Of a DNA stretch of 64,000 bases, positions 1 to 64,000 are shown one piece after another. Position 1 is the first letter of the stretch. Every line of letters begins with the position of its first letter. This stretch comes from Ferrimicrobium sp. (lineage in GTDB: Bacteria > Actinomycetota > Acidimicrobiia > Acidimicrobiales > Acidimicrobiaceae): positions 1 through 64,000 of the forward strand of contig JALCZJ010000002.1 of NCBI GenBank assembly GCA_022690815.1, given 5' to 3'. The translations under genes and the position numbers were made by a program. The notes under the pieces were generated by a model that was given only the letters and a program-made list of their open reading frames with translations, made no database searches and was not told the origin of the DNA.

Positions 1-76
1 GAACTCACAACAACACAACGAGCGAATCAGGTACCCCGAGCAACACCTGATGTAACCAAGACCCCATCCCTAGGCA

Positions 77-112
77 CACACCAATCCCCCTCCCTCGAGG
101 GGGATTGGTGTG
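77..112. terminator. Perfect 16-bp hairpin, likely terminator of the GDT1-type gene
   Basis: The two 16-nt arms (77-92 and 97-112) are exactly complementary around a 4-nt loop. The hairpin lies 25 bp beyond the stop codon of the minus-strand transporter. There is no clear T-tract on the minus side, so it may act as a structure-only or bidirectional terminator. Confidence 0.6.
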
Positions 113-137
113 TTGATGGGTCCAATCCACACCGTGG

Positions 138-707
138 CTACATGCCGATCCCGGCGAAGGAGAGGCCAGCAAGGATGAGGATGATGAGGCCAGCCAGTGT
201 GTAGAGCACGCGCTGCGAGAGGTGTTGGGTGAAGCGGGTGAGGGCGATGGCCGCCGTGAGCGAGATCCCCATCCCGAGCGTGGCGGCGAGCCCGACAAAG
301 ATCGGGGACCCAGTCGCTAGGGCAAAGCCTGCGGTCGTGGCCTGGGTGACGTCGCCAAGCTCGGCGAGGAAGAAAATCAGGAAGATCTTGGGCCAACTCG
401 TCGTGCGTTGGTCAGGTTTGGCGTCCTCGTCCTCGGTGCGGAAGGCTTTGATGAGCAACAGGACCCCGATCACCGTCAACACGATGCCGACCACCACGTG
501 AATCAGCGTCCCGCGCAGGATCAGTCGAATCGAGTTGGCGATGAACGCGACGAGAAAGGCCTCGATCCCGACTGCTGCGATGGCTGCTGACAAGGTGATA
601 ACGGGCCCATTACGTCGGCTGATCAGTACGGCGGCAACCATCGATTTGTCGGTGAGCTCGGCGGCGAGCGTGATGCCGAGGATGACGAGGAATTCGGTGA
701 TCGTCAT
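138..707 (-). CDS. GDT1/TMEM165 (UPF0016) family divalent cation transporter
   Basis: Integral membrane protein of 189 residues with about six hydrophobic segments in two homologous halves. Each half carries the acidic family signature: ELTDKS near residue 17 and ELGDVTQ near residue 116, matching the E-x-G-D-(K/R)-(T/S) motif that binds the cation. Members of this family export Mn2+ (or move Ca2+) across the cytoplasmic membrane. I start it at ATG 707; a TTG at 716 in the same frame is possible. It stands alone, with a strong hairpin beyond its stop and a structured leader upstream that may be a manganese riboswitch. Function as Mn2+ exporter is family knowledge; the exact ion is not shown by the sequence. 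Confidence 0.85.
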   Translation of the reverse strand: MTITEFLVILGITLAAELTDKSMVAAVLISRRNGPVITLSAAIAAVGIEAFLVAFIANSIRLILRGTLIHVVVGIVLTVIGVLLLIKAFRTEDEDAKPDQRTTSWPKIFLIFFLAELGDVTQATTAGFALATGSPIFVGLAATLGMGISLTAAIALTRFTQHLSQRVLYTLAGLIILILAGLSFAGIGM

Positions 708-719
708 GGCTGACAATCA

Positions 720-835
720 CCGAGGGGGTCGTTGTTGTACGGGGATGCATCGAGTACGGTCACAACTAAGAGCGTTGGTAAGCCGTCGGTCTTCTGACTT
801 GATGGATGCATGCGCTGCGCTCATCCTCCCTCTTT
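720..835 (-). promoter_or_regulatory. Possible yybP-ykoY (manganese) riboswitch leader
   Basis: Read on the minus strand, the leader of the GDT1-type gene begins with GAGGG (832-828) that can pair with CCCUC (726-722) next to the coding sequence. In between are an internal hairpin-prone GCGCAGCGC and an ACCGAC box, reminiscent of the GGGGAGUAGC and (A)CCGAC elements of the family. Transporters of this family are classic targets of that riboswitch. The match is by eye and incomplete: the first conserved box is degenerate. Confidence 0.3.
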
Positions 836-1514
836 GGCCTCAGTGACTGATCAAAGGGTCTTGATAACGATCGACTGCTGGGCAAATGGCTCTGTGTGGC
901 AGCGATGCTGATACGGTCATCAGCGTAGTGTGAGACCAGCGAGCTGTAGACACTCTGGGCTAGTGCCGCTATCGCCACGTGATTTCATCTTGACCCGATT
1001 TGTCCTTTGAAACTGGTCGTTGGCCTGAGGTAGCCAGAGGTATTGGTCAGATGTGCGCTTGGGTGATGCGTTCAGGAGGTCACGTCCCGTGGGCCAGTGG
1101 TTACTCATGACGTCGGACACAAACGGCTTGGTCATGCCGCAGCCAGGGGCGTCGCTGGGCGGTTGATGAATTGACCTTGGGGAGGTTGGCCTCGAGCACT
1201 TTTGTTGCAACAATGAGGAGGCCTGACCTTTGCGATCGGGGTGCGATGAGCGTCGGCCCGCTATCGTTTGCGACCCAATGCTGGCGCACGTTGTGTTCAA
1301 AGAGGGCTCAGCAAGCCGTCATGGGATATGCCTTCAGTGAGATCGGCGTTTACGCAGAGAACTAACATCGGCGAGCTGGGACTGACTGGCCTGAGGTCAC
1401 TCGATGGCCTGCTCAGTCAATGGATCGTCGGCAAAGCACGCTCCGTGGTTGGGTCGACACTGTCGTGGTTGGGCGCGAACGTAGTAGAGCTTAAGCGTGG
1501 TTGCGTTACTACGG
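836..1514. other. Intergenic stretch without a recognisable gene
   Basis: About 680 bp between the leader of the GDT1-type gene and tRNA-Leu. Short open frames exist on both strands, but none has a convincing ribosome-binding site, composition or recognisable protein family. I see no repeat or RNA structure that I can name. Confidence 0.4.
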
Positions 1515-1601
1515 TGGTGGGCGAGGGGGGACTTGAACCCCCACGAGGTTGCCCTCACAGGAACCTGAATCCTGCGCGTCTACCAATTCCGCCACTCGCC
1601 C
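1515..1601 (-). tRNA. tRNA-Leu (anticodon CAG)
   Basis: On the minus strand a complete class II tRNA folds: acceptor GGGCGAG pairs with CUCGCCC, the D arm holds UUGGUAGACGC, and the anticodon loop is UUCAGGU with anticodon CAG. There is a long variable arm and a GUUCAAGUC T loop. The 3' CCA is encoded (1515-1517). In Mycobacterium a tRNA-Leu gene also lies beside fhaA, so this is shared synteny. Confidence 0.97.
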
Positions 1602-1635
1602 GGAGCTCTCATCCTATCGTGGATACGAGCCATCT

Positions 1636-1643
1636 GCTATACT
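1636..1643 (+). promoter_or_regulatory. Extended -10 promoter of the fhaA-pknB operon
   Basis: TGCTATACT is an extended -10 box (TGn directly before TATACT). It would start transcription near 1650, about 57 nt before the GTG proposed as the fhaA start. No good -35 is visible, as is common with extended -10 promoters. Confidence 0.45.
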
Positions 1644-1706
1644 CCTTGAGTTATCCCGGTGAAAAGAAGGCTGGTTTCATCGATTCCTGGTTATAGTGCT
1701 AGTGGA

Positions 1707-2366
1707 GTGGGTCTCGAATCGTTCGAACGTAAGATCGCGGCTGTGGTGGAGTCAATCTTTGCCAAGGGAAGTCCGCGGGGAATTGAACCAGCTGAGCTGG
1801 GTCGTAGACTCGTGCGCGAGATCGAACGATCCAGTCGTGTCGGCGTGCGATCAAGCGTCGCCCCCAACGTCCTTACTGTTGGGTTATCCGTCGAGGACTT
1901 ACGCGAGTTGAGTCCCCTACGCAATCGGGTGGAGAGCGAGCTGCGCGTGCTGGCCCAAGAGACCGTCGAGGGGGGTGACTACGAACTCCTTGGGCCGATC
2001 GATCTCCAGCTGATCGAAGACCCTGAGCTCAAGTCCGGGACGTTCTACATCGATTGCACATTTCGTGAGGAGCGTGGCTTTGGTGATCGGTGGGCGGTCG
2101 TGATGCCCGATGGCACGCCGGTCAAGCTCACGATCGGAACGCATGTCATCGGAAGGCTTGCGGGATCAGATATTTTTGTCGATGATCCTAGGGTCTCACG
2201 ACGGCAGGCAGAAATTGTGGTCGACGAGGGCAGCATTACCGTCTTCGATTTAGGGTCTACGAACGGCACTTTTGTCAATGGCGCAAAGATTTCGAGGCCG
2301 ACGGAGTTGAACCAAGGTGATGTCGTGACGGTCGGGACGACGGATCTCTCGGTACGCAAGGGTTAA
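1707..2366 (+). CDS. fhaA: FhaA-type FHA-domain protein (DUF3662 + FHA)
   Basis: The N-terminal part (about residues 1-125) matches the DUF3662 domain of actinobacterial FhaA, beginning GLESFERK and continuing through the EIERSSRVG region. A forkhead-associated domain follows (about 140-212) with its phosphothreonine-binding signatures GRLAGSD, SRRQAE and GSTNGTFVNG. FhaA binds phosphorylated partners of Ser/Thr kinases and in mycobacteria helps regulate late peptidoglycan synthesis. I choose GTG 1707 because homologues begin at this residue; the frame stays open to GTG 1659. First gene of a tightly packed operon with fhaB, pstP, pbpA and pknB. Confidence 0.9.
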   Translation: MGLESFERKIAAVVESIFAKGSPRGIEPAELGRRLVREIERSSRVGVRSSVAPNVLTVGLSVEDLRELSPLRNRVESELRVLAQETVEGGDYELLGPIDLQLIEDPELKSGTFYIDCTFREERGFGDRWAVVMPDGTPVKLTIGTHVIGRLAGSDIFVDDPRVSRRQAEIVVDEGSITVFDLGSTNGTFVNGAKISRPTELNQGDVVTVGTTDLSVRKG

Positions 2367-2369
2367 TCG

Positions 2370-2858
2370 ATGCCGCTTCTGTTATTGAGCGCGTTAAAGT
2401 ACGTGCTGATCGCCCTCATCTGGTTGTTTTTTCTCTTTGCCATGCGTGCGGTATGGCGAGAGACGAGGCGTCAGGCACGGACCACCGTCGCAACAAACCT
2501 CGTGTCCGTACCCATGAATGAACCAGTTTCCAAGCCCGTGAGTGTCGGCACCCATACCGATAAAACCTCAGGTAAGCTCCTCGTTTTAGAGGGGCCCTAT
2601 GCCGGCCGTTCGTTCGTCTTCGAGACCCCGTCGGTGGTTGGACGCGACAAGGCGTGTTCGATCGCATTGGCTGAGGATAGTTTTGTGTCCCAACGTCATG
2701 CAGAGATTTATCTCGATCGTCGGCACTTGGTCGTTGCTGACCTGGGTTCAAGGAACGGAACGTTCGTCAACGGCGACTTGCTCGAAGCTCCGATGCGAGT
2801 CACGAAGGGCGATGTGATCCAGCTCGGCAAAACGGCGATGAAGGTCGTTGCCAAGTGA
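2370..2858 (+). CDS. fhaB: FhaB-type membrane-anchored FHA-domain protein
   Basis: Protein of 162 residues: one N-terminal transmembrane helix (about 3-27), a basic linker, then a single FHA domain (about 72-155) with VGRDKAC, SQRHAEIY and GSRNGTFVNG. These are the conserved phosphopeptide-binding loops. It starts 3 nt after the fhaA stop and its stop overlaps the pstP start by 4 nt, so the genes are translationally coupled. Known homologues (FhaB/FipA) are substrates of PknA/PknB and link kinase signalling to the divisome. Confidence 0.9.
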   Translation: MPLLLLSALKYVLIALIWLFFLFAMRAVWRETRRQARTTVATNLVSVPMNEPVSKPVSVGTHTDKTSGKLLVLEGPYAGRSFVFETPSVVGRDKACSIALAEDSFVSQRHAEIYLDRRHLVVADLGSRNGTFVNGDLLEAPMRVTKGDVIQLGKTAMKVVAK

Positions 2859-4033
2859 ACGTGACCTACGCTGCGGCGACCGATACCGGCAGGGTACGTG
2901 CCCAGAATCAGGATCGTTTGTTTGCGGATGGCTCCGTCTTCATCGTTGCTGATGGCATGGGCGGCCATGCTGGCGGTAACGTTGCCGCTGAGGTAGCCGT
3001 TTCTGAGACGGTGGCTTCATTGAAGGCTGGGGACCACCCAGAGGTAGCAATCGATAACGCGAACCGATCGATCCTCGATCGCGCCCAACATGAGGTAGCG
3101 CTCGAGGGTATGGGCACGACGTTGACGATGGCGTTGGTCAATGCCGAGGAGTCGCGGGCGGACATCTTCAATGTGGGGGATTCTCGTGCCTACCTGCTAC
3201 GCGATGGTGAACTCACCCAACTTACGAACGACCATACGTTTGTCCAGGAGTTGGTGGATGCTGGCTCGATCACCCGCGAGCAGGCGATGACCCATCGGGC
3301 TCGACACGTGCTGACGAGGGTGCTCGGCGTTGCCCTCGATGTCTCGCCTGACCACTTTCAGGTGCCGTTACAAGCTGGCGACGTCGTGCTTTTGTGTTCG
3401 GATGGCCTGATCAACGAGGTTTCCAACGATGAGATCGCTCGTGTGCTTGCAACCCAGAACCCCGAGGAAGCTGTCGACGCCCTCATACGCTCTGCCAATC
3501 AGCATGGAGGAAACGACAATATCACGGTCGTTGTCGTCAAGATCGATACACCCGGGCGTGGAGCAGTGCGATTAGAGGAACATTACCAAGAGCCGATGGA
3601 GGCTCCCCAGGTGGTTCCGGTCGGGGAACGAGCACTCAAGACCAACCGGATTCCATCACCGTTGCCAAACAGCATGACCCAACGTTCGGCGATCTCTCGT
3701 CCGCTGGTGAGAGCCGCGCTATTCCTCATCCTGCTGATTGTGTTTGCAGGTGTCGTCGTGTTTGCCATCGATCTCTATGTCCAGCACTCCTACTTTGTAA
3801 CAGCATTGGATAATCGCGTTGCGATCTATCAGGGTCGGCAAGGAGGCGTGCTATGGTTCAGTCCCCATGTCGTCGACCTCACCAACATTCGTCTTGATCG
3901 GCTTGCCGAGGGCGTTCGGTCACAGATCCTTCACGGCATCAGCGAGGGGTCTCTCTCACAGGCAAAGCAGTTCGTGCATAATGCGACCCAACAGTTCTCA
4001 TCCACCACCATCGCCTATGGAGGTGCGCTATGA
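2855..4033 (+). CDS. pstP: PP2C-family Ser/Thr protein phosphatase
   Basis: Metal-dependent phosphatase of 392 residues. The catalytic domain (about 1-240) has the PP2C motifs that coordinate two Mn2+/Mg2+: an early D20, ADGMGGH around D33, GDSRAYL, CSDGL and GGNDNIT. A transmembrane helix near 285-308 is followed by an extracytoplasmic tail. PstP dephosphorylates the cognate kinases and FHA proteins, acting at the inner face of the membrane. It starts with GTG overlapping the fhaB stop, and its own stop overlaps pbpA (ATGA). In Mycobacterium rodA lies between pstP and pbpA; here it is absent. Confidence 0.95.
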   Translation: MNVTYAAATDTGRVRAQNQDRLFADGSVFIVADGMGGHAGGNVAAEVAVSETVASLKAGDHPEVAIDNANRSILDRAQHEVALEGMGTTLTMALVNAEESRADIFNVGDSRAYLLRDGELTQLTNDHTFVQELVDAGSITREQAMTHRARHVLTRVLGVALDVSPDHFQVPLQAGDVVLLCSDGLINEVSNDEIARVLATQNPEEAVDALIRSANQHGGNDNITVVVVKIDTPGRGAVRLEEHYQEPMEAPQVVPVGERALKTNRIPSPLPNSMTQRSAISRPLVRAALFLILLIVFAGVVVFAIDLYVQHSYFVTALDNRVAIYQGRQGGVLWFSPHVVDLTNIRLDRLAEGVRSQILHGISEGSLSQAKQFVHNATQQFSSTTIAYGGAL

Positions 4034-5502
4034 GACGCAGGATTACCTTTGTCGGGGCTCTTTTCCTCTTGATCTTTGCGATCCTTTTCCTCCAGCTCAA
4101 CGACCTTCAAATCGTGAAGGCCAGTAGCCTCTCTGATGCACCTGGCAATTATTCAGCCATCATCAAAGCATTTTCAACGCCCCGAGGGGAGATCCTCACG
4201 GCTAATGGCCAGGTGATGGCGATGTCGGTTCCATCGAGTTCGCAATACAAATACCAGCGTGTCTATCCCCATGGGTCTCTGTACTCGGATGTAACCGGTT
4301 ACTATTCACTGATTTATGGAACCTCTGGCCTCGAGTACGAGTACAACCAATATCTTGAGGGCAAAGTCGCAACACCAAGCTCATTTTCGCAACTGCTCTC
4401 GAAAAGTTATACGACGGATTCGCTGGTAACGACTATCGACTCGAACCTGCAAGCGACTGCTTACAAGGCCCTCGGTGCGCTCAAGGGCGCGGTGGTTGCG
4501 CTCAATCCGAAGACGGGAGCAGTCCTCGCTATGGCGTCGAACCCGACGTACAATCCGGCGCCCCTCGCCTCCCCAAGTGGCACGGTGGAGGAGGATGCTT
4601 GGAAGAGTTACAACGCGAACCCTGAGCAGCCGCTCTTGAACCGGGCAATCTCACGGGCCTATCCTCCTGGATCAACCTTCAAGATCGTGACAACCTCTGC
4701 GATCTTCGATCACGATCCGAAGTTAGCGAGGGTTAACTTCCCACCCGTGGCCACGATCGCGCTTCCCGAAACGACCCATCACCTGCATAACTACGCTTAC
4801 GAAGTGTGCGGTGGGGAGTTGCCCGCGTTGTTGGCAGTCTCCTGTGACACCGGCTTTGCCCAGATTGGATTGCGCCTTGGTGCGTCGAACCTGCATTCCG
4901 AGGCTGAGAATTTCGGCTTCAACCAGGTGCCCCCGATCGATTTACCTGGTGCCGCCGCATCAACCTTTCCACCGACCTCGTTCTTCTCGCAGAATCTTCC
5001 CCAACTCGCGTTTTCGGCCATCGGCCAGGGTGATGACCAGGCGACGGCGCTCCAAATGGCGCTGGTGGGTGCCGGTATCGCCAATGACGGCTCCATCATG
5101 GCCCCTCACCTGCTTTCACGGATCATCTCAAGTCAAGACTCCACGGTCTTGTCGTACCAGCCAAAGGTTTGGAAGGTGGCTACGTCCCCATCGACGGCGG
5201 CAAAAGTCGCACAGCTCATGGTCGGTGTCGTGAAGAACGGTACCGCCACAGGGATCGCCCTTCCTGGTATCGAGATCGCTGCCAAGACCGGAACGGCGCA
5301 GACGACCTTGACCCGGCACTCGAATATTGTCGGCCAATCCGATAACTGGATGGTGGCATTCGCTCCGGTGCAAGATCCAAAGATCGCCATCGCGGTGGTT
5401 GTCCCCAAACAGGCGGGCCTCTCGGCCAACCCCACCGGGGCACAATACGCAGGCCCAGTCGTTAAGGCGATGATTGCAGCAGCGTTAGGAGTCAAACCGT
5501 GA
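4030..5502 (+). CDS. pbpA: Class B penicillin-binding protein (PbpA-type transpeptidase)
   Basis: 490 residues, with an N-terminal transmembrane anchor (about 6-26) and a penicillin-binding transpeptidase domain outside the membrane. Active-site motifs are present in order: STFK with nucleophile S215 and K218, SCD near residue 271 (in place of SxN), and KTG at 419-421. The enzyme cross-links peptidoglycan and is the target of beta-lactams. It overlaps pstP by 4 nt and precedes pknB by 12 nt. In related clusters PbpA partners a SEDS glycosyltransferase (RodA) encoded next to it; no such gene is here, so the partner must be elsewhere. Confidence 0.95.
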   Translation: MRRRITFVGALFLLIFAILFLQLNDLQIVKASSLSDAPGNYSAIIKAFSTPRGEILTANGQVMAMSVPSSSQYKYQRVYPHGSLYSDVTGYYSLIYGTSGLEYEYNQYLEGKVATPSSFSQLLSKSYTTDSLVTTIDSNLQATAYKALGALKGAVVALNPKTGAVLAMASNPTYNPAPLASPSGTVEEDAWKSYNANPEQPLLNRAISRAYPPGSTFKIVTTSAIFDHDPKLARVNFPPVATIALPETTHHLHNYAYEVCGGELPALLAVSCDTGFAQIGLRLGASNLHSEAENFGFNQVPPIDLPGAAASTFPPTSFFSQNLPQLAFSAIGQGDDQATALQMALVGAGIANDGSIMAPHLLSRIISSQDSTVLSYQPKVWKVATSPSTAAKVAQLMVGVVKNGTATGIALPGIEIAAKTGTAQTTLTRHSNIVGQSDNWMVAFAPVQDPKIAIAVVVPKQAGLSANPTGAQYAGPVVKAMIAAALGVKP

Positions 5503-5514
5503 AAGCTGGCTTAG

Positions 5515-7485
5515 ATGACTGAAAACCCACAGGGTCAAACCTTCGGGACTCGCTACCGTCCTGAACGACTCATCGCTCGAGGCGGTATGGCCGATGTGTA
5601 TGAGGCGCGAGACCTTCTATTGGACCGGCTCGTGGCGCTCAAGGTACTTTTCCCTGAGCTCTCGACGAACCCAACCTTCGTGGAGCGCTTTCGGCGTGAG
5701 GCGCAGTCGGCTGCCGCCCTATCGCACCCAAATATCGTGTCGGTGTATGACTGGGGGCCAGCAAACTCGACATACTTCATCGCAATGGAGCTCGTGACAG
5801 GCTCAACGCTTGCCGATGTAATCCGAGAGTCTGGTATGGTCGCTCCAGGACGTGCGGCCGTTATCGGAGCAGACGTTGCATTGGCGCTCGCTTTTGCCCA
5901 TCGACATGGGGTTGTGCATCGCGATATCAAGCCGTCGAACGTGCTGCTCACCGAGGATGGGATGGTCAAAGTCGCAGACTTCGGGATTGCGCGGGCGGTG
6001 ACTAACGATGAGGACCTCACCCAGACTGGGGCCGTGCTCGGCACTGCCACCTACATCTCGCCAGAGCAGGCTCGCGGGGAGGATCTCGATGGACGAAGCG
6101 ACGTCTACTCGCTCGGCATCGTGCTCTACGAGATGCTCACCGGTACCGCCCCGTTCCTCGCTGAGACCCCGATCGCCGTTGCCTACAAACACGTCACTGA
6201 GCGACCCGCAGCTCCGCGTTCGGTCAACCCTGCCATCCCGCCGGCCCTCGAGACGATCGTGTTGAAATGCCTCCAGAAGGATCGTGTCAATCGATACAGT
6301 GATGCCGGTGAACTTCGCTCTGATCTGCTCCGTTTTCTCGATGATCGCCCCATTCATGCCGGGACGGTCGAGATGGCAAGTGTTGTGGCCGCCGACGCCA
6401 CCATCGTCGCCAAGCCGGTGACCAACACCGGGCCACGGACACAGTTCATCACGGCGATCGAATCCACCTCGTCGATTCCGGTGGTGAGCGCACCCCCGAC
6501 CAAACGGCGCCACCGCGTATGGCCATGGGTCCTGCTCGTGATCGTGATCCTCCTCTTGGCGGGTGCAGGTGTTCTCTTTGGCAAGCGACTGCTTGCCTCG
6601 CAGGCTAAACCCAAACCGACAACGGTCGCCAGCGTCTTGGTACCGAACGTAACGGGAGCTGGTGAGCAAGGCGCCACCTCGGCGTTGAGCCGAGCTGGTT
6701 TGCAGTCAAATGTCGAGTTCAGGAATTCGTCTCAGTCATCGGGTACCGTCATCGGCGAGTCACCTCGGGGTGGATCACATGCCAAGAAGGGCTCAACGGT
6801 GACGCTGGTCGTCTCCAGTGGCCCTTCGGCAGTAACGGTACCGGACGTCAAAGGGCAGTCGTCGTCGAATGCGGAGTCGACGTTGCTCGCTAAAGGGTTC
6901 AACGTCTCGACCAACTACAAGCACGCATCGGCCTCGCAAGGCACCGTTATTGGCGAATCACCTAGTGCTGGTCAGTCGGTCGCGAAGGGCTCAACGGTTA
7001 TCTTGACGGTCTCAAGCGGGCCATCGCAGTTGACCGTACCCAACGTCGCCGGTGAGAGCGTTGCCACAGCGTCGAACAAACTTGGTGCAGATGGGCTACA
7101 GGTGGGTACCGTCACCTATCAGGCCAGCTCCACCGTCGCTAACGGGGATGTAATATCGACCTCTCCCACGTCTGGGTCACAGGTTGCTCCCAATAGCTCG
7201 GTGAATTTGATCGTCTCGTCGGGGAGCACCACTGCTGTTCCCAATGTCGCTGGAGACACGGTGTCGGCGGCCACGACCGCACTACAGAATGCCGGGTTTA
7301 CGGTCGCTTCGCAGAACCAATACCAGTCCAGTTCGACGGTCGCCAGTGGCGACGTCATTGGGACGACCCCTGCCGCTGGGACACAGGAGCCAGCCGGTAC
7401 CTCGATCACCCTAACGGTCTCGAGCGGTTCGTCCCCGAGCGGTCCGAGCGCGCCAGGCTCCGGATCACCACCAGCCGCAGGTTAG
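5515..7485 (+). CDS. pknB: Ser/Thr protein kinase PknB with four PASTA domains
   Basis: 656 residues. Cytoplasmic kinase domain (about 12-275) with glycine-rich loop RGGMADVY, VALKV lysine, HRDIKPSN with catalytic D137, DFGIAR and the SPEQA activation segment end. A juxtamembrane linker, one transmembrane helix (about 336-357), then four extracellular PASTA repeats (from about 376), each ending in a VSSG-type strand, and a Gly/Ser/Pro-rich tail. PASTA domains bind muropeptides or lipid II, so the kinase senses cell-wall state and phosphorylates FHA and division proteins. Last gene of the operon. PknA, usually beside PknB, is missing here. Confidence 0.97.
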   Translation: MTENPQGQTFGTRYRPERLIARGGMADVYEARDLLLDRLVALKVLFPELSTNPTFVERFRREAQSAAALSHPNIVSVYDWGPANSTYFIAMELVTGSTLADVIRESGMVAPGRAAVIGADVALALAFAHRHGVVHRDIKPSNVLLTEDGMVKVADFGIARAVTNDEDLTQTGAVLGTATYISPEQARGEDLDGRSDVYSLGIVLYEMLTGTAPFLAETPIAVAYKHVTERPAAPRSVNPAIPPALETIVLKCLQKDRVNRYSDAGELRSDLLRFLDDRPIHAGTVEMASVVAADATIVAKPVTNTGPRTQFITAIESTSSIPVVSAPPTKRRHRVWPWVLLVIVILLLAGAGVLFGKRLLASQAKPKPTTVASVLVPNVTGAGEQGATSALSRAGLQSNVEFRNSSQSSGTVIGESPRGGSHAKKGSTVTLVVSSGPSAVTVPDVKGQSSSNAESTLLAKGFNVSTNYKHASASQGTVIGESPSAGQSVAKGSTVILTVSSGPSQLTVPNVAGESVATASNKLGADGLQVGTVTYQASSTVANGDVISTSPTSGSQVAPNSSVNLIVSSGSTTAVPNVAGDTVSAATTALQNAGFTVASQNQYQSSSTVASGDVIGTTPAAGTQEPAGTSITLTVSSGSSPSGPSAPGSGSPPAAG

Positions 7486-7582
7486 TCAATCCCTGCCGCC
7501 CTCAACGGCTTGAAGTTGGTCACAAGTCGTTGGGCGCGAAGTGCTCGATTATGAGTAGCTGGTAGAGAATGGTCGCCCGGGG

Positions 7583-8161
7583 TTATTGATCGAGGAAGTT
7601 GCCGATCATGCGTAGTCCATCGTCCGAGAGGATGGACTCAGGGTGGAACTGGACACCCTCGATAGGGAGCGATCGATGGCGTAGCCCCATGATGACCCCG
7701 TCGTTGGTGCGACTCGTGACAAGTAGGTCCTCGGGAACGGTTGTGGGATCGACAACCAACGAGTGATAACGGGTGACGGTTACATGGGGGGCCAGTCCCC
7801 GGTAGACGCCAGCCCCGTCGTGGGTGATTACTGACGTTCTCCCATGCATCACCGTCCTGGCCCGGATGACGTTGGCACCAAAAAACTCACCTATGAGTTG
7901 GTGCCCTAAGCAGACGCCGAGTATTGGGGTGTCTGGCCGGCTGTTGAGGACGGCGATACCACCGAGTGATGTGGAGGGTTGTCCCGGTCCAGGTGAGATG
8001 ATGATCGCGTCTGGCGAACCGATCAAGCTGGGATCTCGGGCGATCAAATCCTGTCTGATCACCCTAGGGCTCCCCCCTAGCTCACCAACGTATTGGGCGA
8101 GATTGTAGACGAACGAATCGAAGTTGTCGATGACGAGGACGTTGTGGAGCATCCCCACCAT
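7583..8161 (-). CDS. trpG: Class I glutamine amidotransferase, anthranilate/aminodeoxychorismate synthase component II
   Basis: 192-residue glutaminase of the TrpG/PabA family: IDNFDSF near the start, PGPGQP oxyanion region, nucleophile elbow GVCLGHQ, and FHPESI holding the catalytic His and Glu. It supplies ammonia to a chorismate-using partner for tryptophan or folate synthesis; the partner is not in this window, so TrpG versus PabA cannot be settled. I prefer ATG 8161 (alternative 8152) because a TANNNT -10 box sits 7 nt upstream with no Shine-Dalgarno, a leaderless layout. The open frame extends further upstream, but that would overlap crgA. Adjacent to crgA and convergent with pknB, as in the mycobacterial locus except for pknB orientation. 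Confidence 0.9.
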   Translation of the reverse strand: MVGMLHNVLVIDNFDSFVYNLAQYVGELGGSPRVIRQDLIARDPSLIGSPDAIIISPGPGQPSTSLGGIAVLNSRPDTPILGVCLGHQLIGEFFGANVIRARTVMHGRTSVITHDGAGVYRGLAPHVTVTRYHSLVVDPTTVPEDLLVTSRTNDGVIMGLRHRSLPIEGVQFHPESILSDDGLRMIGNFLDQ

Positions 8162-8180
8162 CGTAGCTACACTAGGAGGC
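8162..8180. promoter_or_regulatory. Overlapping divergent -10 boxes for trpG and crgA
   Basis: Only 19 bp separate the two start codons. TACACT (8168-8173) reads toward crgA and TAGTGT (8174-8169 on the minus strand) toward trpG. Each is exactly 7 nt from its start codon, which predicts leaderless transcripts on both sides from one shared melted region. The AGGAGG at 8174-8179 is too close (1 nt) to GTG 8181 to serve as a good ribosome site. Confidence 0.5.
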
Positions 8181-8426
8181 GTGGCTCGCCAGAAAAAGTC
8201 AAAGCACCCCCAGGGAGGCCGGTATACGCCACCGAAACCTCGGCCCGAGGAGTCCAAGAGCAACCTGATCTATCTGATCCTGTTTATCGGGTTGGGGCTC
8301 GCGGGTGCGTTGATGATCATCCTCAACTTTTTGTTGGTGCTGCCGGGATCGCAAAGTGGCTGGTACACCATCGGAGGTTTGGTGCTGCTGGCAGGCTGTT
8401 TCTACGCAGCGACAAAATATCATTGA
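8181..8426 (+). CDS. crgA: CrgA-like cell division membrane protein
   Basis: Small protein of 81 residues with a basic, Pro/Lys-rich N-terminus and two transmembrane helices (about 30-51 and 60-78) joined by a short loop containing a Trp-Tyr pair. Size, topology and neighbourhood fit CrgA, an actinobacterial septum protein that interacts with FtsZ, FtsQ, FtsI and PBPs. GTG 8181 is chosen as start from length and the -10 box 7 nt upstream; an in-frame TTG at 8124 would give an unlikely extension. The sequence is divergent, so context carries much of the call. Confidence 0.8.
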   Translation: MARQKKSKHPQGGRYTPPKPRPEESKSNLIYLILFIGLGLAGALMIILNFLLVLPGSQSGWYTIGGLVLLAGCFYAATKYH

Positions 8427-8565
8427 CGGGGCATACGCAGTGATATCGACTATCCATGTCCCTCAACGGTTGGGATGCGAAAACACGATGATGGTTGTGT
8501 ACCTCGCGTTATTCGGATCTCGCGCCACTAACTGGGTTCGTCTCAACAGTGGAAGGACGAGCGAA

Positions 8566-8598
8566 CGAGGGGTGCTTGGCAATTGCGGGCGCCCCTCG
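8566..8598. terminator. Hairpin downstream of crgA
   Basis: Arms 8566-8575 and 8589-8598 form a 10-bp stem with one G-T wobble, rich in G-C. It lies between the ends of crgA (+) and the thiolase gene (-), so it may end transcription from either side. No T-tract follows. Confidence 0.4.
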
Positions 8599-8679
8599 GT
8601 CGCCGTGGCGCGTTAAAAGTTGTAGCGGCCATGGGCCGACAAAATACGTCGACACATCAGCCTTGTGCTTGGTCGCCGG

Positions 8680-9858
8680 TTAACCTAAGCGCTCGATGAT
8701 GTAGGCATTAGCCATGCCGCCACCTTCACACATCGTCTGGAGCCCGTAACGCCCACCAGTGCGCTCGAGTTCGTTGACGAGGGTGGCGAGCAACCGAGTT
8801 CCTGACGCTCCCAAGGGATGCCCAAGGGCGATGGCTCCTCCGTTGACGTTGACCCGATCGGGGTCGGGACGAAGTTCGTGTTCCCAGGCAAGGACAACCG
8901 AGGCAAAGGCCTCATTGATCTCGATCAGATCGATCTGATCGAGGGTGAGCTTGGCGTTGTCGAGCACCCGTTCGGTGGCGGGGATGGGGGCTGTCAACAT
9001 CATGATGGGGTCGGCCCCGACCACGGTGAAGGAGACAAAACGTGCGCGAGGGGTGAGTTCGAGTTGGGCAGCTCGCTCGCCGCTCATGATGAGCGCTGCT
9101 GAGGCACCGTCGGTAATCTGTGAGGAGTTGCCAGCGGTGATCTTGCCATCTTCCTTGAAGGCCGGTCTGAGACCGCCCAGTGCCTCAAGGGTTGTGTTAG
9201 GGCGGATTCCCTCGTCGACGTCAAGGATGGTGCCCACAGGGTTGCCATTGGCATCTTTGATCTCGATCGCCAGGAGTTCGTTCTTGAATCTCCCATCGTT
9301 CGTCGCTTGGGCAGCACGTTGCTGGCTTCGAAGGGCATACTGATCCAGATCGTCGCGGCTTAACCCCCATTTTTCGGCGATCAGCTCGGCGGAGAGTCCT
9401 TGATGAATTAGGCCACCGCGGTCCTGGTAACGTGCCCCAAGGATTGGACCAAAGGGGACCCCGGGACCCTGTCCCATGGACGATCCCATCGGCACTCGGC
9501 TCATAGACTCTACGCCACCGGCGATAACGATGTCAGCAGCGCCAGCGAGGATGGCCTGAGCCCCAAATGCAGCCGCCTGCTGGGACGAACCGCACTGACG
9601 GTCGACGGTGGTGCCGGGGACCGATTCTGGAAGATGGGCAGCAAGGGCTGCGTTCCTGGCAATGTTGGCTGACTGCTCGCCTACTTGACTCACGCATCCA
9701 AAGATAACATCGTCGATCTGGGCGGGGTCGAACGCATTACGTTCGAGCAATCCTTGGATGGCGAAAGCCGCCAAGTCAACGGCGTGCCATCCTGTGAGGC
9801 TCCCGTTGCGCTTGCCTCCCGGCGTGCGAACGACATCGACGATAACAGCATCTCGCAT
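8680..9858 (-). CDS. Thiolase (acetyl-CoA acyltransferase family)
   Basis: 392 residues, the usual thiolase length. The three catalytic residues are in place: nucleophile C89 (DRQCGSS), H347 (GHPLGASG) and C377 (MCEGGG) near the C-terminus. The enzyme either cleaves 3-ketoacyl-CoA in beta-oxidation or condenses two acetyl-CoA; the substrate cannot be read from the sequence, though the CEGGG ending is frequent in degradative FadA-type enzymes. I start at ATG 9858 because AAAGGA lies 6 nt upstream; ATG 9873 is weaker. No partner hydratase or dehydrogenase adjoins it. Confidence 0.92.
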   Translation of the reverse strand: MRDAVIVDVVRTPGGKRNGSLTGWHAVDLAAFAIQGLLERNAFDPAQIDDVIFGCVSQVGEQSANIARNAALAAHLPESVPGTTVDRQCGSSQQAAAFGAQAILAGAADIVIAGGVESMSRVPMGSSMGQGPGVPFGPILGARYQDRGGLIHQGLSAELIAEKWGLSRDDLDQYALRSQQRAAQATNDGRFKNELLAIEIKDANGNPVGTILDVDEGIRPNTTLEALGGLRPAFKEDGKITAGNSSQITDGASAALIMSGERAAQLELTPRARFVSFTVVGADPIMMLTAPIPATERVLDNAKLTLDQIDLIEINEAFASVVLAWEHELRPDPDRVNVNGGAIALGHPLGASGTRLLATLVNELERTGGRYGLQTMCEGGGMANAYIIERLG

Positions 9859-9946
9859 GGCTGATCCTTTCATTCCTTATAGGTCCACTGTAGCTGCATG
9901 AGTCCATGCGTGCATGGCACCAGTCCTAGCGACGTCGAGGTTGCTC

Positions 9947-11725
9947 TCAGTCGACGACGAGTGGCGTTATTCGAAAACTTTCGACATCGATCAGGCCCTG
10001 GTCGGTTAGCTTGAGCGACGGTATGACCGATAGCCCGAGGAACGAAAGGGTCATGAACGGTGCCTCAAGCTCAGAGCCGAGGGCCGTCCGAATGGTGTCG
10101 TGGGTGCTCGCGACCTGTTGGCCCAGGATGTCGGCACCGATGTTGTTCATCAAGCCAGCGATTGGCAGCGCCACCTCGGCAATGATCTTGCCATCGAGGC
10201 AAACGACCTGACCACCGCCGATCGAGGCGACATAGTTGGCAGCGGTTGCCATGTCTTGGCGGCCCTGCTCGGAATTGGCGCCGACGATCATGAGATTGTG
10301 GGCGTCATGAGCAACCGTTGAGGCGATCGCTCCCCGACGGAGACCGAAGCCCAGCAGGTAACCATGCCCACTGCGTCCAGTTGCGTGGTGTCGCTCGATG
10401 ACGGTGAGCTGGTTGAGGGCTGGGTCATCGTCAACGAACGTGACCAACCGGGATTTGGTGGCGAGCGAATGTTCCACAACCTCGATGGCCCGAATCGTTT
10501 GGCCCGCTTGCACCGAGGTCGCAAACGAGTCTGCATCCAGCGCTGATGGCAGATGCACGGAGTTCAGTAGAGCTTTGGGTGGTGGCATCTGACGAAGCGG
10601 AATCACCATGGAGCCCTTACGGGCTACGATTGTGCCTCTTTGTACGACCATGTCCGGCATAAGGTGATCCATTGAGGCGTAGATATTGAGGTCTGCCTGA
10701 TATCCAGGCGCCACAATGCCAAGGTGTCGAAAGCCGTGGTACTCCGCCGCGTTGAGGGTCGCCATCACCAGCGCGTCTTCGAGGGAGATGCCAGCGTCGC
10801 GGGCAACGTCGATGCAATGATTGACGTGCCCACGTGAGACGATGAGGTCGGGTTCTCGGTCGTCACTGCAGAGTGCGACGCGACTCGTTCCGGCCTCGAT
10901 GACCGTTTGAGCGAGGGTAGCGAGATTTTGACTCGCCGATCCGTGACGCAGAAAGACCCACATTCCCTTTCGTCGTTTTTCGACGACCTCTTCGTAGGTG
11001 AACATCTCGTGATCTGATTCGATCCCTGCACATAGATAGGCGTCGAGGTCGTGACTGGTGAGCCCAGGTGCATGCCCATCGACGCGTGCATGACCAGCGG
11101 CCGCGATTTTGGCTAGTAGCTCCGGATCCCCTGCAATGACGCCGGGGAAGTTCATCACCTCGGCCAGGCCGATGCCGTTCGCATCAGCGAGCAACCAACG
11201 GATGTCGTCGAGGTCGAACGTCGCGCCAGGGCTCTCGAACCTCGAGGCAGGCACGCATGACGAGGCCGAGAATCCAAAGGTGAACGGCAGGCCGCGGGCG
11301 GCTTCGATCATGGCGCTGACGCCTATGTGTCCCATCACGTTTGCCATTTCGTGTGGATCGTTGGCGACGGCGGTCGTTCCCCATGGGAGCACCGCGGCCA
11401 CGAAGTCTGGAATCCAGAGTTTGGTCGACTCAATATGCATGTGGGCATCGATGAAGCTCGGCGTAGCCCAGGCACCATCGAGGTCGAGTACTTCGATGGC
11501 GTCACGGGCTCCCCACCCGATCACCGTGCCGTCTGCGATGGCGACATCGGTGGTAAGCCACTCCTTGGTGGTGGGTACAAACAGGCGTAGTCCGCGCAGT
11601 AATAGATCGGCTGGGAGGTCGCCTCGCGCCTTTGCGATGAGGTCCCCAGAGTGGCGGCGGTAGCTTTCGAACACTGTTTTAGTGTAGTTGGGGCTAAATG
11701 ACCATACGAGGTTGTTGAGGTTCAT
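9947..11725 (-). CDS. ade: Adenine deaminase (amidohydrolase superfamily)
   Basis: About 592 residues from ATG 11725, the usual length for the Ade/AdeC family. The amidohydrolase metal site is seen as HMHIES near residue 105, with further conserved HAPGL, SDHE and CSDDREPD elements. A C-terminal Ade-type domain contains SVAHDAHN-like and NIGAD segments. It deaminates adenine to hypoxanthine and ammonia, with Mn2+ or Fe2+ in known members. The frame stays open upstream to 11941, but that would overlap the permease. Divergent from an NCS1 nucleobase permease, so uptake and deamination of purine bases is a natural pairing. Confidence 0.88.
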   Translation of the reverse strand: MNLNNLVWSFSPNYTKTVFESYRRHSGDLIAKARGDLPADLLLRGLRLFVPTTKEWLTTDVAIADGTVIGWGARDAIEVLDLDGAWATPSFIDAHMHIESTKLWIPDFVAAVLPWGTTAVANDPHEMANVMGHIGVSAMIEAARGLPFTFGFSASSCVPASRFESPGATFDLDDIRWLLADANGIGLAEVMNFPGVIAGDPELLAKIAAAGHARVDGHAPGLTSHDLDAYLCAGIESDHEMFTYEEVVEKRRKGMWVFLRHGSASQNLATLAQTVIEAGTSRVALCSDDREPDLIVSRGHVNHCIDVARDAGISLEDALVMATLNAAEYHGFRHLGIVAPGYQADLNIYASMDHLMPDMVVQRGTIVARKGSMVIPLRQMPPPKALLNSVHLPSALDADSFATSVQAGQTIRAIEVVEHSLATKSRLVTFVDDDPALNQLTVIERHHATGRSGHGYLLGFGLRRGAIASTVAHDAHNLMIVGANSEQGRQDMATAANYVASIGGGQVVCLDGKIIAEVALPIAGLMNNIGADILGQQVASTHDTIRTALGSELEAPFMTLSFLGLSVIPSLKLTDQGLIDVESFRITPLVVD

Positions 11726-11804
11726 CAAGGCGTCACCGATCTTGACCACAAGATCCGGTACGCTGGTGTCGGCATTGGTTGGGGGTTCTGGTCTGGAGGG
11801 TGTC

Positions 11805-13241
11805 GTGAAGAAAGCGTTGGAGGTACCTGTCGCCGAGGCAGGAACGCTCATCGAGACGAGGGGGATCGATTTCGTTCCCGAAGCCGAGCGATGGGCTCGC
11901 CCTCGTGACCTGTTTTGGATGTGGGCGGGGGCTCTCTTCAACGTCGAATACGTGGTCTACGGCGCCCTCGCGATGAGCTTTGGCCTTTCGTTTGCTCAGG
12001 CAGTTGGGATTATCTTGATCGGCAACCTCTCATTTTTCCTTCTTGGTCTCACCAGTCTGCAGGGGCCGGATGCCGGGACGACCACCTTCACGATCAACCG
12101 GGCGGCCTTTGGTCCAAATGGCTCCAAGTTGTTGTCGCTGTTTAACTGGTTGACCCAAGTCGGCTTTGAGACCGAGGGCCTTGCCTTGATTGTGCTCGCA
12201 GCGATTGCGCTGTTTCACCAGGGTGGTATCGACGCTGGCACCGGGCTCAAGATCGTCTTCATCCTCATCGCGGCGATGATCCAATTGATCCTGCCCCTGT
12301 TTGGCCACGGTGCCATCCTCCGCACCATGCGAATCTTGTCGGTTCCATTTCTTATCCTGTTCGCCCTGATGGCCGGCCTCTCGGTGGGCAAGCTGAATGT
12401 GCATTCAGTGGCGCACGGAGCGAGCTGGCAGGTGATGTTTGCTGTTCTCGCGGTCATCATTTCGGCATCTGGACTCGGTTGGACAGAGAACGGAAATGAC
12501 TTTTCACGTTATCTTCCTAAGACCGCTTCCAAGCCCAAGACGGTGATCTGGGTATTTCTCGGAACAGCGATCCCCTCGATACTTCTGATGGTCTTGGGGG
12601 CGGCAATCTTTACGTTTGTGCCGAGTGCAACCAACCCGATTAGCGGGTTGCCGCACGCCTTCCCTGCGTGGTTCTTAACGCCCTATCTGTTGATCGCGAT
12701 ACTGCAACTATTCGCCATCAACAGCCTGGATCTCTACTCTTCTGGGGTGACGCTTCAGGCGCTTGGGCTCAAGCTCACCCGCCTGCAGGCGGTAGTTCTG
12801 GACACCGTGATCTGCGCGGCCCTCACGGCTTATGCCACCTTCTCGAATAGCTTCAATACGTTGCTTGGCGACTTCGTCCTCTTCATCATCGTCTGGGTTG
12901 CTCCATGGACGGCGATCTACCTCACGGACTGGCTCCTCCGCCGGCGTCGATACGACGCCGAAGCGTTGCACGCCGAGAGGGGGGGTCTGTATTGGTCCAA
13001 GAACGGCGTACACTGGCCCGCCATCATCGCCCAGGTGCTCGGCATGCTCGCTTCGCTGGCCGCTATCAACACCACGATCTTCGTCGGGCCCCTGTCGAAG
13101 GCAAGCGGAGGAGCCGACTTCTCAGTTTTCACCGGCATTATCGTCGCTGGCGTCGTCTACTGGCTCCTCGCTCACAACTCAGTCCGAGTTCAGCCGTCGG
13201 CGGACGCCCGTTCTGATGCGTTCGACGATAGCACCGCATGA
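11805..13241 (+). CDS. NCS1-family nucleobase:cation permease
   Basis: 478 residues with about 12 transmembrane helices, beginning after a cytoplasmic N-terminus. Family features include ARPRDLFWMW before helix 1 and the SFGLSF-QAVGIILIGN region of NCS1 (CodB/PurP-like) transporters. Such proteins import cytosine, uracil, allantoin or related compounds with H+ or Na+. Pairing with adenine deaminase suggests a purine base, which is inference. GTG 11805 has GGAGGG 4 nt upstream and fits homologue starts; the frame stays open to 11688, which would run into the opposite gene. Confidence 0.85.
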   Translation: MKKALEVPVAEAGTLIETRGIDFVPEAERWARPRDLFWMWAGALFNVEYVVYGALAMSFGLSFAQAVGIILIGNLSFFLLGLTSLQGPDAGTTTFTINRAAFGPNGSKLLSLFNWLTQVGFETEGLALIVLAAIALFHQGGIDAGTGLKIVFILIAAMIQLILPLFGHGAILRTMRILSVPFLILFALMAGLSVGKLNVHSVAHGASWQVMFAVLAVIISASGLGWTENGNDFSRYLPKTASKPKTVIWVFLGTAIPSILLMVLGAAIFTFVPSATNPISGLPHAFPAWFLTPYLLIAILQLFAINSLDLYSSGVTLQALGLKLTRLQAVVLDTVICAALTAYATFSNSFNTLLGDFVLFIIVWVAPWTAIYLTDWLLRRRRYDAEALHAERGGLYWSKNGVHWPAIIAQVLGMLASLAAINTTIFVGPLSKASGGADFSVFTGIIVAGVVYWLLAHNSVRVQPSADARSDAFDDSTA

Positions 13242-13391
13242 TTTCACGGCACCCCGACGCGGGCGTTCACGGGCGTAGCCATTAAAGGGCATGTCCATGG
13301 ATGGTCTAGCATCGTCATCTGAACACGATCGGCTCTGGCTTGATCGGCTCTGGCTGGAACTGGCATGGGCTTAATGACTGGGGCTTGCAGA

Positions 13392-13494
13392 GTCTGATTG
13401 TGACAGGTCTGATTGTGACAGGTCTGATTGTGACAGGTCTGCTTGTGACAGGTCTGCTTGTGACAGGTCTGCTTGTGACAGGTCTGCTTGTGAC
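13392..13494. repeat. 15-bp tandem repeat, about 7 copies
   Basis: Head-to-tail copies of GTCTGATTGTGACAG (first three) and GTCTGCTTGTGACAG (next four, the last cut short), differing at one base. Just upstream, at about 13325-13355, a different 15-bp unit (GATCGGCTCTGGCTT) occurs twice. The array sits between the convergent ends of the permease gene and a lipoprotein gene. Fifteen bp keeps a reading frame, and on the minus strand it would encode a (PVTSR)n-like run, but that frame has no convincing start. Confidence 0.95.
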
Positions 13495-13501
13495 CCAGCG
13501 A

Positions 13502-14092
13502 CTACCAGCCGCTGGCTGATTTCGACGACGAACTCGAACTCGATGAGGTGGTCGAGGCGTAGGTGGAGCCTCCACCGGAGGAGGTAATCGGCTTGCCGGA
13601 TGGGCTAATCACGTACCAATAACCGCCAAAGGCGTTGATGCCTTCGCCAGTGATTTGGTGTGGACCACTATCGCTCGCAAAGGTGTACAGAGGATGTCCA
13701 TCGTAGGTGACCTGCTTCTGGCCGTTGGATCGGGTGATTGTTCCCACGAGTTTGGACGATGCTCCCCCGGAGACCGAAGGCGTGCCGGTTACGGGAGGCC
13801 ACGCTTTGGCACAGGCTCCGGTGCAGTTTGATTTGCCCTTGGTATCCGCGGTGAAGATGTAGTAGGTCTGTCCGGCCTTCGAGGTGAGGATGGTGCCATA
13901 TCCCGATGAACTCGACGTGGCTACGGTTGCGCCTGTGCTGACCGTGGATGCGTTGGAACTCTTGGTCGACGTGCTAGACGCTGTCGACTTGGTCGAATTC
14001 GATGACGAACTCGTCGTGGAACTTGACGAGCCACACGCCGCCAATGTCAAACCAGCAAGACCTAAACTCACGACCGCTAATCGAATGTTCAT
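13502..14092 (-). CDS. Secreted lipoprotein with Yx(FWY)xxD motifs (COG4315-like)
   Basis: 196 residues. A signal peptide ends in lipobox LAAC (C20), so the protein should be lipid-anchored outside the membrane. A long Ser/Thr linker (about 22-68) precedes a domain with two YxFxxD motifs (YIFTAD and YTFASD) and a CxGxC-type pair in SNCTGACAKAWPP. The C-terminal tail is Ser/Gly/Thr-rich. This family is common in actinobacteria and proteobacteria, of unknown function. ATG 14092 has a strong GGGGAGG upstream. Divergent from hisS, with the tandem repeat just beyond its stop. Confidence 0.85.
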   Translation of the reverse strand: MNIRLAVVSLGLAGLTLAACGSSSSTTSSSSNSTKSTASSTSTKSSNASTVSTGATVATSSSSGYGTILTSKAGQTYYIFTADTKGKSNCTGACAKAWPPVTGTPSVSGGASSKLVGTITRSNGQKQVTYDGHPLYTFASDSGPHQITGEGINAFGGYWYVISPSGKPITSSGGGSTYASTTSSSSSSSSKSASGW

Positions 14093-14246
14093 CGTTACTT
14101 CCTCCCCTAGTGCCATTTTCAATGGCCGTGGTGACCATCTCAACGCTTGACCCAACAAGGTCAGCCGGTTTCTATTCCTCATGAAACATCGCGAAGGGAC
14201 GCGATTGCTCAGAGGTGCCTTAGGATTTGTGGGGTAGGAGGTAATT

Positions 14247-15521
14247 ATGCAAGCTCCTCGCCCTATGAGAGGAATGAGAGATATCCTGCCCGGTGAAGCC
14301 GGTGTCAGGTTGCACACACTGCAGGTCATTCGCGATGCCTACCGTCAGCATGGGTTCTTTGAGATTGAGACCCCCATCGTCGAGACGATGGAGACGTTGA
14401 CGAGTTCTGGTGCAGGCGAGAATGAGAAGCTGATGTTCAAGGTCTTAAAACGTGGCGAACGGCTCGATGCCGCGCTCGGGGGATCTGAGGATGATCTCGT
14501 CGATGCGGCCCTGCGTTTTGATCTCACCGTGCCACTTGCTCGCTTCTATTCGATCAACCAGTCAAAGCTTCCCAAACCGTTTTATGCCATGCAACTCGGT
14601 CCAGTGTTTCGGGCGGAGCGGCCACAACGCGGGCGCTTTCGCCAGTTCATGCAAACCGACATCGATGTATTGGGGGATTCGAGCTATCTCGCCGAGGTGC
14701 AGCTGTTAATCGCAGCCACCTCGGCGTTGCACAAGATCGGGCTTGAGGGCTTTGAGATTCATCTCAATGATCGCAGGATTCTGGAGTCTATTCTCCACAA
14801 GCTCGAGATCCCTGATGATCGTCACATGGCGGCGATGATCGCGCTCGACAAGCTCGATAAACAGAGTGTGCCCGACGTGATTGCTGACTTGGAGTCCAAG
14901 GGGATCGAGGGTGATCGCGGTAGACAGCTGGTAAACGTGCTTGGACAACTCAGCGATGCGTCGAACCTCAAGGCCCTTACCGATCTCGGCGTTCCCAAGG
15001 AGCTCAGCGCTAATCTGGGGTTGATTCAACAGCATGTGGGGACATCGGTACGAGATGTTCCGGTTGTCTTTGATCCCTTGATCGTCCGAGGGATCGGCTA
15101 TTACACCTCGACGGTCTACGAGATTGTCCACCCTCGGTGGGCTGGTTCCATCGGTGGCGGTGGACGCTACGATCAGTTGTTGACACGCTTTGGGGCCGAA
15201 GCTCCGGCCTGTGGCGTTTCATTGGGGTTTGAGCGGGTCGTTGGACTCGTTGAGGAGCTGGGTCTCTTGCGTGCGACTGGGTCACGCAGACTGACCGTAA
15301 TTTTTGAACCGGACCATCAGATCGCCGAGGCGCTGAGCAAAGCGCGCTATTTTCGTCGTGAGGGCTTTCTCGTCACGCTTTTGGCGCACCAGAGTGGCGC
15401 TCGCTCGCCAATGAAGCGCCTCGCGCTCGCTGCTGAAGAGCTCAAGGCTGAGGGGTCGGTCGATAGTTTTTACTACTTCACCGTCGGAGCCGATGAGGCC
15501 CCCAGACTCCTAATGCAGTGA
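14247..15521 (+). CDS. hisS: Histidyl-tRNA synthetase
   Basis: 424 residues, standard length. Class II core signatures in order: PRPMRGMRDILP at the start, motif 1 region, LTVPLAR, motif 2 FRAERPQRGRFRQF, the His-specific GIGYYT and GGGRYDQL, and motif 3 GFERV. A C-terminal anticodon-binding domain follows (about 330-424). It charges tRNA-His in the cytoplasm. AGGAGGT is 4 nt before ATG 14247. No T-box is visible upstream. Confidence 0.97.
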   Translation: MQAPRPMRGMRDILPGEAGVRLHTLQVIRDAYRQHGFFEIETPIVETMETLTSSGAGENEKLMFKVLKRGERLDAALGGSEDDLVDAALRFDLTVPLARFYSINQSKLPKPFYAMQLGPVFRAERPQRGRFRQFMQTDIDVLGDSSYLAEVQLLIAATSALHKIGLEGFEIHLNDRRILESILHKLEIPDDRHMAAMIALDKLDKQSVPDVIADLESKGIEGDRGRQLVNVLGQLSDASNLKALTDLGVPKELSANLGLIQQHVGTSVRDVPVVFDPLIVRGIGYYTSTVYEIVHPRWAGSIGGGGRYDQLLTRFGAEAPACGVSLGFERVVGLVEELGLLRATGSRRLTVIFEPDHQIAEALSKARYFRREGFLVTLLAHQSGARSPMKRLALAAEELKAEGSVDSFYYFTVGADEAPRLLMQ

Positions 15522-15740
15522 TTTCAATTGACATTAGGCCACCTCTAGGTGCGATGATGTCCAGCTGAGGGGTCGACTGTACGTAGACATAGAACGACTG
15601 GCAAAGAAATTTGCGGGTTTTTCTCGTTACGCCTACACGGCGCCACTATGTTCTGATATAGTTGATCCTGCGTCAGTTCGACGTCTGCTCGAATTCAATT
15701 GTGATTCGGGCGCCTGTAAGCTACCTGTAAGGGGGAGTAG

Positions 15741-17957
15741 ATGCGAAAGAGATTGGTTCGTCACGCGGTGACTCTGGGAGCAGTGGGTGCGTTGGGCCTT
15801 ACAACGATGGCGATGGCGTCACCGGCAGCGTCGTTGACCGCTGCGCAGGCTCCGGTGCCGAAGGTTAGTGTACCTGGCGGACTTGCGCCAGCAATTGCCG
15901 CCAAGGCGAAGCCGATGGGTACGACGGCTGGCTCGACCCAAATGCGGGTTTCCTTCATTCTCACAGGCCGGGATATCACAGCGCTTGAGAACAAGGTTGA
16001 TGTGGGCTGGAAGGGCGCCTACCTGACGCCAGCGCAGTTTGCGCGGCAATACGGCCAGACCCCTCACTATGTTAACGAGCTCATCGCTTATCTTAAGTCA
16101 TTTGGCATCCATGCCCAAGTCATGGCTGATATGCTTGATGTTACGTCGCAGGGCACGGCGGCACAATATCAGAACGCACTTTCGGTGCTGTTCAACAACT
16201 ACGAGGTTCCAGCATCAGCGGTGGCGCCGGCAGGCGCTCAGGCCGGTCCGAGTCAAGTCCAGCATGTCTTTGCTACGCCAGATAACCCGCGGCTTCCTGC
16301 AAACCTCGCGGGTAATATCGAGGCTGTACTTGGCTTGACAAACTACGCTCCATATGAGTCGCTTTCGATTCCAGGTAAGCCAGAAGCTACACCAGGAACA
16401 GCGAATGCAAGTGGCACCACGATTCCAACAGGGACAGCGAAGAGCTCGCAGCTCCCCCAGGCATTTGAAGAGGACTATCATCTAACCCCTCTACTGAAGG
16501 CTGGTGACAAGGGCCAGGGTCAGACCATGGGAATTGTCACACTGGCCAGTGTTGACCCCAGTGTTCCTAGGTATTTTTGGGAAAGCGTGGCCCATATCGC
16601 GGCGCTGCCACATCGACTCACGTTGGTGAATGTGGACGGTGGTGCAGGTCCGGTGAGCCTCAGCAGCGGGTCCGACGAGACGACCATCGATGTCGAACAA
16701 TCGGGGACGATTGCACCGAAGGCCAAGATCGTCGTCTATCAGGCCCCGAACACCGATTACGGCTTCGTCGACGCTTTCTATAAGGGTGCGAGTCAGAATA
16801 TCGCTGGTTCGCTGTCAGCGAGCTGGGGCGAGTCAGAGACGGCAATCCAATTCTCCGTTGCTGCCGCTCAGGAGTCTCCGGGTTATGCCGCGGCCTTTAA
16901 CCAGGCGTTCCTCGAGTCGGCGGCACAGGGACAGTCGGACTTCGTTGCCTCGGGCGATCAAGGCGCCTATGATCCGACAGGCGACATCGGGACTTACAAC
17001 CTTGGTGTTGATAGCCCAGAGGACTCTCCATATGTGACCTCAGTTGGTGGTACGACGTTGGCGGGAAGCCAGGTCTATCCCATCACGAAGACCACGAAGT
17101 CAGGCAAGGTTGTGACCACCGGGTATGAAGAGGTCAACATTCCCAAACAGCTGACGTGGGGCTGGGACTATCTGTGGCCGATGTACAGGGCGTTGGGTGC
17201 GAAGTCGGAGCAGGCTGCGGCCGCGGGGACTATCGTTGGTTCCGGTGGTGGCTATAGCGTGCTCTTTAGCAACCCGTCGTATCAGAATGGGATCGGTGCG
17301 GACACTTTCTCTGATTATGAGTTCATCAACCCGACCGATTATCAAGAGATTCCACCGACCAACTTGAGTCTTCCGACGGGCTTTAAGTTGAACCCGAAGC
17401 CGACCCTAAGCACCGGGATCAATGCCGGTTTCCGAGCGACGCCGGATGTGGCTTTCAACGCCGATCCTCAGACTGGCTATGTTGCCTATGATCCACAGTT
17501 CAAAAAGCCGTATGGGTCAGCCCTTGTTGACTTCGGTGGTACGAGCTTCATTGGGCCGCAGCTCAATGGCGTGACGGCAGACTACGAGAGTGCGCTTGGG
17601 CACCGGATTGGCTTCTGGAATCCGAACATCTATTCGTTCGCAGAGTCGACTCACTCCCCGTTCCATCCGTTGGATTCGAATTTTGTCTACAGCGGGCCCA
17701 GTTACTATTCTGGCGAGAACAACGGGCATTTGCTGACGATATCGGGCGAGTTCACCAACACGAACGACTACTACACCGGCACTCCTGGGGCGATTTACAA
17801 CCCGGGATCTGGCCTAGGGTACGCTAATCTCTCGAAGTTGTATGATGACTTTGCGGCAACGACGGGGGTCGCAAGTGGACCTAGCGGAACGGGTGCGCCC
17901 TTGACGCCTAGCGCGCCCTTGACGCCTAGCGCGCCCTTGACACCTGGGGCGAAGTGA
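15741..17957 (+). CDS. Secreted S53-family (sedolisin/kumamolisin-like) serine-carboxyl peptidase
   Basis: 738 residues: signal peptide (about 1-36), a pro-kumamolisin activation domain (about 65-195), a linker, then the S53 catalytic domain (about 235-715). Catalytic candidates are E313 and D317 (spaced as ExxxD), the oxyanion D406 in SGDQG, and nucleophile S602 in GGTSFIGP. Enzymes of this family work at acid pH after removing their own propeptide, fitting an extracellular acidic habitat. The tail contains three APLTP repeats encoded by an 18-bp DNA repeat (17895-17948). A GGGGGAG site precedes ATG 15741. Confidence 0.92.
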   Translation: MRKRLVRHAVTLGAVGALGLTTMAMASPAASLTAAQAPVPKVSVPGGLAPAIAAKAKPMGTTAGSTQMRVSFILTGRDITALENKVDVGWKGAYLTPAQFARQYGQTPHYVNELIAYLKSFGIHAQVMADMLDVTSQGTAAQYQNALSVLFNNYEVPASAVAPAGAQAGPSQVQHVFATPDNPRLPANLAGNIEAVLGLTNYAPYESLSIPGKPEATPGTANASGTTIPTGTAKSSQLPQAFEEDYHLTPLLKAGDKGQGQTMGIVTLASVDPSVPRYFWESVAHIAALPHRLTLVNVDGGAGPVSLSSGSDETTIDVEQSGTIAPKAKIVVYQAPNTDYGFVDAFYKGASQNIAGSLSASWGESETAIQFSVAAAQESPGYAAAFNQAFLESAAQGQSDFVASGDQGAYDPTGDIGTYNLGVDSPEDSPYVTSVGGTTLAGSQVYPITKTTKSGKVVTTGYEEVNIPKQLTWGWDYLWPMYRALGAKSEQAAAAGTIVGSGGGYSVLFSNPSYQNGIGADTFSDYEFINPTDYQEIPPTNLSLPTGFKLNPKPTLSTGINAGFRATPDVAFNADPQTGYVAYDPQFKKPYGSALVDFGGTSFIGPQLNGVTADYESALGHRIGFWNPNIYSFAESTHSPFHPLDSNFVYSGPSYYSGENNGHLLTISGEFTNTNDYYTGTPGAIYNPGSGLGYANLSKLYDDFAATTGVASGPSGTGAPLTPSAPLTPSAPLTPGAK
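17895..17948 (+). repeat. 18-bp repeat, three copies, inside the S53 peptidase gene
   Basis: Three in-frame copies of an 18-bp unit beginning GCGCCCTTGACGCC; the third has diverged at a few bases. It encodes (A-P-L-T-P-S/G)n at the C-terminus, a likely flexible tail. Copy number could vary by slippage. Confidence 0.85.
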
Positions 17958-17988
17958 TAACAAGGTAGTAACTTGTTTTCTTCATGAA

Positions 17989-18030
17989 CGAGGGGTCGCG
18001 CGAGGAAACTCGTGCGACCCCTCGGTGTTT
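17989..18030 (+). terminator. Intrinsic terminator of the S53 peptidase gene
   Basis: A 16-bp G-C-rich stem (17989-18004 with 18009-18024, one G-T wobble) closed by a GAAA tetraloop and followed by GTGTTTT. It lies 32 bp past the stop codon. Confidence 0.85.
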
Positions 18031-18276
18031 TGGTCTTGCTTGGCAGGTTTGGGCGATACTGCGAGCCTAGCCCGACTTTCGCAATTCCTTCCCGAATTCA
18101 TGTCCAGCCTGTGGATATCTAGGGGTGTGAAGGTTTTATCCACAGGGGTATTGTAGAGTTTGGGCGGATGGAATGCTAGGTTTGGTTATATGTGGTTGTT
18201 CGTGTAGTGTCCTAAGAATGTAGATAGTCGGTATTATTGGCACGATCCGTGTGCATCCACTGGTAGCGTCTGTCCT
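18025..18276. other. Intergenic stretch with DnaA-like boxes, upstream of the decayed transposase
   Basis: No gene is visible. It contains an inverted pair of DnaA-like boxes (18110-18118 and 18136-18144). A TAGG-TTTGG-like string near 18179 resembles the reverse complement of sequence near 20180 and could be part of imperfect terminal repeats of the insertion element, but I cannot place the ends. Confidence 0.4.
18108..18146. promoter_or_regulatory. Inverted pair of DnaA-box-like sites
   Basis: TTATCCACA (18136-18144) is a perfect match to the DnaA box consensus. On the opposite strand 18118-18110 reads ATATCCACA, one mismatch. Together they form a perfect 10-bp inverted repeat with a 19-bp spacer. 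Two boxes without dnaA, dnaN or an AT-rich unwinding region do not make an origin; a titration site, a regulatory site or chance are all open. Confidence 0.4.
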
Positions 18277-20191
18277 ACGTATATCAGGGCCGTCGATACC
18301 AAGACCAAGACGGGAAAGAACTACACCAAGTATCAGTTGATCGAGTCCTATCGAAGTGAGAAGGTGCCGAGACAGCGCATCATCTTGACTCTTACCGATT
18401 TTTATCTCAATAAGCCTCTTTGGCCTGCCCTAGCGAGAGCCTTCAGTGAACGCCTGAGTGGAGTAAAGTCCATCTTTGCCGAGGATGAGAGGATCAAGCC
18501 CTACCTTTAGGCCATCCTCGCCAAGTTAAGTGTCAGGTCAGAGATTGGCTTTGCTGATGTTACCCGCGATGAGAGCGCTGACTATGCGCGCATCGATCTA
18601 GCAACTGCTAACCACACCAAGGTAAGAACCCTTGGGCCTGAGCTGATCGGCGATCACTTGCAGGATCTGTTGGGCTTCGAAAGGATGCTTGGACTCGCTG
18701 GTCTCAAAGAGCGTGACCTTGGTCTTGCCAAAGCGGTGATACTGGCTCGTCTCATTCACCCAGGTTCTGACCGTCGCACCCATCGGGTCATCGTTTCGAA
18801 CTCCTCAATTGCTGAGCTGTGTGCGATCGATGTCGCCAAACTCGCCAAGGACCGGGTCTTTAGGGTAGCGGATGCGCTCTATCAGGGTAAGGGGGTGAAC
18901 GAGTGGGAGCTCTTTCGCTCTGAGAGGACCCTCTTTCCAACCAAGGAGACCCTCTTTCTCTTTGACTTGACCAATACCTACTTCGAGGGTAGCGCCAGGG
19001 TCAACACCCTGGCCAAGTACGGCCGATCCATTGGTCCAGAGTTACGCGAATCGTTGGTCCAGGGATATAAGAAAAGTCAGTCCACTCGTGGCACTGGCTC
19101 TCGCCGTCGATGATCGGGGCCTACCGGTCTACTCCGAGATCTATGAGGGCAATGTCGCAGAGCCAAGGGCCTTGGCTCAAGTACTGACTCATCTTGGTGC
19201 GTTGGGCAAGGACGATCTCTTTACCCCCACGGTCGTCATGGACCGAGGAATTGCAACGACTGAGAACATCGTCCTGTGTGTAACGCGCAACCTCGACTAC
19301 GTCGTCATCGAACGGGCGAGGCGATCTCGGTTGTACCAAGAACACTTCGCCTCCCCGGAGGGCTTTAGCGAGCACACCGATGCCAATGGATCCTCTTTCA
19401 GGCTCAAGAAGTTAACCCAAGGAGAGCGAAGCGTCGTCCTTTGCTCCTCAGTTGGGAGACTCGACAAAGAACGTGGGATCACCACCCAAGCCGAGGAGAG
19501 GTTCCAAGCTGATGCTAGCCGCTTGACGAACTCAATCGCCAAAGGGTTGATCCAGCGGACCCAGCTCATCTCAGAGAGGATCGGTCGCATCAAGGCCAAG
19601 TACCCAAAGATCGCCAACCACTATGACTTTGTTCTTGCATATAGCGAGGACCAGGGTAAGGTCATCAACCGGCGTCGAGTCGACCGGGTGATGAGTCTCA
19701 CTATCGAGCCAAAGCCCACCAAGAGTCGAGACGAGTCCCTCCTTGGTGCCTATGTGGTCGAGACGATCCACAACCACTTCGATGAAGATGCGATCTGGGG
19801 TCTGTACATGACCCTTACCCAGGTCGAGAATGCCTTTCGGTCCCTAAAGAGCGATCTTGGCCTTCGTCCTATCTATCACCAGTTAGCCGCAAGATGCGCG
19901 GCCCATCTGTTCATCTCCGTCCTTGCCTATCATCTGCTCTCAGCCATTGAGCTGACGTTACGCACTCAAGGTGACAAACGAAGCTGGCAAACCATCAAGG
20001 AAGAGGTCGCTACTCACGTGAGGAGTACCCTCATGCTCACCAACGACCAAGGGGTGGTGACCCACCTTCGCGTCTTCTCTGTTCCAGAGCCAACCCACCG
20101 TGAGATCTCGCCCTCTTGGGTGTCAGAGATCCCTCAAAGAGAATCAAGAGCACTGCGGCCCATTTGTAGGGTCCAAGCCAAACCCTACTAG
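18277..20191 (+). pseudogene. Decayed IS1634-type (IS4 superfamily) DDE transposase
   Basis: The conceptual protein is recognisable end to end, beginning YIRAVDTKTK and ending near PICRVQ. Three lesions break it: the expected ATG start is ACG at 18277; an in-frame TAG at 18508-18510 follows IKPYL; and a shift to the +1 frame is needed at about 19071-19076 in AAGAAAAG. The catalytic residues survive: D in LFDLTNTYFEG, D in VMDRGIA, and E in QVENAFRSLKSDL. The longest intact pieces are 18658-19113 and 19031-20191. The element would move by DDE chemistry if intact. I could not define terminal repeats or a target duplication. Confidence 0.85.
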
Positions 20192-20281
20192 CTCATCTAC
20201 CTGGGGAGATGTGAGGTTGTTGCGCAAGTTGGGCTAGAAGCGTAGCCTGCAAACGCGCCCACTGGCTGCGAGGAAGGGAGG

Positions 20282-20368
20282 TGGCGGAGGGAGTAGGATT
20301 CGAACCCACGAGGCTTTTGGCCCAAAGCATTTCAAGTGCTTCGCATTCGTCCGCTCTGCCATCCCTCC
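20282..20368 (-). tRNA. tRNA-Ser (anticodon UGA)
   Basis: Class II tRNA on the minus strand: acceptor GGAGGGA pairs with UCCCUCC, anticodon stem GAAGC/GCUUU around a loop carrying UGA, a long variable arm, T loop GUUCGAAUC. The 3' CCA is encoded (20282-20284). It lies directly beyond the end of the decayed insertion element; tRNA flanks are common insertion sites, but no duplication is seen. Confidence 0.96.
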
Positions 20369-20426
20369 GCGTGAGAGAATATCCTAGAGCCTGCACACCC
20401 ATGGCGAGGCTGTTCACCTCTGGTGG

Positions 20427-21362
20427 TTATGAGGCGTCAGGGGGTTCGATCTGAGCTAGCAGCTCGTTAATCAGTGGGTCGGTTGTCGTCGCTGGTTCAC
20501 GTCGTGGTTCGAGGTTGACGAAGGTCGGGTACGAGCCTAGGAACTTGACATGACCGAGGTAACGGTTGAGGTCACCAATGACCTCCTGGACGCGTGGTTC
20601 GGCAATGTGGCCAGCCAAGTCAATGGCAAAGCAGTAGATTCCTATGCCGGTCTTTGTGGGTCGAGACTCCAATTTGGTTAAGTTAATCCCTCGTGAGGCG
20701 ATCTCGGCGAGGATGGAGAGCAGGGAGCCAGGCCGATCCTCAACCTGGAAGCAGACGAGGCTCGTTTTGTCGTTGCCGGTTGGCTGAGGGATCCGATCGT
20801 TGTTCAGGAGCAGAAAGCGGGTGGAGTTGGCGCTGTGGTCATCGATGTCAGCGATGAGGACGTCGAGGCCATAGAGTTGTGCGGCTCGTTTGGGTCCGAT
20901 CGCAGCGATTGTCGTCGAGTCGGTTTGCGCAACCAGGTGAACCGCCTCCGCTGTGGAGTTTGTGTGCTCAAGCTGGGCGTTGGGTAGCCGTTCGCGGAGA
21001 AAGCGACCGACTTGAGCAAGCGCATGGGCATAGGAGTAGACGGTTTCGATCTTGTCGAGATGCGTCCCTTGGGCAGCGATCAGTTGCTGGCGCACTGGCA
21101 GAATGAATTCGGCATAGATCTGGAGTCGGAAACGGAAGATGAGCGCGTCAAGGGTTGGTGTTACCGTACCTTCGATCGAGTTCTCGATGGGGACGAACCC
21201 GTATTCGCAAGCGCCCGACGCGACGTCGGCCAAGACTTCTTCGATGGTTGCCCGGGCTATGCCTTCATAGGCTCGATCGCCCATAAATTCGATCAGAGCC
21301 TCTTCCGTGAAGGTCCCGGCTGGCCCAAGATAAGAGATGCACGATGGGGTGGATTCATCCAT
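20427..21362 (-). CDS. pheA: Prephenate dehydratase
   Basis: 311 residues. The prephenate dehydratase domain (about 7-190) begins ISYLGPAGTFTEEA and carries the catalytic NSTRF element near residue 170. An ACT regulatory domain follows (about 205-280) with DRPGSLL and ESRPTK, the phenylalanine-binding signatures. It makes phenylpyruvate for phenylalanine synthesis and is usually feedback-inhibited through the ACT domain. No chorismate mutase domain is fused. A TAGTCT box lies 6 nt before ATG 21362 with no Shine-Dalgarno, suggesting a leaderless mRNA. Divergent from larB. Confidence 0.95.
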   Translation of the reverse strand: MDESTPSCISYLGPAGTFTEEALIEFMGDRAYEGIARATIEEVLADVASGACEYGFVPIENSIEGTVTPTLDALIFRFRLQIYAEFILPVRQQLIAAQGTHLDKIETVYSYAHALAQVGRFLRERLPNAQLEHTNSTAEAVHLVAQTDSTTIAAIGPKRAAQLYGLDVLIADIDDHSANSTRFLLLNNDRIPQPTGNDKTSLVCFQVEDRPGSLLSILAEIASRGINLTKLESRPTKTGIGIYCFAIDLAGHIAEPRVQEVIGDLNRYLGHVKFLGSYPTFVNLEPRREPATTTDPLINELLAQIEPPDAS

Positions 21363-21368
21363 AAGAGG

Positions 21369-21374
21369 AGACTA
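21369..21374 (-). promoter_or_regulatory. -10 box for leaderless pheA
   Basis: On the minus strand TAGTCT is followed by 6 nt and then ATG 21362. This TANNNT-N6-start spacing puts transcription and translation starts together. Confidence 0.45.
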
Positions 21375-21394
21375 GCGGTCCATGACATGCCCGG

Positions 21395-21400
21395 TAGGCT
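21395..21400 (+). promoter_or_regulatory. -10 box for leaderless larB
   Basis: TAGGCT is followed by CGAATC and then GTG 21407. The layout mirrors the pheA promoter facing the other way within the same 44-bp intergenic gap. Confidence 0.45.
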
Positions 21401-21406
21401 CGAATC

Positions 21407-22099
21407 GTGGATGAAAATTCGAATAATCGGCTGCGTCGAGGCGAATACGGTTGGTTCGATGCTGGCCGAAGGGCACGTATCGGGTTACCGGAGGCCATCT
21501 ATGCTGCGAGCAAGAGTGATGCGGCACTTGTCGAGATGATCAAATTCGCGCTGGAGGGATCTGGTCCGGTGCTGGTGACCCGCTTTGACCCGACGCGTTT
21601 TGAACTCATTGCAGGGCTGGCACCTTGGCTCTCCTTTCCCACCATCGAAGAGGGGAGCGACTATGTGACTCTGGTGACGCGACCACTGGCGATGAACACA
21701 ACTAAGCGAGTCGGCATCCTCGCTGGAGGCTCCTCAGACCGCGTGATGGCACTGGAGGCCCGAGCGGTGCTGACGGCACTCGGGGTCGATTCACACCTGA
21801 TCCTCGACTGCGGAGTCTCCGCCATCGAGCGGACGATGGTTGCCCTTGATGAGACTCGTGGCGTTGAGGTTTTGATCGTGCTGGCGGGCTTCGAGGGAGC
21901 GTTGGCTACCATCGTGGCCTCGATGGTTTCGGTGCCTGTCATTGGCGTTCCAACGTCGATTGGCTATGGAGTGGCTCACGGTGGTGAGACAGCAATGGCA
22001 TCGATGCTTGCCTCGTGTGCGCAAGGGCTGATGGTCATGGGCATCGACAACGGCTTCGGAGCCGCGTGTGCCGCGCTTCGCATCCTCGGGATACGTTGA
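21407..22099 (+). CDS. larB: LarB, pyridinium-3,5-biscarboxylate mononucleotide synthase
   Basis: 230 residues. The C-terminal two thirds form the PurE-like fold of LarB, with GILAGGSSD, the LDCGVSAIER stretch, VLAGFEGAL, PTSIGYG and IDNGFGAA glycine-rich segments. LarB carboxylates and hydrolyses nicotinic acid adenine dinucleotide in the first step of nickel-pincer nucleotide cofactor synthesis. GTG 21407 has the leaderless promoter layout. larC starts 6 nt after its stop, so the two are one operon. The sulfur-transfer enzyme LarE and racemase LarA are not in the window. Confidence 0.92.
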   Translation: MDENSNNRLRRGEYGWFDAGRRARIGLPEAIYAASKSDAALVEMIKFALEGSGPVLVTRFDPTRFELIAGLAPWLSFPTIEEGSDYVTLVTRPLAMNTTKRVGILAGGSSDRVMALEARAVLTALGVDSHLILDCGVSAIERTMVALDETRGVEVLIVLAGFEGALATIVASMVSVPVIGVPTSIGYGVAHGGETAMASMLASCAQGLMVMGIDNGFGAACAALRILGIR

Positions 22100-22105
22100 G
22101 GCCGG

Positions 22106-23461
22106 ATGCGAACCTTAGTGATCAACCCTGCCAACGGTGTGGCTGGCGATATGTTGATCGCAGCGCTCGTTCAAGCTACGAACTCGGGTGACCGGCTCCA
22201 GGAACTGTTTGCGCCGCTAGGAGCGCAAGGTTGGTGTACCCTTTCGTTCCGGGAGGTCACGCGGTCTTCGGTACGGGCCATCTACTGCGAGGTCACACCC
22301 GGCGCTCACGCACCATCACTGTCGCTCGACGAGCTGCGCTGGTGGGCGAGCGAGCTTATCGACGATGCAAAAGGGACCGAGATCGCAATGGCAGCCCTCG
22401 ATCTTCTGGGTGGCGCCGAGCAGATGGTGCATGGCGGCGGCGCACACCTGCATGAACTCGCCTCGGTCGATACGCTGGTCGATATCGCAGGTGTCGCCTA
22501 TCTCTGTGCGTTGAACCGTATTGACGGTGTGTCCATCATGCCGATTGGGGTGAACTTCGGCTCACTGTCGATGGCCCACGGTCATCTTCCCTTGCCTGGA
22601 CCGGCGGTTGCTGCGTTGTTAGCCAGGACGAAGTTGGTCGTGACGGTGGCTCCCGGTGAGGAGAGCGTGACCCCAACGGGAGCGGCCCTCCTCGCAGCGC
22701 TCGACGAGGTCCTTATCGACTCAAGCGCCGTCGGAACTATCCAGGGTGTGGGATACGGGGCGGGTGCGCGTGATAGCCCTGACGTGGCCAATGTCTGCCA
22801 AGTCATGATCGTCGATGACTCAGACATCATGAGCGGAGTCCACGACATGAGAGCGTTCATTGATTGTGCGCCCAACAATCCTCACACCCCCGACTCTTCC
22901 TTTGCAGACCCCATATCTACCCCCGCAGGTCCCACAACTGCACGGTCTACCCATAGTGTCGTTGTGGAGCCAGGGTTGGTGGCTAGAACACCAGATGCCC
23001 TGAATGCCTGGGTAGAGCACGTTGGAGTGATCGAGACTTATCTCGATGATGTCAGTGGCGAAGTGGTCGGTGCGTTTATCGAGGAGAGTTTGCGCGCAGG
23101 AGCGTTGGACGCGTACGTGACGGCCACCACAGGCAAGAAGTCGCGTCCTGGGATGGCCCTGACGATGCTGACCAAACCCCAGGATGTCGAGGCGATGGTG
23201 GAGTTGGTGCAGCGTCGACTTGGATCTCCAGGTGTGAGATTTCGTATCCAACAGCGTCGACGGCTCGAACCAAGTTTTGTTGAGGTGGGTATCGATGGCC
23301 AGGTAGTCACCGTGAAGGTCACATCGGTTGGGGCAAAGCCTGAGTTCGAAGATCTGCGCAGGGTGAGCCAGCGGCTCGGAATCGAGATTGCTGAACTTCG
23401 TGATCGGGTGATGGCGCTCTATAGAGCCACGCAAGCTGGTGGCGATGACAGCGGGGCGTAG
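22106..23461 (+). CDS. larC: LarC, nickel insertion enzyme for the nickel-pincer cofactor
   Basis: 451 residues. N-terminal part begins with NPANGVAGDM and has the HGGGAHLHELASVDT and AHGHLPLPGPA histidine-rich segments of LarC1. From about residue 300 the LarC2 region follows (ETYLDDVSGE, KKSRPGM, RRRLEPS). LarC inserts nickel into the thiolated pincer precursor using CTP. In Lactiplantibacillus plantarum larC1 and larC2 are joined by a frameshift; here a single frame covers both. A spacer of about 45 residues rich in Pro/Thr/Ser separates the parts. Confidence 0.92.
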   Translation: MRTLVINPANGVAGDMLIAALVQATNSGDRLQELFAPLGAQGWCTLSFREVTRSSVRAIYCEVTPGAHAPSLSLDELRWWASELIDDAKGTEIAMAALDLLGGAEQMVHGGGAHLHELASVDTLVDIAGVAYLCALNRIDGVSIMPIGVNFGSLSMAHGHLPLPGPAVAALLARTKLVVTVAPGEESVTPTGAALLAALDEVLIDSSAVGTIQGVGYGAGARDSPDVANVCQVMIVDDSDIMSGVHDMRAFIDCAPNNPHTPDSSFADPISTPAGPTTARSTHSVVVEPGLVARTPDALNAWVEHVGVIETYLDDVSGEVVGAFIEESLRAGALDAYVTATTGKKSRPGMALTMLTKPQDVEAMVELVQRRLGSPGVRFRIQQRRRLEPSFVEVGIDGQVVTVKVTSVGAKPEFEDLRRVSQRLGIEIAELRDRVMALYRATQAGGDDSGA

Positions 23462-23623
23462 GTGCTCGGTTCGGTTTCAGTGTTGTCTTTGACGCGGGTG
23501 CATGGGCTCGAGGCACGCGACCGGCGGACTGTGCGCGCGTGAGGACAACCGAAAGCTCCTTCGTGTGGTGTGAGCGCAAGCAATAGGATCATAGGGACAA
23601 CACAAGAGCAACAGCGGGGAGAC

Positions 23624-24562
23624 ATGATGAGATTTCGTCAGTTGGGTCAGTCAGGATTACAGGTGTCTGAGGTCGGGCTCGGCTGTAATAACTTCGGAGG
23701 CAGGCTGGAGTTTGAGCCGTCAAAGGAGGTGATCGTCGCGGCCTACGAGGCGGGTATCACCCTCTTCGATACGGCCGACATCTACGGGGGCAATGGAGCC
23801 TCTGAGGAGATCATGGGTGAGGTCATCAAGCCCTTTCGCCACGATATCGTATTGGCCACCAAGTTCGGGATGGATATGGGCGACACCAATGTCGCACGCG
23901 GTTCGCGTCGCTACGTGATGCGGGCGTTAGAGGCCTCATTGCGGCGTCTCCAGACCGACTACATCGACCTCTACCAGCTACACCAACCGGATCCGTTGAC
24001 GCCGATCGAGGAGACGCTCGAGGCATTAACCGATGCGGTGCACCAGGGTAAAGTCCGCTACATCGGATCATCGAACTTTGCTGGATACCAGCTTGTTGAG
24101 GCTGAGCTCATCGCGCGCTCGATCGGCGCGCAACGGTTCATCTCCGCCCAGAACCACTACTCCGTCCTCGAGCGTGCGGTAGAGGCCGAACTTGTTCCAG
24201 CAGCCACCAAGTATGGCGTTGGTATCTTGCCGTTCTATCCACTGGCCGCGGGTCTTTTAACTGGTAAGTTCCGTCGGGGGCAGGCGCCGCTCGAAGGGAC
24301 CAGGCTCGCGTCGCGTCCCGAGCAACTCGAGCGTGCGCGATGGGACCAGGTTGAACACCTCGAGGGCTATGCCAGAGACCACGATATGGAGTTGCTCGAT
24401 CTCGCCTTCGCCTATCTGCTCGGTGAACCGGTGGTTAGTTCGGTCATTGCTGGGGCAACGTCTCGGGCTCAGGTGGAACGCAATGTTGGGACCCAGCACC
24501 ATGTGCTTTCCTCACAGCAGCTCGGCGAGATCCGCGCCCTCATTGAGGCAACGGCCAAGTAG
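23624..24562 (+). CDS. Aldo/keto reductase
   Basis: 312 residues, the usual size for a TIM-barrel aldo/keto reductase. Signatures: VSEVGLGCNNFGG near the start, FDTADIYG with the catalytic Asp and Tyr, LATKFG with the Lys, and YQLHQPD with the His; IGSSNF and a C-terminal cofactor segment follow. It reduces carbonyls (or oxidises alcohols) with NADPH; the substrate is unknown. Start at ATG 23624 or 23627, after GGGGAG; an earlier in-frame GTG/ATG at 23570 lacks support. About 160 bp separate it from larC. Confidence 0.92.
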   Translation: MMRFRQLGQSGLQVSEVGLGCNNFGGRLEFEPSKEVIVAAYEAGITLFDTADIYGGNGASEEIMGEVIKPFRHDIVLATKFGMDMGDTNVARGSRRYVMRALEASLRRLQTDYIDLYQLHQPDPLTPIEETLEALTDAVHQGKVRYIGSSNFAGYQLVEAELIARSIGAQRFISAQNHYSVLERAVEAELVPAATKYGVGILPFYPLAAGLLTGKFRRGQAPLEGTRLASRPEQLERARWDQVEHLEGYARDHDMELLDLAFAYLLGEPVVSSVIAGATSRAQVERNVGTQHHVLSSQQLGEIRALIEATAK

Positions 24563-24780
24563 TCGGCTGCCAAACAGCTTGGCCATAGGTATCGGCCAGG
24601 TGGGCGATCAGACATCTCACCTCGGTGTACTCGTTGGTTCGCGTCAATGACTGCTCCTGCAATACCAATCGAGCCAAGGGCCAATCGAACCAAGGGTCGA
24701 TCTGCCGGTGACATCGTGAACGCGTCAGGAGCGCATTAGTCAGAGCCCATTGCCCGAAGTTTGTTGGCGAGAGCGCGCAG

Positions 24781-24808
24781 GCCAAGGGGTCGTAATCGAC
24801 CCCTTGGC
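24781..24808 (-). terminator. Hairpin beyond tRNA-Ser(GGA)
   Basis: Perfect 12-bp stem (24781-24792 with 24797-24808) around TAAT, 8 bp past the 3' end of the minus-strand tRNA. A short T-poor tail follows. Confidence 0.55.
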
Positions 24809-24815
24809 CTCGGAG

Positions 24816-24900
24816 CGGAGGAGGTGGGATTCGAACCCACGGTGAGTTGCCCCACACGCGACTTCCAATCGCGCCGATTCGGCCGCTCTCGCACCCCTCC
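24816..24900 (-). tRNA. tRNA-Ser (anticodon GGA)
   Basis: Minus-strand class II tRNA: acceptor GGAGGGG pairs with CUCCUCC, anticodon stem GCGAU/GUCGC with loop UUGGAAG carrying GGA, a long variable arm, T loop GUUCGAAUC. Unlike the other two tRNAs here, the 3' CCA is not encoded and must be added by the nucleotidyltransferase. Confidence 0.95.
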
Positions 24901-24953
24901 GGACCCCAGAGCCGTCAGACTCCAAGCGTGCTACACTAGCTTATAGTTTCTCT

Positions 24954-25086
24954 GGGCCGTGTCCATCACGGAGGTCGGGCCCCACGTGGCGGGACCTCGT
25001 GAACCGGGTCAGGGCCGGAAGGCAGCAGCCCTCAGCAAGGTATCTCGGGTACCGTGGGTCGCCTGACTTCCGTGATGGACACGGCT
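24954..25086 (+). ncRNA. ffs: Signal recognition particle RNA (4.5S-like)
   Basis: The conserved domain IV core GUCAGGGCCGGAAGGCAGCAG spans about 25008-25028, including the GGAA tetraloop and asymmetric loops that bind Ffh. The ends pair over about 18 bp (GGCCGTGTCCATCACGGA with TCCGTGATGGACACGG), giving the long rod of the bacterial small SRP RNA. It lies just upstream of dnaX, an order seen in other actinobacteria and firmicutes. Confidence 0.93.
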
Positions 25087-25122
25087 CGTCTCTTGCGGGC
25101 GTTCGCATCGAGCTGTTGACAT

Positions 25123-25128
25123 TAGGAT
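25123..25128 (+). promoter_or_regulatory. -10 box for leaderless dnaX
   Basis: TAGGAT is followed by GACCTC and then GTG 25135. No Shine-Dalgarno is present, so the mRNA probably starts at the GTG. Confidence 0.45.
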
Positions 25129-25134
25129 GACCTC

Positions 25135-27369
25135 GTGCCTGCCAATTACCAGTCCTTGTATCGGAGGTTTCGGCCTCAGCGCTTCTCGGAGGTGCTTGGC
25201 CAGGACCATGTCACGAGGGCGCTCAGGGCTGCGGTCGCCTCCGACACGGTCGGGCATGCCTATCTCTTCTCTGGCCCACGTGGGACGGGCAAGACCTCAA
25301 CGGCGAGAATACTGGCTAAAGCGTTGAATTGTGAGCATCCAGTTGACGGCGAGCCATGCCTCGCGTGCGGGTCATGTGTCGCGATCGCATCGGGAGCGTC
25401 GGGTGAGATTGAGGAGCTTGATGCAGCGTCGAACTCCGGTGTCGACGCCATGCGGTGGCTGATTCAGACGGTTGCAACGGCGGGTGCCGGGCGTTGGAAG
25501 GTCTACATCATCGACGAGGTTCACATGCTCTCAACGGCGGCGTCGAACGCGTTGCTCAAGACACTCGAGGAGCCTCCACCACACGTTATCTTCATTCTGG
25601 CAACGACGAATCCCCAAAAGGTCCTGCAAACCGTGGTCTCGAGGACGCAGCACTTTGAGTTCCATCTCCTTGATGCCTCGACCGCTGGTGAGGTCGTCGA
25701 TGACATCGCTGCTCGTACCGGTGTCGAACTGAGCGCTGCGACGCGACAATGGGTGTTGCGTCGAGGACGCGGATCAGCCCGGGACACCCTCTCGGTACTC
25801 GAGCAGGTCCTCGCGCTTGATCAGGTGATCCCTGAGGTCGACTCCTCGATCGAGCACGCCGTTGCTAGCCTTCTTGACCTTGACGCTCCAGCAACAGTTC
25901 TGGCGGTTGAGAGCCTGCTTGGCGCAGGCAACGATCCGCTTTGGGTAGTCTCTGAAATCCTGGTTCGGTTGAAGGACCAATTTCTTGCCAACCTGCGTGG
26001 ACAGGGGGGACCCTACCCGCTTGCACGAATCACAAAGGCCATGGAGACGCTTGGACGCCTCAGTGTTGGTGTCCGCGATGCTTTGGATCCAGGTGTCGTG
26101 CTCGAGGCCGTCCTGGTACAACTCATCGCCGATGCCCGCATGAGCGACGACCTCGAGGAACGTGTTCGAAAACTTGAGGCGTCTCTGCGCGGTGATGCGA
26201 ATGGTCTCGCGACGCCTGTTCGGGCTGTGACGATACCAGAGCGGGACACAAGCGTGCAACCAAAGCCTGAAGGCACGCCAGCACCCCGATCATCGAAGGC
26301 GGACCTTCAGCGACTACGTGGTGCCATCGGCCGACCTTCGACCCGTGGTGGCAATAGTGAGGCTTCGCCAGCGCCTGATGATCGCTCGCCATCGCGTGAG
26401 CCGGTGGCTTCGTCGCCGACGGTGCCCGCACAAGCGATGTCAACAGCCCATGACAGCGCGACAACACGTATAAACGATGAAATGCCCAACGCGGAAACAA
26501 CATCCGAGGCGGCATCGAGTGAACGGGAGACAATAGATCCCACCGCGGTCGGCGAGACAGCTCTTGAGACCCCAACAGTCGATCACGATGGCGGCGCGAG
26601 GCTGGCCGCGGGTGGCTTGCGAGATGAGACGCCAGATGTCAGGGCTGACCCCGTTCCCTTGCAGCAGGTGACCCCGATGTCGGCCGACACCCGACACAAC
26701 GGCCACGATACGCGAGTCCCTGGCCAAACCCGCGACGAGGCGTCGCGCTCCCTTGATCCAACACCGACGGGTCCGAAGCCACGACACAGCCCCGCAACGA
26801 GACAATCATCACCGTCCGTGAGTCAGCTTGAGCGTGACGCTCCTCGAGGGTCCGATGCCGATCGCCCCTCGGCCGCCCAAAAGTCGATTGGTGGTGCAAC
26901 CCCCCGTGGTGGCGCAGCGGGAGAGAGGCTTGACCGCGCCGCCACCGAACATCTACGATCGTTGATCCAGGCTGAGTGGCTCGATCGGTTCGTGCTCGCG
27001 TTCGAGCAGCGCAACCTTCGTACGTGGATCCGTGATACCCGGCTTGTGGTCATCGACGCAGGTGAGATCGGTATCGTGCTCGATCACGAGACCCGACGCA
27101 AAAAGCTGGAGCCCTACTTTGACGAGATCGTCGCCACCATGCGCCAGTTGTACGGCGCGAATATCGCGGTACGGATGCTGCTTGAGAGTGAGACCGACGA
27201 CGCTGGACCGACCGAGGCTCCGGAGGTTGAAGAACCCGAGGAGATGCTGGTCGAGCCTGACGATGTGTCCACACCAGCTGAGTCAACGCAGCGCTTCAGT
27301 GAAGATGCGATCGTTGCCAACGTCACTGACGTCTTTCCTGGAGCCAGGTTGATCCAAGGAGAGCTCTAG
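25135..27369 (+). CDS. dnaX: DNA polymerase III subunit gamma/tau
   Basis: 744 residues. The AAA+ clamp-loader ATPase occupies about 1-345: Walker A GPRGTGKT (47-54), a zinc module with C66, C75, C78 and C81, DEVHML, sensor 1 ATTNP and the SRTQ arginine-finger motif. A long low-complexity hydrophilic linker (about 345-600), rich in Pro, Thr, Asp and Arg, precedes a C-terminal tau-like domain (about 605-690) and an acidic tail. It loads the sliding clamp at the replication fork. recR starts 3 nt after the stop. Confidence 0.96.
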   Translation: MPANYQSLYRRFRPQRFSEVLGQDHVTRALRAAVASDTVGHAYLFSGPRGTGKTSTARILAKALNCEHPVDGEPCLACGSCVAIASGASGEIEELDAASNSGVDAMRWLIQTVATAGAGRWKVYIIDEVHMLSTAASNALLKTLEEPPPHVIFILATTNPQKVLQTVVSRTQHFEFHLLDASTAGEVVDDIAARTGVELSAATRQWVLRRGRGSARDTLSVLEQVLALDQVIPEVDSSIEHAVASLLDLDAPATVLAVESLLGAGNDPLWVVSEILVRLKDQFLANLRGQGGPYPLARITKAMETLGRLSVGVRDALDPGVVLEAVLVQLIADARMSDDLEERVRKLEASLRGDANGLATPVRAVTIPERDTSVQPKPEGTPAPRSSKADLQRLRGAIGRPSTRGGNSEASPAPDDRSPSREPVASSPTVPAQAMSTAHDSATTRINDEMPNAETTSEAASSERETIDPTAVGETALETPTVDHDGGARLAAGGLRDETPDVRADPVPLQQVTPMSADTRHNGHDTRVPGQTRDEASRSLDPTPTGPKPRHSPATRQSSPSVSQLERDAPRGSDADRPSAAQKSIGGATPRGGAAGERLDRAATEHLRSLIQAEWLDRFVLAFEQRNLRTWIRDTRLVVIDAGEIGIVLDHETRRKKLEPYFDEIVATMRQLYGANIAVRMLLESETDDAGPTEAPEVEEPEEMLVEPDDVSTPAESTQRFSEDAIVANVTDVFPGARLIQGEL

Positions 27370-27372
27370 GCC

Positions 27373-27966
27373 GTGTATCCTGCGTCGTTGGCCAAACTAA
27401 TGGATGAGCTCTCGCGGCTTCCCGGCATTGGGCCCAAGTCGGCACAGCGGATTGCGCTGTTCATGGTCAAGCGTGGTCCCCAAGATGCCCAGCGGTTGGC
27501 TGATGCGTTGCTGGCAGCCGCCGTCAACACTAAGCATTGTCGTGAATGCTTTTCACTGAGTGAAGACGATCTTTGCAGTGTCTGTGCCAATGTGAGTCGA
27601 GACCGCTCGGTGATCTGTGTGGTAGAGGAGCCACGGGACGTGCTTGCCTTTGAACGAGGCCTGTCGTTTCGTGGTCTGTACCACGTGCTTGGCGGGGTGA
27701 TCAGCCCGATGGACGGGGTTGGCCCAGAGCAGTTGCACCTCGGTGAGCTACTGAACCGACTGAGAGACAGCACTGTGCAAGAGGTTATTCTTGCCACCTC
27801 CTCGACCATTGAGGGTGAGGCAACGGCAACGTATCTTGCAAAGCTCATCGCGCCAGCGGGAGTCAACGTGTCGCGGCTCGCTACTGGGGTGCCCGTCGGT
27901 GGCGACCTCGACTACGTCGATGAGGTCACTCTCTCCAGGGCCCTTGACGGCCGTTATCGCCTCTAG
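27373..27966 (+). CDS. recR: Recombination mediator RecR
   Basis: 197 residues, the standard length. Helix-hairpin-helix near the start (LSRLPGIGPKSAQRIA), a C4 zinc finger (CRECFSLSEDDLCSVC, about 56-71), a Toprim domain with VVEEPRD, and the C-terminal Walker-B-like segment. RecR works with RecO (and RecF) to load RecA on gapped DNA. GTG start directly after dnaX; the small DNA-binding protein EbfC/YbaB that often lies between dnaX and recR is absent. Confidence 0.96.
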   Translation: MYPASLAKLMDELSRLPGIGPKSAQRIALFMVKRGPQDAQRLADALLAAAVNTKHCRECFSLSEDDLCSVCANVSRDRSVICVVEEPRDVLAFERGLSFRGLYHVLGGVISPMDGVGPEQLHLGELLNRLRDSTVQEVILATSSTIEGEATATYLAKLIAPAGVNVSRLATGVPVGGDLDYVDEVTLSRALDGRYRL

Positions 27967-27972
27967 CAGCTG

Positions 27973-28410
27973 CTAGGGCTGACTGGGGTCGACCTTCGTT
28001 TGAGTTGGTCCCTCTTGGACCAACTCGATCAGGGTGCCGTTGGCACTCTTTGGATGGACGAACGCCACGAGCGTATTGCGTGAGCCTGGACGAGGTTCGG
28101 TATCGAGTAGCTCGAATCCCTGCTGTGCTAGCTCGCGAAGGGCTTCGGCACAATCTGGCACACGAAGACCCAGATGGTGCAGCCCTTCCCCTCGTCGGTT
28201 GAGAAACCGTGCGACGGTGGAGGACTCGCTAAAGGGTGAGACCAGCTGGATGTAGGAGTCTGCTATCTGAAGCAGTACTTCATCGATCCCGTCCGATGTC
28301 ACGCGCTCTCGATGAACCAGCTTTGCGCCTAGGTTCTCATAGTGCTCGATCGCGGCATCGAGATCGATGACGGCGATCGCGATATGGTCGATCTCGGTGG
28401 TATTCATCAA
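27973..28410 (-). CDS. mce: Methylmalonyl-CoA epimerase
   Basis: 145 residues, a single vicinal-oxygen-chelate protein with two beta-alpha-beta-beta-beta modules. Metal-binding candidates are H9 (EIDHIAIAV), H74-region (GLHHLGLRV) and the C-terminal Glu in LIELVQ. It interconverts (R)- and (S)-methylmalonyl-CoA with Co2+ or Mn2+. Its start overlaps the stop of the upstream ccr gene by 4 nt, so the two are coupled. This context fits the ethylmalonyl-CoA pathway, in which the epimerase also acts on ethylmalonyl-CoA. Confidence 0.92.
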   Translation of the reverse strand: MMNTTEIDHIAIAVIDLDAAIEHYENLGAKLVHRERVTSDGIDEVLLQIADSYIQLVSPFSESSTVARFLNRRGEGLHHLGLRVPDCAEALRELAQQGFELLDTEPRPGSRNTLVAFVHPKSANGTLIELVQEGPTQTKVDPSQP

Positions 28411-29771
28411 CCCTCCAGTTGCTTGCTGCGGGCGAATCGCTCGAACAGCGTAATCTTGTCCTCTCCAACCCGAGCACGAAAGTCCGGGTCGCTGATACCG
28501 AGACCATCGGCAAGGCTGAGGCAGCGGATCCCGACCTTTCCTTCGTGGAGGTTGGCCCGGACCACATTCACTGCCTCGCCGACGTTCACAAGATCGTAGG
28601 TTGCTGAGAGTACGGGCTGGACCATCCCCTTGGCGATGAGTTTGTTGGCCTCATAGGCCTCACGGTAGTTGGCGAAGTGGCTTGCCTTGATGGACTTGAG
28701 TTTCATCCAGAGGTGGCGATTGTCGTATTCGATGCGATAGCCCGAGGTTGCAGCACAGGTCATGATCAGACCACCACGTTTGGCGACGTAGACCGACGCC
28801 CCCATCGTTTCACGTCCTGGGTGCTCGAAGACGATGTCGGGGTCCTCGCCGACGAGTGCTCTGATGTCCCCACCGAATCGACGCCACTCGGTCTCATCTT
28901 GGGTGTTCTCGTCCTTCCAGAACCGATAACCGTTGGCAGATCGGTCGATGATGTACTCACAGCCCATCTCGCGCAGTAGCTGGGCTTTCCTCGGCGATGA
29001 GACGACGCCTACGGGGATACCTCCACCGTTTAACACGTACTGGACGGCGTAACTGCCAATGCCTCCCGTGGCCCCCCAGATGAGCACCACCTGGCCCTGG
29101 GTCATGTGGGCCCCGTTCTTCGAGACGATCATGCGATAGGATGTCGAGTTACACAAGGGATTGATCGCCGCCTCCTCCCAGGTGAGATGGGCTGGCTTAG
29201 GCATCAGCTGGTTCGCCTTGACGATGGCAAAGTCGGCGAGTCCGCCGAAGTTGGTCTCAAAGCCCCAGATGCGCTGCTCAGCGGCCAGCATGGAGTCATC
29301 GTGGGACGAGGGATCCTGATCGTCTACGTAGTTGCAGTGGATCGTCACCCGGTCGCCGACATTCCAGTTCCGCACCGCTGATCCAACTCGGACGATGATA
29401 CCGGAGGCATCGGAGCCGAGCACGTGATAGTCAAGATCGTGGCGTCGGTTCCAGAGGTTGTGCGATCGCCCCATTCGCTTGAGAAAGTCGAAGGTGGGTA
29501 CCGGTTCAAATAAGGACGACCATACGGTGTTGTAGTTGATCGACGAGGCCATGACCGCGATCACCGCCTCGTCGGGTGCGAGCTCGGGCATCGGGACCAT
29601 ATCGACATGGAGTGATCGCGATGGGTCTCGTTCGGCCGAGGGCACGCCGTCAAAGATGTTGACATCTTCTTTGCGGAGAAAGGCCGCGCGATAGTGGGTG
29701 GGTAAGGGCAATTGCGCCAACTCCTCGCCGGTGGCGTCGGCGTTGATGGCATCGATCAGTTCGATTGTCAT
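28407..29771 (-). CDS. ccr: Crotonyl-CoA carboxylase/reductase
   Basis: 454 residues, matching the long Ccr type of medium-chain reductase rather than a plain quinone reductase. Residues known to hold CO2 in Kitasatospora setae Ccr (N81, F170, E171, H365) have clear counterparts: N81 in NYNTVW, F171-E172 in GFETNFGG, and H365 in KASHFANYR. The nucleotide-binding GATGGIGS lies near 233-240. The enzyme reductively carboxylates crotonyl-CoA to ethylmalonyl-CoA with NADPH. ATG 29771 has TAGCAT 6 nt upstream, a leaderless layout. Coupled to mce and divergent from a thiolase. Confidence 0.94.
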   Translation of the reverse strand: MTIELIDAINADATGEELAQLPLPTHYRAAFLRKEDVNIFDGVPSAERDPSRSLHVDMVPMPELAPDEAVIAVMASSINYNTVWSSLFEPVPTFDFLKRMGRSHNLWNRRHDLDYHVLGSDASGIIVRVGSAVRNWNVGDRVTIHCNYVDDQDPSSHDDSMLAAEQRIWGFETNFGGLADFAIVKANQLMPKPAHLTWEEAAINPLCNSTSYRMIVSKNGAHMTQGQVVLIWGATGGIGSYAVQYVLNGGGIPVGVVSSPRKAQLLREMGCEYIIDRSANGYRFWKDENTQDETEWRRFGGDIRALVGEDPDIVFEHPGRETMGASVYVAKRGGLIMTCAATSGYRIEYDNRHLWMKLKSIKASHFANYREAYEANKLIAKGMVQPVLSATYDLVNVGEAVNVVRANLHEGKVGIRCLSLADGLGISDPDFRARVGEDKITLFERFARSKQLEG

Positions 29772-29777
29772 GGGGGT

Positions 29778-29783
29778 ATGCTA
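29778..29783 (-). promoter_or_regulatory. -10 box for leaderless ccr
   Basis: Minus-strand TAGCAT, then ACCCCC, then ATG 29771. There is no Shine-Dalgarno. Confidence 0.45.
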
Positions 29784-29896
29784 CCAGTTGATGGCCGGTG
29801 TTTGAGGTCAAGCGGCAAGTCAATATCGGTGCATCCCCGAACTTTGGTTGCATCCTGCCCGACTCCTATACTGGTGTTAAGGAGAAAGGACGGCAG

Positions 29897-31081
29897 ATGA
29901 CGAAGTCTGTGATCGTATCAGGGGCCCGTACCCCAATCGGTAAGCTTTCTGGGAGTCTGGGTTCCATGACGGCCATGCACCTTGGATCGATCGCGATCAA
30001 GGAGGCACTCAAGCGAGCGGCACTCGACCCCGAGGCCGTTGAGTACGTGTTCATGGGGCATGTGCTCCAGGCTGGTCAGGGTCAGATCACGGCTCGCCAG
30101 GCAGCCGTTGGCGCAGGCATTCCGATGTCGGTTCCCTCCACTACGGTCAACAAGGTTTGTCTCTCCGGGCTCAACAGCATCCACCTGGCTGATCTGATGA
30201 TCCGAGCCGGTGAGGCCGATATCGTGGTTGCTGGCGGCATGGAGTCGATGACGCAGGCGCCGTACTTTCTGCCTGGGGCCCGCAATGGCTTTCGTATGGG
30301 CGATGTCCAACTGATCGACGCGATGCTCTATGACGGACTCTTCTGTGCCTTTGACAAGATGGCCATGGGGCTCGCAACCGAACATTATCTCGGCACCGCT
30401 CCGATCTCCAGGGAGCGCCAAGACCACTTCTCGATGCTCTCGCACGAGCGCGCAGCCAAGGCTATCAAGAACGGACGCATGGCCAAGGAGATTACACCGG
30501 TGGCTGTTCCGCAGCGTCGTGGGGATGACCTCCTCGTCGAGACCGACGAGGGCGTGCGTCCAGAGACGTCGATGGAGTCGCTGGCAAAGCTACGTCCGGC
30601 GTTCGATCAAGGCGGTACCATTACCGCTGGTAATGCGTCTCAGATCAGCGATGGTGCCGCAGCGTTGGTGATCATGTCTGAGGACAAGGCACGATCACTG
30701 GGAATCACGCCACTTGCAGAGATCATCGGCTATGGGCAGGTTGCCGGTCCGGACACGTCGCTGCTCCATCAGCCATCCAACGCGATCAACGATGCGTTGC
30801 GCCGTGCCCGAATGTCGGTCGGTGATATCAACCTCTTCGAGATCAACGAAGCCTTCGCGGCCGTAGCCATCGCATCCATGGACCATCTGGGCATCAGTGA
30901 AGACGTCGTCAATGTCAACGGTGGCGCGATTGCGCTGGGTCACCCAATCGGAGCCTCTGGTGCAAGACTCGCGCTCACGCTCATCACCGAGCTGGTTGAG
31001 CGAGGTGGTGGTATGGGTGCCGCCGCGCTTTGCGGTGGTGGCGGCCAGGGCGATGCATTACTCCTGAAGGTTGAGCACTAA
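29897..31081 (+). CDS. Acetyl-CoA C-acetyltransferase (thiolase)
   Basis: 394 residues with C88 (KVCLSG), H349 (GHPIGASG) and C379 (LCGGGGQG). The CGGGGQG ending is typical of biosynthetic, AtoB/PhaA-like thiolases that condense two acetyl-CoA into acetoacetyl-CoA. That would feed crotonyl-CoA to the divergent ccr gene. ATG 29897 follows a doubled AAGGAG/AAAGGA site; an upstream in-frame start at 29798 is not needed. The reductase and hydratase that would link it to Ccr are not in the window. Confidence 0.94.
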   Translation: MTKSVIVSGARTPIGKLSGSLGSMTAMHLGSIAIKEALKRAALDPEAVEYVFMGHVLQAGQGQITARQAAVGAGIPMSVPSTTVNKVCLSGLNSIHLADLMIRAGEADIVVAGGMESMTQAPYFLPGARNGFRMGDVQLIDAMLYDGLFCAFDKMAMGLATEHYLGTAPISRERQDHFSMLSHERAAKAIKNGRMAKEITPVAVPQRRGDDLLVETDEGVRPETSMESLAKLRPAFDQGGTITAGNASQISDGAAALVIMSEDKARSLGITPLAEIIGYGQVAGPDTSLLHQPSNAINDALRRARMSVGDINLFEINEAFAAVAIASMDHLGISEDVVNVNGGAIALGHPIGASGARLALTLITELVERGGGMGAAALCGGGGQGDALLLKVEH

Positions 31082-31730
31082 GGATCTCTACGACGACTCA
31101 TCGCCTAGCCTAGCAAGGGTGATCGAAGCACTCTGATTGAAGAGCTTCGTCGGTGCATCGATGAGTCGATTTGGAAGTCGACTTATGGTGCTCCGCGATT
31201 CGACTATTGTGTCTGGAAGCCGCCGGCGGGTGTGGTGGATCTTGTGAGCGTGCTCCTTTCATGAGGAGAGCAACTCCGCGTAGTTCGAGTACTTTCGATC
31301 GACGGTACTGGGACTTAGTGGCTGCGGGCACTTTACTTGAGGGATGGCTTGCCTTGTGAGGCAGTCAACGGCGAGGCGGCCAACGTCAACGTCAGGCGCG
31401 CACCGGCGTTGTCAGGTGGTGGTGGGGCGTCGACGGCGGTTGATTTGCCCTCGGCGGGTCTCAACTACCTCGCTCGCATCAGGTTCGCGTTTAAAGAAGA
31501 TGATGCTGCTGCTGGCGTAACGACACTGACCCTGCCGATCACGAGACCCAATGCCAGACAGTCGGGGTGGTCATGATGGCCAATGCACGTCTTGTCTTGG
31601 TGATGGGTCGTGTGTTCACCACAGAGCATGAGAGTGTTCTTGCTTAAACGTTCCAAGTGATTGTTGATCAAGTCGGGTCCATGGTTGGACGAAGTTGAGA
31701 GGAAGTGACTCAATCGAAAGGGGCCTAACC
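31082..31730. other. Intergenic stretch of about 650 bp without a recognisable gene
   Basis: Short frames such as 31171-31359 (+) and 31465-31791 (-) have no clear ribosome site or family. The first contains FDRRYWDLVAAG, faintly like the N-terminus of IS30-type transposases, so old mobile-element debris is possible but unproven. The stretch marks the edge of the flagellin block. Confidence 0.35.
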
Positions 31731-33632
31731 GTGACGAAGCCTGCCCTAGTAATCGTTGCATTGCTTGCAAACGAAGATGCTCGTCGTCCAACCAAGCGCT
31801 ATCTCGCAGATGTCACCCCTTCGACCTTGCCAGTCGTTTGCCTCCTTCAAGGGGATGCCCTCGATACAAGGGATTGTGAAAAGATCGCAAGAGCGAGCCA
31901 TGCGATTATTCTGTCGCCAGACGCATCCGTGACCGCTGGATGGACAGACGAGCTGTCATCCGTCGTGAGCGACTATCCCGAGTCCGTCATTGTTCCAGTG
32001 TCCCCAAACGTTCATGGTCCTCAGCGGACGATACTAGAAGATCATCAGTCGGTACGCTACCTCAAGGATCAGATGGTGTACGCCAATGAGATGCGTAAAG
32101 CATTTCACGGCATCGTGCAACCAATCGCTTATGCCACCGAACTTGTAGCTTGTGCCCCGAGCGCGTGGGCTCTCGATGCACTTGAAATACCTGGCAAAAC
32201 CATATCAAAGGATGTGTTCACTAACCTCTATCGTTCACATCCACTTCTGCTTGCGCAAGGGTCGGCGGTCTTCGCATCTGTGGTCAAAGAGCAACTCATT
32301 CCAGGGGCCGAGCCTCTATCCCCATTGGTGTCACTTTGTATGATCGTCAAAGATGAAGAGGTGATGTTGGGAGACGCTTTGGACTCGGTACGTGGGCTTG
32401 TGGACGAGATGATTGTCTACGATACCGGATCAAGTGACGCTACTGTCGAGATCGCCAAAGCGCATGGCGCAACGGTCATCGAAGGCGAGTGGCGAGACGA
32501 CTTTGCCTGGGCAAGGAACCAGACACTCAACTACGCTCACGGACTTTGGGTGCTCTGGATCGACGCCGATGAGCGTGTGCGTGGAGATATCAACGCCTTG
32601 AAGGTGCGCCTTGAAGACCCTTTCGCACCCTTTGAGTCCTACTCCGTCCGTATCCAAAACGTGACTGGTGCGGGGCTGACTTCCACTCAGCACTACGCGA
32701 ATCGCCTGTTTCGCCGTAAGGATTGCTATTGGAGGGGAGCGCTTCATGAGACCGTGTGGTACCGTGACAGTCGGCGAACATGTTATGCAGCACAATCTGT
32801 GGAGTTCCACCTTGAACATCTCGGCTATCTCGATACCACGATGGTTGCGAGGAACAAGGCCGAGCGCAACATCCGCATTGCTGAGCACAACGACTCTGCG
32901 GCATCACCCGAAGAGGTGGCGTTGCATGAAGCACGATCACTAACTATGGCATCGCGATACGAAGAGGCTATTGAGTTGGTTCAAACCAAAGTCTTAACCG
33001 GGGATTCCCCTGCTATGGAGCGCATTGCAACACTGGCATTAGGTACTTGGCTGCGGGTTGTCAAGCGATACGACGAAGCACTTGATGTCATCGACCGATA
33101 CGAGTCCCTGGGCTTTGCCCCAGAGTTCGCTGCGAATGATCGGGCGATGATCGCTTACGATCAAGGTGACTTCGCAGATGCTATCGAGTATGCCAGTCAG
33201 GTCACTCGCGTGGTGGCAGATCGCGATGGACTCACCGTGCAGCCTGATGGACTCATCGCAATGAAGGCGAGAGCACTTGTGAAGTTAGAACGCCCAGCAG
33301 ATGCTGCGCGAGTGGTGATCGAAGGTATTTCGCGCGGCGTCATGGACATGCATTTTGGCGAACTTCTGGGCTTTATGGAAGCCGGTGATGTGCCAGTCAC
33401 AGAGTTAGTTGACGCGCTACTCGATGACAAGAAGCCTCTCATCCTCGCCCAACTGCTCCAGATCGATCCTGAGATTGCTGATAGGGCCTTGACTCAAATG
33501 CACGCCATAGATCCTGATGACCGAACGATTCTAGCTGCGGGATCGTTAGTCGCTCGTCACCTGCAACGCGAGCGCCAGGACTATTGGGATGCAGCCTTGG
33601 CAGAACAGGGTCTTGTCTCTACGGGTGGGTAG
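31731..33632 (+). CDS. GT2-type glycosyltransferase with C-terminal TPR-like repeats
   Basis: 633 residues. About 1-190 is a poorly recognisable domain. A GT-A fold follows (about 200-330) with SLCMIVKDEE, DTGSSDAT and WIDADER, the last being the D-x-D metal and sugar-nucleotide site. The rest (about 390-620) is helical with TPR-like pairs. Related proteins modify surface structures or proteins. GTG 31731 has AAAGGGG 7 nt upstream. It lies beside fliD and flagellin, suggesting a role in flagellin glycosylation; acceptor and sugar are not known. Confidence 0.82.
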   Translation: MTKPALVIVALLANEDARRPTKRYLADVTPSTLPVVCLLQGDALDTRDCEKIARASHAIILSPDASVTAGWTDELSSVVSDYPESVIVPVSPNVHGPQRTILEDHQSVRYLKDQMVYANEMRKAFHGIVQPIAYATELVACAPSAWALDALEIPGKTISKDVFTNLYRSHPLLLAQGSAVFASVVKEQLIPGAEPLSPLVSLCMIVKDEEVMLGDALDSVRGLVDEMIVYDTGSSDATVEIAKAHGATVIEGEWRDDFAWARNQTLNYAHGLWVLWIDADERVRGDINALKVRLEDPFAPFESYSVRIQNVTGAGLTSTQHYANRLFRRKDCYWRGALHETVWYRDSRRTCYAAQSVEFHLEHLGYLDTTMVARNKAERNIRIAEHNDSAASPEEVALHEARSLTMASRYEEAIELVQTKVLTGDSPAMERIATLALGTWLRVVKRYDEALDVIDRYESLGFAPEFAANDRAMIAYDQGDFADAIEYASQVTRVVADRDGLTVQPDGLIAMKARALVKLERPADAARVVIEGISRGVMDMHFGELLGFMEAGDVPVTELVDALLDDKKPLILAQLLQIDPEIADRALTQMHAIDPDDRTILAAGSLVARHLQRERQDYWDAALAEQGLVSTGG

Positions 33633-33745
33633 AGTCGATCACACGAGCGGTTGCAATCACATCGCCAAAAGCGACTCGCTCAGGATCGTCGATCGGTAGG
33701 CATCGTTGCACCGTCGTGATCGTACTGAACGGTCAAGTATCGACC

Positions 33746-36316
33746 TTACCCGCCGGTCGAGAGTTGGGCAATCTCACCCGATAGATAGCTGCCTTGATTC
33801 TTCAACGTGCCCAACTGGGCCTCCATGTTGTCGAACTCCTGTTGAAGCATCTGCTGCTCATTCTGGATCATCGGCGTATAGCTGTTGTATTGTTGTTGCA
33901 GGCTTGAGATCTGCTGGTTGATGCTCGATATTGTGCTAGAAAGCGAGCCAGTCACTGGGTCAGACGCCCCGTAACCGGTGATGCCCATCCCACCTGCGAT
34001 ACCTGCCGTGTAGTTAAAGTTGCCAAGATTGGTCGCACTGGTGATGCCTGTGGCAGTGATCTGGAGTGAGAGTCCCGCCAACGTTGGGTTATCGAGTGGG
34101 GCCGTGAGGAACTGTCCACTTCCGGTGGCGGCAACACCATCGATGGTTCCGGCGACATCGGTTCCGGTGTAAGTGGTACCGTTCGCAGTAAGGCCCAGTT
34201 GTCCGGTCGTACCACTTGTCGCAACTGTGAAGCTCTGGGCTGAACCATAATTCTCGGACGAGACCACGAGTTGGGACCCCGATGAGGTCGTGTTGACCGT
34301 AGCTGCGAGCCCGAGACCCGCCGAAGCAAACGAGGCGTTGATACCGGCTGCGATATTTGCAAGCGACTCGCCCGCGCTAGCGGCATAAGTTGCAGTTATT
34401 CCACCAGAGGTGAAGGAAAGTGTCTCGGCGCTTGTGATCGCGCCACCAGCAACGACGCTACCGGTGTCTACGGCTTGGGTGGCCGAATGCGACACGACAA
34501 CAGCGTAGCTGCCAGGTTGGGTGGCGTTGCTCGCGTAGCTGAACGACACCGATCCAGAATAGGCATTTGAGCTAGCATTTAACGTGCCCCCCTGGGTGAA
34601 GATCGATGCGACCTGGGATGGATTCGCATCATAGGCGTTGGCAAAGGTAGTTGCGTTGAAGTCGATGGAGCCGTTCTTGTTGAGTGTGATACCGGCATTG
34701 GCTGCGGTTGTGCCATTAGCCCCTACTGCATTGGCAATCACACCCAGTATCTGAGATGTGAGCGCATTGAGATCCGCGTTGCCCATCAGCGGTCCACCCT
34801 TACCGGTGGCGGCATTGTACCCCGCATATGTGTTGATGTCAGAGAGAGCGGTGTTGGCCGCAGTGACGAGCGCTTGGACTTGGGTCGCCATTTTCGTCCC
34901 GTCGGGTGTGACCGAGAGCGTGATAGGAGATGACCCAGGGGCTTGCGCGGATACAAGGTTAATATCGACGCCCGGCAGTACTCCAGAAACGGTGTTGGTC
35001 TGTGAGGAAAGTTCGTAGCCTCCTGAGCCACCGACGCTGATCAGAGCATTCTGGCCTTCGGTTACCGTGTTAAAGCTCCCCACCGATGCCGAGAACGGCG
35101 ATGCCTCGACGGTGATGTTGCCGTCGGTTCCAGTCGAGTTGGACGAAAGTTGGAGGATGTAGGCATTGGTACCAACCTGCACTGCCGACGCGGTAACACC
35201 GGCGTTGGCTGCGTTGATGTTTGAGACCACCGAACTCAAACTTCCGCTACCAGCCGAGATCTCTGAGGCACTAAAGCTGCCCTTGTCAAGCCCAAAGGTG
35301 CCGATACCCATTGTGACGGTTCCACCGGTACCATCGGTGAGGGTGGTGGTAGAACCTGCCTGGACGTTGTTGATCGCTGTCGCGGTACCGTCGAGGGTAA
35401 TTGACCCTGCGGTCCCAACCGATGCCGTTGACTGTGTGCTAAGACCCAGTGAGGATAGGGCTGAGCCTCCGGTGATTTGGAGCGAGGCGGAACTGCCCAA
35501 CAGTGACGTGCCAACTTCAAGTTGTCCGCGTGTGTTGACCTGTGCATTGAGCAAGGGAGTACCGGAAGTACTCGTTGCGGTGCTGACAGCTTGGGCAAGT
35601 TGGGAGGGCGTGTAGGTGCCACTGGCAATCGTAAAGCTCTCGGCGGTCCCGTTAACGGTGGCATCGATCGTGTCATTGGACGAGCCGATGGTGATCGAAC
35701 TCGCCAGCGCGGATGAGCCAGTTGCCGTGCCCCCCGTAAGGGCTTGGGTGACGGCAAAGGAGTGGTTGCCAACGGCGAGGCCACTGCCAGCGAGGGAACT
35801 GACACCAAAACCTGAGGCACTCGATGAGAGCAGGAAGTTGCCGGAGGCGACAGTGGAGGAAAGCGAGCCAAGCGTGTTAGCTCCGGCGAGAACGTTGCCT
35901 TGGGCCAGTTGATCGACGTTGAAGCTGATCGTTGACGGCGTTGCCCCCGATGTGGTGGTAGCGGTCGCCACACTGGGATCTGAGGTAGTGGCCGAGGTCA
36001 CTTGCCAATCAGAGGGTACGTTCAAGTTGTTGGCTGCGGTTTGGAGATTGAGAAAGTCCGACGAGAGCTGTTGATAGTCATTGAGATTGGTATTGAGCGA
36101 GTTGATCTGGTTCTGGATGTCTACCTGGGGCTGTTCATAAGCTTGCATGAGTGCGTTGATGATGGAACTGGTATCGAGTCCCGAGATCACACCATTGAAC
36201 TGAATCGCGGGAGCAAATGGGCTTGTGGTATCCGATGAAGTGGTCGAGCCTGACGAGGTGGTAGAACTCGTCCCTGTGGTCGTGGACGTGCTTGTGGTTG
36301 GTGAGATCGAAGACAT
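33746..36316 (-). CDS. fliD: Flagellar filament cap protein FliD
   Basis: 856 residues, long for a FliD (commonly 450-700). N-terminal FliD domain follows a Ser/Thr-rich lead: ISGLDTSSIINALM near 44-57, then a coiled segment. The C-terminal FliD domain ends in coiled coil (SSTISSINQQISSLQQQY). The centre is rich in Ser, Thr, Ala and Gly with repeated flagellin-hook-IN-like units, probably exposed outer domains. FliD caps the growing filament and folds flagellin outside the cell. AAGGAGG precedes the ATG. It lies downstream of flagellin with a terminator between. Confidence 0.95.
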   Translation of the reverse strand: MSSISPTTSTSTTTGTSSTTSSGSTTSSDTTSPFAPAIQFNGVISGLDTSSIINALMQAYEQPQVDIQNQINSLNTNLNDYQQLSSDFLNLQTAANNLNVPSDWQVTSATTSDPSVATATTTSGATPSTISFNVDQLAQGNVLAGANTLGSLSSTVASGNFLLSSSASGFGVSSLAGSGLAVGNHSFAVTQALTGGTATGSSALASSITIGSSNDTIDATVNGTAESFTIASGTYTPSQLAQAVSTATSTSGTPLLNAQVNTRGQLEVGTSLLGSSASLQITGGSALSSLGLSTQSTASVGTAGSITLDGTATAINNVQAGSTTTLTDGTGGTVTMGIGTFGLDKGSFSASEISAGSGSLSSVVSNINAANAGVTASAVQVGTNAYILQLSSNSTGTDGNITVEASPFSASVGSFNTVTEGQNALISVGGSGGYELSSQTNTVSGVLPGVDINLVSAQAPGSSPITLSVTPDGTKMATQVQALVTAANTALSDINTYAGYNAATGKGGPLMGNADLNALTSQILGVIANAVGANGTTAANAGITLNKNGSIDFNATTFANAYDANPSQVASIFTQGGTLNASSNAYSGSVSFSYASNATQPGSYAVVVSHSATQAVDTGSVVAGGAITSAETLSFTSGGITATYAASAGESLANIAAGINASFASAGLGLAATVNTTSSGSQLVVSSENYGSAQSFTVATSGTTGQLGLTANGTTYTGTDVAGTIDGVAATGSGQFLTAPLDNPTLAGLSLQITATGITSATNLGNFNYTAGIAGGMGITGYGASDPVTGSLSSTISSINQQISSLQQQYNSYTPMIQNEQQMLQQEFDNMEAQLGTLKNQGSYLSGEIAQLSTGG

Positions 36317-36372
36317 ACAACCTCCTTGATGTCTTGTGTGTTCCCCTGCGTTGAGTTGTCCGGTCTATTACC

Positions 36373-36409
36373 CAAAATGGGCCGCAGGTGAACCCACGAC
36401 CCACTTTGA
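36373..36409 (-). terminator. Terminator downstream of flagellin
   Basis: On the minus strand, about 13 base pairs (with some G-U pairs) form between AAAGUGGGUCG and GCGGCCCAUUU, followed by UUUUG. It lies about 30 bp past the flagellin stop and before fliD. Confidence 0.5.
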
Positions 36410-36436
36410 GCGAGAATGAATGGAAGGAAAAGGTAA

Positions 36437-37270
36437 TTACGGAAGAAGCTTGAGAATAAGCTGCGGTAACGCTTGTGCCTGCGACAACATCGCGACACCG
36501 GCCTGCATCAACACCTGTTGGGATGAGAAGTTCGTCATCGCCTTAGCCATGTTGGTATCGACCAGTGTTGAGTTTGCCGACGTCACGTTCTGCTGGGCAA
36601 CCGTATCGTTGGAGATGATGTCCTGGATCTGGTTCTGTGTCGCTCCAATGGCGGCTTCGGCGGATGCGACCTGGGTGATCGCGGCCTGGACGAGCGACAT
36701 TGCCGAGAATGCTGCCGACGCTGTTCCGATACTTGCATCTGAAGTGCTAACGCCCAACGATGCAGAGCCAAGGTTGCCAATGCTCACGACTACTTGATCG
36801 ACTGTGGAAGCATAAGCACCGATCTGGAACGACTGGCCAGTGTAGGTTCCGTTTAGCAGTTGGGTGCTACCAAACTGAGTCGAGTTCGCGATCTGGTCAA
36901 GCTGGTTTTGTAGGGCTGTGAACTCTTGCTGATCGGCGTTTTCCGAAGTGCTGTTGTTCGCGCCCCCGTTAGCGGCTTGGGTCGCAAGCTGGTTCATGGT
37001 TTGCAGAATTGAGATCTGCTGGTTCATCGCACCGGTCGCGATCTGAAGCACAGATACTGCATCTTGACCGTTGTTGATTGCAACACCGAGACCGTTGGCT
37101 TGGGTCTGAAGGCCCTGTGAGATCACATAGTCCGCCGCTCCTTGTGAAGCGTTCTGGATCTTGAGGCCCGACGACAGCTGATTGATCGAGGTCTGCATCG
37201 CGTTGTTGGTGGCGTTCAAGTTATTGTACGCCTCGATAGCAGAGATGTTGGTATTGACAGATAGGGACAT
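36437..37270 (-). CDS. fliC: Flagellin
   Basis: 277 residues, a short flagellin made almost only of the conserved D0/D1 parts. N-terminal SLSVNTNISAIEAYNNL and INQLSSGLKI, and C-terminal SLVDTNMAKAMTNFSSQQ with a final LLP are typical. It polymerises into the filament after export. ATG 37270 has AAGGAGG at the right distance; an earlier ATG at 37291 is not needed. A sigma-28-like promoter lies about 65 nt upstream. The protein has many Ser/Thr in its middle, candidate sites for the neighbouring sugar transferases. Confidence 0.97.
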   Translation of the reverse strand: MSLSVNTNISAIEAYNNLNATNNAMQTSINQLSSGLKIQNASQGAADYVISQGLQTQANGLGVAINNGQDAVSVLQIATGAMNQQISILQTMNQLATQAANGGANNSTSENADQQEFTALQNQLDQIANSTQFGSTQLLNGTYTGQSFQIGAYASTVDQVVVSIGNLGSASLGVSTSDASIGTASAAFSAMSLVQAAITQVASAEAAIGATQNQIQDIISNDTVAQQNVTSANSTLVDTNMAKAMTNFSSQQVLMQAGVAMLSQAQALPQLILKLLP

Positions 37271-37334
37271 GAATCCTCCTTGAATTCCCACGTAGTTGCC
37301 TACGGGACACCAGTATCAGCCTGGCGTCTTGGGA

Positions 37335-37361
37335 GTCATCGTCTGCATTTTCCGCAAACTT
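37335..37361 (-). promoter_or_regulatory. Sigma-28-like promoter of the flagellin gene
   Basis: On the minus strand TAAG (37361-37358), a 15-nt spacer and GACGATGA (37342-37335) match the FliA/SigD consensus TAAA-N15-GCCGATAA in 9 of 12 positions with exact spacing. Transcription would start near 37328, giving a leader of about 58 nt with a good ribosome site. Confidence 0.65.
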
Positions 37362-37409
37362 AAGTATGTGATCCAAAAAGATGCGAGCGAGCACACGAAG
37401 TCCGATACC

Positions 37410-37436
37410 TCAAGGTCATCAAAGGGTATCCGATGG
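37410..37436 (+). promoter_or_regulatory. Possible sigma-28-like promoter of the GT4 gene
   Basis: TCAA, 15 nt, TCCGATGG: 8 of 12 matches to TAAA-N15-GCCGATAA, with exact spacing. It is divergent from the flagellin promoter and about 29 nt before ATG 37465. If real, the modification genes would be co-induced with flagellin. Confidence 0.3.
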
Positions 37437-37464
37437 ATGGTAAGGCACTATGAAGAAGGGGCGC

Positions 37465-38880
37465 ATGGTGGATATTGTCTTTGAGGGAAACACTCGCTTC
37501 GACAACAGCTACGGCATCGTCAACTTAAACCTTGCGAACGCACTCCGAGCGCGAGGCCATCAGGTGGCATTCACATCCTTTGACGAAGATGAGGATGGGT
37601 TTCTTGCAAGCTGCACCCAGTTAGGCATTGCCCCCTTCCCTCTTAGACCAGTGGGGGTTGGGGATGTCTGCATCCGTGAGTTCTGGCCACCCAAGTGGGA
37701 TCGCCCGGCGTGTCAGAAGTTTATTGTGATTCAACCGTGGGAGTTTGGTGGCGTGCCTCTTGCCTGGATCGACAAACTCGATCAGGTCGATCAGGTGTGG
37801 GCCTATACCCAGTTCGTTAAGTCCTGCTGGGTTGAAGGGGGCGCTGATCCTGCAAAGATCAGAGTTGTTCCCTTAGGGGTTCATCAAAGTAGCCTGAGTC
37901 AAGGCAAGAAAGCACCGGGTCAACTGCTGTTCCTTGGTGGTGGTATCTGGCGAAAGGGGGTTGACCTGTTCGTGATGGCCGTAGATGGTCTCAGCGACGG
38001 CGAGCTTGCACACACCCATGTGGTCATCAAGGAGTCAGGGAACGACTCGTTTTATCGCAACCAGTCACTAGTCGATATGATGATCGACAAATTTCCCCGT
38101 GTTCGTGCTGTTACCGAGGTTTGCCGTGACAGCTTGAGTAGGGCGGAACTCGACCTGCTGATTGCGCAGTCGGTTGCCCTGGTTCACCCGTATCGAGCGG
38201 AAGGGTTCTACTTGGGAGGACTCGAAGCCATGAGTCTTGGTACTGCTGTGGTGATGACACAAGGTGGAGCAGCGGACGATTATGCCAACGACCAGAACGC
38301 GCTGATGATTCGGGCCACTCATGCTATTGGGGATGGAGACTCCGATGGTGATCTTGGTCCAATCGGTGGCGAGTTTCATTGGATGGAAGCGTCGGTAGAT
38401 GATCTGACTCGCGCGATTCGCATGGTTCTGACAGATGATCCCTCAACACAAGCTGATGTACAAGCTCGTATCGAACGTGCATACCAGACAAGTCGCCGCT
38501 TCTCGTGGGATCAAAGTGCTCAATACGCTGAGAGTGCGATTGCGTCAGAACGAGTGGAGAACGACCACTTCTCCCAAGTTGAAGAGGGTCTTGCTCGTGT
38601 TCTTGATACTTGGAGCCTCAGCGACCTAGACGCTGTGACTGCGCTCATGGTTCAGCACCAGGACTTTCACGGTGCTCATGAGCTGTTGGCACGCTTTGGC
38701 AAAGCACTGCCCCCAAATGCCCAAGCCATGTCCGACCAACTCCTTTCGTTGCTACCTGGTCGTATCGACATCTGGCGCGATGCCCGATACCGCGTCGCAC
38801 TACAAAGCTACGCTAGGGGCGGCTCACGTGGAGTAGTCGGTGCCATCTCGCATCGCTGCACCGTTAACCAAGACCTATAA
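37465..38880 (+). CDS. GT4-type glycosyltransferase
   Basis: 471 residues. A GT-B fold is indicated by an N-terminal domain starting VDIVFEGN, and a C-terminal nucleotide-sugar domain with LFLGGGIWRKGVD, a HPYRAEGFYLGGLEAM segment carrying the E-x7-E-like pair, and GTAVVMT. A helical tail of about 100 residues follows. Retaining GT4 enzymes transfer sugars from nucleotide donors. ATG 37465 has an AAGGGG just upstream and is preferred over ATG 37450. Divergent from flagellin and followed by a methyltransferase, so a flagellin-glycan role is likely. Confidence 0.85.
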   Translation: MVDIVFEGNTRFDNSYGIVNLNLANALRARGHQVAFTSFDEDEDGFLASCTQLGIAPFPLRPVGVGDVCIREFWPPKWDRPACQKFIVIQPWEFGGVPLAWIDKLDQVDQVWAYTQFVKSCWVEGGADPAKIRVVPLGVHQSSLSQGKKAPGQLLFLGGGIWRKGVDLFVMAVDGLSDGELAHTHVVIKESGNDSFYRNQSLVDMMIDKFPRVRAVTEVCRDSLSRAELDLLIAQSVALVHPYRAEGFYLGGLEAMSLGTAVVMTQGGAADDYANDQNALMIRATHAIGDGDSDGDLGPIGGEFHWMEASVDDLTRAIRMVLTDDPSTQADVQARIERAYQTSRRFSWDQSAQYAESAIASERVENDHFSQVEEGLARVLDTWSLSDLDAVTALMVQHQDFHGAHELLARFGKALPPNAQAMSDQLLSLLPGRIDIWRDARYRVALQSYARGGSRGVVGAISHRCTVNQDL

Positions 38881-38902
38881 ACCTAACGAAGGAGATTCCA
38901 AA

Positions 38903-39769
38903 ATGGACGAAGTCAATTCTCAACTGCAAGCAATCCTTTCTCAAATTATCGAACGGCAAGGTCTCGTGGAGCATAAGGTGGCGATGCTGCTCGATCATGC
39001 CCAACAGATGCCTCGCTTTTTCAGTCCCACACATGCAACGTTGCTGCTCGACCTTCAGGCCAGGCTCAAGCCAGCCACTGCGGTTGGGGCGAAACGGGTA
39101 CGTGTTGGCGGTGACAATGACGGTGGCTATGTGATGGTGGATCATGGACTTGATGACACGACTGTGTATAACTTCGGCATTGGCCAGGAGGTGACCTGGG
39201 ATCAGGCTATGGCGAGTCGAGGGAACACGATCTATCAGTTCGATCACACAATCGATCAACCGCCACCTGTCAATGGCACTACGGTTTTCAAACGTGTGGG
39301 TCTTGGTGCGACAACGAACGATACGTTTGTGAGCCTATACGATGCACTAACGGCTAACCAAGACCAGGATCGCAGCGACCTCCTACTCAACATCGATATC
39401 GAGGGTGGAGAGTGGGACATCCTTCCGACGCTCACTGTCCGAGATCTGGCACCGTTCTCTCAGATCGTCATCGAACTCCATGACCTGCTGCGATTTATTA
39501 CCGCAAGTGAATTTCGAGCCAAGGTGGTTGCCTCGTTGGACTCGCTCTATCGTACCCATCAGGTCGTACACGTTCATGCCAATAACTGGGCCTCCCGAGC
39601 CATTGCTGGTAGCGTAATAGGCTACGACGTGTTGGAAGTTACGTTACTGCGCAAGAGTGATTGGACGTTTGAGGAATACCAGGACACGTTACCGCTCGCT
39701 CTCGACCGTCCAAACGCGCCATTTCGAGAAGAATATGCCCTTGGGGACTGGGCGCATGTCGCATCATGA
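38903..39769 (+). CDS. FkbM-type methyltransferase
   Basis: 288 residues. A short N-terminal coiled region is followed by an FkbM/Methyltransf_21-like domain: RVGGDNDGGYVM near residue 55, YNFGIGQE (SAM-binding loop), then LLNIDIEGGEWDIL, the hallmark D-x-E-G-x-E of the family, and a later IVIELHD. Enzymes of this type O-methylate sugars. AAGGAGA lies 7 nt before ATG 38903. It begins 22 nt after the GT4 gene, probably in its operon, which fits methylation of a flagellin-linked sugar. Confidence 0.83.
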   Translation: MDEVNSQLQAILSQIIERQGLVEHKVAMLLDHAQQMPRFFSPTHATLLLDLQARLKPATAVGAKRVRVGGDNDGGYVMVDHGLDDTTVYNFGIGQEVTWDQAMASRGNTIYQFDHTIDQPPPVNGTTVFKRVGLGATTNDTFVSLYDALTANQDQDRSDLLLNIDIEGGEWDILPTLTVRDLAPFSQIVIELHDLLRFITASEFRAKVVASLDSLYRTHQVVHVHANNWASRAIAGSVIGYDVLEVTLLRKSDWTFEEYQDTLPLALDRPNAPFREEYALGDWAHVAS

Positions 39770-39795
39770 GGCCATAGGCCGGTTGCGCTCTACTA

Positions 39796-40221
39796 TCAGT
39801 GAGCACTGAGGTCACGCACGACGGCCACCGCCACCGTCGGCTCCCCAACACCGCATCGCGGACACGCTGCGCCCCCTGACGGGACGTTGAACCAATAACC
39901 CGAGACTACATCCCGGGTCGCCTCGATGTCGCTCACAATTGTCGAAGCACTCACCTGCTGTCCACTCGGATTGGTTGAGATCCCTGCATAGATGACGATC
40001 TTGGGGTTGGCGTGGCGAGCTAATGCGGCTGCCCTATCAACAAACGCCTTATAGATGCTGGGTCGACTCTCCAACCCTTGCGCCTGAATATCGATAGCAC
40101 TTGAATACTTGGCATAGTCCGAAACTATGCCCTTGTCCAGGTAGGTACTCCAGATATTGGCACCAGGGGCAATAACCTTTGCCAAGTCCGCCGCCGGAGC
40201 GCTCGTGACCTTCACATCCAT
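39796..40221 (-). pseudogene. Remnant or partial gene of a secreted-type hypothetical protein
   Basis: A frame of about 141 residues from ATG 40221 (open to 40296) ends with segments that look like a real folded protein: KIVIYAGIST, TIVSDIEATRDVV, SGYWFNVP and a CPRCG pair. There is no ribosome-binding site, signal peptide or plausible N-terminus, so it looks like the C-terminal part of a longer gene. I do not recognise the family. It could also be a short functional gene. Confidence 0.4.
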
Positions 40222-40546
40222 CCCGTGTCTGCGATGCGACAGCACACATCGTGGCCAACGGGTGCAAGCCGGTCCTGAGATAGCCCGGCGTAACAAGACC
40301 TCTTAACTGGTCTTGCCTGGAATCCTAGCCTGTTGGCCAAGCCTTCAAGCAGCAGCCTCGAGCTCTGCCCATTCGGCATAGTTGCCGACATGGCTCCCAA
40401 TCGTGTGGACCACGTGCTGCAGGCACGGTGAGGTCCGCCGCCTGGTAGATGTGCCTCTCACCAAGGATTTGCACGGTCTAAACCTTATCGAGATCCAAAA
40501 TCGTACTGAGTGTTGCCACAATGTAGGTGGGATAGGACGCAGGTCC
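40222..40546. other. Intergenic stretch without a recognisable gene
   Basis: About 325 bp between the hypothetical remnant and the first cyclophilin gene. It has a small 6-bp hairpin near 40299-40318 (AAGACC/GGTCTT). Frames are short and unrecognised; it may hold further pieces of the decayed gene. Confidence 0.35.
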
Positions 40547-41116
40547 TTAGAGACTGTGGATGGTGACCGAAGAGATGGTGCATTGCTCCTTCGGTTTGCC
40601 GCCCTGTGAGCCAGCCGCATCCAGTGCAGTGAGGACCTCGTCCCCCTCGATCAACTGGCCAAACAGGCTGTAGAGGGGTGGTAAGGAGACACCGCTCGGT
40701 CCTGAAATAATGAAGAACTGACTCCCGTTGGTGTTTGGGCCAGCGTTTGCCATAGCAAGACTTCCCCGCTGGTACTCGCCAGGGTTGGGCAGTTCATCGC
40801 GAAACTGATAACCAGGCCCTCCTGCCCCTGATCCAGTTGGGTCCCCCCCTTGGACGACAAAGCCTGGAATGATCCGGTGAAAGTCAATCCCGTCAAAGTA
40901 ATGATAGCGAGCGAGGAAGACGAAGCTGTTGACGGTGATCGGTGCACGGTTGACAAGGAGCTCAAAGCGCATCGTGCCATGGCTGGTCTCCATAGTTGCC
41001 TCATAGGAGGCGCCATCGTCCAGACAGTATGATGGACTGGCATCGAACTTCGTCACCTGAGGGCTGGAGCCATCCGGCTCGGGGCAAGGGTAATTCTCTT
41101 TCTTCCGTCCGAGCAT
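40547..41116 (-). CDS. Cyclophilin-type peptidyl-prolyl cis-trans isomerase (soluble)
   Basis: 189 residues. A cyclophilin domain covers about 38-187 with FHRIIPGFVVQGGDP, the catalytic Arg-Phe region, and MANAGPNTNGSQFFI. It isomerises Xaa-Pro bonds. The N-terminal 35 residues carry a CPEP...YCL cysteine pair that resembles the linker of the neighbouring membrane-anchored paralogue, but there is no membrane helix or signal. AAGGAAG precedes ATG 41116. It lies 72 bp downstream of its paralogue. Confidence 0.9.
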   Translation of the reverse strand: MLGRKKENYPCPEPDGSSPQVTKFDASPSYCLDDGASYEATMETSHGTMRFELLVNRAPITVNSFVFLARYHYFDGIDFHRIIPGFVVQGGDPTGSGAGGPGYQFRDELPNPGEYQRGSLAMANAGPNTNGSQFFIISGPSGVSLPPLYSLFGQLIEGDEVLTALDAAGSQGGKPKEQCTISSVTIHSL

Positions 41117-41188
41117 GCTGTTCTTCCTTCCGTTGTCGGCGTCTCTTTTTACCAGCGTTCGATCAGGAGCGCTGGCGGACCCAGGACC

Positions 41189-41977
41189 TTACTTGGTCAC
41201 CTGGATCGTGACGGTGTTGATCTTATAGGTGGTCTTTGGGGGGATACCGTTGTTGGCGGTGCTGCCGCCGGCATTGATCTTTGCGATGACCGAGAGGCCT
41301 TTGGTCACCTGACCGAAGACGCTATAAGTGTCGCTTAACTCCTTTTCGCCGGCTGTGCCTGAGACAACAAAGAATTGACTCCCATTGCTGTTTGGTGAGC
41401 CGCTGTTGGCCATTGCCACGGTGCCGATGTGGTACGAACCGGCAGGGGGGTTCTTATCGCCAAAGCTGTACCCCGGTGTTCCGAAGTCGTTGTTGGTCGG
41501 ACTCCCTCCCTGGATGACAAAGCCTGGGATGACGCGAAAGAAAGTCGTTCCGTTGAAGAAGTGATAGAGCGACAGAACGTAGAAATTGTTTGCTGATTTT
41601 GGTCCAAGATTTGGCTCAAGTTTGATGTCGAAGGTCCCGGCAGTGGTATTGACCACGGCGAGGTAGTGATCCTTCGGATTAAGACACTCTGGCGGATATT
41701 TCTTAAAATGGGTCTTGCGCGGAATGGTAGCGTTTGGATTAGGACAACCGTTGGGGAGCAGGTAGCTAGTCGTCTTGGCGGTGGTCGTCTTGTGGTCGGC
41801 CACGGTCTTCTTAGGGGTCGGTTTGGTGAGAAGATAAATACCGACGAAAATTACGATCGCAGCCACGACGACGATGGCGCCATTGCGCAGCGTCTTGCGA
41901 CGCTTGGCACGCGCCTGTTCGGCTTCTTTCAGTTTCTGTTGGTTTGCTCGAATTCGAGCCCGCTTTTCGCTTGGCAC
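41189..41977 (-). CDS. Membrane-anchored cyclophilin-type peptidyl-prolyl cis-trans isomerase
   Basis: 262 residues: a basic N-terminus with a short coiled region (about 1-30), one transmembrane helix (about 31-52), a linker with NGCPNP and PECL cysteines, then a cyclophilin domain (about 105-260) with FFRVIPGFVIQGG and MANSGSPNSNGSQFF. It should act on proteins outside the membrane. GTG 41977 has TAAAGT 6 nt upstream, suggesting a leaderless mRNA. Together with the soluble paralogue it looks like a tandem duplication. Divergent from lysC. Confidence 0.9.
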   Translation of the reverse strand: MPSEKRARIRANQQKLKEAEQARAKRRKTLRNGAIVVVAAIVIFVGIYLLTKPTPKKTVADHKTTTAKTTSYLLPNGCPNPNATIPRKTHFKKYPPECLNPKDHYLAVVNTTAGTFDIKLEPNLGPKSANNFYVLSLYHFFNGTTFFRVIPGFVIQGGSPTNNDFGTPGYSFGDKNPPAGSYHIGTVAMANSGSPNSNGSQFFVVSGTAGEKELSDTYSVFGQVTKGLSVIAKINAGGSTANNGIPPKTTYKINTVTIQVTK

Positions 41978-41983
41978 GTCAAC

Positions 41984-41989
41984 ACTTTA
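41984..41989 (-). promoter_or_regulatory. -10 box for the leaderless cyclophilin gene
   Basis: Minus-strand TAAAGT, then GTTGAC, then GTG 41977. There is no Shine-Dalgarno. Confidence 0.45.
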
Positions 41990-42013
41990 GTAGCACGAAC
42001 GCCCATTCACCTC

Positions 42014-42042
42014 TTGGTCCGCGAGGATCGGCCTGGTAGATT
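42014..42042 (+). promoter_or_regulatory. Promoter for leaderless lysC
   Basis: TTGGTC (42014-42019), a 17-bp spacer and TAGATT (42037-42042), followed by 6 nt and GTG 42049. This is the best complete -35/-10 pair among the leaderless starts in the window. Confidence 0.55.
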
Positions 42043-42048
42043 GTTTGC

Positions 42049-43257
42049 GTGGCTCTCATAATTCAAAAGTATGGTGGCACCTCCGTAGCTGATGCGGATC
42101 GTATCCGGACGGTGGCTGACTACGTTGCACGCTCGAGGCGTCGAGGTGATGATGTCGTGGTGGTGGTATCAGCCATGGGCAAGACGACCGATGACCTAAT
42201 TCGGCTCGCCGGCGATGTCAGCGCCACCATCCCTCCTAGGGAGATGGATATGCTCCTGACCGCAGGGGAGCGGATCTCGGTGTCACTGCTCTGCATGGCG
42301 CTTGCTGAACTGGGAGTCTTAGCGGAATCCTTCACGGGGTCACAAGCCGGCATCATCACCGATACCGATCACACCAAGGCAAAGATTGTCGAGATCAAAC
42401 CCGACCGAATCAGAGCCTCGCTTGGCGCCGGAGTGGTGCCGGTCATCGCCGGGTTTCAAGGGGTTTCGACCGAGCGCAATGTCACGACGCTCGGGCGTGG
42501 GGGGTCTGATACGACCGCTGTGGCGATTGCCGCGAGCCTGGGTGCCAATGTCTGTGAGATCTACACCGATGTGTCCGGGGTCTTTACGGCGGATCCGAGG
42601 GTTGTGCCGAGCGCCCGCAAGATACCGCGGATCTCGTTTGAAGAGATGTTGGAGCTTTCGGCCTCTGGCGGGCGAGTTCTTGCTCTTCGCTCGGTGGAAT
42701 TTGCGCGAAATTATGGAGTGAACCTGCACGTGCGCTCTAGTTTTACCTGGGAGCCAGGGACCTGGGTTGTGGAAGAGGAGAAGACGATGGAACAGGCAGT
42801 GGTCAGTGCGATCTCTCATGATGCCTCTGAGGTCAAGCTGACGCTCTTGCGGGTACCGGACCAGCCGGGGGTGGCCGCTCAAATTTTTCGGGTCATCGCA
42901 GATGCGGGCATCAATGTCGATATGATCGTGCAGAACACGTCGATCGCTGGTCACACCGATATCTCCTTTACCGCTCCCAAGGTCGACCTCGAACTGGCAC
43001 AAAGGGTCACCGAGGAGGTCGCGAAGCAGGTTCACGCTGGTGAGGTCATCGTCGATGCCGCTATCGGCCGGGTATCGCTGGTGGGTGCTGGCATGAAGTC
43101 AAATCCTGGCGTGACGGCGACGATGTTCGAGACATTGGCCAACAAGGGTATCAACATCGAGATGATCTCGACCTCGGCGATTCGTATCTCCTGCGTCATT
43201 CGCTCCGACCATCTTGAGACCGCGGTGCAGGCCTTGCACGAGGCGTTCAGGCTATGA
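42049..43257 (+). CDS. lysC: Aspartate kinase (alpha subunit frame, with internal beta start)
   Basis: 402 residues. The kinase domain (about 1-240) begins IQKYGGTSVAD and contains GFQGV, TLGRGGSDTTA and FTADPRV. Two ACT domains follow (about 260-400), with PGVAAQIF and the VGAGMKSNPGV segment, for lysine/threonine feedback. It phosphorylates aspartate, first step to lysine, methionine and threonine. An internal ATG at 42787 (residue 247), preceded by GGAAGAGGAG 6 nt upstream, sits where the beta subunit of Corynebacterium LysC begins, so the gene probably makes alpha and beta. Overlaps asd by 4 nt. Confidence 0.95.
   Translation: MALIIQKYGGTSVADADRIRTVADYVARSRRRGDDVVVVVSAMGKTTDDLIRLAGDVSATIPPREMDMLLTAGERISVSLLCMALAELGVLAESFTGSQAGIITDTDHTKAKIVEIKPDRIRASLGAGVVPVIAGFQGVSTERNVTTLGRGGSDTTAVAIAASLGANVCEIYTDVSGVFTADPRVVPSARKIPRISFEEMLELSASGGRVLALRSVEFARNYGVNLHVRSSFTWEPGTWVVEEEKTMEQAVVSAISHDASEVKLTLLRVPDQPGVAAQIFRVIADAGINVDMIVQNTSIAGHTDISFTAPKVDLELAQRVTEEVAKQVHAGEVIVDAAIGRVSLVGAGMKSNPGVTATMFETLANKGINIEMISTSAIRISCVIRSDHLETAVQALHEAFRL
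42787..43257 (+). CDS. lysC: Probable beta subunit of aspartate kinase from an internal start
   Basis: In-frame product of 156 residues starting MEQAVVSAISHD and consisting only of the two ACT domains. In Corynebacterium glutamicum the LysC beta subunit starts at the equivalent position. AGGAG (42776-42780) is well placed before ATG 42787, in contrast to the leaderless alpha start. Alpha2-beta2 enzymes of this type are feedback-regulated at the ACT interface. Confidence 0.6.
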   Translation: MEQAVVSAISHDASEVKLTLLRVPDQPGVAAQIFRVIADAGINVDMIVQNTSIAGHTDISFTAPKVDLELAQRVTEEVAKQVHAGEVIVDAAIGRVSLVGAGMKSNPGVTATMFETLANKGINIEMISTSAIRISCVIRSDHLETAVQALHEAFRL

Positions 43258-44267
43258 GAAGCGCAGGAACCCTCGCGGTCGTCGGTGCGACTGGCCAGGT
43301 TGGGACGGTCATGCTGCGGATTCTTGAGGAACGTAACATCCCCTTTGATCATCTGCGGCTCTTTGCTTCGTCTCGGTCTGCAGGGTCAACGATACTGTGT
43401 GGTCAACATTCTGTTGTGGTGGAGGATGTCGAAACCGCCGACCTCGCCGGCGTCGATCACGCCCTCTTCTCCATTGGCGCGACGGCGTCACAGCGCCATG
43501 CTCCTCGGTTTGCTTCGGCTGGTGCTGTCGTGATCGACAACTCATCAGCGTATCGAATGGATCCAGAGGTACCTCTTGTGGTGCCCGAGGTTAATCCCGG
43601 TGATGCCATGAATCGACCGCTCGGAATCATCGCAAACCCCAACTGCACCACAATGATCGCGATGCCCCCGCTCGCTGTGATCGACCGCCTCTTTGGACTT
43701 GAACGGGTCATCGCCTCGACCTATCAGGCGGCGTCGGGAGCCGGTAAAGCCGGGGTAGCTGAACTCGATGAGCAGCTGCAGCGCCCAGACCTTGTCAAGC
43801 TCACCTTCGACGGTGCCTCGGTGACCTTTGGCCCGCCACAGAAGTTTCCCGCCGTCCTAGCCGGTAACGTGATCCCACTTGCCGGTGAACTCCACGGTGG
43901 TGACACGTCTGAGGAGGAGAAATTCATCAACGAGTCTCGTAAGATCCTGGGGCTGGCTGACCTGAAGGTGCATGCCACCTGTGTTCGGGTGCCAGTCTTC
44001 ACGGGGCACAGTATCGCGATCGTCGCCGAGTGCCACGGTCAGCCAGAGGTCCAGGCGCTTGTGGATGCGCTCGAACATCAGCCCGAGTGCCGGGTCGTGG
44101 ACCTTCCGACCCCGTTGGCAAGCGCGGGAGTCGATCCAGTGCTCGTCGGTCGGATCCGACTCGATCGGTCGTCTCCGAAGGGAATTGCGTTTTTTGTTGC
44201 CGGGGATAACCTTCGAAAGGGCGCCGCACTCAACGCAGTCCAGATCCTCGAGCTCTTGTTAGGCTGA
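43254..44267 (+). CDS. asd: Aspartate-semialdehyde dehydrogenase
   Basis: 337 residues, normal length. NADP-binding VVGATGQVG near 9-17, nucleophile C131 in NPNCTTM, and H252 in TGHSIAI, with the intervening GAGKAG. It reduces aspartyl phosphate to the semialdehyde, the step after LysC. ATGA overlap with lysC shows translational coupling, a common lysC-asd operon. Confidence 0.97.
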   Translation: MRSAGTLAVVGATGQVGTVMLRILEERNIPFDHLRLFASSRSAGSTILCGQHSVVVEDVETADLAGVDHALFSIGATASQRHAPRFASAGAVVIDNSSAYRMDPEVPLVVPEVNPGDAMNRPLGIIANPNCTTMIAMPPLAVIDRLFGLERVIASTYQAASGAGKAGVAELDEQLQRPDLVKLTFDGASVTFGPPQKFPAVLAGNVIPLAGELHGGDTSEEEKFINESRKILGLADLKVHATCVRVPVFTGHSIAIVAECHGQPEVQALVDALEHQPECRVVDLPTPLASAGVDPVLVGRIRLDRSSPKGIAFFVAGDNLRKGAALNAVQILELLLG

Positions 44268-45114
44268 TGGTAGCAACGGACATGTCGATGCCGTGTCGAT
44301 GCTGCTGCTCGGCTGATGAAGCATCCGTGGTATTTGGCGGGAGGTTGCCGAGGTGTGGCCTACATGACAACCCTGCACACGAATCGCATCGTGGTTGACC
44401 AGGCGCGGAATGGTTGCGCGTCATTTCGCGAGTGTTGATCGACGGTGTCCGCGTTGCTTGGCTGGCTTGATAGGCCCATCAGACGGGATGCGATTTTGTG
44501 ATCAATGATACCGCCACGCCGCTCGCTTGGCAGGTCAAGGGCGTGCAGCGATTGGGCCTGGTGAGAGGAGACGGCGTTCCCACCTGACTACACATTGAGC
44601 GACGTTGGCCGCTTGGGTCTTGCTCGTGTGAATATCGACGAGCTGCTGCCCTTCGGTGGGGGGTGGAGCGGTGTCTTCACAACGTTCTGATGGTGCAACG
44701 GTTTCGCGCATTTGACCGCTTACGTCAGGTACTCCTGTGATGGGTCATCGGGGATTCCTGTGAGGGTCTCTGGTCTCTGTGGCTGCTTGAGCAGCGGCGA
44801 TTGCGGGGACCTTGGTCCAGGGGTGCGTGTCTGTCAGGTGGTGTTCCTGGTTTGTAGATTCTCAACTGGAACTTCTGAACCGGCGATGCTCACCACCCGT
44901 CTTGGCCTCGCCGAGCGTTGGCAATGTGAGCGATTGGACGAGGCGTCAGAGACGTCGGTGTGGCGGGGTAAAACATCACGACAGAACTCAAGATGCTGGC
45001 GTTACGGTTCGACACTATGGGAACGGAACCGAGCTTGTTGATCAATCAAGATCGTTGCCCTACAAAAACGACCGTGCGATCGCGATCGCCTAGCGTCGGT
45101 AGAAAGGATCTGAG
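44268..45114. other. Intergenic stretch of about 850 bp without a recognisable gene
   Basis: Frames such as 44712-45041 (+) lack a ribosome site and family likeness. No tRNA, repeat or strong hairpin stands out. AAAGGA before GTG 45115 marks the next real gene. The length is unusual among the compact genes around it; decayed genes or an unrecognised RNA are possible. Confidence 0.4.
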
Positions 45115-45495
45115 GTGGTTCACTCTGGAAAGCGAAGCTACGCGGAACACGCGGTAGAGACGGCATCACCATCATCGCGTCTCGTGATGATCATCGACCT
45201 TCTCGAGAGCGCGCTGCTTCGAGCTGACCGTGCCTATCAGACGCACGATCTCTACGAGATCCACTGTGGGCTAAAAAACGCGCAAACGATCGTGGCGTTG
45301 CTTCGCGATAGTCTGGCGCTCGACGTATGGGAGGGCGCTCGCGATGTCTATCGCCTCTACGAGTACGCGCTGGATCGATTGGTGAGATCAAATCTGGCCA
45401 AGAACCCCGAACTCTTGATGGAGGCAGAAGAGGTGCTGCGTCCCTTGTTGGATGCTTGGCGACAGGCTGCGGTATTGGTCGGCGTTAATGGATGA
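45115..45495 (+). CDS. fliS: Flagellar export chaperone FliS
   Basis: 126 residues, a helical-bundle protein with the FliS pattern: Y-x-(E)HAVETASPSSRLVMIIDLLESALLRA near the start, where ASP...LV(M) is the family core, and later YRLYEYALDRLVRSN. FliS binds the C-terminus of flagellin in the cytoplasm and keeps it from polymerising before export. GTG 45115 follows AAAGGA. It overlaps the next gene by 8 nt. Confidence 0.9.
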   Translation: MVHSGKRSYAEHAVETASPSSRLVMIIDLLESALLRADRAYQTHDLYEIHCGLKNAQTIVALLRDSLALDVWEGARDVYRLYEYALDRLVRSNLAKNPELLMEAEEVLRPLLDAWRQAAVLVGVNG

Positions 45496-45766
45496 ATGGA
45501 TCGCATATTTGGACGCCTATGAGCGGCACCTCGACGCAGTCGAGGACTCCCTTCATGGTGGCCGCGTGGTGGTGTTGGCATTTGCCCATCCACAGCCGAG
45601 CTCACGTCTTCCTCGGGACCTCAAAGCTCGCTCGGAGGCACTCGTTGTGCGTACTGAAGCACTGAGTGACGAACTCCGTGCTCGGATGACCGCATTCTCT
45701 ACCGTGTTGCGTTACTCGCGCATGAAAGATCCGAGTCGAATCGTCCTTATTGATGTTCTCGCATAG
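45488..45766 (+). CDS. Small FliT-like protein overlapping fliS
   Basis: 92 residues beginning MDEWIAYLDAYERHLDAVE, predicted mostly helical. Size, position after fliS and helical content fit a FliT-type chaperone, but sequence similarity is too weak to be sure. It overlaps fliS by 8 nt, so translation is likely coupled. FliT-type proteins bind FliD and export components. Confidence 0.6.
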   Translation: MDEWIAYLDAYERHLDAVEDSLHGGRVVVLAFAHPQPSSRLPRDLKARSEALVVRTEALSDELRARMTAFSTVLRYSRMKDPSRIVLIDVLA

Positions 45767-46307
45767 CACCCTAGGTGATGCCCGCCGATACACATCACCT
45801 CACGTGTCGCTCGGTACTGATGAGATTGCCCAATGCCGTGTAATGACCCGTCAACTCCCAGCGCCAAATGATGATGCATCTTGGATCGAACCAGTGGTTT
45901 GGATGTGTTGACTGGCGTTGTGGTGGTACCAGGTCCTAGTAAATCTAGTACATCGAGCATGGTACCAGGAAAATTAATGACGGTCGATCAAACGCTGGGT
46001 CGATCGTCGTGATGGCCTATGTCTTCGCTTAGGCATGCTTTGGCCAGTTATCACCACCACATCCAATGTCGCTGTCGGTATATGATAGCTGATCGTGCAA
46101 CGTTCGAAAGGGTCGATTCGTTGGATGCTGGGATTTGATCGCGTGGTGGCAATCGTTCAAGGGCGGACTCTGGGGCTCACTTCGCCCAAAGCGGTGAGAA
46201 TTGTGAGAAGTTATTTAAGTCCACAATCAGCGTAACCGAAGCTAACCTTGCGAGCACGGATCGCTCGGAAGTAGGCTATGGATAGCCCTACTTGAAAGGG
46301 CGGTACC
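45767..46307. other. Intergenic region before the flagellar operon
   Basis: About 540 bp. TGGTACCAGG occurs as a direct repeat (45924-45933 and 45960-45969, 26 bp apart) and GGTACC recurs at 46302-46307 just before flgB, hinting at a binding site. TAAG-N15-ACCGAAGC at about 46225-46251 is a weak sigma-28-like candidate. A 9-bp hairpin with one bulge (46271-46291) lies just before the flgB ribosome site. No gene is recognisable. Confidence 0.35.
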
Positions 46308-46646
46308 GTGGGTTCTACCTCGATTCAAGCTCTCCAGTTTGCGCTCGATGGGTTGACGTCCCAGCAGCACGCGATCGCTAACAACCTGGCCAATGTCAAT
46401 ACACCAGGATTTCAAGCGTCGAATGTCTCGTTTCAGACATCACTGTCCAATGCGCTCGCCAATGGCGGTACGGCTTCGGTAACGTTGAGCCCATCAACGA
46501 ACCCTGAGTCATTGGATGGCAATAACGTTTCGCTCGGAAATCAGCTGGTACGACTGCAAAACAATGCGCTTGCCTATCAGGCGGTTTCGGATCAGTTGAC
46601 GACCCAATTCCAGATTCTCTCAGGTTCGATGGGAGGCCAGTTCTAA
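46308..46646 (+). CDS. flgB: Flagellar rod protein FlgB
   Basis: 112 residues. N-terminal rod signature with SIQALQFALDGLTSQQHAIANNLANVNTPGFQ, a variable middle, and a C-terminal helix typical of FlgB. It forms the proximal rod that crosses the cell wall. GTG start after AAAGGG; its stop overlaps the flgC start by 1 nt. First gene of the long flagellar operon. Confidence 0.92.
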   Translation: MGSTSIQALQFALDGLTSQQHAIANNLANVNTPGFQASNVSFQTSLSNALANGGTASVTLSPSTNPESLDGNNVSLGNQLVRLQNNALAYQAVSDQLTTQFQILSGSMGGQF

Positions 46647-47080
46647 TGTCACTGTTTGGTGCTATCAACATTGCAGGAACAGGTGTCAATGCCGAGCAAA
46701 CATGGCTCGATACGATTGGCTCTAACATCGCAAATGCCAATGACATTGCAGGTGTAAACCAGCCTCAGTATCAGGAGCAAGAGGTGTTTGTCGCGCCAAA
46801 GCCATCGGTGAACTCCTCGGGTATCCCGAACTTTACCAACTATGCATTGGGAGATGGTGTGCAGGTGAGCTCGATCGTTACACCGAAGCCCAATGGCGAA
46901 CTCAAGTATGATCCGAACTCGACCTTTGCGAACAAGCAAGGTATGGTGAAGGAACCAGGCATCAATCTCGGTACTGAGCTTGGCAATCTGGTGACGGCAC
47001 AGTACAGCTACGAGGCAAATGCCTCGGTCATCAGCCAGGCAAAGGCTGCCTATCTTTCCGTCTTAGGGATCGTGAACTGA
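46646..47080 (+). CDS. flgC: Flagellar rod protein FlgC
   Basis: 144 residues with the rod/hook N-terminal motif (AGTGVNAEQTWLDTIGSNIANAND) and the C-terminal flg_bbr-type helix (LGNLVTAQYSYEANASVIS). Rod component next to FlgB. It touches flgB and fliE by single-base overlaps, so the three are coupled. Confidence 0.93.
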   Translation: MSLFGAINIAGTGVNAEQTWLDTIGSNIANANDIAGVNQPQYQEQEVFVAPKPSVNSSGIPNFTNYALGDGVQVSSIVTPKPNGELKYDPNSTFANKQGMVKEPGINLGTELGNLVTAQYSYEANASVISQAKAAYLSVLGIVN

Positions 47081-47385
47081 TGGTCCCCGCAATCGGTGCG
47101 ATCACCTCAAGCCTTGGTGCCAACCTGCCCCCAATCGGCTCGAGTGCGCCAAGTGGAGCAACCGGTACAAGCTCATTTGGCCAGATCCTTGGTAACGCCA
47201 TCGACTCGCTGCAGGGCACGCAGGCAACTGCGGCCACCCAAGCGCAACAGGTGGCGACCGGACAGGCGAACCTGAGCGATGCCATGGTTGCCTCCAATGA
47301 GTCGTTGCTTGCGACTCAGCTTGTCGTGGCACTACGTAATGGGGCTGTGAGCGCCATCAACCAAGTCATGTCGACGCAGTTTTAA
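47080..47385 (+). CDS. fliE: Flagellar hook-basal body complex protein FliE
   Basis: 101 residues. The C-terminal half (SFGQILGNAIDSLQ... SLLATQLVVALRNGAVSA) matches FliE, which links the MS ring to the rod. It begins 1 nt within the flgC stop. A 54-bp gap with a GGGAG site follows before fliF. Confidence 0.9.
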   Translation: MVPAIGAITSSLGANLPPIGSSAPSGATGTSSFGQILGNAIDSLQGTQATAATQAQQVATGQANLSDAMVASNESLLATQLVVALRNGAVSAINQVMSTQF

Positions 47386-47439
47386 ACCGTCGCCATCTAT
47401 GCGTTCACGTAACCAATCAAGTATGGGTAGGGAGTTGTA

Positions 47440-48981
47440 ATGGCATCGACGGATACCTTGTCTAACGTCACCAAGAGCCTGAAGCGTTTTGCTGACGGCT
47501 TCACGACGGGTCAAAAGGCGGTCGTTCTGGTTGGCCTTGCGATTGTGGTGGCGATCGTCTTTGTGGTCTCGTCAATGACCTCAAAGCCGACCTATGGGGT
47601 GTTGTTCACAAACCTGTCGGCCTCGGACGCAGGTTCGATCACCGCGAAGTTGACGAGCGCTGGTGTGCCGTACCAGCTTGCAGATTCGGGCTCGGTGATC
47701 GAGGTGCCCCAAAATATGGTCGATCAAGAGCGCATCGCGATGGCTCAGGCGGGTCTACCGGCGAACTCGACGGTGGGTCTGTCGTTGCTGTCAAGCGTCG
47801 GGATTACCACCTCCCAGATCACCCAGCAGGCCGACTACCAGGCGGCACTGCAAGGCCAGCTTGAGCAGACCATTGAGGCGATCAACGGTGTGCAGACCGC
47901 ACAAGTCAACCTGGCGTTGCCCCCAACGGATGTCTTTGCGGTCGGCGGCAATCAGACACCGACGGCATCGGTGATCGTGACGCTTGACAACGGTGTGACG
48001 CTCTCGTCGACCCAGGTACAGGCCATCGTGCACTTGGTTGCCTCCGCGATCCCCAACATGAATGCCAACGGCGTGACGGTGGTCGACCAAAACGGTGATG
48101 TGTTGGCCGCCCCCGGACAAGGGGTGACCGGCACCGGGACGAATTCGGTGGCCCAGGCTTTTGATAACACGATGGAGGCCTCACTGCAGTCGATGCTCGA
48201 CTCGGTCCTCGGGCCCAATCAGGCCAACGTGCGCGTGGCAGCTACCTTAAACGAGAACCAGGTCACCACCAAGTCCCAACAGATTCCGACGGTGAAGGGC
48301 AAGGCGCAATCAGCGCTCACGCAGTCCAGCACCCAGAACCAGACCTTCACCGGAGCGGGGACGGTGGCCGGTGGCACGCTCGGTGCGGTCACTCCGGTGG
48401 CGGGTAACGGCACCAACAGCAACTATAAACAAAACTCAACCAACAACAGCTACGCCGTGGGACAGGTTGACCAGACGACGGTGCAGGCACCGGGTCAGGT
48501 GCAACGCCTCTCGATCGCGGTGGCGGTCAACTCGAAACTCAAAGGTGGGTACTCGCTCGCCAAGATCAAGAGTATGGTCGCAGCTGCAGCTGGTGTTGTG
48601 CCAAAGAGAGGGGACACCTTGAGTGTGGTCGCCTTGCCCTTTGCCACCCAGACAACCACTGCACCAGCCGCATCAAACCCACTTGGCTCCATCTTCTCGC
48701 TGGGCAAGATTCTCTTGCTCGTGCTAGGGGTGATTGGTGCCATCCTGTTGATGGCCCGATCCTCCGCGCGAACGGAGGTCGAACCACTCTTCCTCGATGC
48801 GGGAGAGATGGCGCCGACCATGGCGTTGGGACCGGGTGATGCCACCCAGTTGATGCCTGCACTCTCGATGCCGACGGCCCAGCCGATCGTCGCTGACGAT
48901 GTGCTCGATTACATCGATAAGCAACCAGACGATGTCGCCAAGCTCCTGCGCATCTGGATGGGATCCCGAGGCAACAAGTGA
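47440..48981 (+). CDS. fliF: Flagellar MS-ring protein FliF
   Basis: 513 residues. Transmembrane helices near 28-48 and 408-428 flank the periplasmic part with YscJ-like ring-building motifs (YGVLFTNLSASDAG, ALQGQLEQTIEAINGVQ). The cytoplasmic C-terminus (about 430-513) binds FliG. FliF is the base on which rod and switch assemble. ATG follows GTAGGGAG. Ends 4 nt into the fliG start. Confidence 0.95.
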   Translation: MASTDTLSNVTKSLKRFADGFTTGQKAVVLVGLAIVVAIVFVVSSMTSKPTYGVLFTNLSASDAGSITAKLTSAGVPYQLADSGSVIEVPQNMVDQERIAMAQAGLPANSTVGLSLLSSVGITTSQITQQADYQAALQGQLEQTIEAINGVQTAQVNLALPPTDVFAVGGNQTPTASVIVTLDNGVTLSSTQVQAIVHLVASAIPNMNANGVTVVDQNGDVLAAPGQGVTGTGTNSVAQAFDNTMEASLQSMLDSVLGPNQANVRVAATLNENQVTTKSQQIPTVKGKAQSALTQSSTQNQTFTGAGTVAGGTLGAVTPVAGNGTNSNYKQNSTNNSYAVGQVDQTTVQAPGQVQRLSIAVAVNSKLKGGYSLAKIKSMVAAAAGVVPKRGDTLSVVALPFATQTTTAPAASNPLGSIFSLGKILLLVLGVIGAILLMARSSARTEVEPLFLDAGEMAPTMALGPGDATQLMPALSMPTAQPIVADDVLDYIDKQPDDVAKLLRIWMGSRGNK

Positions 48982-49988
48982 CGACAGCGAAGGACCTCAC
49001 CGGCATACAGAAGTCCGCTGCCGTTTTGGTGCAGCTTGGGACTGAGCTGGCAGCTCGGGTCCTGCGTTCCATGAGCGAGACCGAGGCGGTGGCGCTCACA
49101 CTCGAGATCGCCAAACTCCCGAATCTGGACAAGGAGACGATCGCAGAGTTGATGGAGGAGTTTGTCGAGTCAGTGATCGCGGTCAAGACCGTCGGTCAAG
49201 GTGGCATGGACGCAGCTCGAGAAATTCTATCTGCGCGTTTAGGTAAGAGCGAGGCCGATGAGGTCCTCGCTCAGTTCTCGGGGCGTTCAATCGAGAATCC
49301 ACTCTCGTTCCTCTCGCACGTCGAATCCTTTCAATTGGCCTCCTTTTTGCAGGAGGAGCACCCACAAACCGTTGCTCTCATTCTCTCACACGTCAACTCC
49401 ACGATGGCGGCCGAGGTGATGGCGGCCATGCCAGACGAGGTCCGTGCCGACATCACTCGACGGATTGCATTGTTGAGCCGTGTCGATCCGGTCATCGTCG
49501 AGCAAACCGCTGTGGTGCTTCAGCGAAAACTCGCTGGATTGACGAAGACGGGTCCAGTGGCCATGCACAGTGGCTTGAGTTCGGTGGTCGAGATCCTCAA
49601 CAACATCGATCAGACCACCGAGCGCCGCATCTTATCCGACCTCGATGCCGTCGATCCTGAGCTTGCCGACCGAATTCGCGAGCAGATGTTTGTCTTTGAA
49701 GATGTCCTAAGGCTTGATGATCGGACGCTACAACGGGTGCTGCGGCAGGTCTCGCCGAAGGATCTAGCGGTTGCCCTGAAGGGGGTTGCCCCTTCGATGG
49801 TCGCGAAGGTGATGAACAACATCTCTGAGCGTGCCGCGCTTGACCTCGAAGAGGAGATTGAGATCCTCGGGCCTGTGCGTCTCTCTACCGTTGAGGCTGC
49901 GCAAGCGGGCGTTGTCCGCGCGGTTCGCGAACTCGAGGCCGCCGGTGAGATCATGATCGCACGATCCGACGAGGAGTTGGTCAACTGA
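48978..49988 (+). CDS. fliG: Flagellar motor switch protein FliG
   Basis: 336 residues with FliG N, middle and C domains. EHPQTVALILSHV and the C-terminal torque-generating region with its charged helix (LDDRTLQRVLRQV, LDLEEEIEILGPVRLS) are clear. It couples to FliF on one side and to the MotA stator on the other. GTG start overlaps fliF by 4 nt. Confidence 0.96.
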   Translation: MTTAKDLTGIQKSAAVLVQLGTELAARVLRSMSETEAVALTLEIAKLPNLDKETIAELMEEFVESVIAVKTVGQGGMDAAREILSARLGKSEADEVLAQFSGRSIENPLSFLSHVESFQLASFLQEEHPQTVALILSHVNSTMAAEVMAAMPDEVRADITRRIALLSRVDPVIVEQTAVVLQRKLAGLTKTGPVAMHSGLSSVVEILNNIDQTTERRILSDLDAVDPELADRIREQMFVFEDVLRLDDRTLQRVLRQVSPKDLAVALKGVAPSMVAKVMNNISERAALDLEEEIEILGPVRLSTVEAAQAGVVRAVRELEAAGEIMIARSDEELVN

Positions 49989-50629
49989 TGGAGGCTCGAT
50001 CCAACCCAGCTGCGGTCATTCGTCTGGACCTTCCCTCCGTCAACAGCGTCCTCGAGGATATCGGGCACGCCTCCTCCGCACCCGCACGTTCGGCGACTCA
50101 ATGGCGCGAAGAGCTCGAAGCCGTCAGAAGCGAGGCCTTCAATGAGGGAATCGAACACGCCAGAGCCATGCTCGATCGGGAGATGAAGGAGGAGATAGCG
50201 CGCTCTCGGTCTAACAACGAGTTGATCGATAGCGCCATCCGTGGCCTCCACCAGGCAAGAAGCCAGCAGTTCGCCATGGAGCTTGCTGATACCGTACGCT
50301 TTGGAATCGAGTTGGCTGAGCGAATTCTTCGCACTGATATTGCCCAACCCATCGAGCGGATCCGCCAAATCGTCGAGGAGACCGCTGAGACCGCGGCGAC
50401 CCAGGAGACCTTTTTGGTTCGTGTCGCTAGCGACAACCTGGACGCTGTGAACCAGACGCTGATGCCAAAACTCCTCGAACAGGGACTTGAGGCGGTGGCG
50501 GTCGTCGGGGAAGGGTTCGGGCCTCATGATCTGGTGGTGGAGGCCGGGGCGCGTGTCTTTGACGCCCGCCTTTCGACCGCCTTTGAGCGCGTGATCAACG
50601 AGTTGGGGAGCTGGCAACATGATTCCTGA
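49988..50629 (+). CDS. fliH: Flagellar assembly protein FliH
   Basis: 213 residues. A central helical region with spaced Glu/Ala/Arg (EAFNEGIEHARAMLD) is followed by a C-terminal FliH/type III domain (AERILR, LVEAG-like end). It regulates the FliI ATPase and docks it to FliN. The ATG shares one base with the fliG stop, and the gene overlaps fliI by 11 nt. Confidence 0.85.
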   Translation: MEARSNPAAVIRLDLPSVNSVLEDIGHASSAPARSATQWREELEAVRSEAFNEGIEHARAMLDREMKEEIARSRSNNELIDSAIRGLHQARSQQFAMELADTVRFGIELAERILRTDIAQPIERIRQIVEETAETAATQETFLVRVASDNLDAVNQTLMPKLLEQGLEAVAVVGEGFGPHDLVVEAGARVFDARLSTAFERVINELGSWQHDS

Positions 50630-51929
50630 CATAATGCGCGAGCGTCTCCTCTCCGTCGTTGAACCCACCCCGCGAGGACGAGTTTGTCGTCTCGTCGGCA
50701 TGCACTTGGAGGTCGAGGGGGTCGAGGCTGGTATCGGCGATGCCGTCGTCGTGGATCTCGGCGGATCCAAGACCCTGATCGCCGAGGTGGTTGGCCTCGA
50801 TAACCAGCGTCTGATCTGCATGCCCTTCAAGGAGATGACCGGGGTTCGCTACGGCAATGCCGCCTGGTCGCTCAAGCGGCCGCCACTGTTTCCGGTTGGT
50901 CCCTCCCTGCTTGGCAGGGTGCTCGATTCCGAAGGCCGACCAATCGATCAGCTTGGGCCACTTTCACCTGAGGATCTCGTCGTTATCGAGGGTCGTGCTC
51001 CATCGCCGATGGATCGCAGCCTGATTGACGAGCAGCTTTCGTTGGGTATTCGGGTGGTTGACTCGCTGGTGCCCTGTGGTATCGGTCAACGACTCGGCGT
51101 CTTTGCCGGTGCTGGGGTAGGGAAGTCCTCGCTGCTCTCGATGATGATTCGAGGCGCCGACGTCGATGTCATCGTGCTGGCTCTTGTTGGCGAACGCGGT
51201 CGAGAGGTGAAGGAGTTCCTTGAACACGATCTCGGCCCTGAAGGGCTCGCCAGGGCGGCCATCGTCGTCGCGACCTCCGATGCCCCTCCATTGCTGAGGG
51301 TCCGTGCCGCCCTGGCGGCAACTCGTGTCGCCGAGTGGTTCCGCGACCAGGGCAAACGGGTGCTATTGGTCATGGACTCGTTGACCCGCCTCGGTCTCGC
51401 CCAACGCGAGATTGGTCTCTCAGCTGGCGAACCGCCCAGCGTGCGTGGGTATCCACCGTCGGTGTTTGCCCTGATGGCTCGCCTCTTAGAGCGGGCGGGA
51501 ACCTCGAGTACGGGCAGCATCACCGGGATCTACTCGGTCCTTGTCGATGGCGACGATCTCAATGATCCGATTGCCGACTCGGCACGCTCGGTCCTCGACG
51601 GCCACATCGTCTTGAGCCGCTCACAGGCCCAGCGAGGGCTCTATCCTGCAGTATCGGTGCTTGAGTCGATCTCACGCCTCGAGACCGCGATCTTGGATGA
51701 ACCCAAGCGAGCACTTGCCCATGAGGCGCGACGCCTCTACGCCGAGCTCGACCAGGTTCGCGATCTGATTGACCTAGGTGCTTATGTCGCTGGATCAAAT
51801 GTCGATGTGGACCGAGCGCTCGCAGTAGTGCCAAACCTGACACGGCTGTTCGCCCAGGACCTGATGGAGCTCACTCCGGCCACAACCACGTGGGCGAGAC
51901 TCGCCCAAACCCTTGGGGTGTCGTCATGA
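50619..51929 (+). CDS. fliI: Flagellum-specific export ATPase FliI
   Basis: 436 residues, F1-beta-like. Walker A GAGVGKS (164-170), Walker B LLVMDSLTR, and the GEPPSVRGYPPSVF substrate-export segment are all present. The hexamer energises export of flagellar subunits. ATG 50619 is inside fliH; ATG 50634 is a possible alternative. Ends in a 4-nt overlap with fliJ. Confidence 0.97.
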   Translation: MIPDIMRERLLSVVEPTPRGRVCRLVGMHLEVEGVEAGIGDAVVVDLGGSKTLIAEVVGLDNQRLICMPFKEMTGVRYGNAAWSLKRPPLFPVGPSLLGRVLDSEGRPIDQLGPLSPEDLVVIEGRAPSPMDRSLIDEQLSLGIRVVDSLVPCGIGQRLGVFAGAGVGKSSLLSMMIRGADVDVIVLALVGERGREVKEFLEHDLGPEGLARAAIVVATSDAPPLLRVRAALAATRVAEWFRDQGKRVLLVMDSLTRLGLAQREIGLSAGEPPSVRGYPPSVFALMARLLERAGTSSTGSITGIYSVLVDGDDLNDPIADSARSVLDGHIVLSRSQAQRGLYPAVSVLESISRLETAILDEPKRALAHEARRLYAELDQVRDLIDLGAYVAGSNVDVDRALAVVPNLTRLFAQDLMELTPATTTWARLAQTLGVSS

Positions 51930-52381
51930 ACCTCGTTGGACGCCGCCGCGCACTCACGCTGTTGCTTCGCATGGGCGAGATTGAACGCTGGGAACATCTC
52001 CTTGAGCTACGCCGAGCGGTTGAGCTTCGCGCCGACGAACTTCGTGAGATGGATGATCACCTGTCGGTGGTTGAAGCCCGTGGTGATCTGGCCGATCTCG
52101 GTCCTGAGCATCTGATGATGGCCCAGGAGCATGGTCAAGCGGCCTTGGCGGCCGCCCAGACGATAAGCACCAAGGAACGCGCGCTGATCTCGCTTGACGC
52201 GCGCCGTCGCACGCTCGAGGATTTACGAATCGCGACTAATGGAGAACTCGCTCGCATGGAGGATCGGCGCCAACTCTCCGAGGTCCTGGACTTCTTCGTT
52301 GCCCGCCAGATCTATAACCGTCAAGACAGGATCCGTCAAGACGGCACCCAACAAGACAGTCAGGAGAGGAGTCACCTATGA
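51926..52381 (+). CDS. fliJ: Flagellar export protein FliJ
   Basis: 151 residues, almost entirely a coiled coil rich in Arg, Glu and Leu, as expected for the FliJ stalk of the export ATPase. Identification rests mainly on position between fliI and the hydrolase and on size. ATG 51926 overlaps the fliI stop (ATGA) and its own stop overlaps the next start. Confidence 0.8.
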   Translation: MNLVGRRRALTLLLRMGEIERWEHLLELRRAVELRADELREMDDHLSVVEARGDLADLGPEHLMMAQEHGQAALAAAQTISTKERALISLDARRRTLEDLRIATNGELARMEDRRQLSEVLDFFVARQIYNRQDRIRQDGTQQDSQERSHL

Positions 52382-53529
52382 ATGCGATCCCATCGACCCT
52401 TCCGGCACTCACCGATCTCTCCAACGCCTTCAGCCAGCTCGCGAGCCAAGCCACGACGGCGAGTGGCCCAAGTGAGTTCCTCGCGACGCTCAATCAGGTG
52501 CAATCGACTATCGGATCGATCCTTGACCCGTCGTCGACGACCTCGACGAGTGCTGCTACGACGAGCACGAATGGTTCGAGTACCGTCACCGGTGGGTCCA
52601 TATCGGACGCGCTAGGGGCATCCACGTTCGGGTCTACGACTGGACTCACGAGCGCTGGCCTCATCGCCGCTCCATCAACGAGCGCACCATCGCTGACCGC
52701 CTCGGCTGCGATCGGTCAGAGCGCGGTGAGCTCGACGACCTCGACCGCCTCGCCGGTGACACAGGCGGTAGCGGATGCCTTGAGTCAGATCGGTGTGCCC
52801 TATGTCTGGGGTGGTTCGTCACCCTCAACAGGCTTTGATTGCTCCGGGCTTGTTCAGTGGGCTTATGGTCAGGCGGGTATCGATCTGCCGAGAGTCGCTG
52901 ATCAACAGGAGCAGGTCGGGACTCAGGTTGCATCCATTCAGGATGCACAACCTGGGGATCTGGTCTTCTATGGCAATCCTGCCTACCACGTTGGCATCTA
53001 TCTTGGCAACGGGTACATGGTCGACGCACCCGAGACCGGTCAGACGGTGCAGATCCAACCGGTTGGATCTCCTACCGAGATCCGTAGCGTCGCACCCCAG
53101 GCGAGTGTCACGCCAGCTGGGATTGGGTCGAATGGCGCACCAAGTGATCTTGCACCTGTCTTCGCCGCGGCGAGTCAGGCCTACAATCTCCCGGCCAACC
53201 TGCTCACCTCGGTGGCTACGGCGGAGTCGGGGATGAATCCATCCGCGGTCTCATCGGCCGGCGCCGAGGGGATCATGCAAATCATGCCGCAAACGGCGGC
53301 ATCGCTTGGGGTGAATCCGATGGATCCAACGCAAGCGATCTATGGGGCGGCCGAACTGCTGGCGCAAAAACTCGCCAAGTTCGGATCCGTACCACTTGCG
53401 CTTGCGGCCTATAACGCCGGCGATGGAGCCGTCGAGCAGTACGGAGGGATACCGCCGTATGCCCAAACCGAGAATTACGTTACCGAAGTTATGGGACTCA
53501 TGGGAGGTCAAAATGTCACCAGTAGCTAA
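52378..53529 (+). CDS. NlpC/P60 plus lytic transglycosylase (SLT) bifunctional peptidoglycan hydrolase
   Basis: 383 residues. A Ser/Thr-rich N-terminal segment (about 1-120) has no classical signal peptide. An NlpC/P60 domain follows (about 128-235) with nucleophile C155 (FDCSGLVQW) and H204 (YHVGIYLG). Then a Gly/Pro linker and an SLT domain (about 262-375) with catalytic E283 (ATAESGMNP), GIMQIMPQTA and LALAAYNAGDGAV. It can in principle cut both peptide stems and glycan strands. It overlaps fliJ by 4 nt and fliK by 17 nt, so it belongs to the flagellar operon and probably opens the wall for the rod, the role FlgJ has in enterobacteria. Confidence 0.88.
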   Translation: MNAIPSTLPALTDLSNAFSQLASQATTASGPSEFLATLNQVQSTIGSILDPSSTTSTSAATTSTNGSSTVTGGSISDALGASTFGSTTGLTSAGLIAAPSTSAPSLTASAAIGQSAVSSTTSTASPVTQAVADALSQIGVPYVWGGSSPSTGFDCSGLVQWAYGQAGIDLPRVADQQEQVGTQVASIQDAQPGDLVFYGNPAYHVGIYLGNGYMVDAPETGQTVQIQPVGSPTEIRSVAPQASVTPAGIGSNGAPSDLAPVFAAASQAYNLPANLLTSVATAESGMNPSAVSSAGAEGIMQIMPQTAASLGVNPMDPTQAIYGAAELLAQKLAKFGSVPLALAAYNAGDGAVEQYGGIPPYAQTENYVTEVMGLMGGQNVTSS

Positions 53530-54976
53530 GTCAGCTAGTACCCCGCTTCTTGAGGCGATTCCAGTGAGCACCCCCAAGGCTGCTCCGGGTGTGCCAAAGG
53601 GAGCCGCCCAGGCAAATGGCTCCTCCAACTTCGCGGAGACGAGCTTTGCACAGGTGCAGGCACAGGTAAAACATCAAAAATACGGCGCTAATCAGCACAC
53701 ACCAGGGCGAGGCATTCCGGTGACGACGACGCTCACCCCCGCCAAGACACCTCCTAAGGACGAGCCGCCCACAACGGCAAAGTCCGCCCATGTCAAATCG
53801 ACGAGATCTGGCTCCTTGATCGTTACGCTCGTTGGAGGTGTGCCCCCATCAGCTGGAGCCATGCCCACGGCACCTGCAACGACGGTGTCCGGTGCGGGTA
53901 CCAAGGGTAAGCCAGCTATACCGGTGGGAACGACCTTGACTCCGATGCTTTCGCAAGCTGGGAGAGGTCGCTCCGAGGCAACCGGGACGCCCAATACGAC
54001 ATCACACGAGGGTCCAGCACCCGTGCTGGTGTCGAGCACTGCAAGCACCCCCGGGGCAAGCCGTTTGTACAACCAATCGATCGCCGCGACGCTCGACGCT
54101 GGTGGTACAGCGAAAGGCACCCCGCAGCCAACAAAGCCAACCCGGGTATCGGACGAGATCGCGAGCCAGACAGGCTCGACTCCGTCGTCGATCCCGTCTT
54201 CATCGGCTACGACGAACGGGCTTGGGGTGGCACTGGCTGCGTCGGGTCAGACCAGATCTGGGTCGCAACTGAGCGTTGAACAGGTTCAAGAGCTAAGGGG
54301 TGACACAGCACGAGGCGAGGTCCTGTCCGCCAAGGCTCATGGGCATGCCAAGGTCCTTGGGCAAGCCGAGTCCGGTACTAACGTGAGGGCCCTTGGGTCG
54401 ACCGGTCGGGGCGCGAGTGACGCCAGCGAGCAGAATTTTTCCCAGCTCGCTGGGCTTCGTGGCGCTGTGCAAGCGAGTAGCGCATCGGGTGGGCCAGCAG
54501 GGCACACCGATACGGCGTTGACCCCGCAGTCCGCATTGGCGACACCGCTGGCGAGTGGGACCTCGGAGACGATCGGGTCCACACCGTTGGGCCAACTTGG
54601 CACCGTGGTGGCGCAGGTAGTCCGGGAGGGCAATCTGCCGAGGACGATCACCATCTCGCTTGAGCCCAAGGAGCTTGGACAGCTCCAACTTCAGGTGATG
54701 TCGAACGCCGGTGAGATCCAGGTGCTGATTCATGTTGCCGATCCTCTCACGAGGGGCATGGTCAGTGCACAGCTGGGCGATTTGACCAACCTGTTGAACC
54801 GTGACCTGGGCTTTGGTGGGCAACAAACCGGTAACCAAGGTGGGCATCCCGAACCTGGCCCGTCGGTCCCTACACAAGAGACTGGCCTCGTTCAGGCTAG
54901 CGACGCCCTCAGGGCGCAACCGGACGTGATGCCCGCCGGGCTCAGTACCCATTCGCTCATCGATCTAAGACTGTAA
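53513..54976 (+). CDS. fliK: Flagellar hook-length control protein FliK
   Basis: 487 residues. A long, low-complexity Pro/Thr/Ser/Gly N-terminal part (about 1-360), typical of the ruler, is followed by the conserved C-terminal Flg_hook domain (ITISLEPKELGQLQLQV, about 385-455). It measures hook length and switches export from hook to filament. GGAGG is 6 nt before ATG 53513, which lies within the hydrolase gene. Confidence 0.9.
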   Translation: MSPVAKSASTPLLEAIPVSTPKAAPGVPKGAAQANGSSNFAETSFAQVQAQVKHQKYGANQHTPGRGIPVTTTLTPAKTPPKDEPPTTAKSAHVKSTRSGSLIVTLVGGVPPSAGAMPTAPATTVSGAGTKGKPAIPVGTTLTPMLSQAGRGRSEATGTPNTTSHEGPAPVLVSSTASTPGASRLYNQSIAATLDAGGTAKGTPQPTKPTRVSDEIASQTGSTPSSIPSSSATTNGLGVALAASGQTRSGSQLSVEQVQELRGDTARGEVLSAKAHGHAKVLGQAESGTNVRALGSTGRGASDASEQNFSQLAGLRGAVQASSASGGPAGHTDTALTPQSALATPLASGTSETIGSTPLGQLGTVVAQVVREGNLPRTITISLEPKELGQLQLQVMSNAGEIQVLIHVADPLTRGMVSAQLGDLTNLLNRDLGFGGQQTGNQGGHPEPGPSVPTQETGLVQASDALRAQPDVMPAGLSTHSLIDLRL

Positions 54977-54998
54977 CCATGAAAGGAGATCAATACGC

Positions 54999-55454
54999 AT
55001 GACCCTACCAATTAGCTCCGTTGGAGCTGCCAGTGCTGCTGGGGCTGCCAGCTCTGATGCAAGCGCGTCAACGGCCTCAAATAACTCGATCGCCTCGTTG
55101 TCGTCGAATGAGTTTCTCCAACTCCTGGTGACGGAGCTGACGAATCAGAACCCGCTCTCGCCGATGGACCCCTCGGCGATGGTGCAACAGACATCGAGTC
55201 TCTCGATGGTGCAGCTGCTCAACAGCGTCAGTTCCGAGCTCCAATCGCTCCAATCGCAAGAGGGTGTAGTCAACGCTGCCAACCTGATCGGCCAGACGGT
55301 CAGTTACACGACTGCCAGTGGCACCCAGGGAAGTGGCGTCGTCTCAGGAGTCGCGATGGCCAACGGTGCACTTAATCTCAACATCAATGGCACCGCGATC
55401 CCAAGCTCGGAGGTGACTGGCGTGGGCAAGGTGATCGGAGGGTCGAGTAGCTGA
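54999..55454 (+). CDS. flgD: Flagellar hook assembly scaffold FlgD
   Basis: 151 residues, with SNEFLQLLVTELTNQNPLSPMDP, the FlgD N-terminal signature. It lacks much of the usual tudor/fibronectin-like C-terminal region of enterobacterial FlgD, common in short forms. It caps the growing hook. AAAGGAG precedes ATG 54999. Confidence 0.93.
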   Translation: MTLPISSVGAASAAGAASSDASASTASNNSIASLSSNEFLQLLVTELTNQNPLSPMDPSAMVQQTSSLSMVQLLNSVSSELQSLQSQEGVVNAANLIGQTVSYTTASGTQGSGVVSGVAMANGALNLNINGTAIPSSEVTGVGKVIGGSSS

Positions 55455-55658
55455 GTCACCCTAAGAAGCAAGAGCCCAGCCATCGAAACCCGCTAAGCCC
55501 CACGATGTTGTCGTCGAAATGCAGCCGAGCCACGATGGAAGTTACGTACCAAACCTCGTCGAGACCGCCAGTGGTGAACGCAAATAGCCTTCGCCCACGG
55601 CGATGAGACACTACGAATGACCGTAATCAGATAACCGATGAACTCCAAGGAGGAGCAC

Positions 55659-56972
55659 ATGACTAAGTCCTTATCAGCAGCCATTACCGGCATTAACGCC
55701 GATCAGCAATGGCTTGACAACATCGCCAACAACATCGCCAACTCCAACACGGTCGGCTACCAGGCAACCTCGATCCAGTTCGCAGACCTGCTCTATCAGC
55801 AGTCCCAGAATGCAGGCGCCCCTGCCGTGGGCACCCAGGGTGGCACCAACCCCATCGTGATGGGCTCAGGTGTTCGGGTTGCGAGCAACAACACGAACTT
55901 CTCTCCCGGCACCATGCAACAGACCGGTGTTGCAACCGACCTCGCGATCTCCGGTAACGGCTTCCTGGTGGTGAACCAGGGTGGGCAAGACTACTACACG
56001 ACCGATGGCGCACTCCAACTCGATGCCGCTGGCCAATTGGTGACCTCGACCGGCGCGATTGTGCAGGGCTGGGCGCCAGGTGCCAATGGCCAGGTTAATC
56101 AAAACGGCCCCTTGACCGGAATAACCATCCCCCAAGGGCAGGTGGCCAATCCAGTGGAGACCCAGAACATCACCCTCGGGGGCAACTTGGCCGCAGGAGC
56201 CACGAACTCCGTGACGGTGACGACCACCGCCTACGATTCGTTGGGCGATCCGATCCCGATCACCTTTACCTTTAAGCCCTCGACAACAACTGCCAATACC
56301 TGGACTGTCTCGGCCACAGTTCCACCGGCGCCAGGGTCCACCTTGAGCGGGGCTCAGCCGTTGACCTTGGGTACTAATGCAGCCAGTTCACAGCAGATTA
56401 CCTTTGACTCGACCACCGGTCAGGTCAGCACTGTTAGTGAGTCATCCAATGGAACTAACAACTTGTCTATTGGTGGCTTTGCGAATGCGGGGTATAACAA
56501 CCTCGCAAACTCAACGATGAACCTCGACTTTCCAGCGGTTGGCTCGACGGGGGCCGTCACCCAGTTCGCTGGCACCTCCTCGTCCCTGGCGGTGACCAAC
56601 CAAGACGGGAGTCCATCGGGGGCGTTGACCGGCTTTACCATCGGCTCGGATGGGACGGTGCAGGGAACTTATGCCAACGGGACCAAACAGGTGCTCGGTC
56701 AGATCGCAAGCGCGCTGTTTGTGAACCCCGAGGGTTTGGCTAAGCAGGGTAACCTGTTGTATCAGTCGACGCTCAACTCAGGCACCCCCCAGCTCGGTGT
56801 CGCCGGAACCGGAGGTCGGGGCACCTTCGTTGGTGGATCGGTCGAGGAGTCGAACGTCAACCTTGGCCAAGAGCTGACCAACCTCGTCGTCGCCCAGACC
56901 GGTTATCAGGCGAACACCAAGGTGGTCTCAACGACGGCCTCGGTTCTCCAGGCCTTGGTGCAGATGGCATAA
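55659..56972 (+). CDS. flgE: Flagellar hook protein FlgE
   Basis: 437 residues. N-terminal rod/hook signature (AAITGINADQQWLDNIANNIANSNTVGYQ), central FlgE D2-type region (TAYDSLGDPIPITFTF), and C-terminal flg_bbr helix (EESNVNLGQELTNLVVAQTGYQANTK). It forms the curved hook. AAGGAGG before ATG 55659. A 200-bp gap with no clear promoter separates it from flgD. Confidence 0.95.
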   Translation: MTKSLSAAITGINADQQWLDNIANNIANSNTVGYQATSIQFADLLYQQSQNAGAPAVGTQGGTNPIVMGSGVRVASNNTNFSPGTMQQTGVATDLAISGNGFLVVNQGGQDYYTTDGALQLDAAGQLVTSTGAIVQGWAPGANGQVNQNGPLTGITIPQGQVANPVETQNITLGGNLAAGATNSVTVTTTAYDSLGDPIPITFTFKPSTTTANTWTVSATVPPAPGSTLSGAQPLTLGTNAASSQQITFDSTTGQVSTVSESSNGTNNLSIGGFANAGYNNLANSTMNLDFPAVGSTGAVTQFAGTSSSLAVTNQDGSPSGALTGFTIGSDGTVQGTYANGTKQVLGQIASALFVNPEGLAKQGNLLYQSTLNSGTPQLGVAGTGGRGTFVGGSVEESNVNLGQELTNLVVAQTGYQANTKVVSTTASVLQALVQMA

Positions 56973-57045
56973 AGCTCTCCCGTTTTGGGTCTTGAGCTAG
57001 CCGCGGTTTGTGCCGATGCTAGCAAAAGCACATGGGAGGTGCGTT

Positions 57046-57288
57046 GTGATCGAGGTAACTCGGCTGTCAGGATCGACAGTAGTTCTAAATGCTGATCTGA
57101 TCGAGAAGATCGAAGCGACCCCGGATACGGTGGTCACGCTCACCACGGGAGCGTGCTTCGTCGTCCGGGAGTCGGTCGCGGATGTGATCGACGTGGTGAT
57201 CGCGTACAAGGCTCGGATTTTCTGCCAGAATCCAGTCGATGCAGAGCGTCACGCATTGATGGTCGTACATGGAAGTGAGTTGGAGTAG
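57046..57288 (+). CDS. flbD: FlbD-family flagellar protein
   Basis: 80 residues, with IEVTRLSGSTVVLNADLIEKIE, the FlbD signature of Gram-positive flagellar operons; its role is unclear, possibly structural or regulatory. GTG 57046 has GGGAGGT 5 nt upstream. The last codons lie 2 nt before motA. It is not the sigma-54 activator of the same name in Caulobacter. Confidence 0.85.
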   Translation: MIEVTRLSGSTVVLNADLIEKIEATPDTVVTLTTGACFVVRESVADVIDVVIAYKARIFCQNPVDAERHALMVVHGSELE

Positions 57289-57290
57289 AC

Positions 57291-58085
57291 ATGGATGTTG
57301 CAACCCCGGTAGGAATCGTATTCGCACTGATCGCCGTTATCGTGGCGATGGTCCTCGATGGCGGCAACCCGGCGGCGTTGATTGCGCCGTCGGCCATGTT
57401 GTTGGTCATCGGTGGCACCGTCTTTGTCTCGTTGGCCGGAATCCGATTTAAGGAGGTCGGCCGCATCGTCGGTGCCCTCAAGTCTGCGATCCTCGCCAAG
57501 TCGCTGACGGCCGAGGAGACTGTGGAGACGCTGGTCAAGTTCGCGGAGATGGCTCGTCGTGAGGGGGTCCTGGCCTTGGAGTCTGCAGCCAAAGACCTCA
57601 CCGATCCGTTCTTGCGGAGTGGTATCCAACTCATCATCGACGGTGTCGACGGCGAGAAGATCCGGGAGATTCTCGAGGCCGACATCGATGCGATGCGCTC
57701 AAGACACAAAGCTGGCGCCAAATTCTTTAAGGACATGGCCGGTTATGCGCCAACGCTCGGCATCCTCGGCACGGTCATGGGCTTGATTCACGTGTTGGCA
57801 AACCTCTCCTCGCCGAACACGCTGGGTCCTGCGATCTCGGCTGCCTTTACCGCTACCCTGTGGGGCGTGATGACGGCAAATGTCATCTGGTTGCCGATCT
57901 CCAACAAGCTTGCTCACCTTGCTGAACAGGAACATATGGCAAAGCTCCTCATCGTCGATGGGGCGCTCGCGATCCAGAGTGGCTCGTCGCCACGACTGCT
58001 TGAGCAACAGCTCATGACCTATCTCCCACCGGCCGATCGGGCCGGCGGCGAGACCCCGAAGCCGAACAAGGGCAAGGCGGCCTAG
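57291..58085 (+). CDS. motA: Flagellar stator protein MotA
   Basis: 264 residues, four transmembrane helices with a large cytoplasmic loop carrying the FliG-interacting charged residues. Family segment: AGYAPTLGILGTVMGLIHVL. It forms the ion channel with MotB. The C-terminal stretch after residue 235 is hydrophilic. motB starts 3 nt after the stop. Confidence 0.95.
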   Translation: MDVATPVGIVFALIAVIVAMVLDGGNPAALIAPSAMLLVIGGTVFVSLAGIRFKEVGRIVGALKSAILAKSLTAEETVETLVKFAEMARREGVLALESAAKDLTDPFLRSGIQLIIDGVDGEKIREILEADIDAMRSRHKAGAKFFKDMAGYAPTLGILGTVMGLIHVLANLSSPNTLGPAISAAFTATLWGVMTANVIWLPISNKLAHLAEQEHMAKLLIVDGALAIQSGSSPRLLEQQLMTYLPPADRAGGETPKPNKGKAA

Positions 58086-58088
58086 ATC

Positions 58089-58877
58089 ATGGGTAAACGT
58101 ACCGAGGGCGAGGCGGAGGCAGAGAACTCCGAACGCTGGTTGCTTACCTATTCCGATATGATCACCCTGTTGCTGGCGCTCTTTGTCGTCCTCTTTGCCA
58201 TGAGTAGTATCTCGCAAAAAAAGTTCGACGAGTTCAAGACGGGTTTGCTGCAGACCTTCTCGCAGATGCAGCTCCAGTCCGCATTGAAGGGTGGGACCGG
58301 TCTGTTGGAACATCGTTCGTTGATCACACACCCGGGCATTACTCCTGGTCCTCCACAGATCTCCATTCCACAAACCGGCGGTGGGACCCCGTCGAGCACG
58401 GCCCAACAGCAGAGTGCACAGATCGCAGCCCAGATCAACGCGGCGCTTCAGCAGGCGAATCTCGCCTCCGACGTGCAGGTCGCTGTCGAAAAGCGAGGCG
58501 TCGTGGTTCGACTCCTTTCGGATAAGGTTTTCTTCAACACCGACTCAGCCTCGCTTGGACCCGTCGGCAGTGAGGTCGTCAACATCATTGGCCAGGTCGT
58601 CAAGCCGTTGCCAAACGATATCGATGTGGAGGGCTACACCGACTCAGCTCCGATCTATGGCGGACCCTTCTCGTCGAACTTTGAGCTCTCCGCTGTGCGA
58701 GCAGTTACCGTCCTCGAACAGCTGATGCGCACGGATGGTGTCAACGCCGATCGACTTTCGGCCACCGGCTTTGGCGCGACGCACCCCATCGTTCCAAACT
58801 CGACTCCACAGAACATGGCGCTCAACCGACGGGTAGACGTTGTCATTCTCAATTCACAAAGTACGAATCGACTCTAA
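58089..58877 (+). CDS. motB: Flagellar stator protein MotB
   Basis: 262 residues. One transmembrane helix (about 20-42) with the ion-binding Asp in TYSDMITLLLALFVV, then a linker and an OmpA-like peptidoglycan-binding domain (about 130-255) with VEGYTDSAPI and LSATGFGATHPI. It anchors the stator. The residue after the Asp and lack of Na+-type markers suggest proton use, an inference. Confidence 0.95.
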   Translation: MGKRTEGEAEAENSERWLLTYSDMITLLLALFVVLFAMSSISQKKFDEFKTGLLQTFSQMQLQSALKGGTGLLEHRSLITHPGITPGPPQISIPQTGGGTPSSTAQQQSAQIAAQINAALQQANLASDVQVAVEKRGVVVRLLSDKVFFNTDSASLGPVGSEVVNIIGQVVKPLPNDIDVEGYTDSAPIYGGPFSSNFELSAVRAVTVLEQLMRTDGVNADRLSATGFGATHPIVPNSTPQNMALNRRVDVVILNSQSTNRL

Positions 58878-58890
58878 GGAGGCACCGACG

Positions 58891-59376
58891 ATGGCAGCAA
58901 GGACAGCGACACCACCAGCGGCTCAGGCCGAGGAGCCGAAGAAGAAGGGGAAGGCCAAGTTTTTGATCATCGGGCTGGTGGTCGTCATCGCGGCGGCAGC
59001 CGCCTACTTCTTCGTTCTGAAGAAGCCGGCCGCGTCGACCAAGAGCGCAAAGACGGCCGCGGAGCTGGCTAGCGTCTCCTACACCATGCCAACGATCACC
59101 ACGAACTTAAACGATGGTCACATCGTACAGGCCCAGATGATCCTCGAGCTTGCGCCCGGAGATACCAAAGCCGAGGTCGCTAAGGAACTGCCCAAACTCA
59201 ACAATGCGGCCATTTTGACCTTTGGTAGCATGACTTATAGCCAGCTCCTACCGACCACTGGGAGAACCCAAGCGGCGGCCACCTTAGCGAATGCGTTCAA
59301 CACCGTGTTGCACGCAGGGCATAAGCCCTTTGCCACCGTTGAGTCAATCCTGTTCGCGAGCTTCATAGTCCAGTAG
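58891..59376 (+). CDS. fliL: Flagellar basal body-associated protein FliL
   Basis: 161 residues with a hydrophilic N-terminus, one transmembrane helix (about 25-45), and a periplasmic FliL domain (YTMPTITTNLNDGHIVQAQMILELAPG). It sits around MotB and supports stator activity. AAGGAGG precedes ATG 58891. 46 bp separate it from fliM. Confidence 0.9.
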   Translation: MAARTATPPAAQAEEPKKKGKAKFLIIGLVVVIAAAAAYFFVLKKPAASTKSAKTAAELASVSYTMPTITTNLNDGHIVQAQMILELAPGDTKAEVAKELPKLNNAAILTFGSMTYSQLLPTTGRTQAAATLANAFNTVLHAGHKPFATVESILFASFIVQ

Positions 59377-59422
59377 CGAGAAAACTTCTTCAGTCGAGGG
59401 TTCTACGGTCGATGAAGAACCC

Positions 59423-60328
59423 ATGAGTGGGGAGACCATAGAAGAGCAGAAGAAGAGATCGGTTCGACCGGTCGACTTTCGGCTGCCAAGAAGTTTTGAG
59501 CGCTCGCATCTGCGTGGGGTCGAGCTTTTGCTTGAGAGTGCGTCGCGCCCTAGCGCCACCCTGATCGGGGCGGCCTTGCGTCGCAACGTCAAGATCGAGC
59601 TCTCCTCCATCGATCAGCTCTCCTGGGAGAGTCTGCTCGCCGAGTTGACCGGCTCTGGGCTGGTGATCACGTTTGCCTTACACCCACTGGCCTCGAAGGC
59701 GACCATCTATCTGCCAGCAGCCGTCACACTCCGACTCATCGATCTGAGACTTGGTGGCGACGGAGAGGGCGCCGAGATCGAGCCACGCGAACTCACCGAT
59801 CTCGAGCAGAATCTGGCATCCAAGCTCTTCGAGGACATGGTGACCCAGGTGGCCAGCGCGATCTCGACCCAGACAACCGTCGTTGCGGACCGTATCCACA
59901 CCGAGCCTTCGCTCGAATTCATCCAGGGCATTCCGTTCTCGGAGATGTGTGTGTGGGCCAAGTTTCGCTTCTCGCTAGGGGATGACCAGGTCAGTGAACT
60001 TTCCATGGTGCTTCCCTACTCGATGCTGCGACCGGTGGTGGAGATGATCTCCTCACGCGCTGTCGTCATGCAAGAGAACGGGACAGACTTTCAGGCGGCT
60101 TTTGGTCGGCGCCTTCAAGACGTTCCGGTGGTTGCTCGTGTGTTGCTGGAGCCGACGACGATCTCGTCGCAGGCGTTTTTGCGATTGAAGCCAGGTGATG
60201 TGATTGGGCTCGGACATCGAAAGAGTCGGCCGATGTCGGTGGTGGTGGACCGAGTTGAACTGTTCAAGGCGGTGTTGGGCCAGGCTGGCTCACGGGTCGC
60301 CGCGATCATCGTGGACGAGGAGGAGTAA
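59423..60328 (+). CDS. fliM: Flagellar motor switch protein FliM
   Basis: 301 residues. An abbreviated N-terminus lacks a clear CheY-binding EIDALL-type motif. The CheC-like central domain (about 30-210) and a C-terminal SpoA/surface domain (VVARVLLEPTTISSQ, LRLKPGDVIGL) are present. It is part of the C ring. The missing CheY motif could mean a different control of rotation. Its stop overlaps fliN by 1 nt. Confidence 0.9.
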   Translation: MSGETIEEQKKRSVRPVDFRLPRSFERSHLRGVELLLESASRPSATLIGAALRRNVKIELSSIDQLSWESLLAELTGSGLVITFALHPLASKATIYLPAAVTLRLIDLRLGGDGEGAEIEPRELTDLEQNLASKLFEDMVTQVASAISTQTTVVADRIHTEPSLEFIQGIPFSEMCVWAKFRFSLGDDQVSELSMVLPYSMLRPVVEMISSRAVVMQENGTDFQAAFGRRLQDVPVVARVLLEPTTISSQAFLRLKPGDVIGLGHRKSRPMSVVVDRVELFKAVLGQAGSRVAAIIVDEEE

Positions 60329-60639
60329 TGGTAGATAACGAGGAAGTCGTAGAGCCTGTTCGGCCAGAGACGGTCGATAACTTGGCGGTGCTTCGCAACG
60401 TTGAGATGGAGTTGACCGTTGAGCTTGGTCGTGCGAAGATGCCGGTAAAGGCGCTTTTGAATTTGACCAGTGGTGATGTAATCGAACTAGATCGGGCCGC
60501 CAATGCTCCCGTGGATGTGCTGGTCAACGGGACGCTCGTTGCCCATGGCGAGGTAGTCGTCGTCGACGATGAGTTCGGAGTCCGCATCGTCGAGGTCGTG
60601 AACTCTGAAGAGGTCGACAACTTGCGGGCAGGGCGCTGA
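60328..60639 (+). CDS. fliN: Flagellar motor switch protein FliN
   Basis: 103 residues, essentially one SpoA domain: VEMELTVELGRAKMPVKALL, LTSGDVIELDR and VNGTLVAHGEVVVVDDEFGVRI. It forms the lower C ring and docks FliH. Single-base overlaps with fliM and fliO. Confidence 0.95.
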   Translation: MVDNEEVVEPVRPETVDNLAVLRNVEMELTVELGRAKMPVKALLNLTSGDVIELDRAANAPVDVLVNGTLVAHGEVVVVDDEFGVRIVEVVNSEEVDNLRAGR

Positions 60640-61061
60640 TGGGCTCGATTGCGACCGCGCTGGTGGCACTCGCCGCAGTGATCGGGCTCATCGTGGTGAT
60701 GGGCAAGGTCGCCAAGCGGCGCACACTGGGGTCAGTCGGCGCCGACCGAGGGCGAGGCCCTATCAAGGTCACCCAACGGGTGGCGCTTGGCCAGAAGGCG
60801 AACATTTTCGTGATCGACGCAGGAGACAAGCGTCTGCTGATCGGGGTCTCAGGGACCCAGTTGCAACTGCTTGGCGAGCTCGACGGAGAGCTCACCCCCG
60901 AAGAGCCTGTCGAAGTCCTGGATCTGTCAACGATTGACGATCCAGAGCGTGAACTGATTGCAGCATGGGGTAGTAGGACGAATGGCGATATCTGGCATGG
61001 ACGACAGAAGGAGAGCGTGGTAGCTGGTGTTCGCCGGTTACTTGGCGGACGACAGAGCTAG
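60639..61061 (+). CDS. fliO: Flagellar biosynthesis protein FliO
   Basis: 140 residues with one N-terminal transmembrane helix (about 4-22) and a cytoplasmic FliO domain (IKVTQRVALGQKANIFVIDAGDKRLLIGV). It assists assembly of the FliP gate. Starts one base into the fliN stop. Confidence 0.88.
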   Translation: MGSIATALVALAAVIGLIVVMGKVAKRRTLGSVGADRGRGPIKVTQRVALGQKANIFVIDAGDKRLLIGVSGTQLQLLGELDGELTPEEPVEVLDLSTIDDPERELIAAWGSRTNGDIWHGRQKESVVAGVRRLLGGRQS

Positions 61062-61064
61062 TCG

Positions 61065-61781
61065 ATGGGCGCCTCAATTGCAGGGACGGCCCTTTTAGCC
61101 TCCGTCGGGCCAGCCACGAAACTCCCAAGTCTCAACATCAGTCTGCATGGAGCATCTGGACCGAGTGAATCGCTGATCATCATCTTGGTGCTCACCTTGT
61201 TGTCGGTGGCACCGTCGTTGCTAATCTTGTTGACGGGCTTTGTCCAGATCGTCGTGGTCCTCTCCATTACCCGCAACGCACTGGGGTTGACGGCTACGCC
61301 TCCCAATCAGGTGCTAGCTGGACTTGCACTGTTCCTGGCCATTTTCATCATGGCACCGACGATCAAGACCGTCGACCACATCGCGGTGCAGCCCTATCTC
61401 CACGGGCAGATCAACGCCGTTCAAGCCTATGATCGGGCACAGACCCCGATCAAGGAGTGGATGCTCTCAAATACGAGAACCCAAGAGCTGGAGCTTTTTG
61501 CCAAGGTCAATCATCAAGGTACCGTTGCGCCGACGAAGGTCTCTATGGACGCGGTCATCCCGGCCTTCCTCCTCTCCGAGCTGCATTCTGCCTTCATCAT
61601 CGGCTTTGTCATCTTCTTGCCGTTCTTGGTGATCGATTTGGTGGTCTCCTCGATCCTGATGAGCTTGGGAATGATGATGTTGCCGCCGACACTGGTATCG
61701 CTTCCCTTCAAGCTGTTGCTCTTTGTGATGGTCGATGGCTGGACCCTGGTGGTCCATGCTCTCTTGGTGAGTATGAAATGA
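61065..61781 (+). CDS. fliP: Flagellar export gate protein FliP
   Basis: 238 residues with four main transmembrane helices and a hydrophilic N-terminal loop. Family motifs: LLTGFVQIVVVLSITRNALG and PPNQVLAGLALFL. It forms the central export pore with FliQ and FliR. Begins 3 nt after fliO. Confidence 0.96.
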   Translation: MGASIAGTALLASVGPATKLPSLNISLHGASGPSESLIIILVLTLLSVAPSLLILLTGFVQIVVVLSITRNALGLTATPPNQVLAGLALFLAIFIMAPTIKTVDHIAVQPYLHGQINAVQAYDRAQTPIKEWMLSNTRTQELELFAKVNHQGTVAPTKVSMDAVIPAFLLSELHSAFIIGFVIFLPFLVIDLVVSSILMSLGMMMLPPTLVSLPFKLLLFVMVDGWTLVVHALLVSMK

Positions 61782-61788
61782 GTGAGTG

Positions 61789-62064
61789 ATGAACGACGGA
61801 CCGGTACTCCAAATCGCTGGACAGACATTGTATCTTGCGGCCAAGCTGGGAGGTCCGGTGTTGGCTGGGGCGTTGGCGATTGGTCTCGTCGTCGCCTTCA
61901 TCCAAACCTTGACACAGATCCAAGAGGCGACCTTGAGCTTCTTGCCCAAGCTGGTTGTCATCGCGCTCATCATCTTCCTGGCTGGTCATTGGATGCTCTC
62001 TGAGCTGGATGGGTTCACTGTCCAGATGTATAAAGAGATTCCCTCGCTGGTGCAATCACTTTGA
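61789..62064 (+). CDS. fliQ: Flagellar export gate protein FliQ
   Basis: 91 residues, two transmembrane helices, with PVLAGALAIGLVVAFIQTLTQIQEATLSFLPKL matching FliQ. ATG 61789 preferred over GTG 61786. 7 nt after fliP; fliR begins 30 nt later. Confidence 0.95.
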   Translation: MNDGPVLQIAGQTLYLAAKLGGPVLAGALAIGLVVAFIQTLTQIQEATLSFLPKLVVIALIIFLAGHWMLSELDGFTVQMYKEIPSLVQSL

Positions 62065-62094
62065 GATGGCCACGATCAGATCAGGTACACGGGT

Positions 62095-62853
62095 ATGCAG
62101 GTAGCTTTTGATGCTCGCTGGTTGATCGGGTATCTCCTGGCCTTTAGCCGGTCGATGGGGTTTATCATGGTGGCGTTCCCGTTTGCCATGCCGGTTGTTC
62201 CGATCACCGCAAGGGTAGCGATCGCGGTGGCTTTCGGGCTTGGCACCGAAGGTCCGTTGGTACATGCAATGGCCCTGCCCACCACTGCGGGCGGATTGAT
62301 CGGCTCCAGTGCCGAACAGCTACTTATCGGAGCCGCTCTCGGCTTCTTCGCGATGCTCTTCATCTCGCTCGGGGAGTCTGCGGGTGGTTTAGTCGGACTG
62401 TTCGGTGGCTTCTCAACGCCACCGGCGCTCGATCCGCTGTCACTTAACGAGACGCCGGTGACCGGCGAATTCTACAACCTGATGTGGATCGTGCTGTTTT
62501 TTGTCTCCGGTGCCGATGTCGTGGTCATCCACGGGTATTTCGCAAGCTTCTTGACCCCGAACCTCTTTCATCTCTCCTTCACCCTCGGCATTCTCGTCAA
62601 GTCGGTGACGATCCTGTTTGTCTCCTCCCTTGAGGTTGCATCACCTGTTCTCGCTGTCATGTTTTTCTCACAGATTGTGGTGGGAGTTCTGACCAAGGTC
62701 GCCCCTCAACTCTATGCGCTCACCTTCATCTTTCCACTGCAGATTCTGTTGTCCTTCATTTTGATGTTGGTGGCACTGCCGCTGTTGCCTCACCTCTTTG
62801 ACGCCTCGATCCGAGATCTACTCGCTGCCGAGCACGATCTCTTGGGGGGGTAG
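62095..62853 (+). CDS. fliR: Flagellar export gate protein FliR
   Basis: 252 residues, about six transmembrane helices. Segments such as LLAFSRSMGFIMVAFPFA and PLLPHLFDASIRDLL fit FliR, the third member of the FliPQR pore. Its stop abuts flhB directly. Confidence 0.93.
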   Translation: MQVAFDARWLIGYLLAFSRSMGFIMVAFPFAMPVVPITARVAIAVAFGLGTEGPLVHAMALPTTAGGLIGSSAEQLLIGAALGFFAMLFISLGESAGGLVGLFGGFSTPPALDPLSLNETPVTGEFYNLMWIVLFFVSGADVVVIHGYFASFLTPNLFHLSFTLGILVKSVTILFVSSLEVASPVLAVMFFSQIVVGVLTKVAPQLYALTFIFPLQILLSFILMLVALPLLPHLFDASIRDLLAAEHDLLGG

Positions 62854-63984
62854 ATGCCCAAGAACGAAGGTACCGAGCAGGCAACGGCGCACAAACTCGA
62901 GAAGGCGCGCAAGGAGGGGACGGTCGCGCGCTCGGCGGAGCTCGCGACCTGGCTGGTGATCTTGGCCTTTTCGTTGGCGATGCCGTTGGTGTTCAGCTTG
63001 GTGGAGGGCAAGATCGTCGCCTTTGGTCACCTCTCCTTTGATGGCAACGCCGCCGTCACATCGGCGACAGCGTTGCGTCGCCTCGAGACTGGTCTCGAGA
63101 CGGTTGGTGAGCTCGCCATCATCGTCGCCACACCGATCGCGCTCTTTGTTGCCCTTATCAACGTGGCCCAGGTTGGGATCCGCTTCGTGCCAAAGAAGAT
63201 CAAACCCGACGTCACCCACTTTTCGCCAAAGAAGAATCTGTCGCGGATCTTCTCGACCACGCCCGCCATCGAGGCGCTCAAGTCGTTGGTAAAGCTTCTC
63301 ATTGTGGTTGTGGTCTCGGTGCTCCTGCTGCTTGGGGGGATCGATTCGCTGACGTCGGCTTCACTCTCGCCGATGGCCGTCGCCACGCAAGTCGCCTCGA
63401 TGAGCGTCGAATTGGTGCGACTTACCGGTGTGCTCGGGCTGGTCATCGCGCTCATCGACTACGGGCGTTCCCGCATCCAGGTTCGCAAGCAGCTGATGAT
63501 GACGCGTCAAGAGGTCAAGGACGAGATGAAGCAGTACGAAGGCGACCTCCAGACCAAAGGCCGCCGGCGCCGCGTTGCTCGTGAAATCTCGCGACGACGG
63601 ATGATCGCCAACGTTGCTCTCGCCGACGTCGTCGTGGCTAATCCGACGCATGTGGCGGTGGCACTCAAATACGAACCGCTTACCCATCGGGCTCCAATTG
63701 TGCTCGCCAAGGGGTCAGAATACATCGCGGCCACCATCCGTGAAAGGGCCCGAGCGGCCGGAGTTCCGATTGTCATCGACCCACCGCTCGCGCGAGCACT
63801 CAACATCGCGGTACCGGTCGGGGAATCAATCCCGGGTTCGCTCTTTTTGGTCGTGGCCCGTCTGTTGGCGTTCGTCTATCAGCTCTCGACGACCGCGCGC
63901 TACTACGAATCCTCTCATCAGAGCAATCTCGACGAGATCCCGGAAGATATCTTGGAGCGCGTCCTGAGTGAACTGGCCACCTAG
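62854..63984 (+). CDS. flhB: Flagellar export switch protein FlhB
   Basis: 376 residues. N-terminal GTEQATAHKLEKARKEGTVARSAEL leads into four transmembrane helices. The cytoplasmic domain carries the self-cleaving N-P-T-H at 263-266 (VVANPTHVAVAL). FlhB changes substrate specificity from hook to filament with FliK. The window ends 16 bp after its stop; flhA would be the expected next gene. Confidence 0.96.
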   Translation: MPKNEGTEQATAHKLEKARKEGTVARSAELATWLVILAFSLAMPLVFSLVEGKIVAFGHLSFDGNAAVTSATALRRLETGLETVGELAIIVATPIALFVALINVAQVGIRFVPKKIKPDVTHFSPKKNLSRIFSTTPAIEALKSLVKLLIVVVVSVLLLLGGIDSLTSASLSPMAVATQVASMSVELVRLTGVLGLVIALIDYGRSRIQVRKQLMMTRQEVKDEMKQYEGDLQTKGRRRRVAREISRRRMIANVALADVVVANPTHVAVALKYEPLTHRAPIVLAKGSEYIAATIRERARAAGVPIVIDPPLARALNIAVPVGESIPGSLFLVVARLLAFVYQLSTTARYYESSHQSNLDEIPEDILERVLSELAT

Positions 63985-64000
63985 TTGACGTAGTTGGCAA

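What the first reader, a model, noticed from the sequence alone, without database searches (positions are those of the whole stretch)
52378..53529. Two-headed NlpC/P60-SLT wall hydrolase inside the flagellar operon
Cys endopeptidase (C155, H204) and transglycosylase (E283) domains sit in one protein embedded by overlaps between fliJ and fliK. It lacks a classical signal peptide, so it may be exported by the flagellar apparatus, with the Ser/Thr-rich N-terminus as export signal. This replaces the role of FlgJ (rod cap plus muramidase) with both glycan- and peptide-cutting activity, perhaps suited to an actinobacterial wall.
Basis: partly seen in the sequence, partly recalled or inferred. Interest (0 to 1): 0.55.

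Follow-up and report, generated by a model that had tools for sequence, protein, structure and literature searches.

The report
Flagellum-exported two-headed wall-cutting enzyme
A gene inside a bacterium's flagellum-building operon encodes an enzyme with two different wall-cutting domains, and its front end looks like the tag that flagellar parts carry, so the growing flagellum probably exports its own drill to pass the cell wall.

Summary
Confirmed: window 52378-53529 is an intact 383-aa protein with an NlpC/P60 and an SLT domain, joined by short overlaps to fliJ and fliK. The gene fills a recurrent slot. Of 90 flagellar fliI loci from Actinomycetota genomes, 65 carry a wall hydrolase there: SLT alone 35, NlpC-SLT 14, NlpC alone 13, SLT-NlpC 3. 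Catalytic heads vary, but the first ~75 residues share one plan: no Sec-type hydrophobic core (0 of 65) and a FxxxPhi motif (60 of 65; shuffled mean 20.6), like the FlhB 'gate recognition motif' of early flagellar export substrates. In 73 non-slot SLT/NlpC proteins the pattern reverses: 61 have a hydrophobic core, 17 the motif. The window has FLATL at 34-38; Salmonella FlgD has FLTLL at 36-40. In three species the slot SLT is fused in one frame to FliK, itself an export substrate. The own genome shows no FlgJ rod-binding domain and no other SLT. Best reading: an early flagellar type III substrate that opens the wall for the rod, replacing FlgJ's enzymatic half but not its cap. The Ser/Thr-rich stretch is a linker. 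No experiment was done.

The parts
52378..53529 (+). whole gene: flagellar-operon wall hydrolase, 383 aa, NlpC/P60 + SLT
52378..52527 (+). residues 1-50: predicted export region (two predicted helices 4-26 and 30-49)
   Evidence: motif counts; profile shared between architectures; AF2 model, pLDDT about 54-73 here
52477..52491 (+). FLATL, residues 34-38: gate-recognition-like motif FxxxPhi
   Evidence: Salmonella FlgD 36-FLTLL-40 from PMC8983047 section 6
52534..52746 (+). residues 53-123: Ser/Thr/Ala-rich linker, pLDDT under 50
52792..53067 (+). NlpC/P60 endopeptidase domain (residues 139-230; C155, H204, D216)
53158..53454 (+). SLT lytic transglycosylase domain (residues about 261-359; E283); the only SLT match in the genome
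51926..52381 (+). fliJ (by position and 4-bp overlaps; no Pfam match)
53513..54976 (+). fliK (Flg_hook domain), 17-bp overlap with the hydrolase
50619..51929 (+). fliI export ATPase, anchor of the survey
62854..63984 (+). FlhB, the expected docking gate; keeps NPTH and the residues aligned to A286, P287, A341, L344 of a solved FlhB
   Evidence: role of those four residues recalled (Evans 2013)

Best explanation
The protein is an early (rod/hook-type) substrate of the flagellar type III export apparatus. Its first ~50 residues dock at FlhB through FLATL (34-38) and open the gate with the nonpolar extreme N-terminus. The two enzyme domains unfold, pass through the nascent rod and refold outside the membrane, where SLT cuts glycan strands and NlpC/P60 cuts stem peptides so that the rod can cross the thick wall; the long linker gives them reach. 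It supplies the enzymatic half of FlgJ without a rod cap. Shown by sequence: domains, catalytic residues, operon slot, shared N-terminal plan, lack of a Sec-type core, FliK fusion elsewhere, no FlgJ domain found in this genome. Inferred: export route, enzymatic activity, timing, and need for motility.
For: Slot hydrolase in 65 of 90 flagellar fliI loci. FxxxPhi after residue 15 in 60 of 65, shuffled mean 20.6, sd 3.7, max 33; R[IVML]xxI within the first 45 residues in 53 of 65, shuffled mean 2.9, max 11. Non-slot SLT/NlpC proteins: hydrophobic core 61 of 73 and FxxxPhi 17 of 73, against 0 and 60 of 65 in the slot; known substrates FlgD 50 of 51 and FliK 18 of 21 carry FxxxPhi. With start codons chosen to favour a Sec core, still 0 of 65. 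An N-terminal profile from 34 SLT-only proteins finds 13 of 13 NlpC-only and 3 of 3 SLT-NlpC N-termini. First FxxxPhi at median residue 36, at 25 or later in 55 of 60, agreeing with the spacing reported for Salmonella. SLT-FliK single-frame fusion in G227, G821, G793. The other NlpC protein of this genome has a Sec-like signal. FlhB keeps its pocket residues.
Against: No export or motility experiment. FxxxPhi is a loose motif, and related sequences are not independent. The window's own N-terminus lacks R-I-x-x-I and is missed by the SLT-only profile (E 1.7); only the spacing of hydrophobic residues and FLATL remain. In 11 of 90 loci no hydrolase lies before fliK or flgD, and none of 8 genomes of group f27 has any SLT match, so some flagellated relatives do without it. 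B. subtilis is reported to lack a dedicated flagellar wall enzyme (PMC12153297, passages). Known separate flagellar SLTs are Sec-exported (PMC8517470, passages).
Confidence: 0.72

Rival explanations
1. Exported by the flagellar apparatus, but the N-terminal helices also assemble with rod-base proteins (FliE-like), so the enzyme stays at the rod instead of diffusing away.
For: The layout (short helix, then FxxxL) resembles FliE by eye: window FliE has SSFGQIL. Two helices predicted at 4-49.
Against: No profile-profile comparison with FliE was run; the motif is also in FlgD and FliK, so it can be a plain export signal.
Confidence: 0.15
2. Exported by a non-flagellar route (Sec, Tat or lysis) and used in general wall turnover; the operon position only ties expression to the flagellum.
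For: NlpC and SLT domains are common housekeeping heads; the position alone proves co-expression only.
Against: 0 of 65 slot proteins have a Sec-type core, against 61 of 73 non-slot homologues; the fusion with FliK.
Confidence: 0.06
3. The enzyme acts later, loosening the wall for stator anchoring, hook passage or cell separation, not for rod passage.
For: In Borrelia the flagellar SLT mutant has hooks that fail to cross the wall (PMC8517470, passages); the gene lies beside fliK, flgD and flgE.
Against: Nothing specific; the present data do not resolve timing.
Confidence: 0.2

Closest known systems
FlgJ (dual-domain, beta/gamma-proteobacteria)
   Same: Flagellum-dedicated wall enzyme that makes holes for the rod (PMC8517470 and PMC12153297, passages); its travel by the flagellar export route is recalled
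   Different: No Rod-binding domain PF10135 found in this genome; SLT and NlpC heads in place of GH73
SltF (Rhodobacter) and BB0259 (Borrelia) flagellar lytic transglycosylases
   Same: SLT domain dedicated to flagellar wall passage
   Different: Flagellar SLTs are reported to be Sec-secreted and to work with FlgJ (PMC8517470, passages); here no Sec-type core, no FlgJ match, extra NlpC head
CwlT / Tn916-type conjugation hydrolases (PDB 4hpe)
   Same: Glycan-cutting plus NlpC/P60 head in one protein serving a trans-envelope machine (NlpC match; two-headed nature recalled)
   Different: Opposite domain order here (NlpC first); export route and machine differ. SLT-NlpC order does occur in 3 of 65 slot proteins
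CwlQ (B. subtilis)
   Same: SLT enzyme tied to motility (recalled); used as a rod-associated query in the actinobacterial survey PMC10746217
   Different: A title in a reference list says required for swarming, not assembly; paper itself not read
RipA/RipB/RipC and DIP1281 NlpC/P60 proteins
   Same: NlpC/P60 domain family (far below the equivalog cut-offs)
   Different: No Sec signal, SLT head added

Membership tests
NlpC/P60 peptidases (PF00877) | profile match over cut-off with Cys and His | tested here: met
SLT transglycosylases (PF01464) | profile match over cut-off with catalytic Glu in ES motif | tested here: met
FlgJ | N-terminal rod-binding (cap) domain PF10135 | tested here: not met
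   No match in the protein or own genome; 0 of 28 class genomes, 9 of 52 other flagellated phylum genomes. The profile may miss divergent caps
FlgJ | GH73 glucosaminidase head | tested here: not met
   SLT and NLPC_P60 only
SltF/BB0259 type | Sec signal peptide | tested here: not met
   hydropathy only; no SignalP available
early flagellar type III substrates | FxxxPhi gate recognition motif about 24 or more residues behind a nonpolar N-terminus | tested here: met
   FLATL 34-38; PMC8983047 section 6
early flagellar type III substrates | export lost in export-apparatus mutants | not testable with these tools
   needs an experiment

The most novel reading that the evidence does not exclude
Actinomycetota flagella carry a modular, type III-exported wall-drilling cassette: one conserved export head to which SLT, NlpC, both in either order, or a divergent lysozyme-like domain in a tandem gene have been attached repeatedly, independent of any rod cap; in one genus the drill is built into the hook-length ruler FliK, so one exported molecule both cuts the wall and measures the hook.
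Probability: 0.45. Interest if true: 0.78.

Novelty: new variant of a known kind. Interest (0 to 1): 0.62.

Why it matters
The 2023 survey of actinobacterial flagella names as open how a simple rod without FlgFG and FlgJ assembles in thick peptidoglycan (PMC10746217, passages). This gives a named, testable enzyme for that step. It also predicts a catalytic cargo of the flagellar export system that carries its own export head without a cap domain, and a natural hydrolase-ruler fusion.

Tried and rejected
Rejected: chance or spurious ORF (profile scores, conserved residues, synteny). Rejected: Ser/Thr-rich N-terminus as the signal (not the conserved part). Rejected: membership in FlgJ (no PF10135, no GH73). 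Considered: NlpC head as inactive RipD-like; C155 and H204 are kept, so rejected. Phylum of L022 (Fonticella, Clostridia side) as a second home: of 119 genomes searched I fetched 40 slots, all on the plus strand, and found 1 with a slot SLT carrying the same N-terminus (L252); the rest have another gene (often with a membrane segment, MotE-like) or none between fliJ and fliK. Foldseek against PDB gave only domain-level NlpC and SLT matches. Not run: profile comparison with FliE, SignalP, any tree of the hydrolase itself. The Desulfovibrio SLT locus L033 showed no flagellar neighbours by blastp.

Dropped before counts or chosen: L077 and L135 are in the 65, but L077 was left out of the profile sets (64 used). 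Five start codons were reset by hand (L080, L084, L100, L131, L133), in part because the motif lay upstream; this leans towards the motif. The 73 controls include at least one flagellar-looking protein (L179), and their starts were picked to favour a Sec core; one search repeats that rule on the slot set. Eight 'decoys' hit by the profiles turned out to be seven tandem slot genes and one remnant; some FlgE and FliK N-termini also scored E 0.001-0.01 with the NlpC-SLT profile.

Full report
OBSERVATION. The ORF 52378-53529 (+) encodes 383 aa with Pfam NLPC_P60 at 139-230 (E 1e-28) and SLT at 262-358 (E 3e-25). It lies in a flagellar cluster: two FlgB/FlgC-type rod proteins, FliE, FliF, FliG, a FliH-like ORF, FliI, FliJ, this gene, FliK, FlgD, FlgE, MotA, MotB, FliM, FliN, FliO, FliP, FliR, FlhB (FliH and FliJ by position). 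It overlaps fliJ by 4 bp and, with the likelier fliK start at 53513, fliK by 17 bp. The genome (2.54 Mb, 60 contigs, 98% complete) has one SLT match, this one, and two NlpC matches, this one and L002; L002 has an arginine-led hydrophobic N-terminal segment of Sec type. Related named loci include Ferrithrix thermotolerans (L006, 48% identity), an Acidimicrobiaceae, and metagenome-assembled Actinomycetes at 76% (L003, L004), with fliI before and flgD and flgE behind.

SURVEY. To avoid choosing by the hydrolase, I anchored on the FliI C-domain PF18269: 36 of 247 class genomes and 80 of 396 phylum genomes match. Leaving out one weak class match and the phylum matches weaker than E 1e-10 (probably other ATPases), and counting shared genomes once, I fetched the DNA behind 34 class and 55 further fliI genes and added the window: 90 loci. 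Between fliI and fliK, 65 carry a hydrolase ORF: SLT 35, NlpC-SLT 14, NlpC 13, SLT-NlpC 3. The other 25: one signal-bearing ORF cut by a contig end (L132), two remnants (L139, L141), eleven with no hydrolase found before fliK or flgD (three of them on short contigs), two with only a MotE-like gene (L109, L125), five with fliI not followed by the usual genes (L117, L123, L124, L147, L156), and four too short to judge. These last groupings were read by eye. In the class, 22 of 35 have the hydrolase.

THE SHARED HEAD. The N-termini share a plan: a short nonpolar start, a helix often reading RIxxIxxRF, then FxxxPhi, then a variable linker. FxxxPhi after residue 15: 60 of 65, shuffled mean 20.6 (sd 3.7, max 33 in 1000 shuffles); R[IVML]xxI in the first 45 residues: 53 of 65, shuffled mean 2.9 (max 11 in 200 shuffles). 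Cross-detection: a profile from SLT-only N-termini finds 13 of 13 NlpC-only, 3 of 3 SLT-NlpC and 4 of 14 NlpC-SLT at E 0.01 or better; a profile from NlpC-SLT finds 10 of 13 NlpC and 21 of 34 SLT; no shuffled sequence passed (64 tried). The window is not found by the SLT-only profile (E 1.7); its helix reads ALTDLSNAF where others read RIAEIQSRF, keeping the hydrophobic spacing only. Against this, 73 SLT/NlpC proteins from outside the slot have a Sec-like core in 61 and FxxxPhi in 17; slot proteins 0 and 60 of 65; FlgD 50 of 51 and FliK 18 of 21 have FxxxPhi. Allowing slot proteins the start codon that most favours a Sec core still gives 0 of 65.

WHY EXPORT. In Salmonella, early rod/hook subunits carry a nonpolar N-terminal signal and a gate recognition motif docking at FlhB; in FlgD these are residues 2-5 and 36-FLTLL-40, with export best when about 24 residues part them (PMC8983047, section 6 part 1 and passages). 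The window has FLATL at 34-38. Its FlhB keeps NPTH and the residues aligned with A286, P287, A341, L344 (pocket role recalled).

MODULES AND FUSION. In seven f68 genomes and L145 (f74) two tandem slot genes both carry the head: a lysozyme-like one (weak Glucosaminidase or SLT matches below cut-off in the three of eight scanned) and an NlpC one. In two f70 genomes (L139, L141) the head remains as a 60-61 aa ORF with the enzyme gone. In G227, G821 and G793 one frame encodes head, SLT and FliK C-domain, between fliJ and flgD (both flanks read in G793); Pfam SLT 2e-27 and Flg_hook 1e-14 in G227, SLT 2e-26 and Flg_hook 6e-15 in G793. Parsimony on a quick FlgE tree of 59 rows needs 13 architecture changes (shuffled mean 32); 23 of its 56 inner branches are open, so the number is rough.

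FLGJ. PF10135 is absent from the own genome and from 28 of 28 class genomes searched, and present in 9 of 52 other flagellated phylum genomes; the 2023 survey reports FlgJ absent from three later classes (PMC10746217, passages). That paper's text holds no 'hydrolase', 'NlpC' or 'lytic'; it used CwlQ as a query, and its figures could not be seen. Searches of the held library (listings only, apart from the four papers read in passages) showed no description of this slot or of an SLT-FliK fusion; subscription journals are mostly not held.

MECHANISM AND LIMITS. Shown: anatomy, conservation, context. Inferred: export route, activity, timing. Some relatives lack the enzyme (8 of 8 f27 genomes without any SLT match), so it is not universally needed. 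AlphaFold2 supports two N-terminal helices, a linker and two domains, at moderate confidence; Foldseek gives NlpC/P60 and SLT structures.

Noticed in passing
L097:3973-5340 (-); L268:2313-3677 (-); L269:3459-4721 (+): Single-frame fusion of the slot transglycosylase with the hook-length ruler FliK in three genomes of one genus.
   Followed up: partly
L110, L111, L113, L114, L118, L137, L140, L145: about 700-1800 of the oriented stretch: Two tandem slot genes, lysozyme-like then NlpC, each with the export-like head.
   Followed up: partly
L139 and L141, oriented 715-900: Remnant ORF of 60-61 aa: head kept, enzyme domain lost; close relatives L115 and L143 are intact.
   Followed up: partly
L252:699-1319: One of 40 sampled slots from the phylum of Fonticella has a slot SLT with the same head, followed by a MotE-like gene.
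   Followed up: no
L179 (G446:C15:48527): SLT protein with a gate-motif-like start (FATML), about 19 kb from fliI on the same contig: the slot gene may have moved.
   Followed up: no
L072, L079, L092, L096, L098 (group f27): Flagellated genomes with fliJ followed directly by fliK and no SLT match in the genome; how their rods cross the wall is open.
   Followed up: partly
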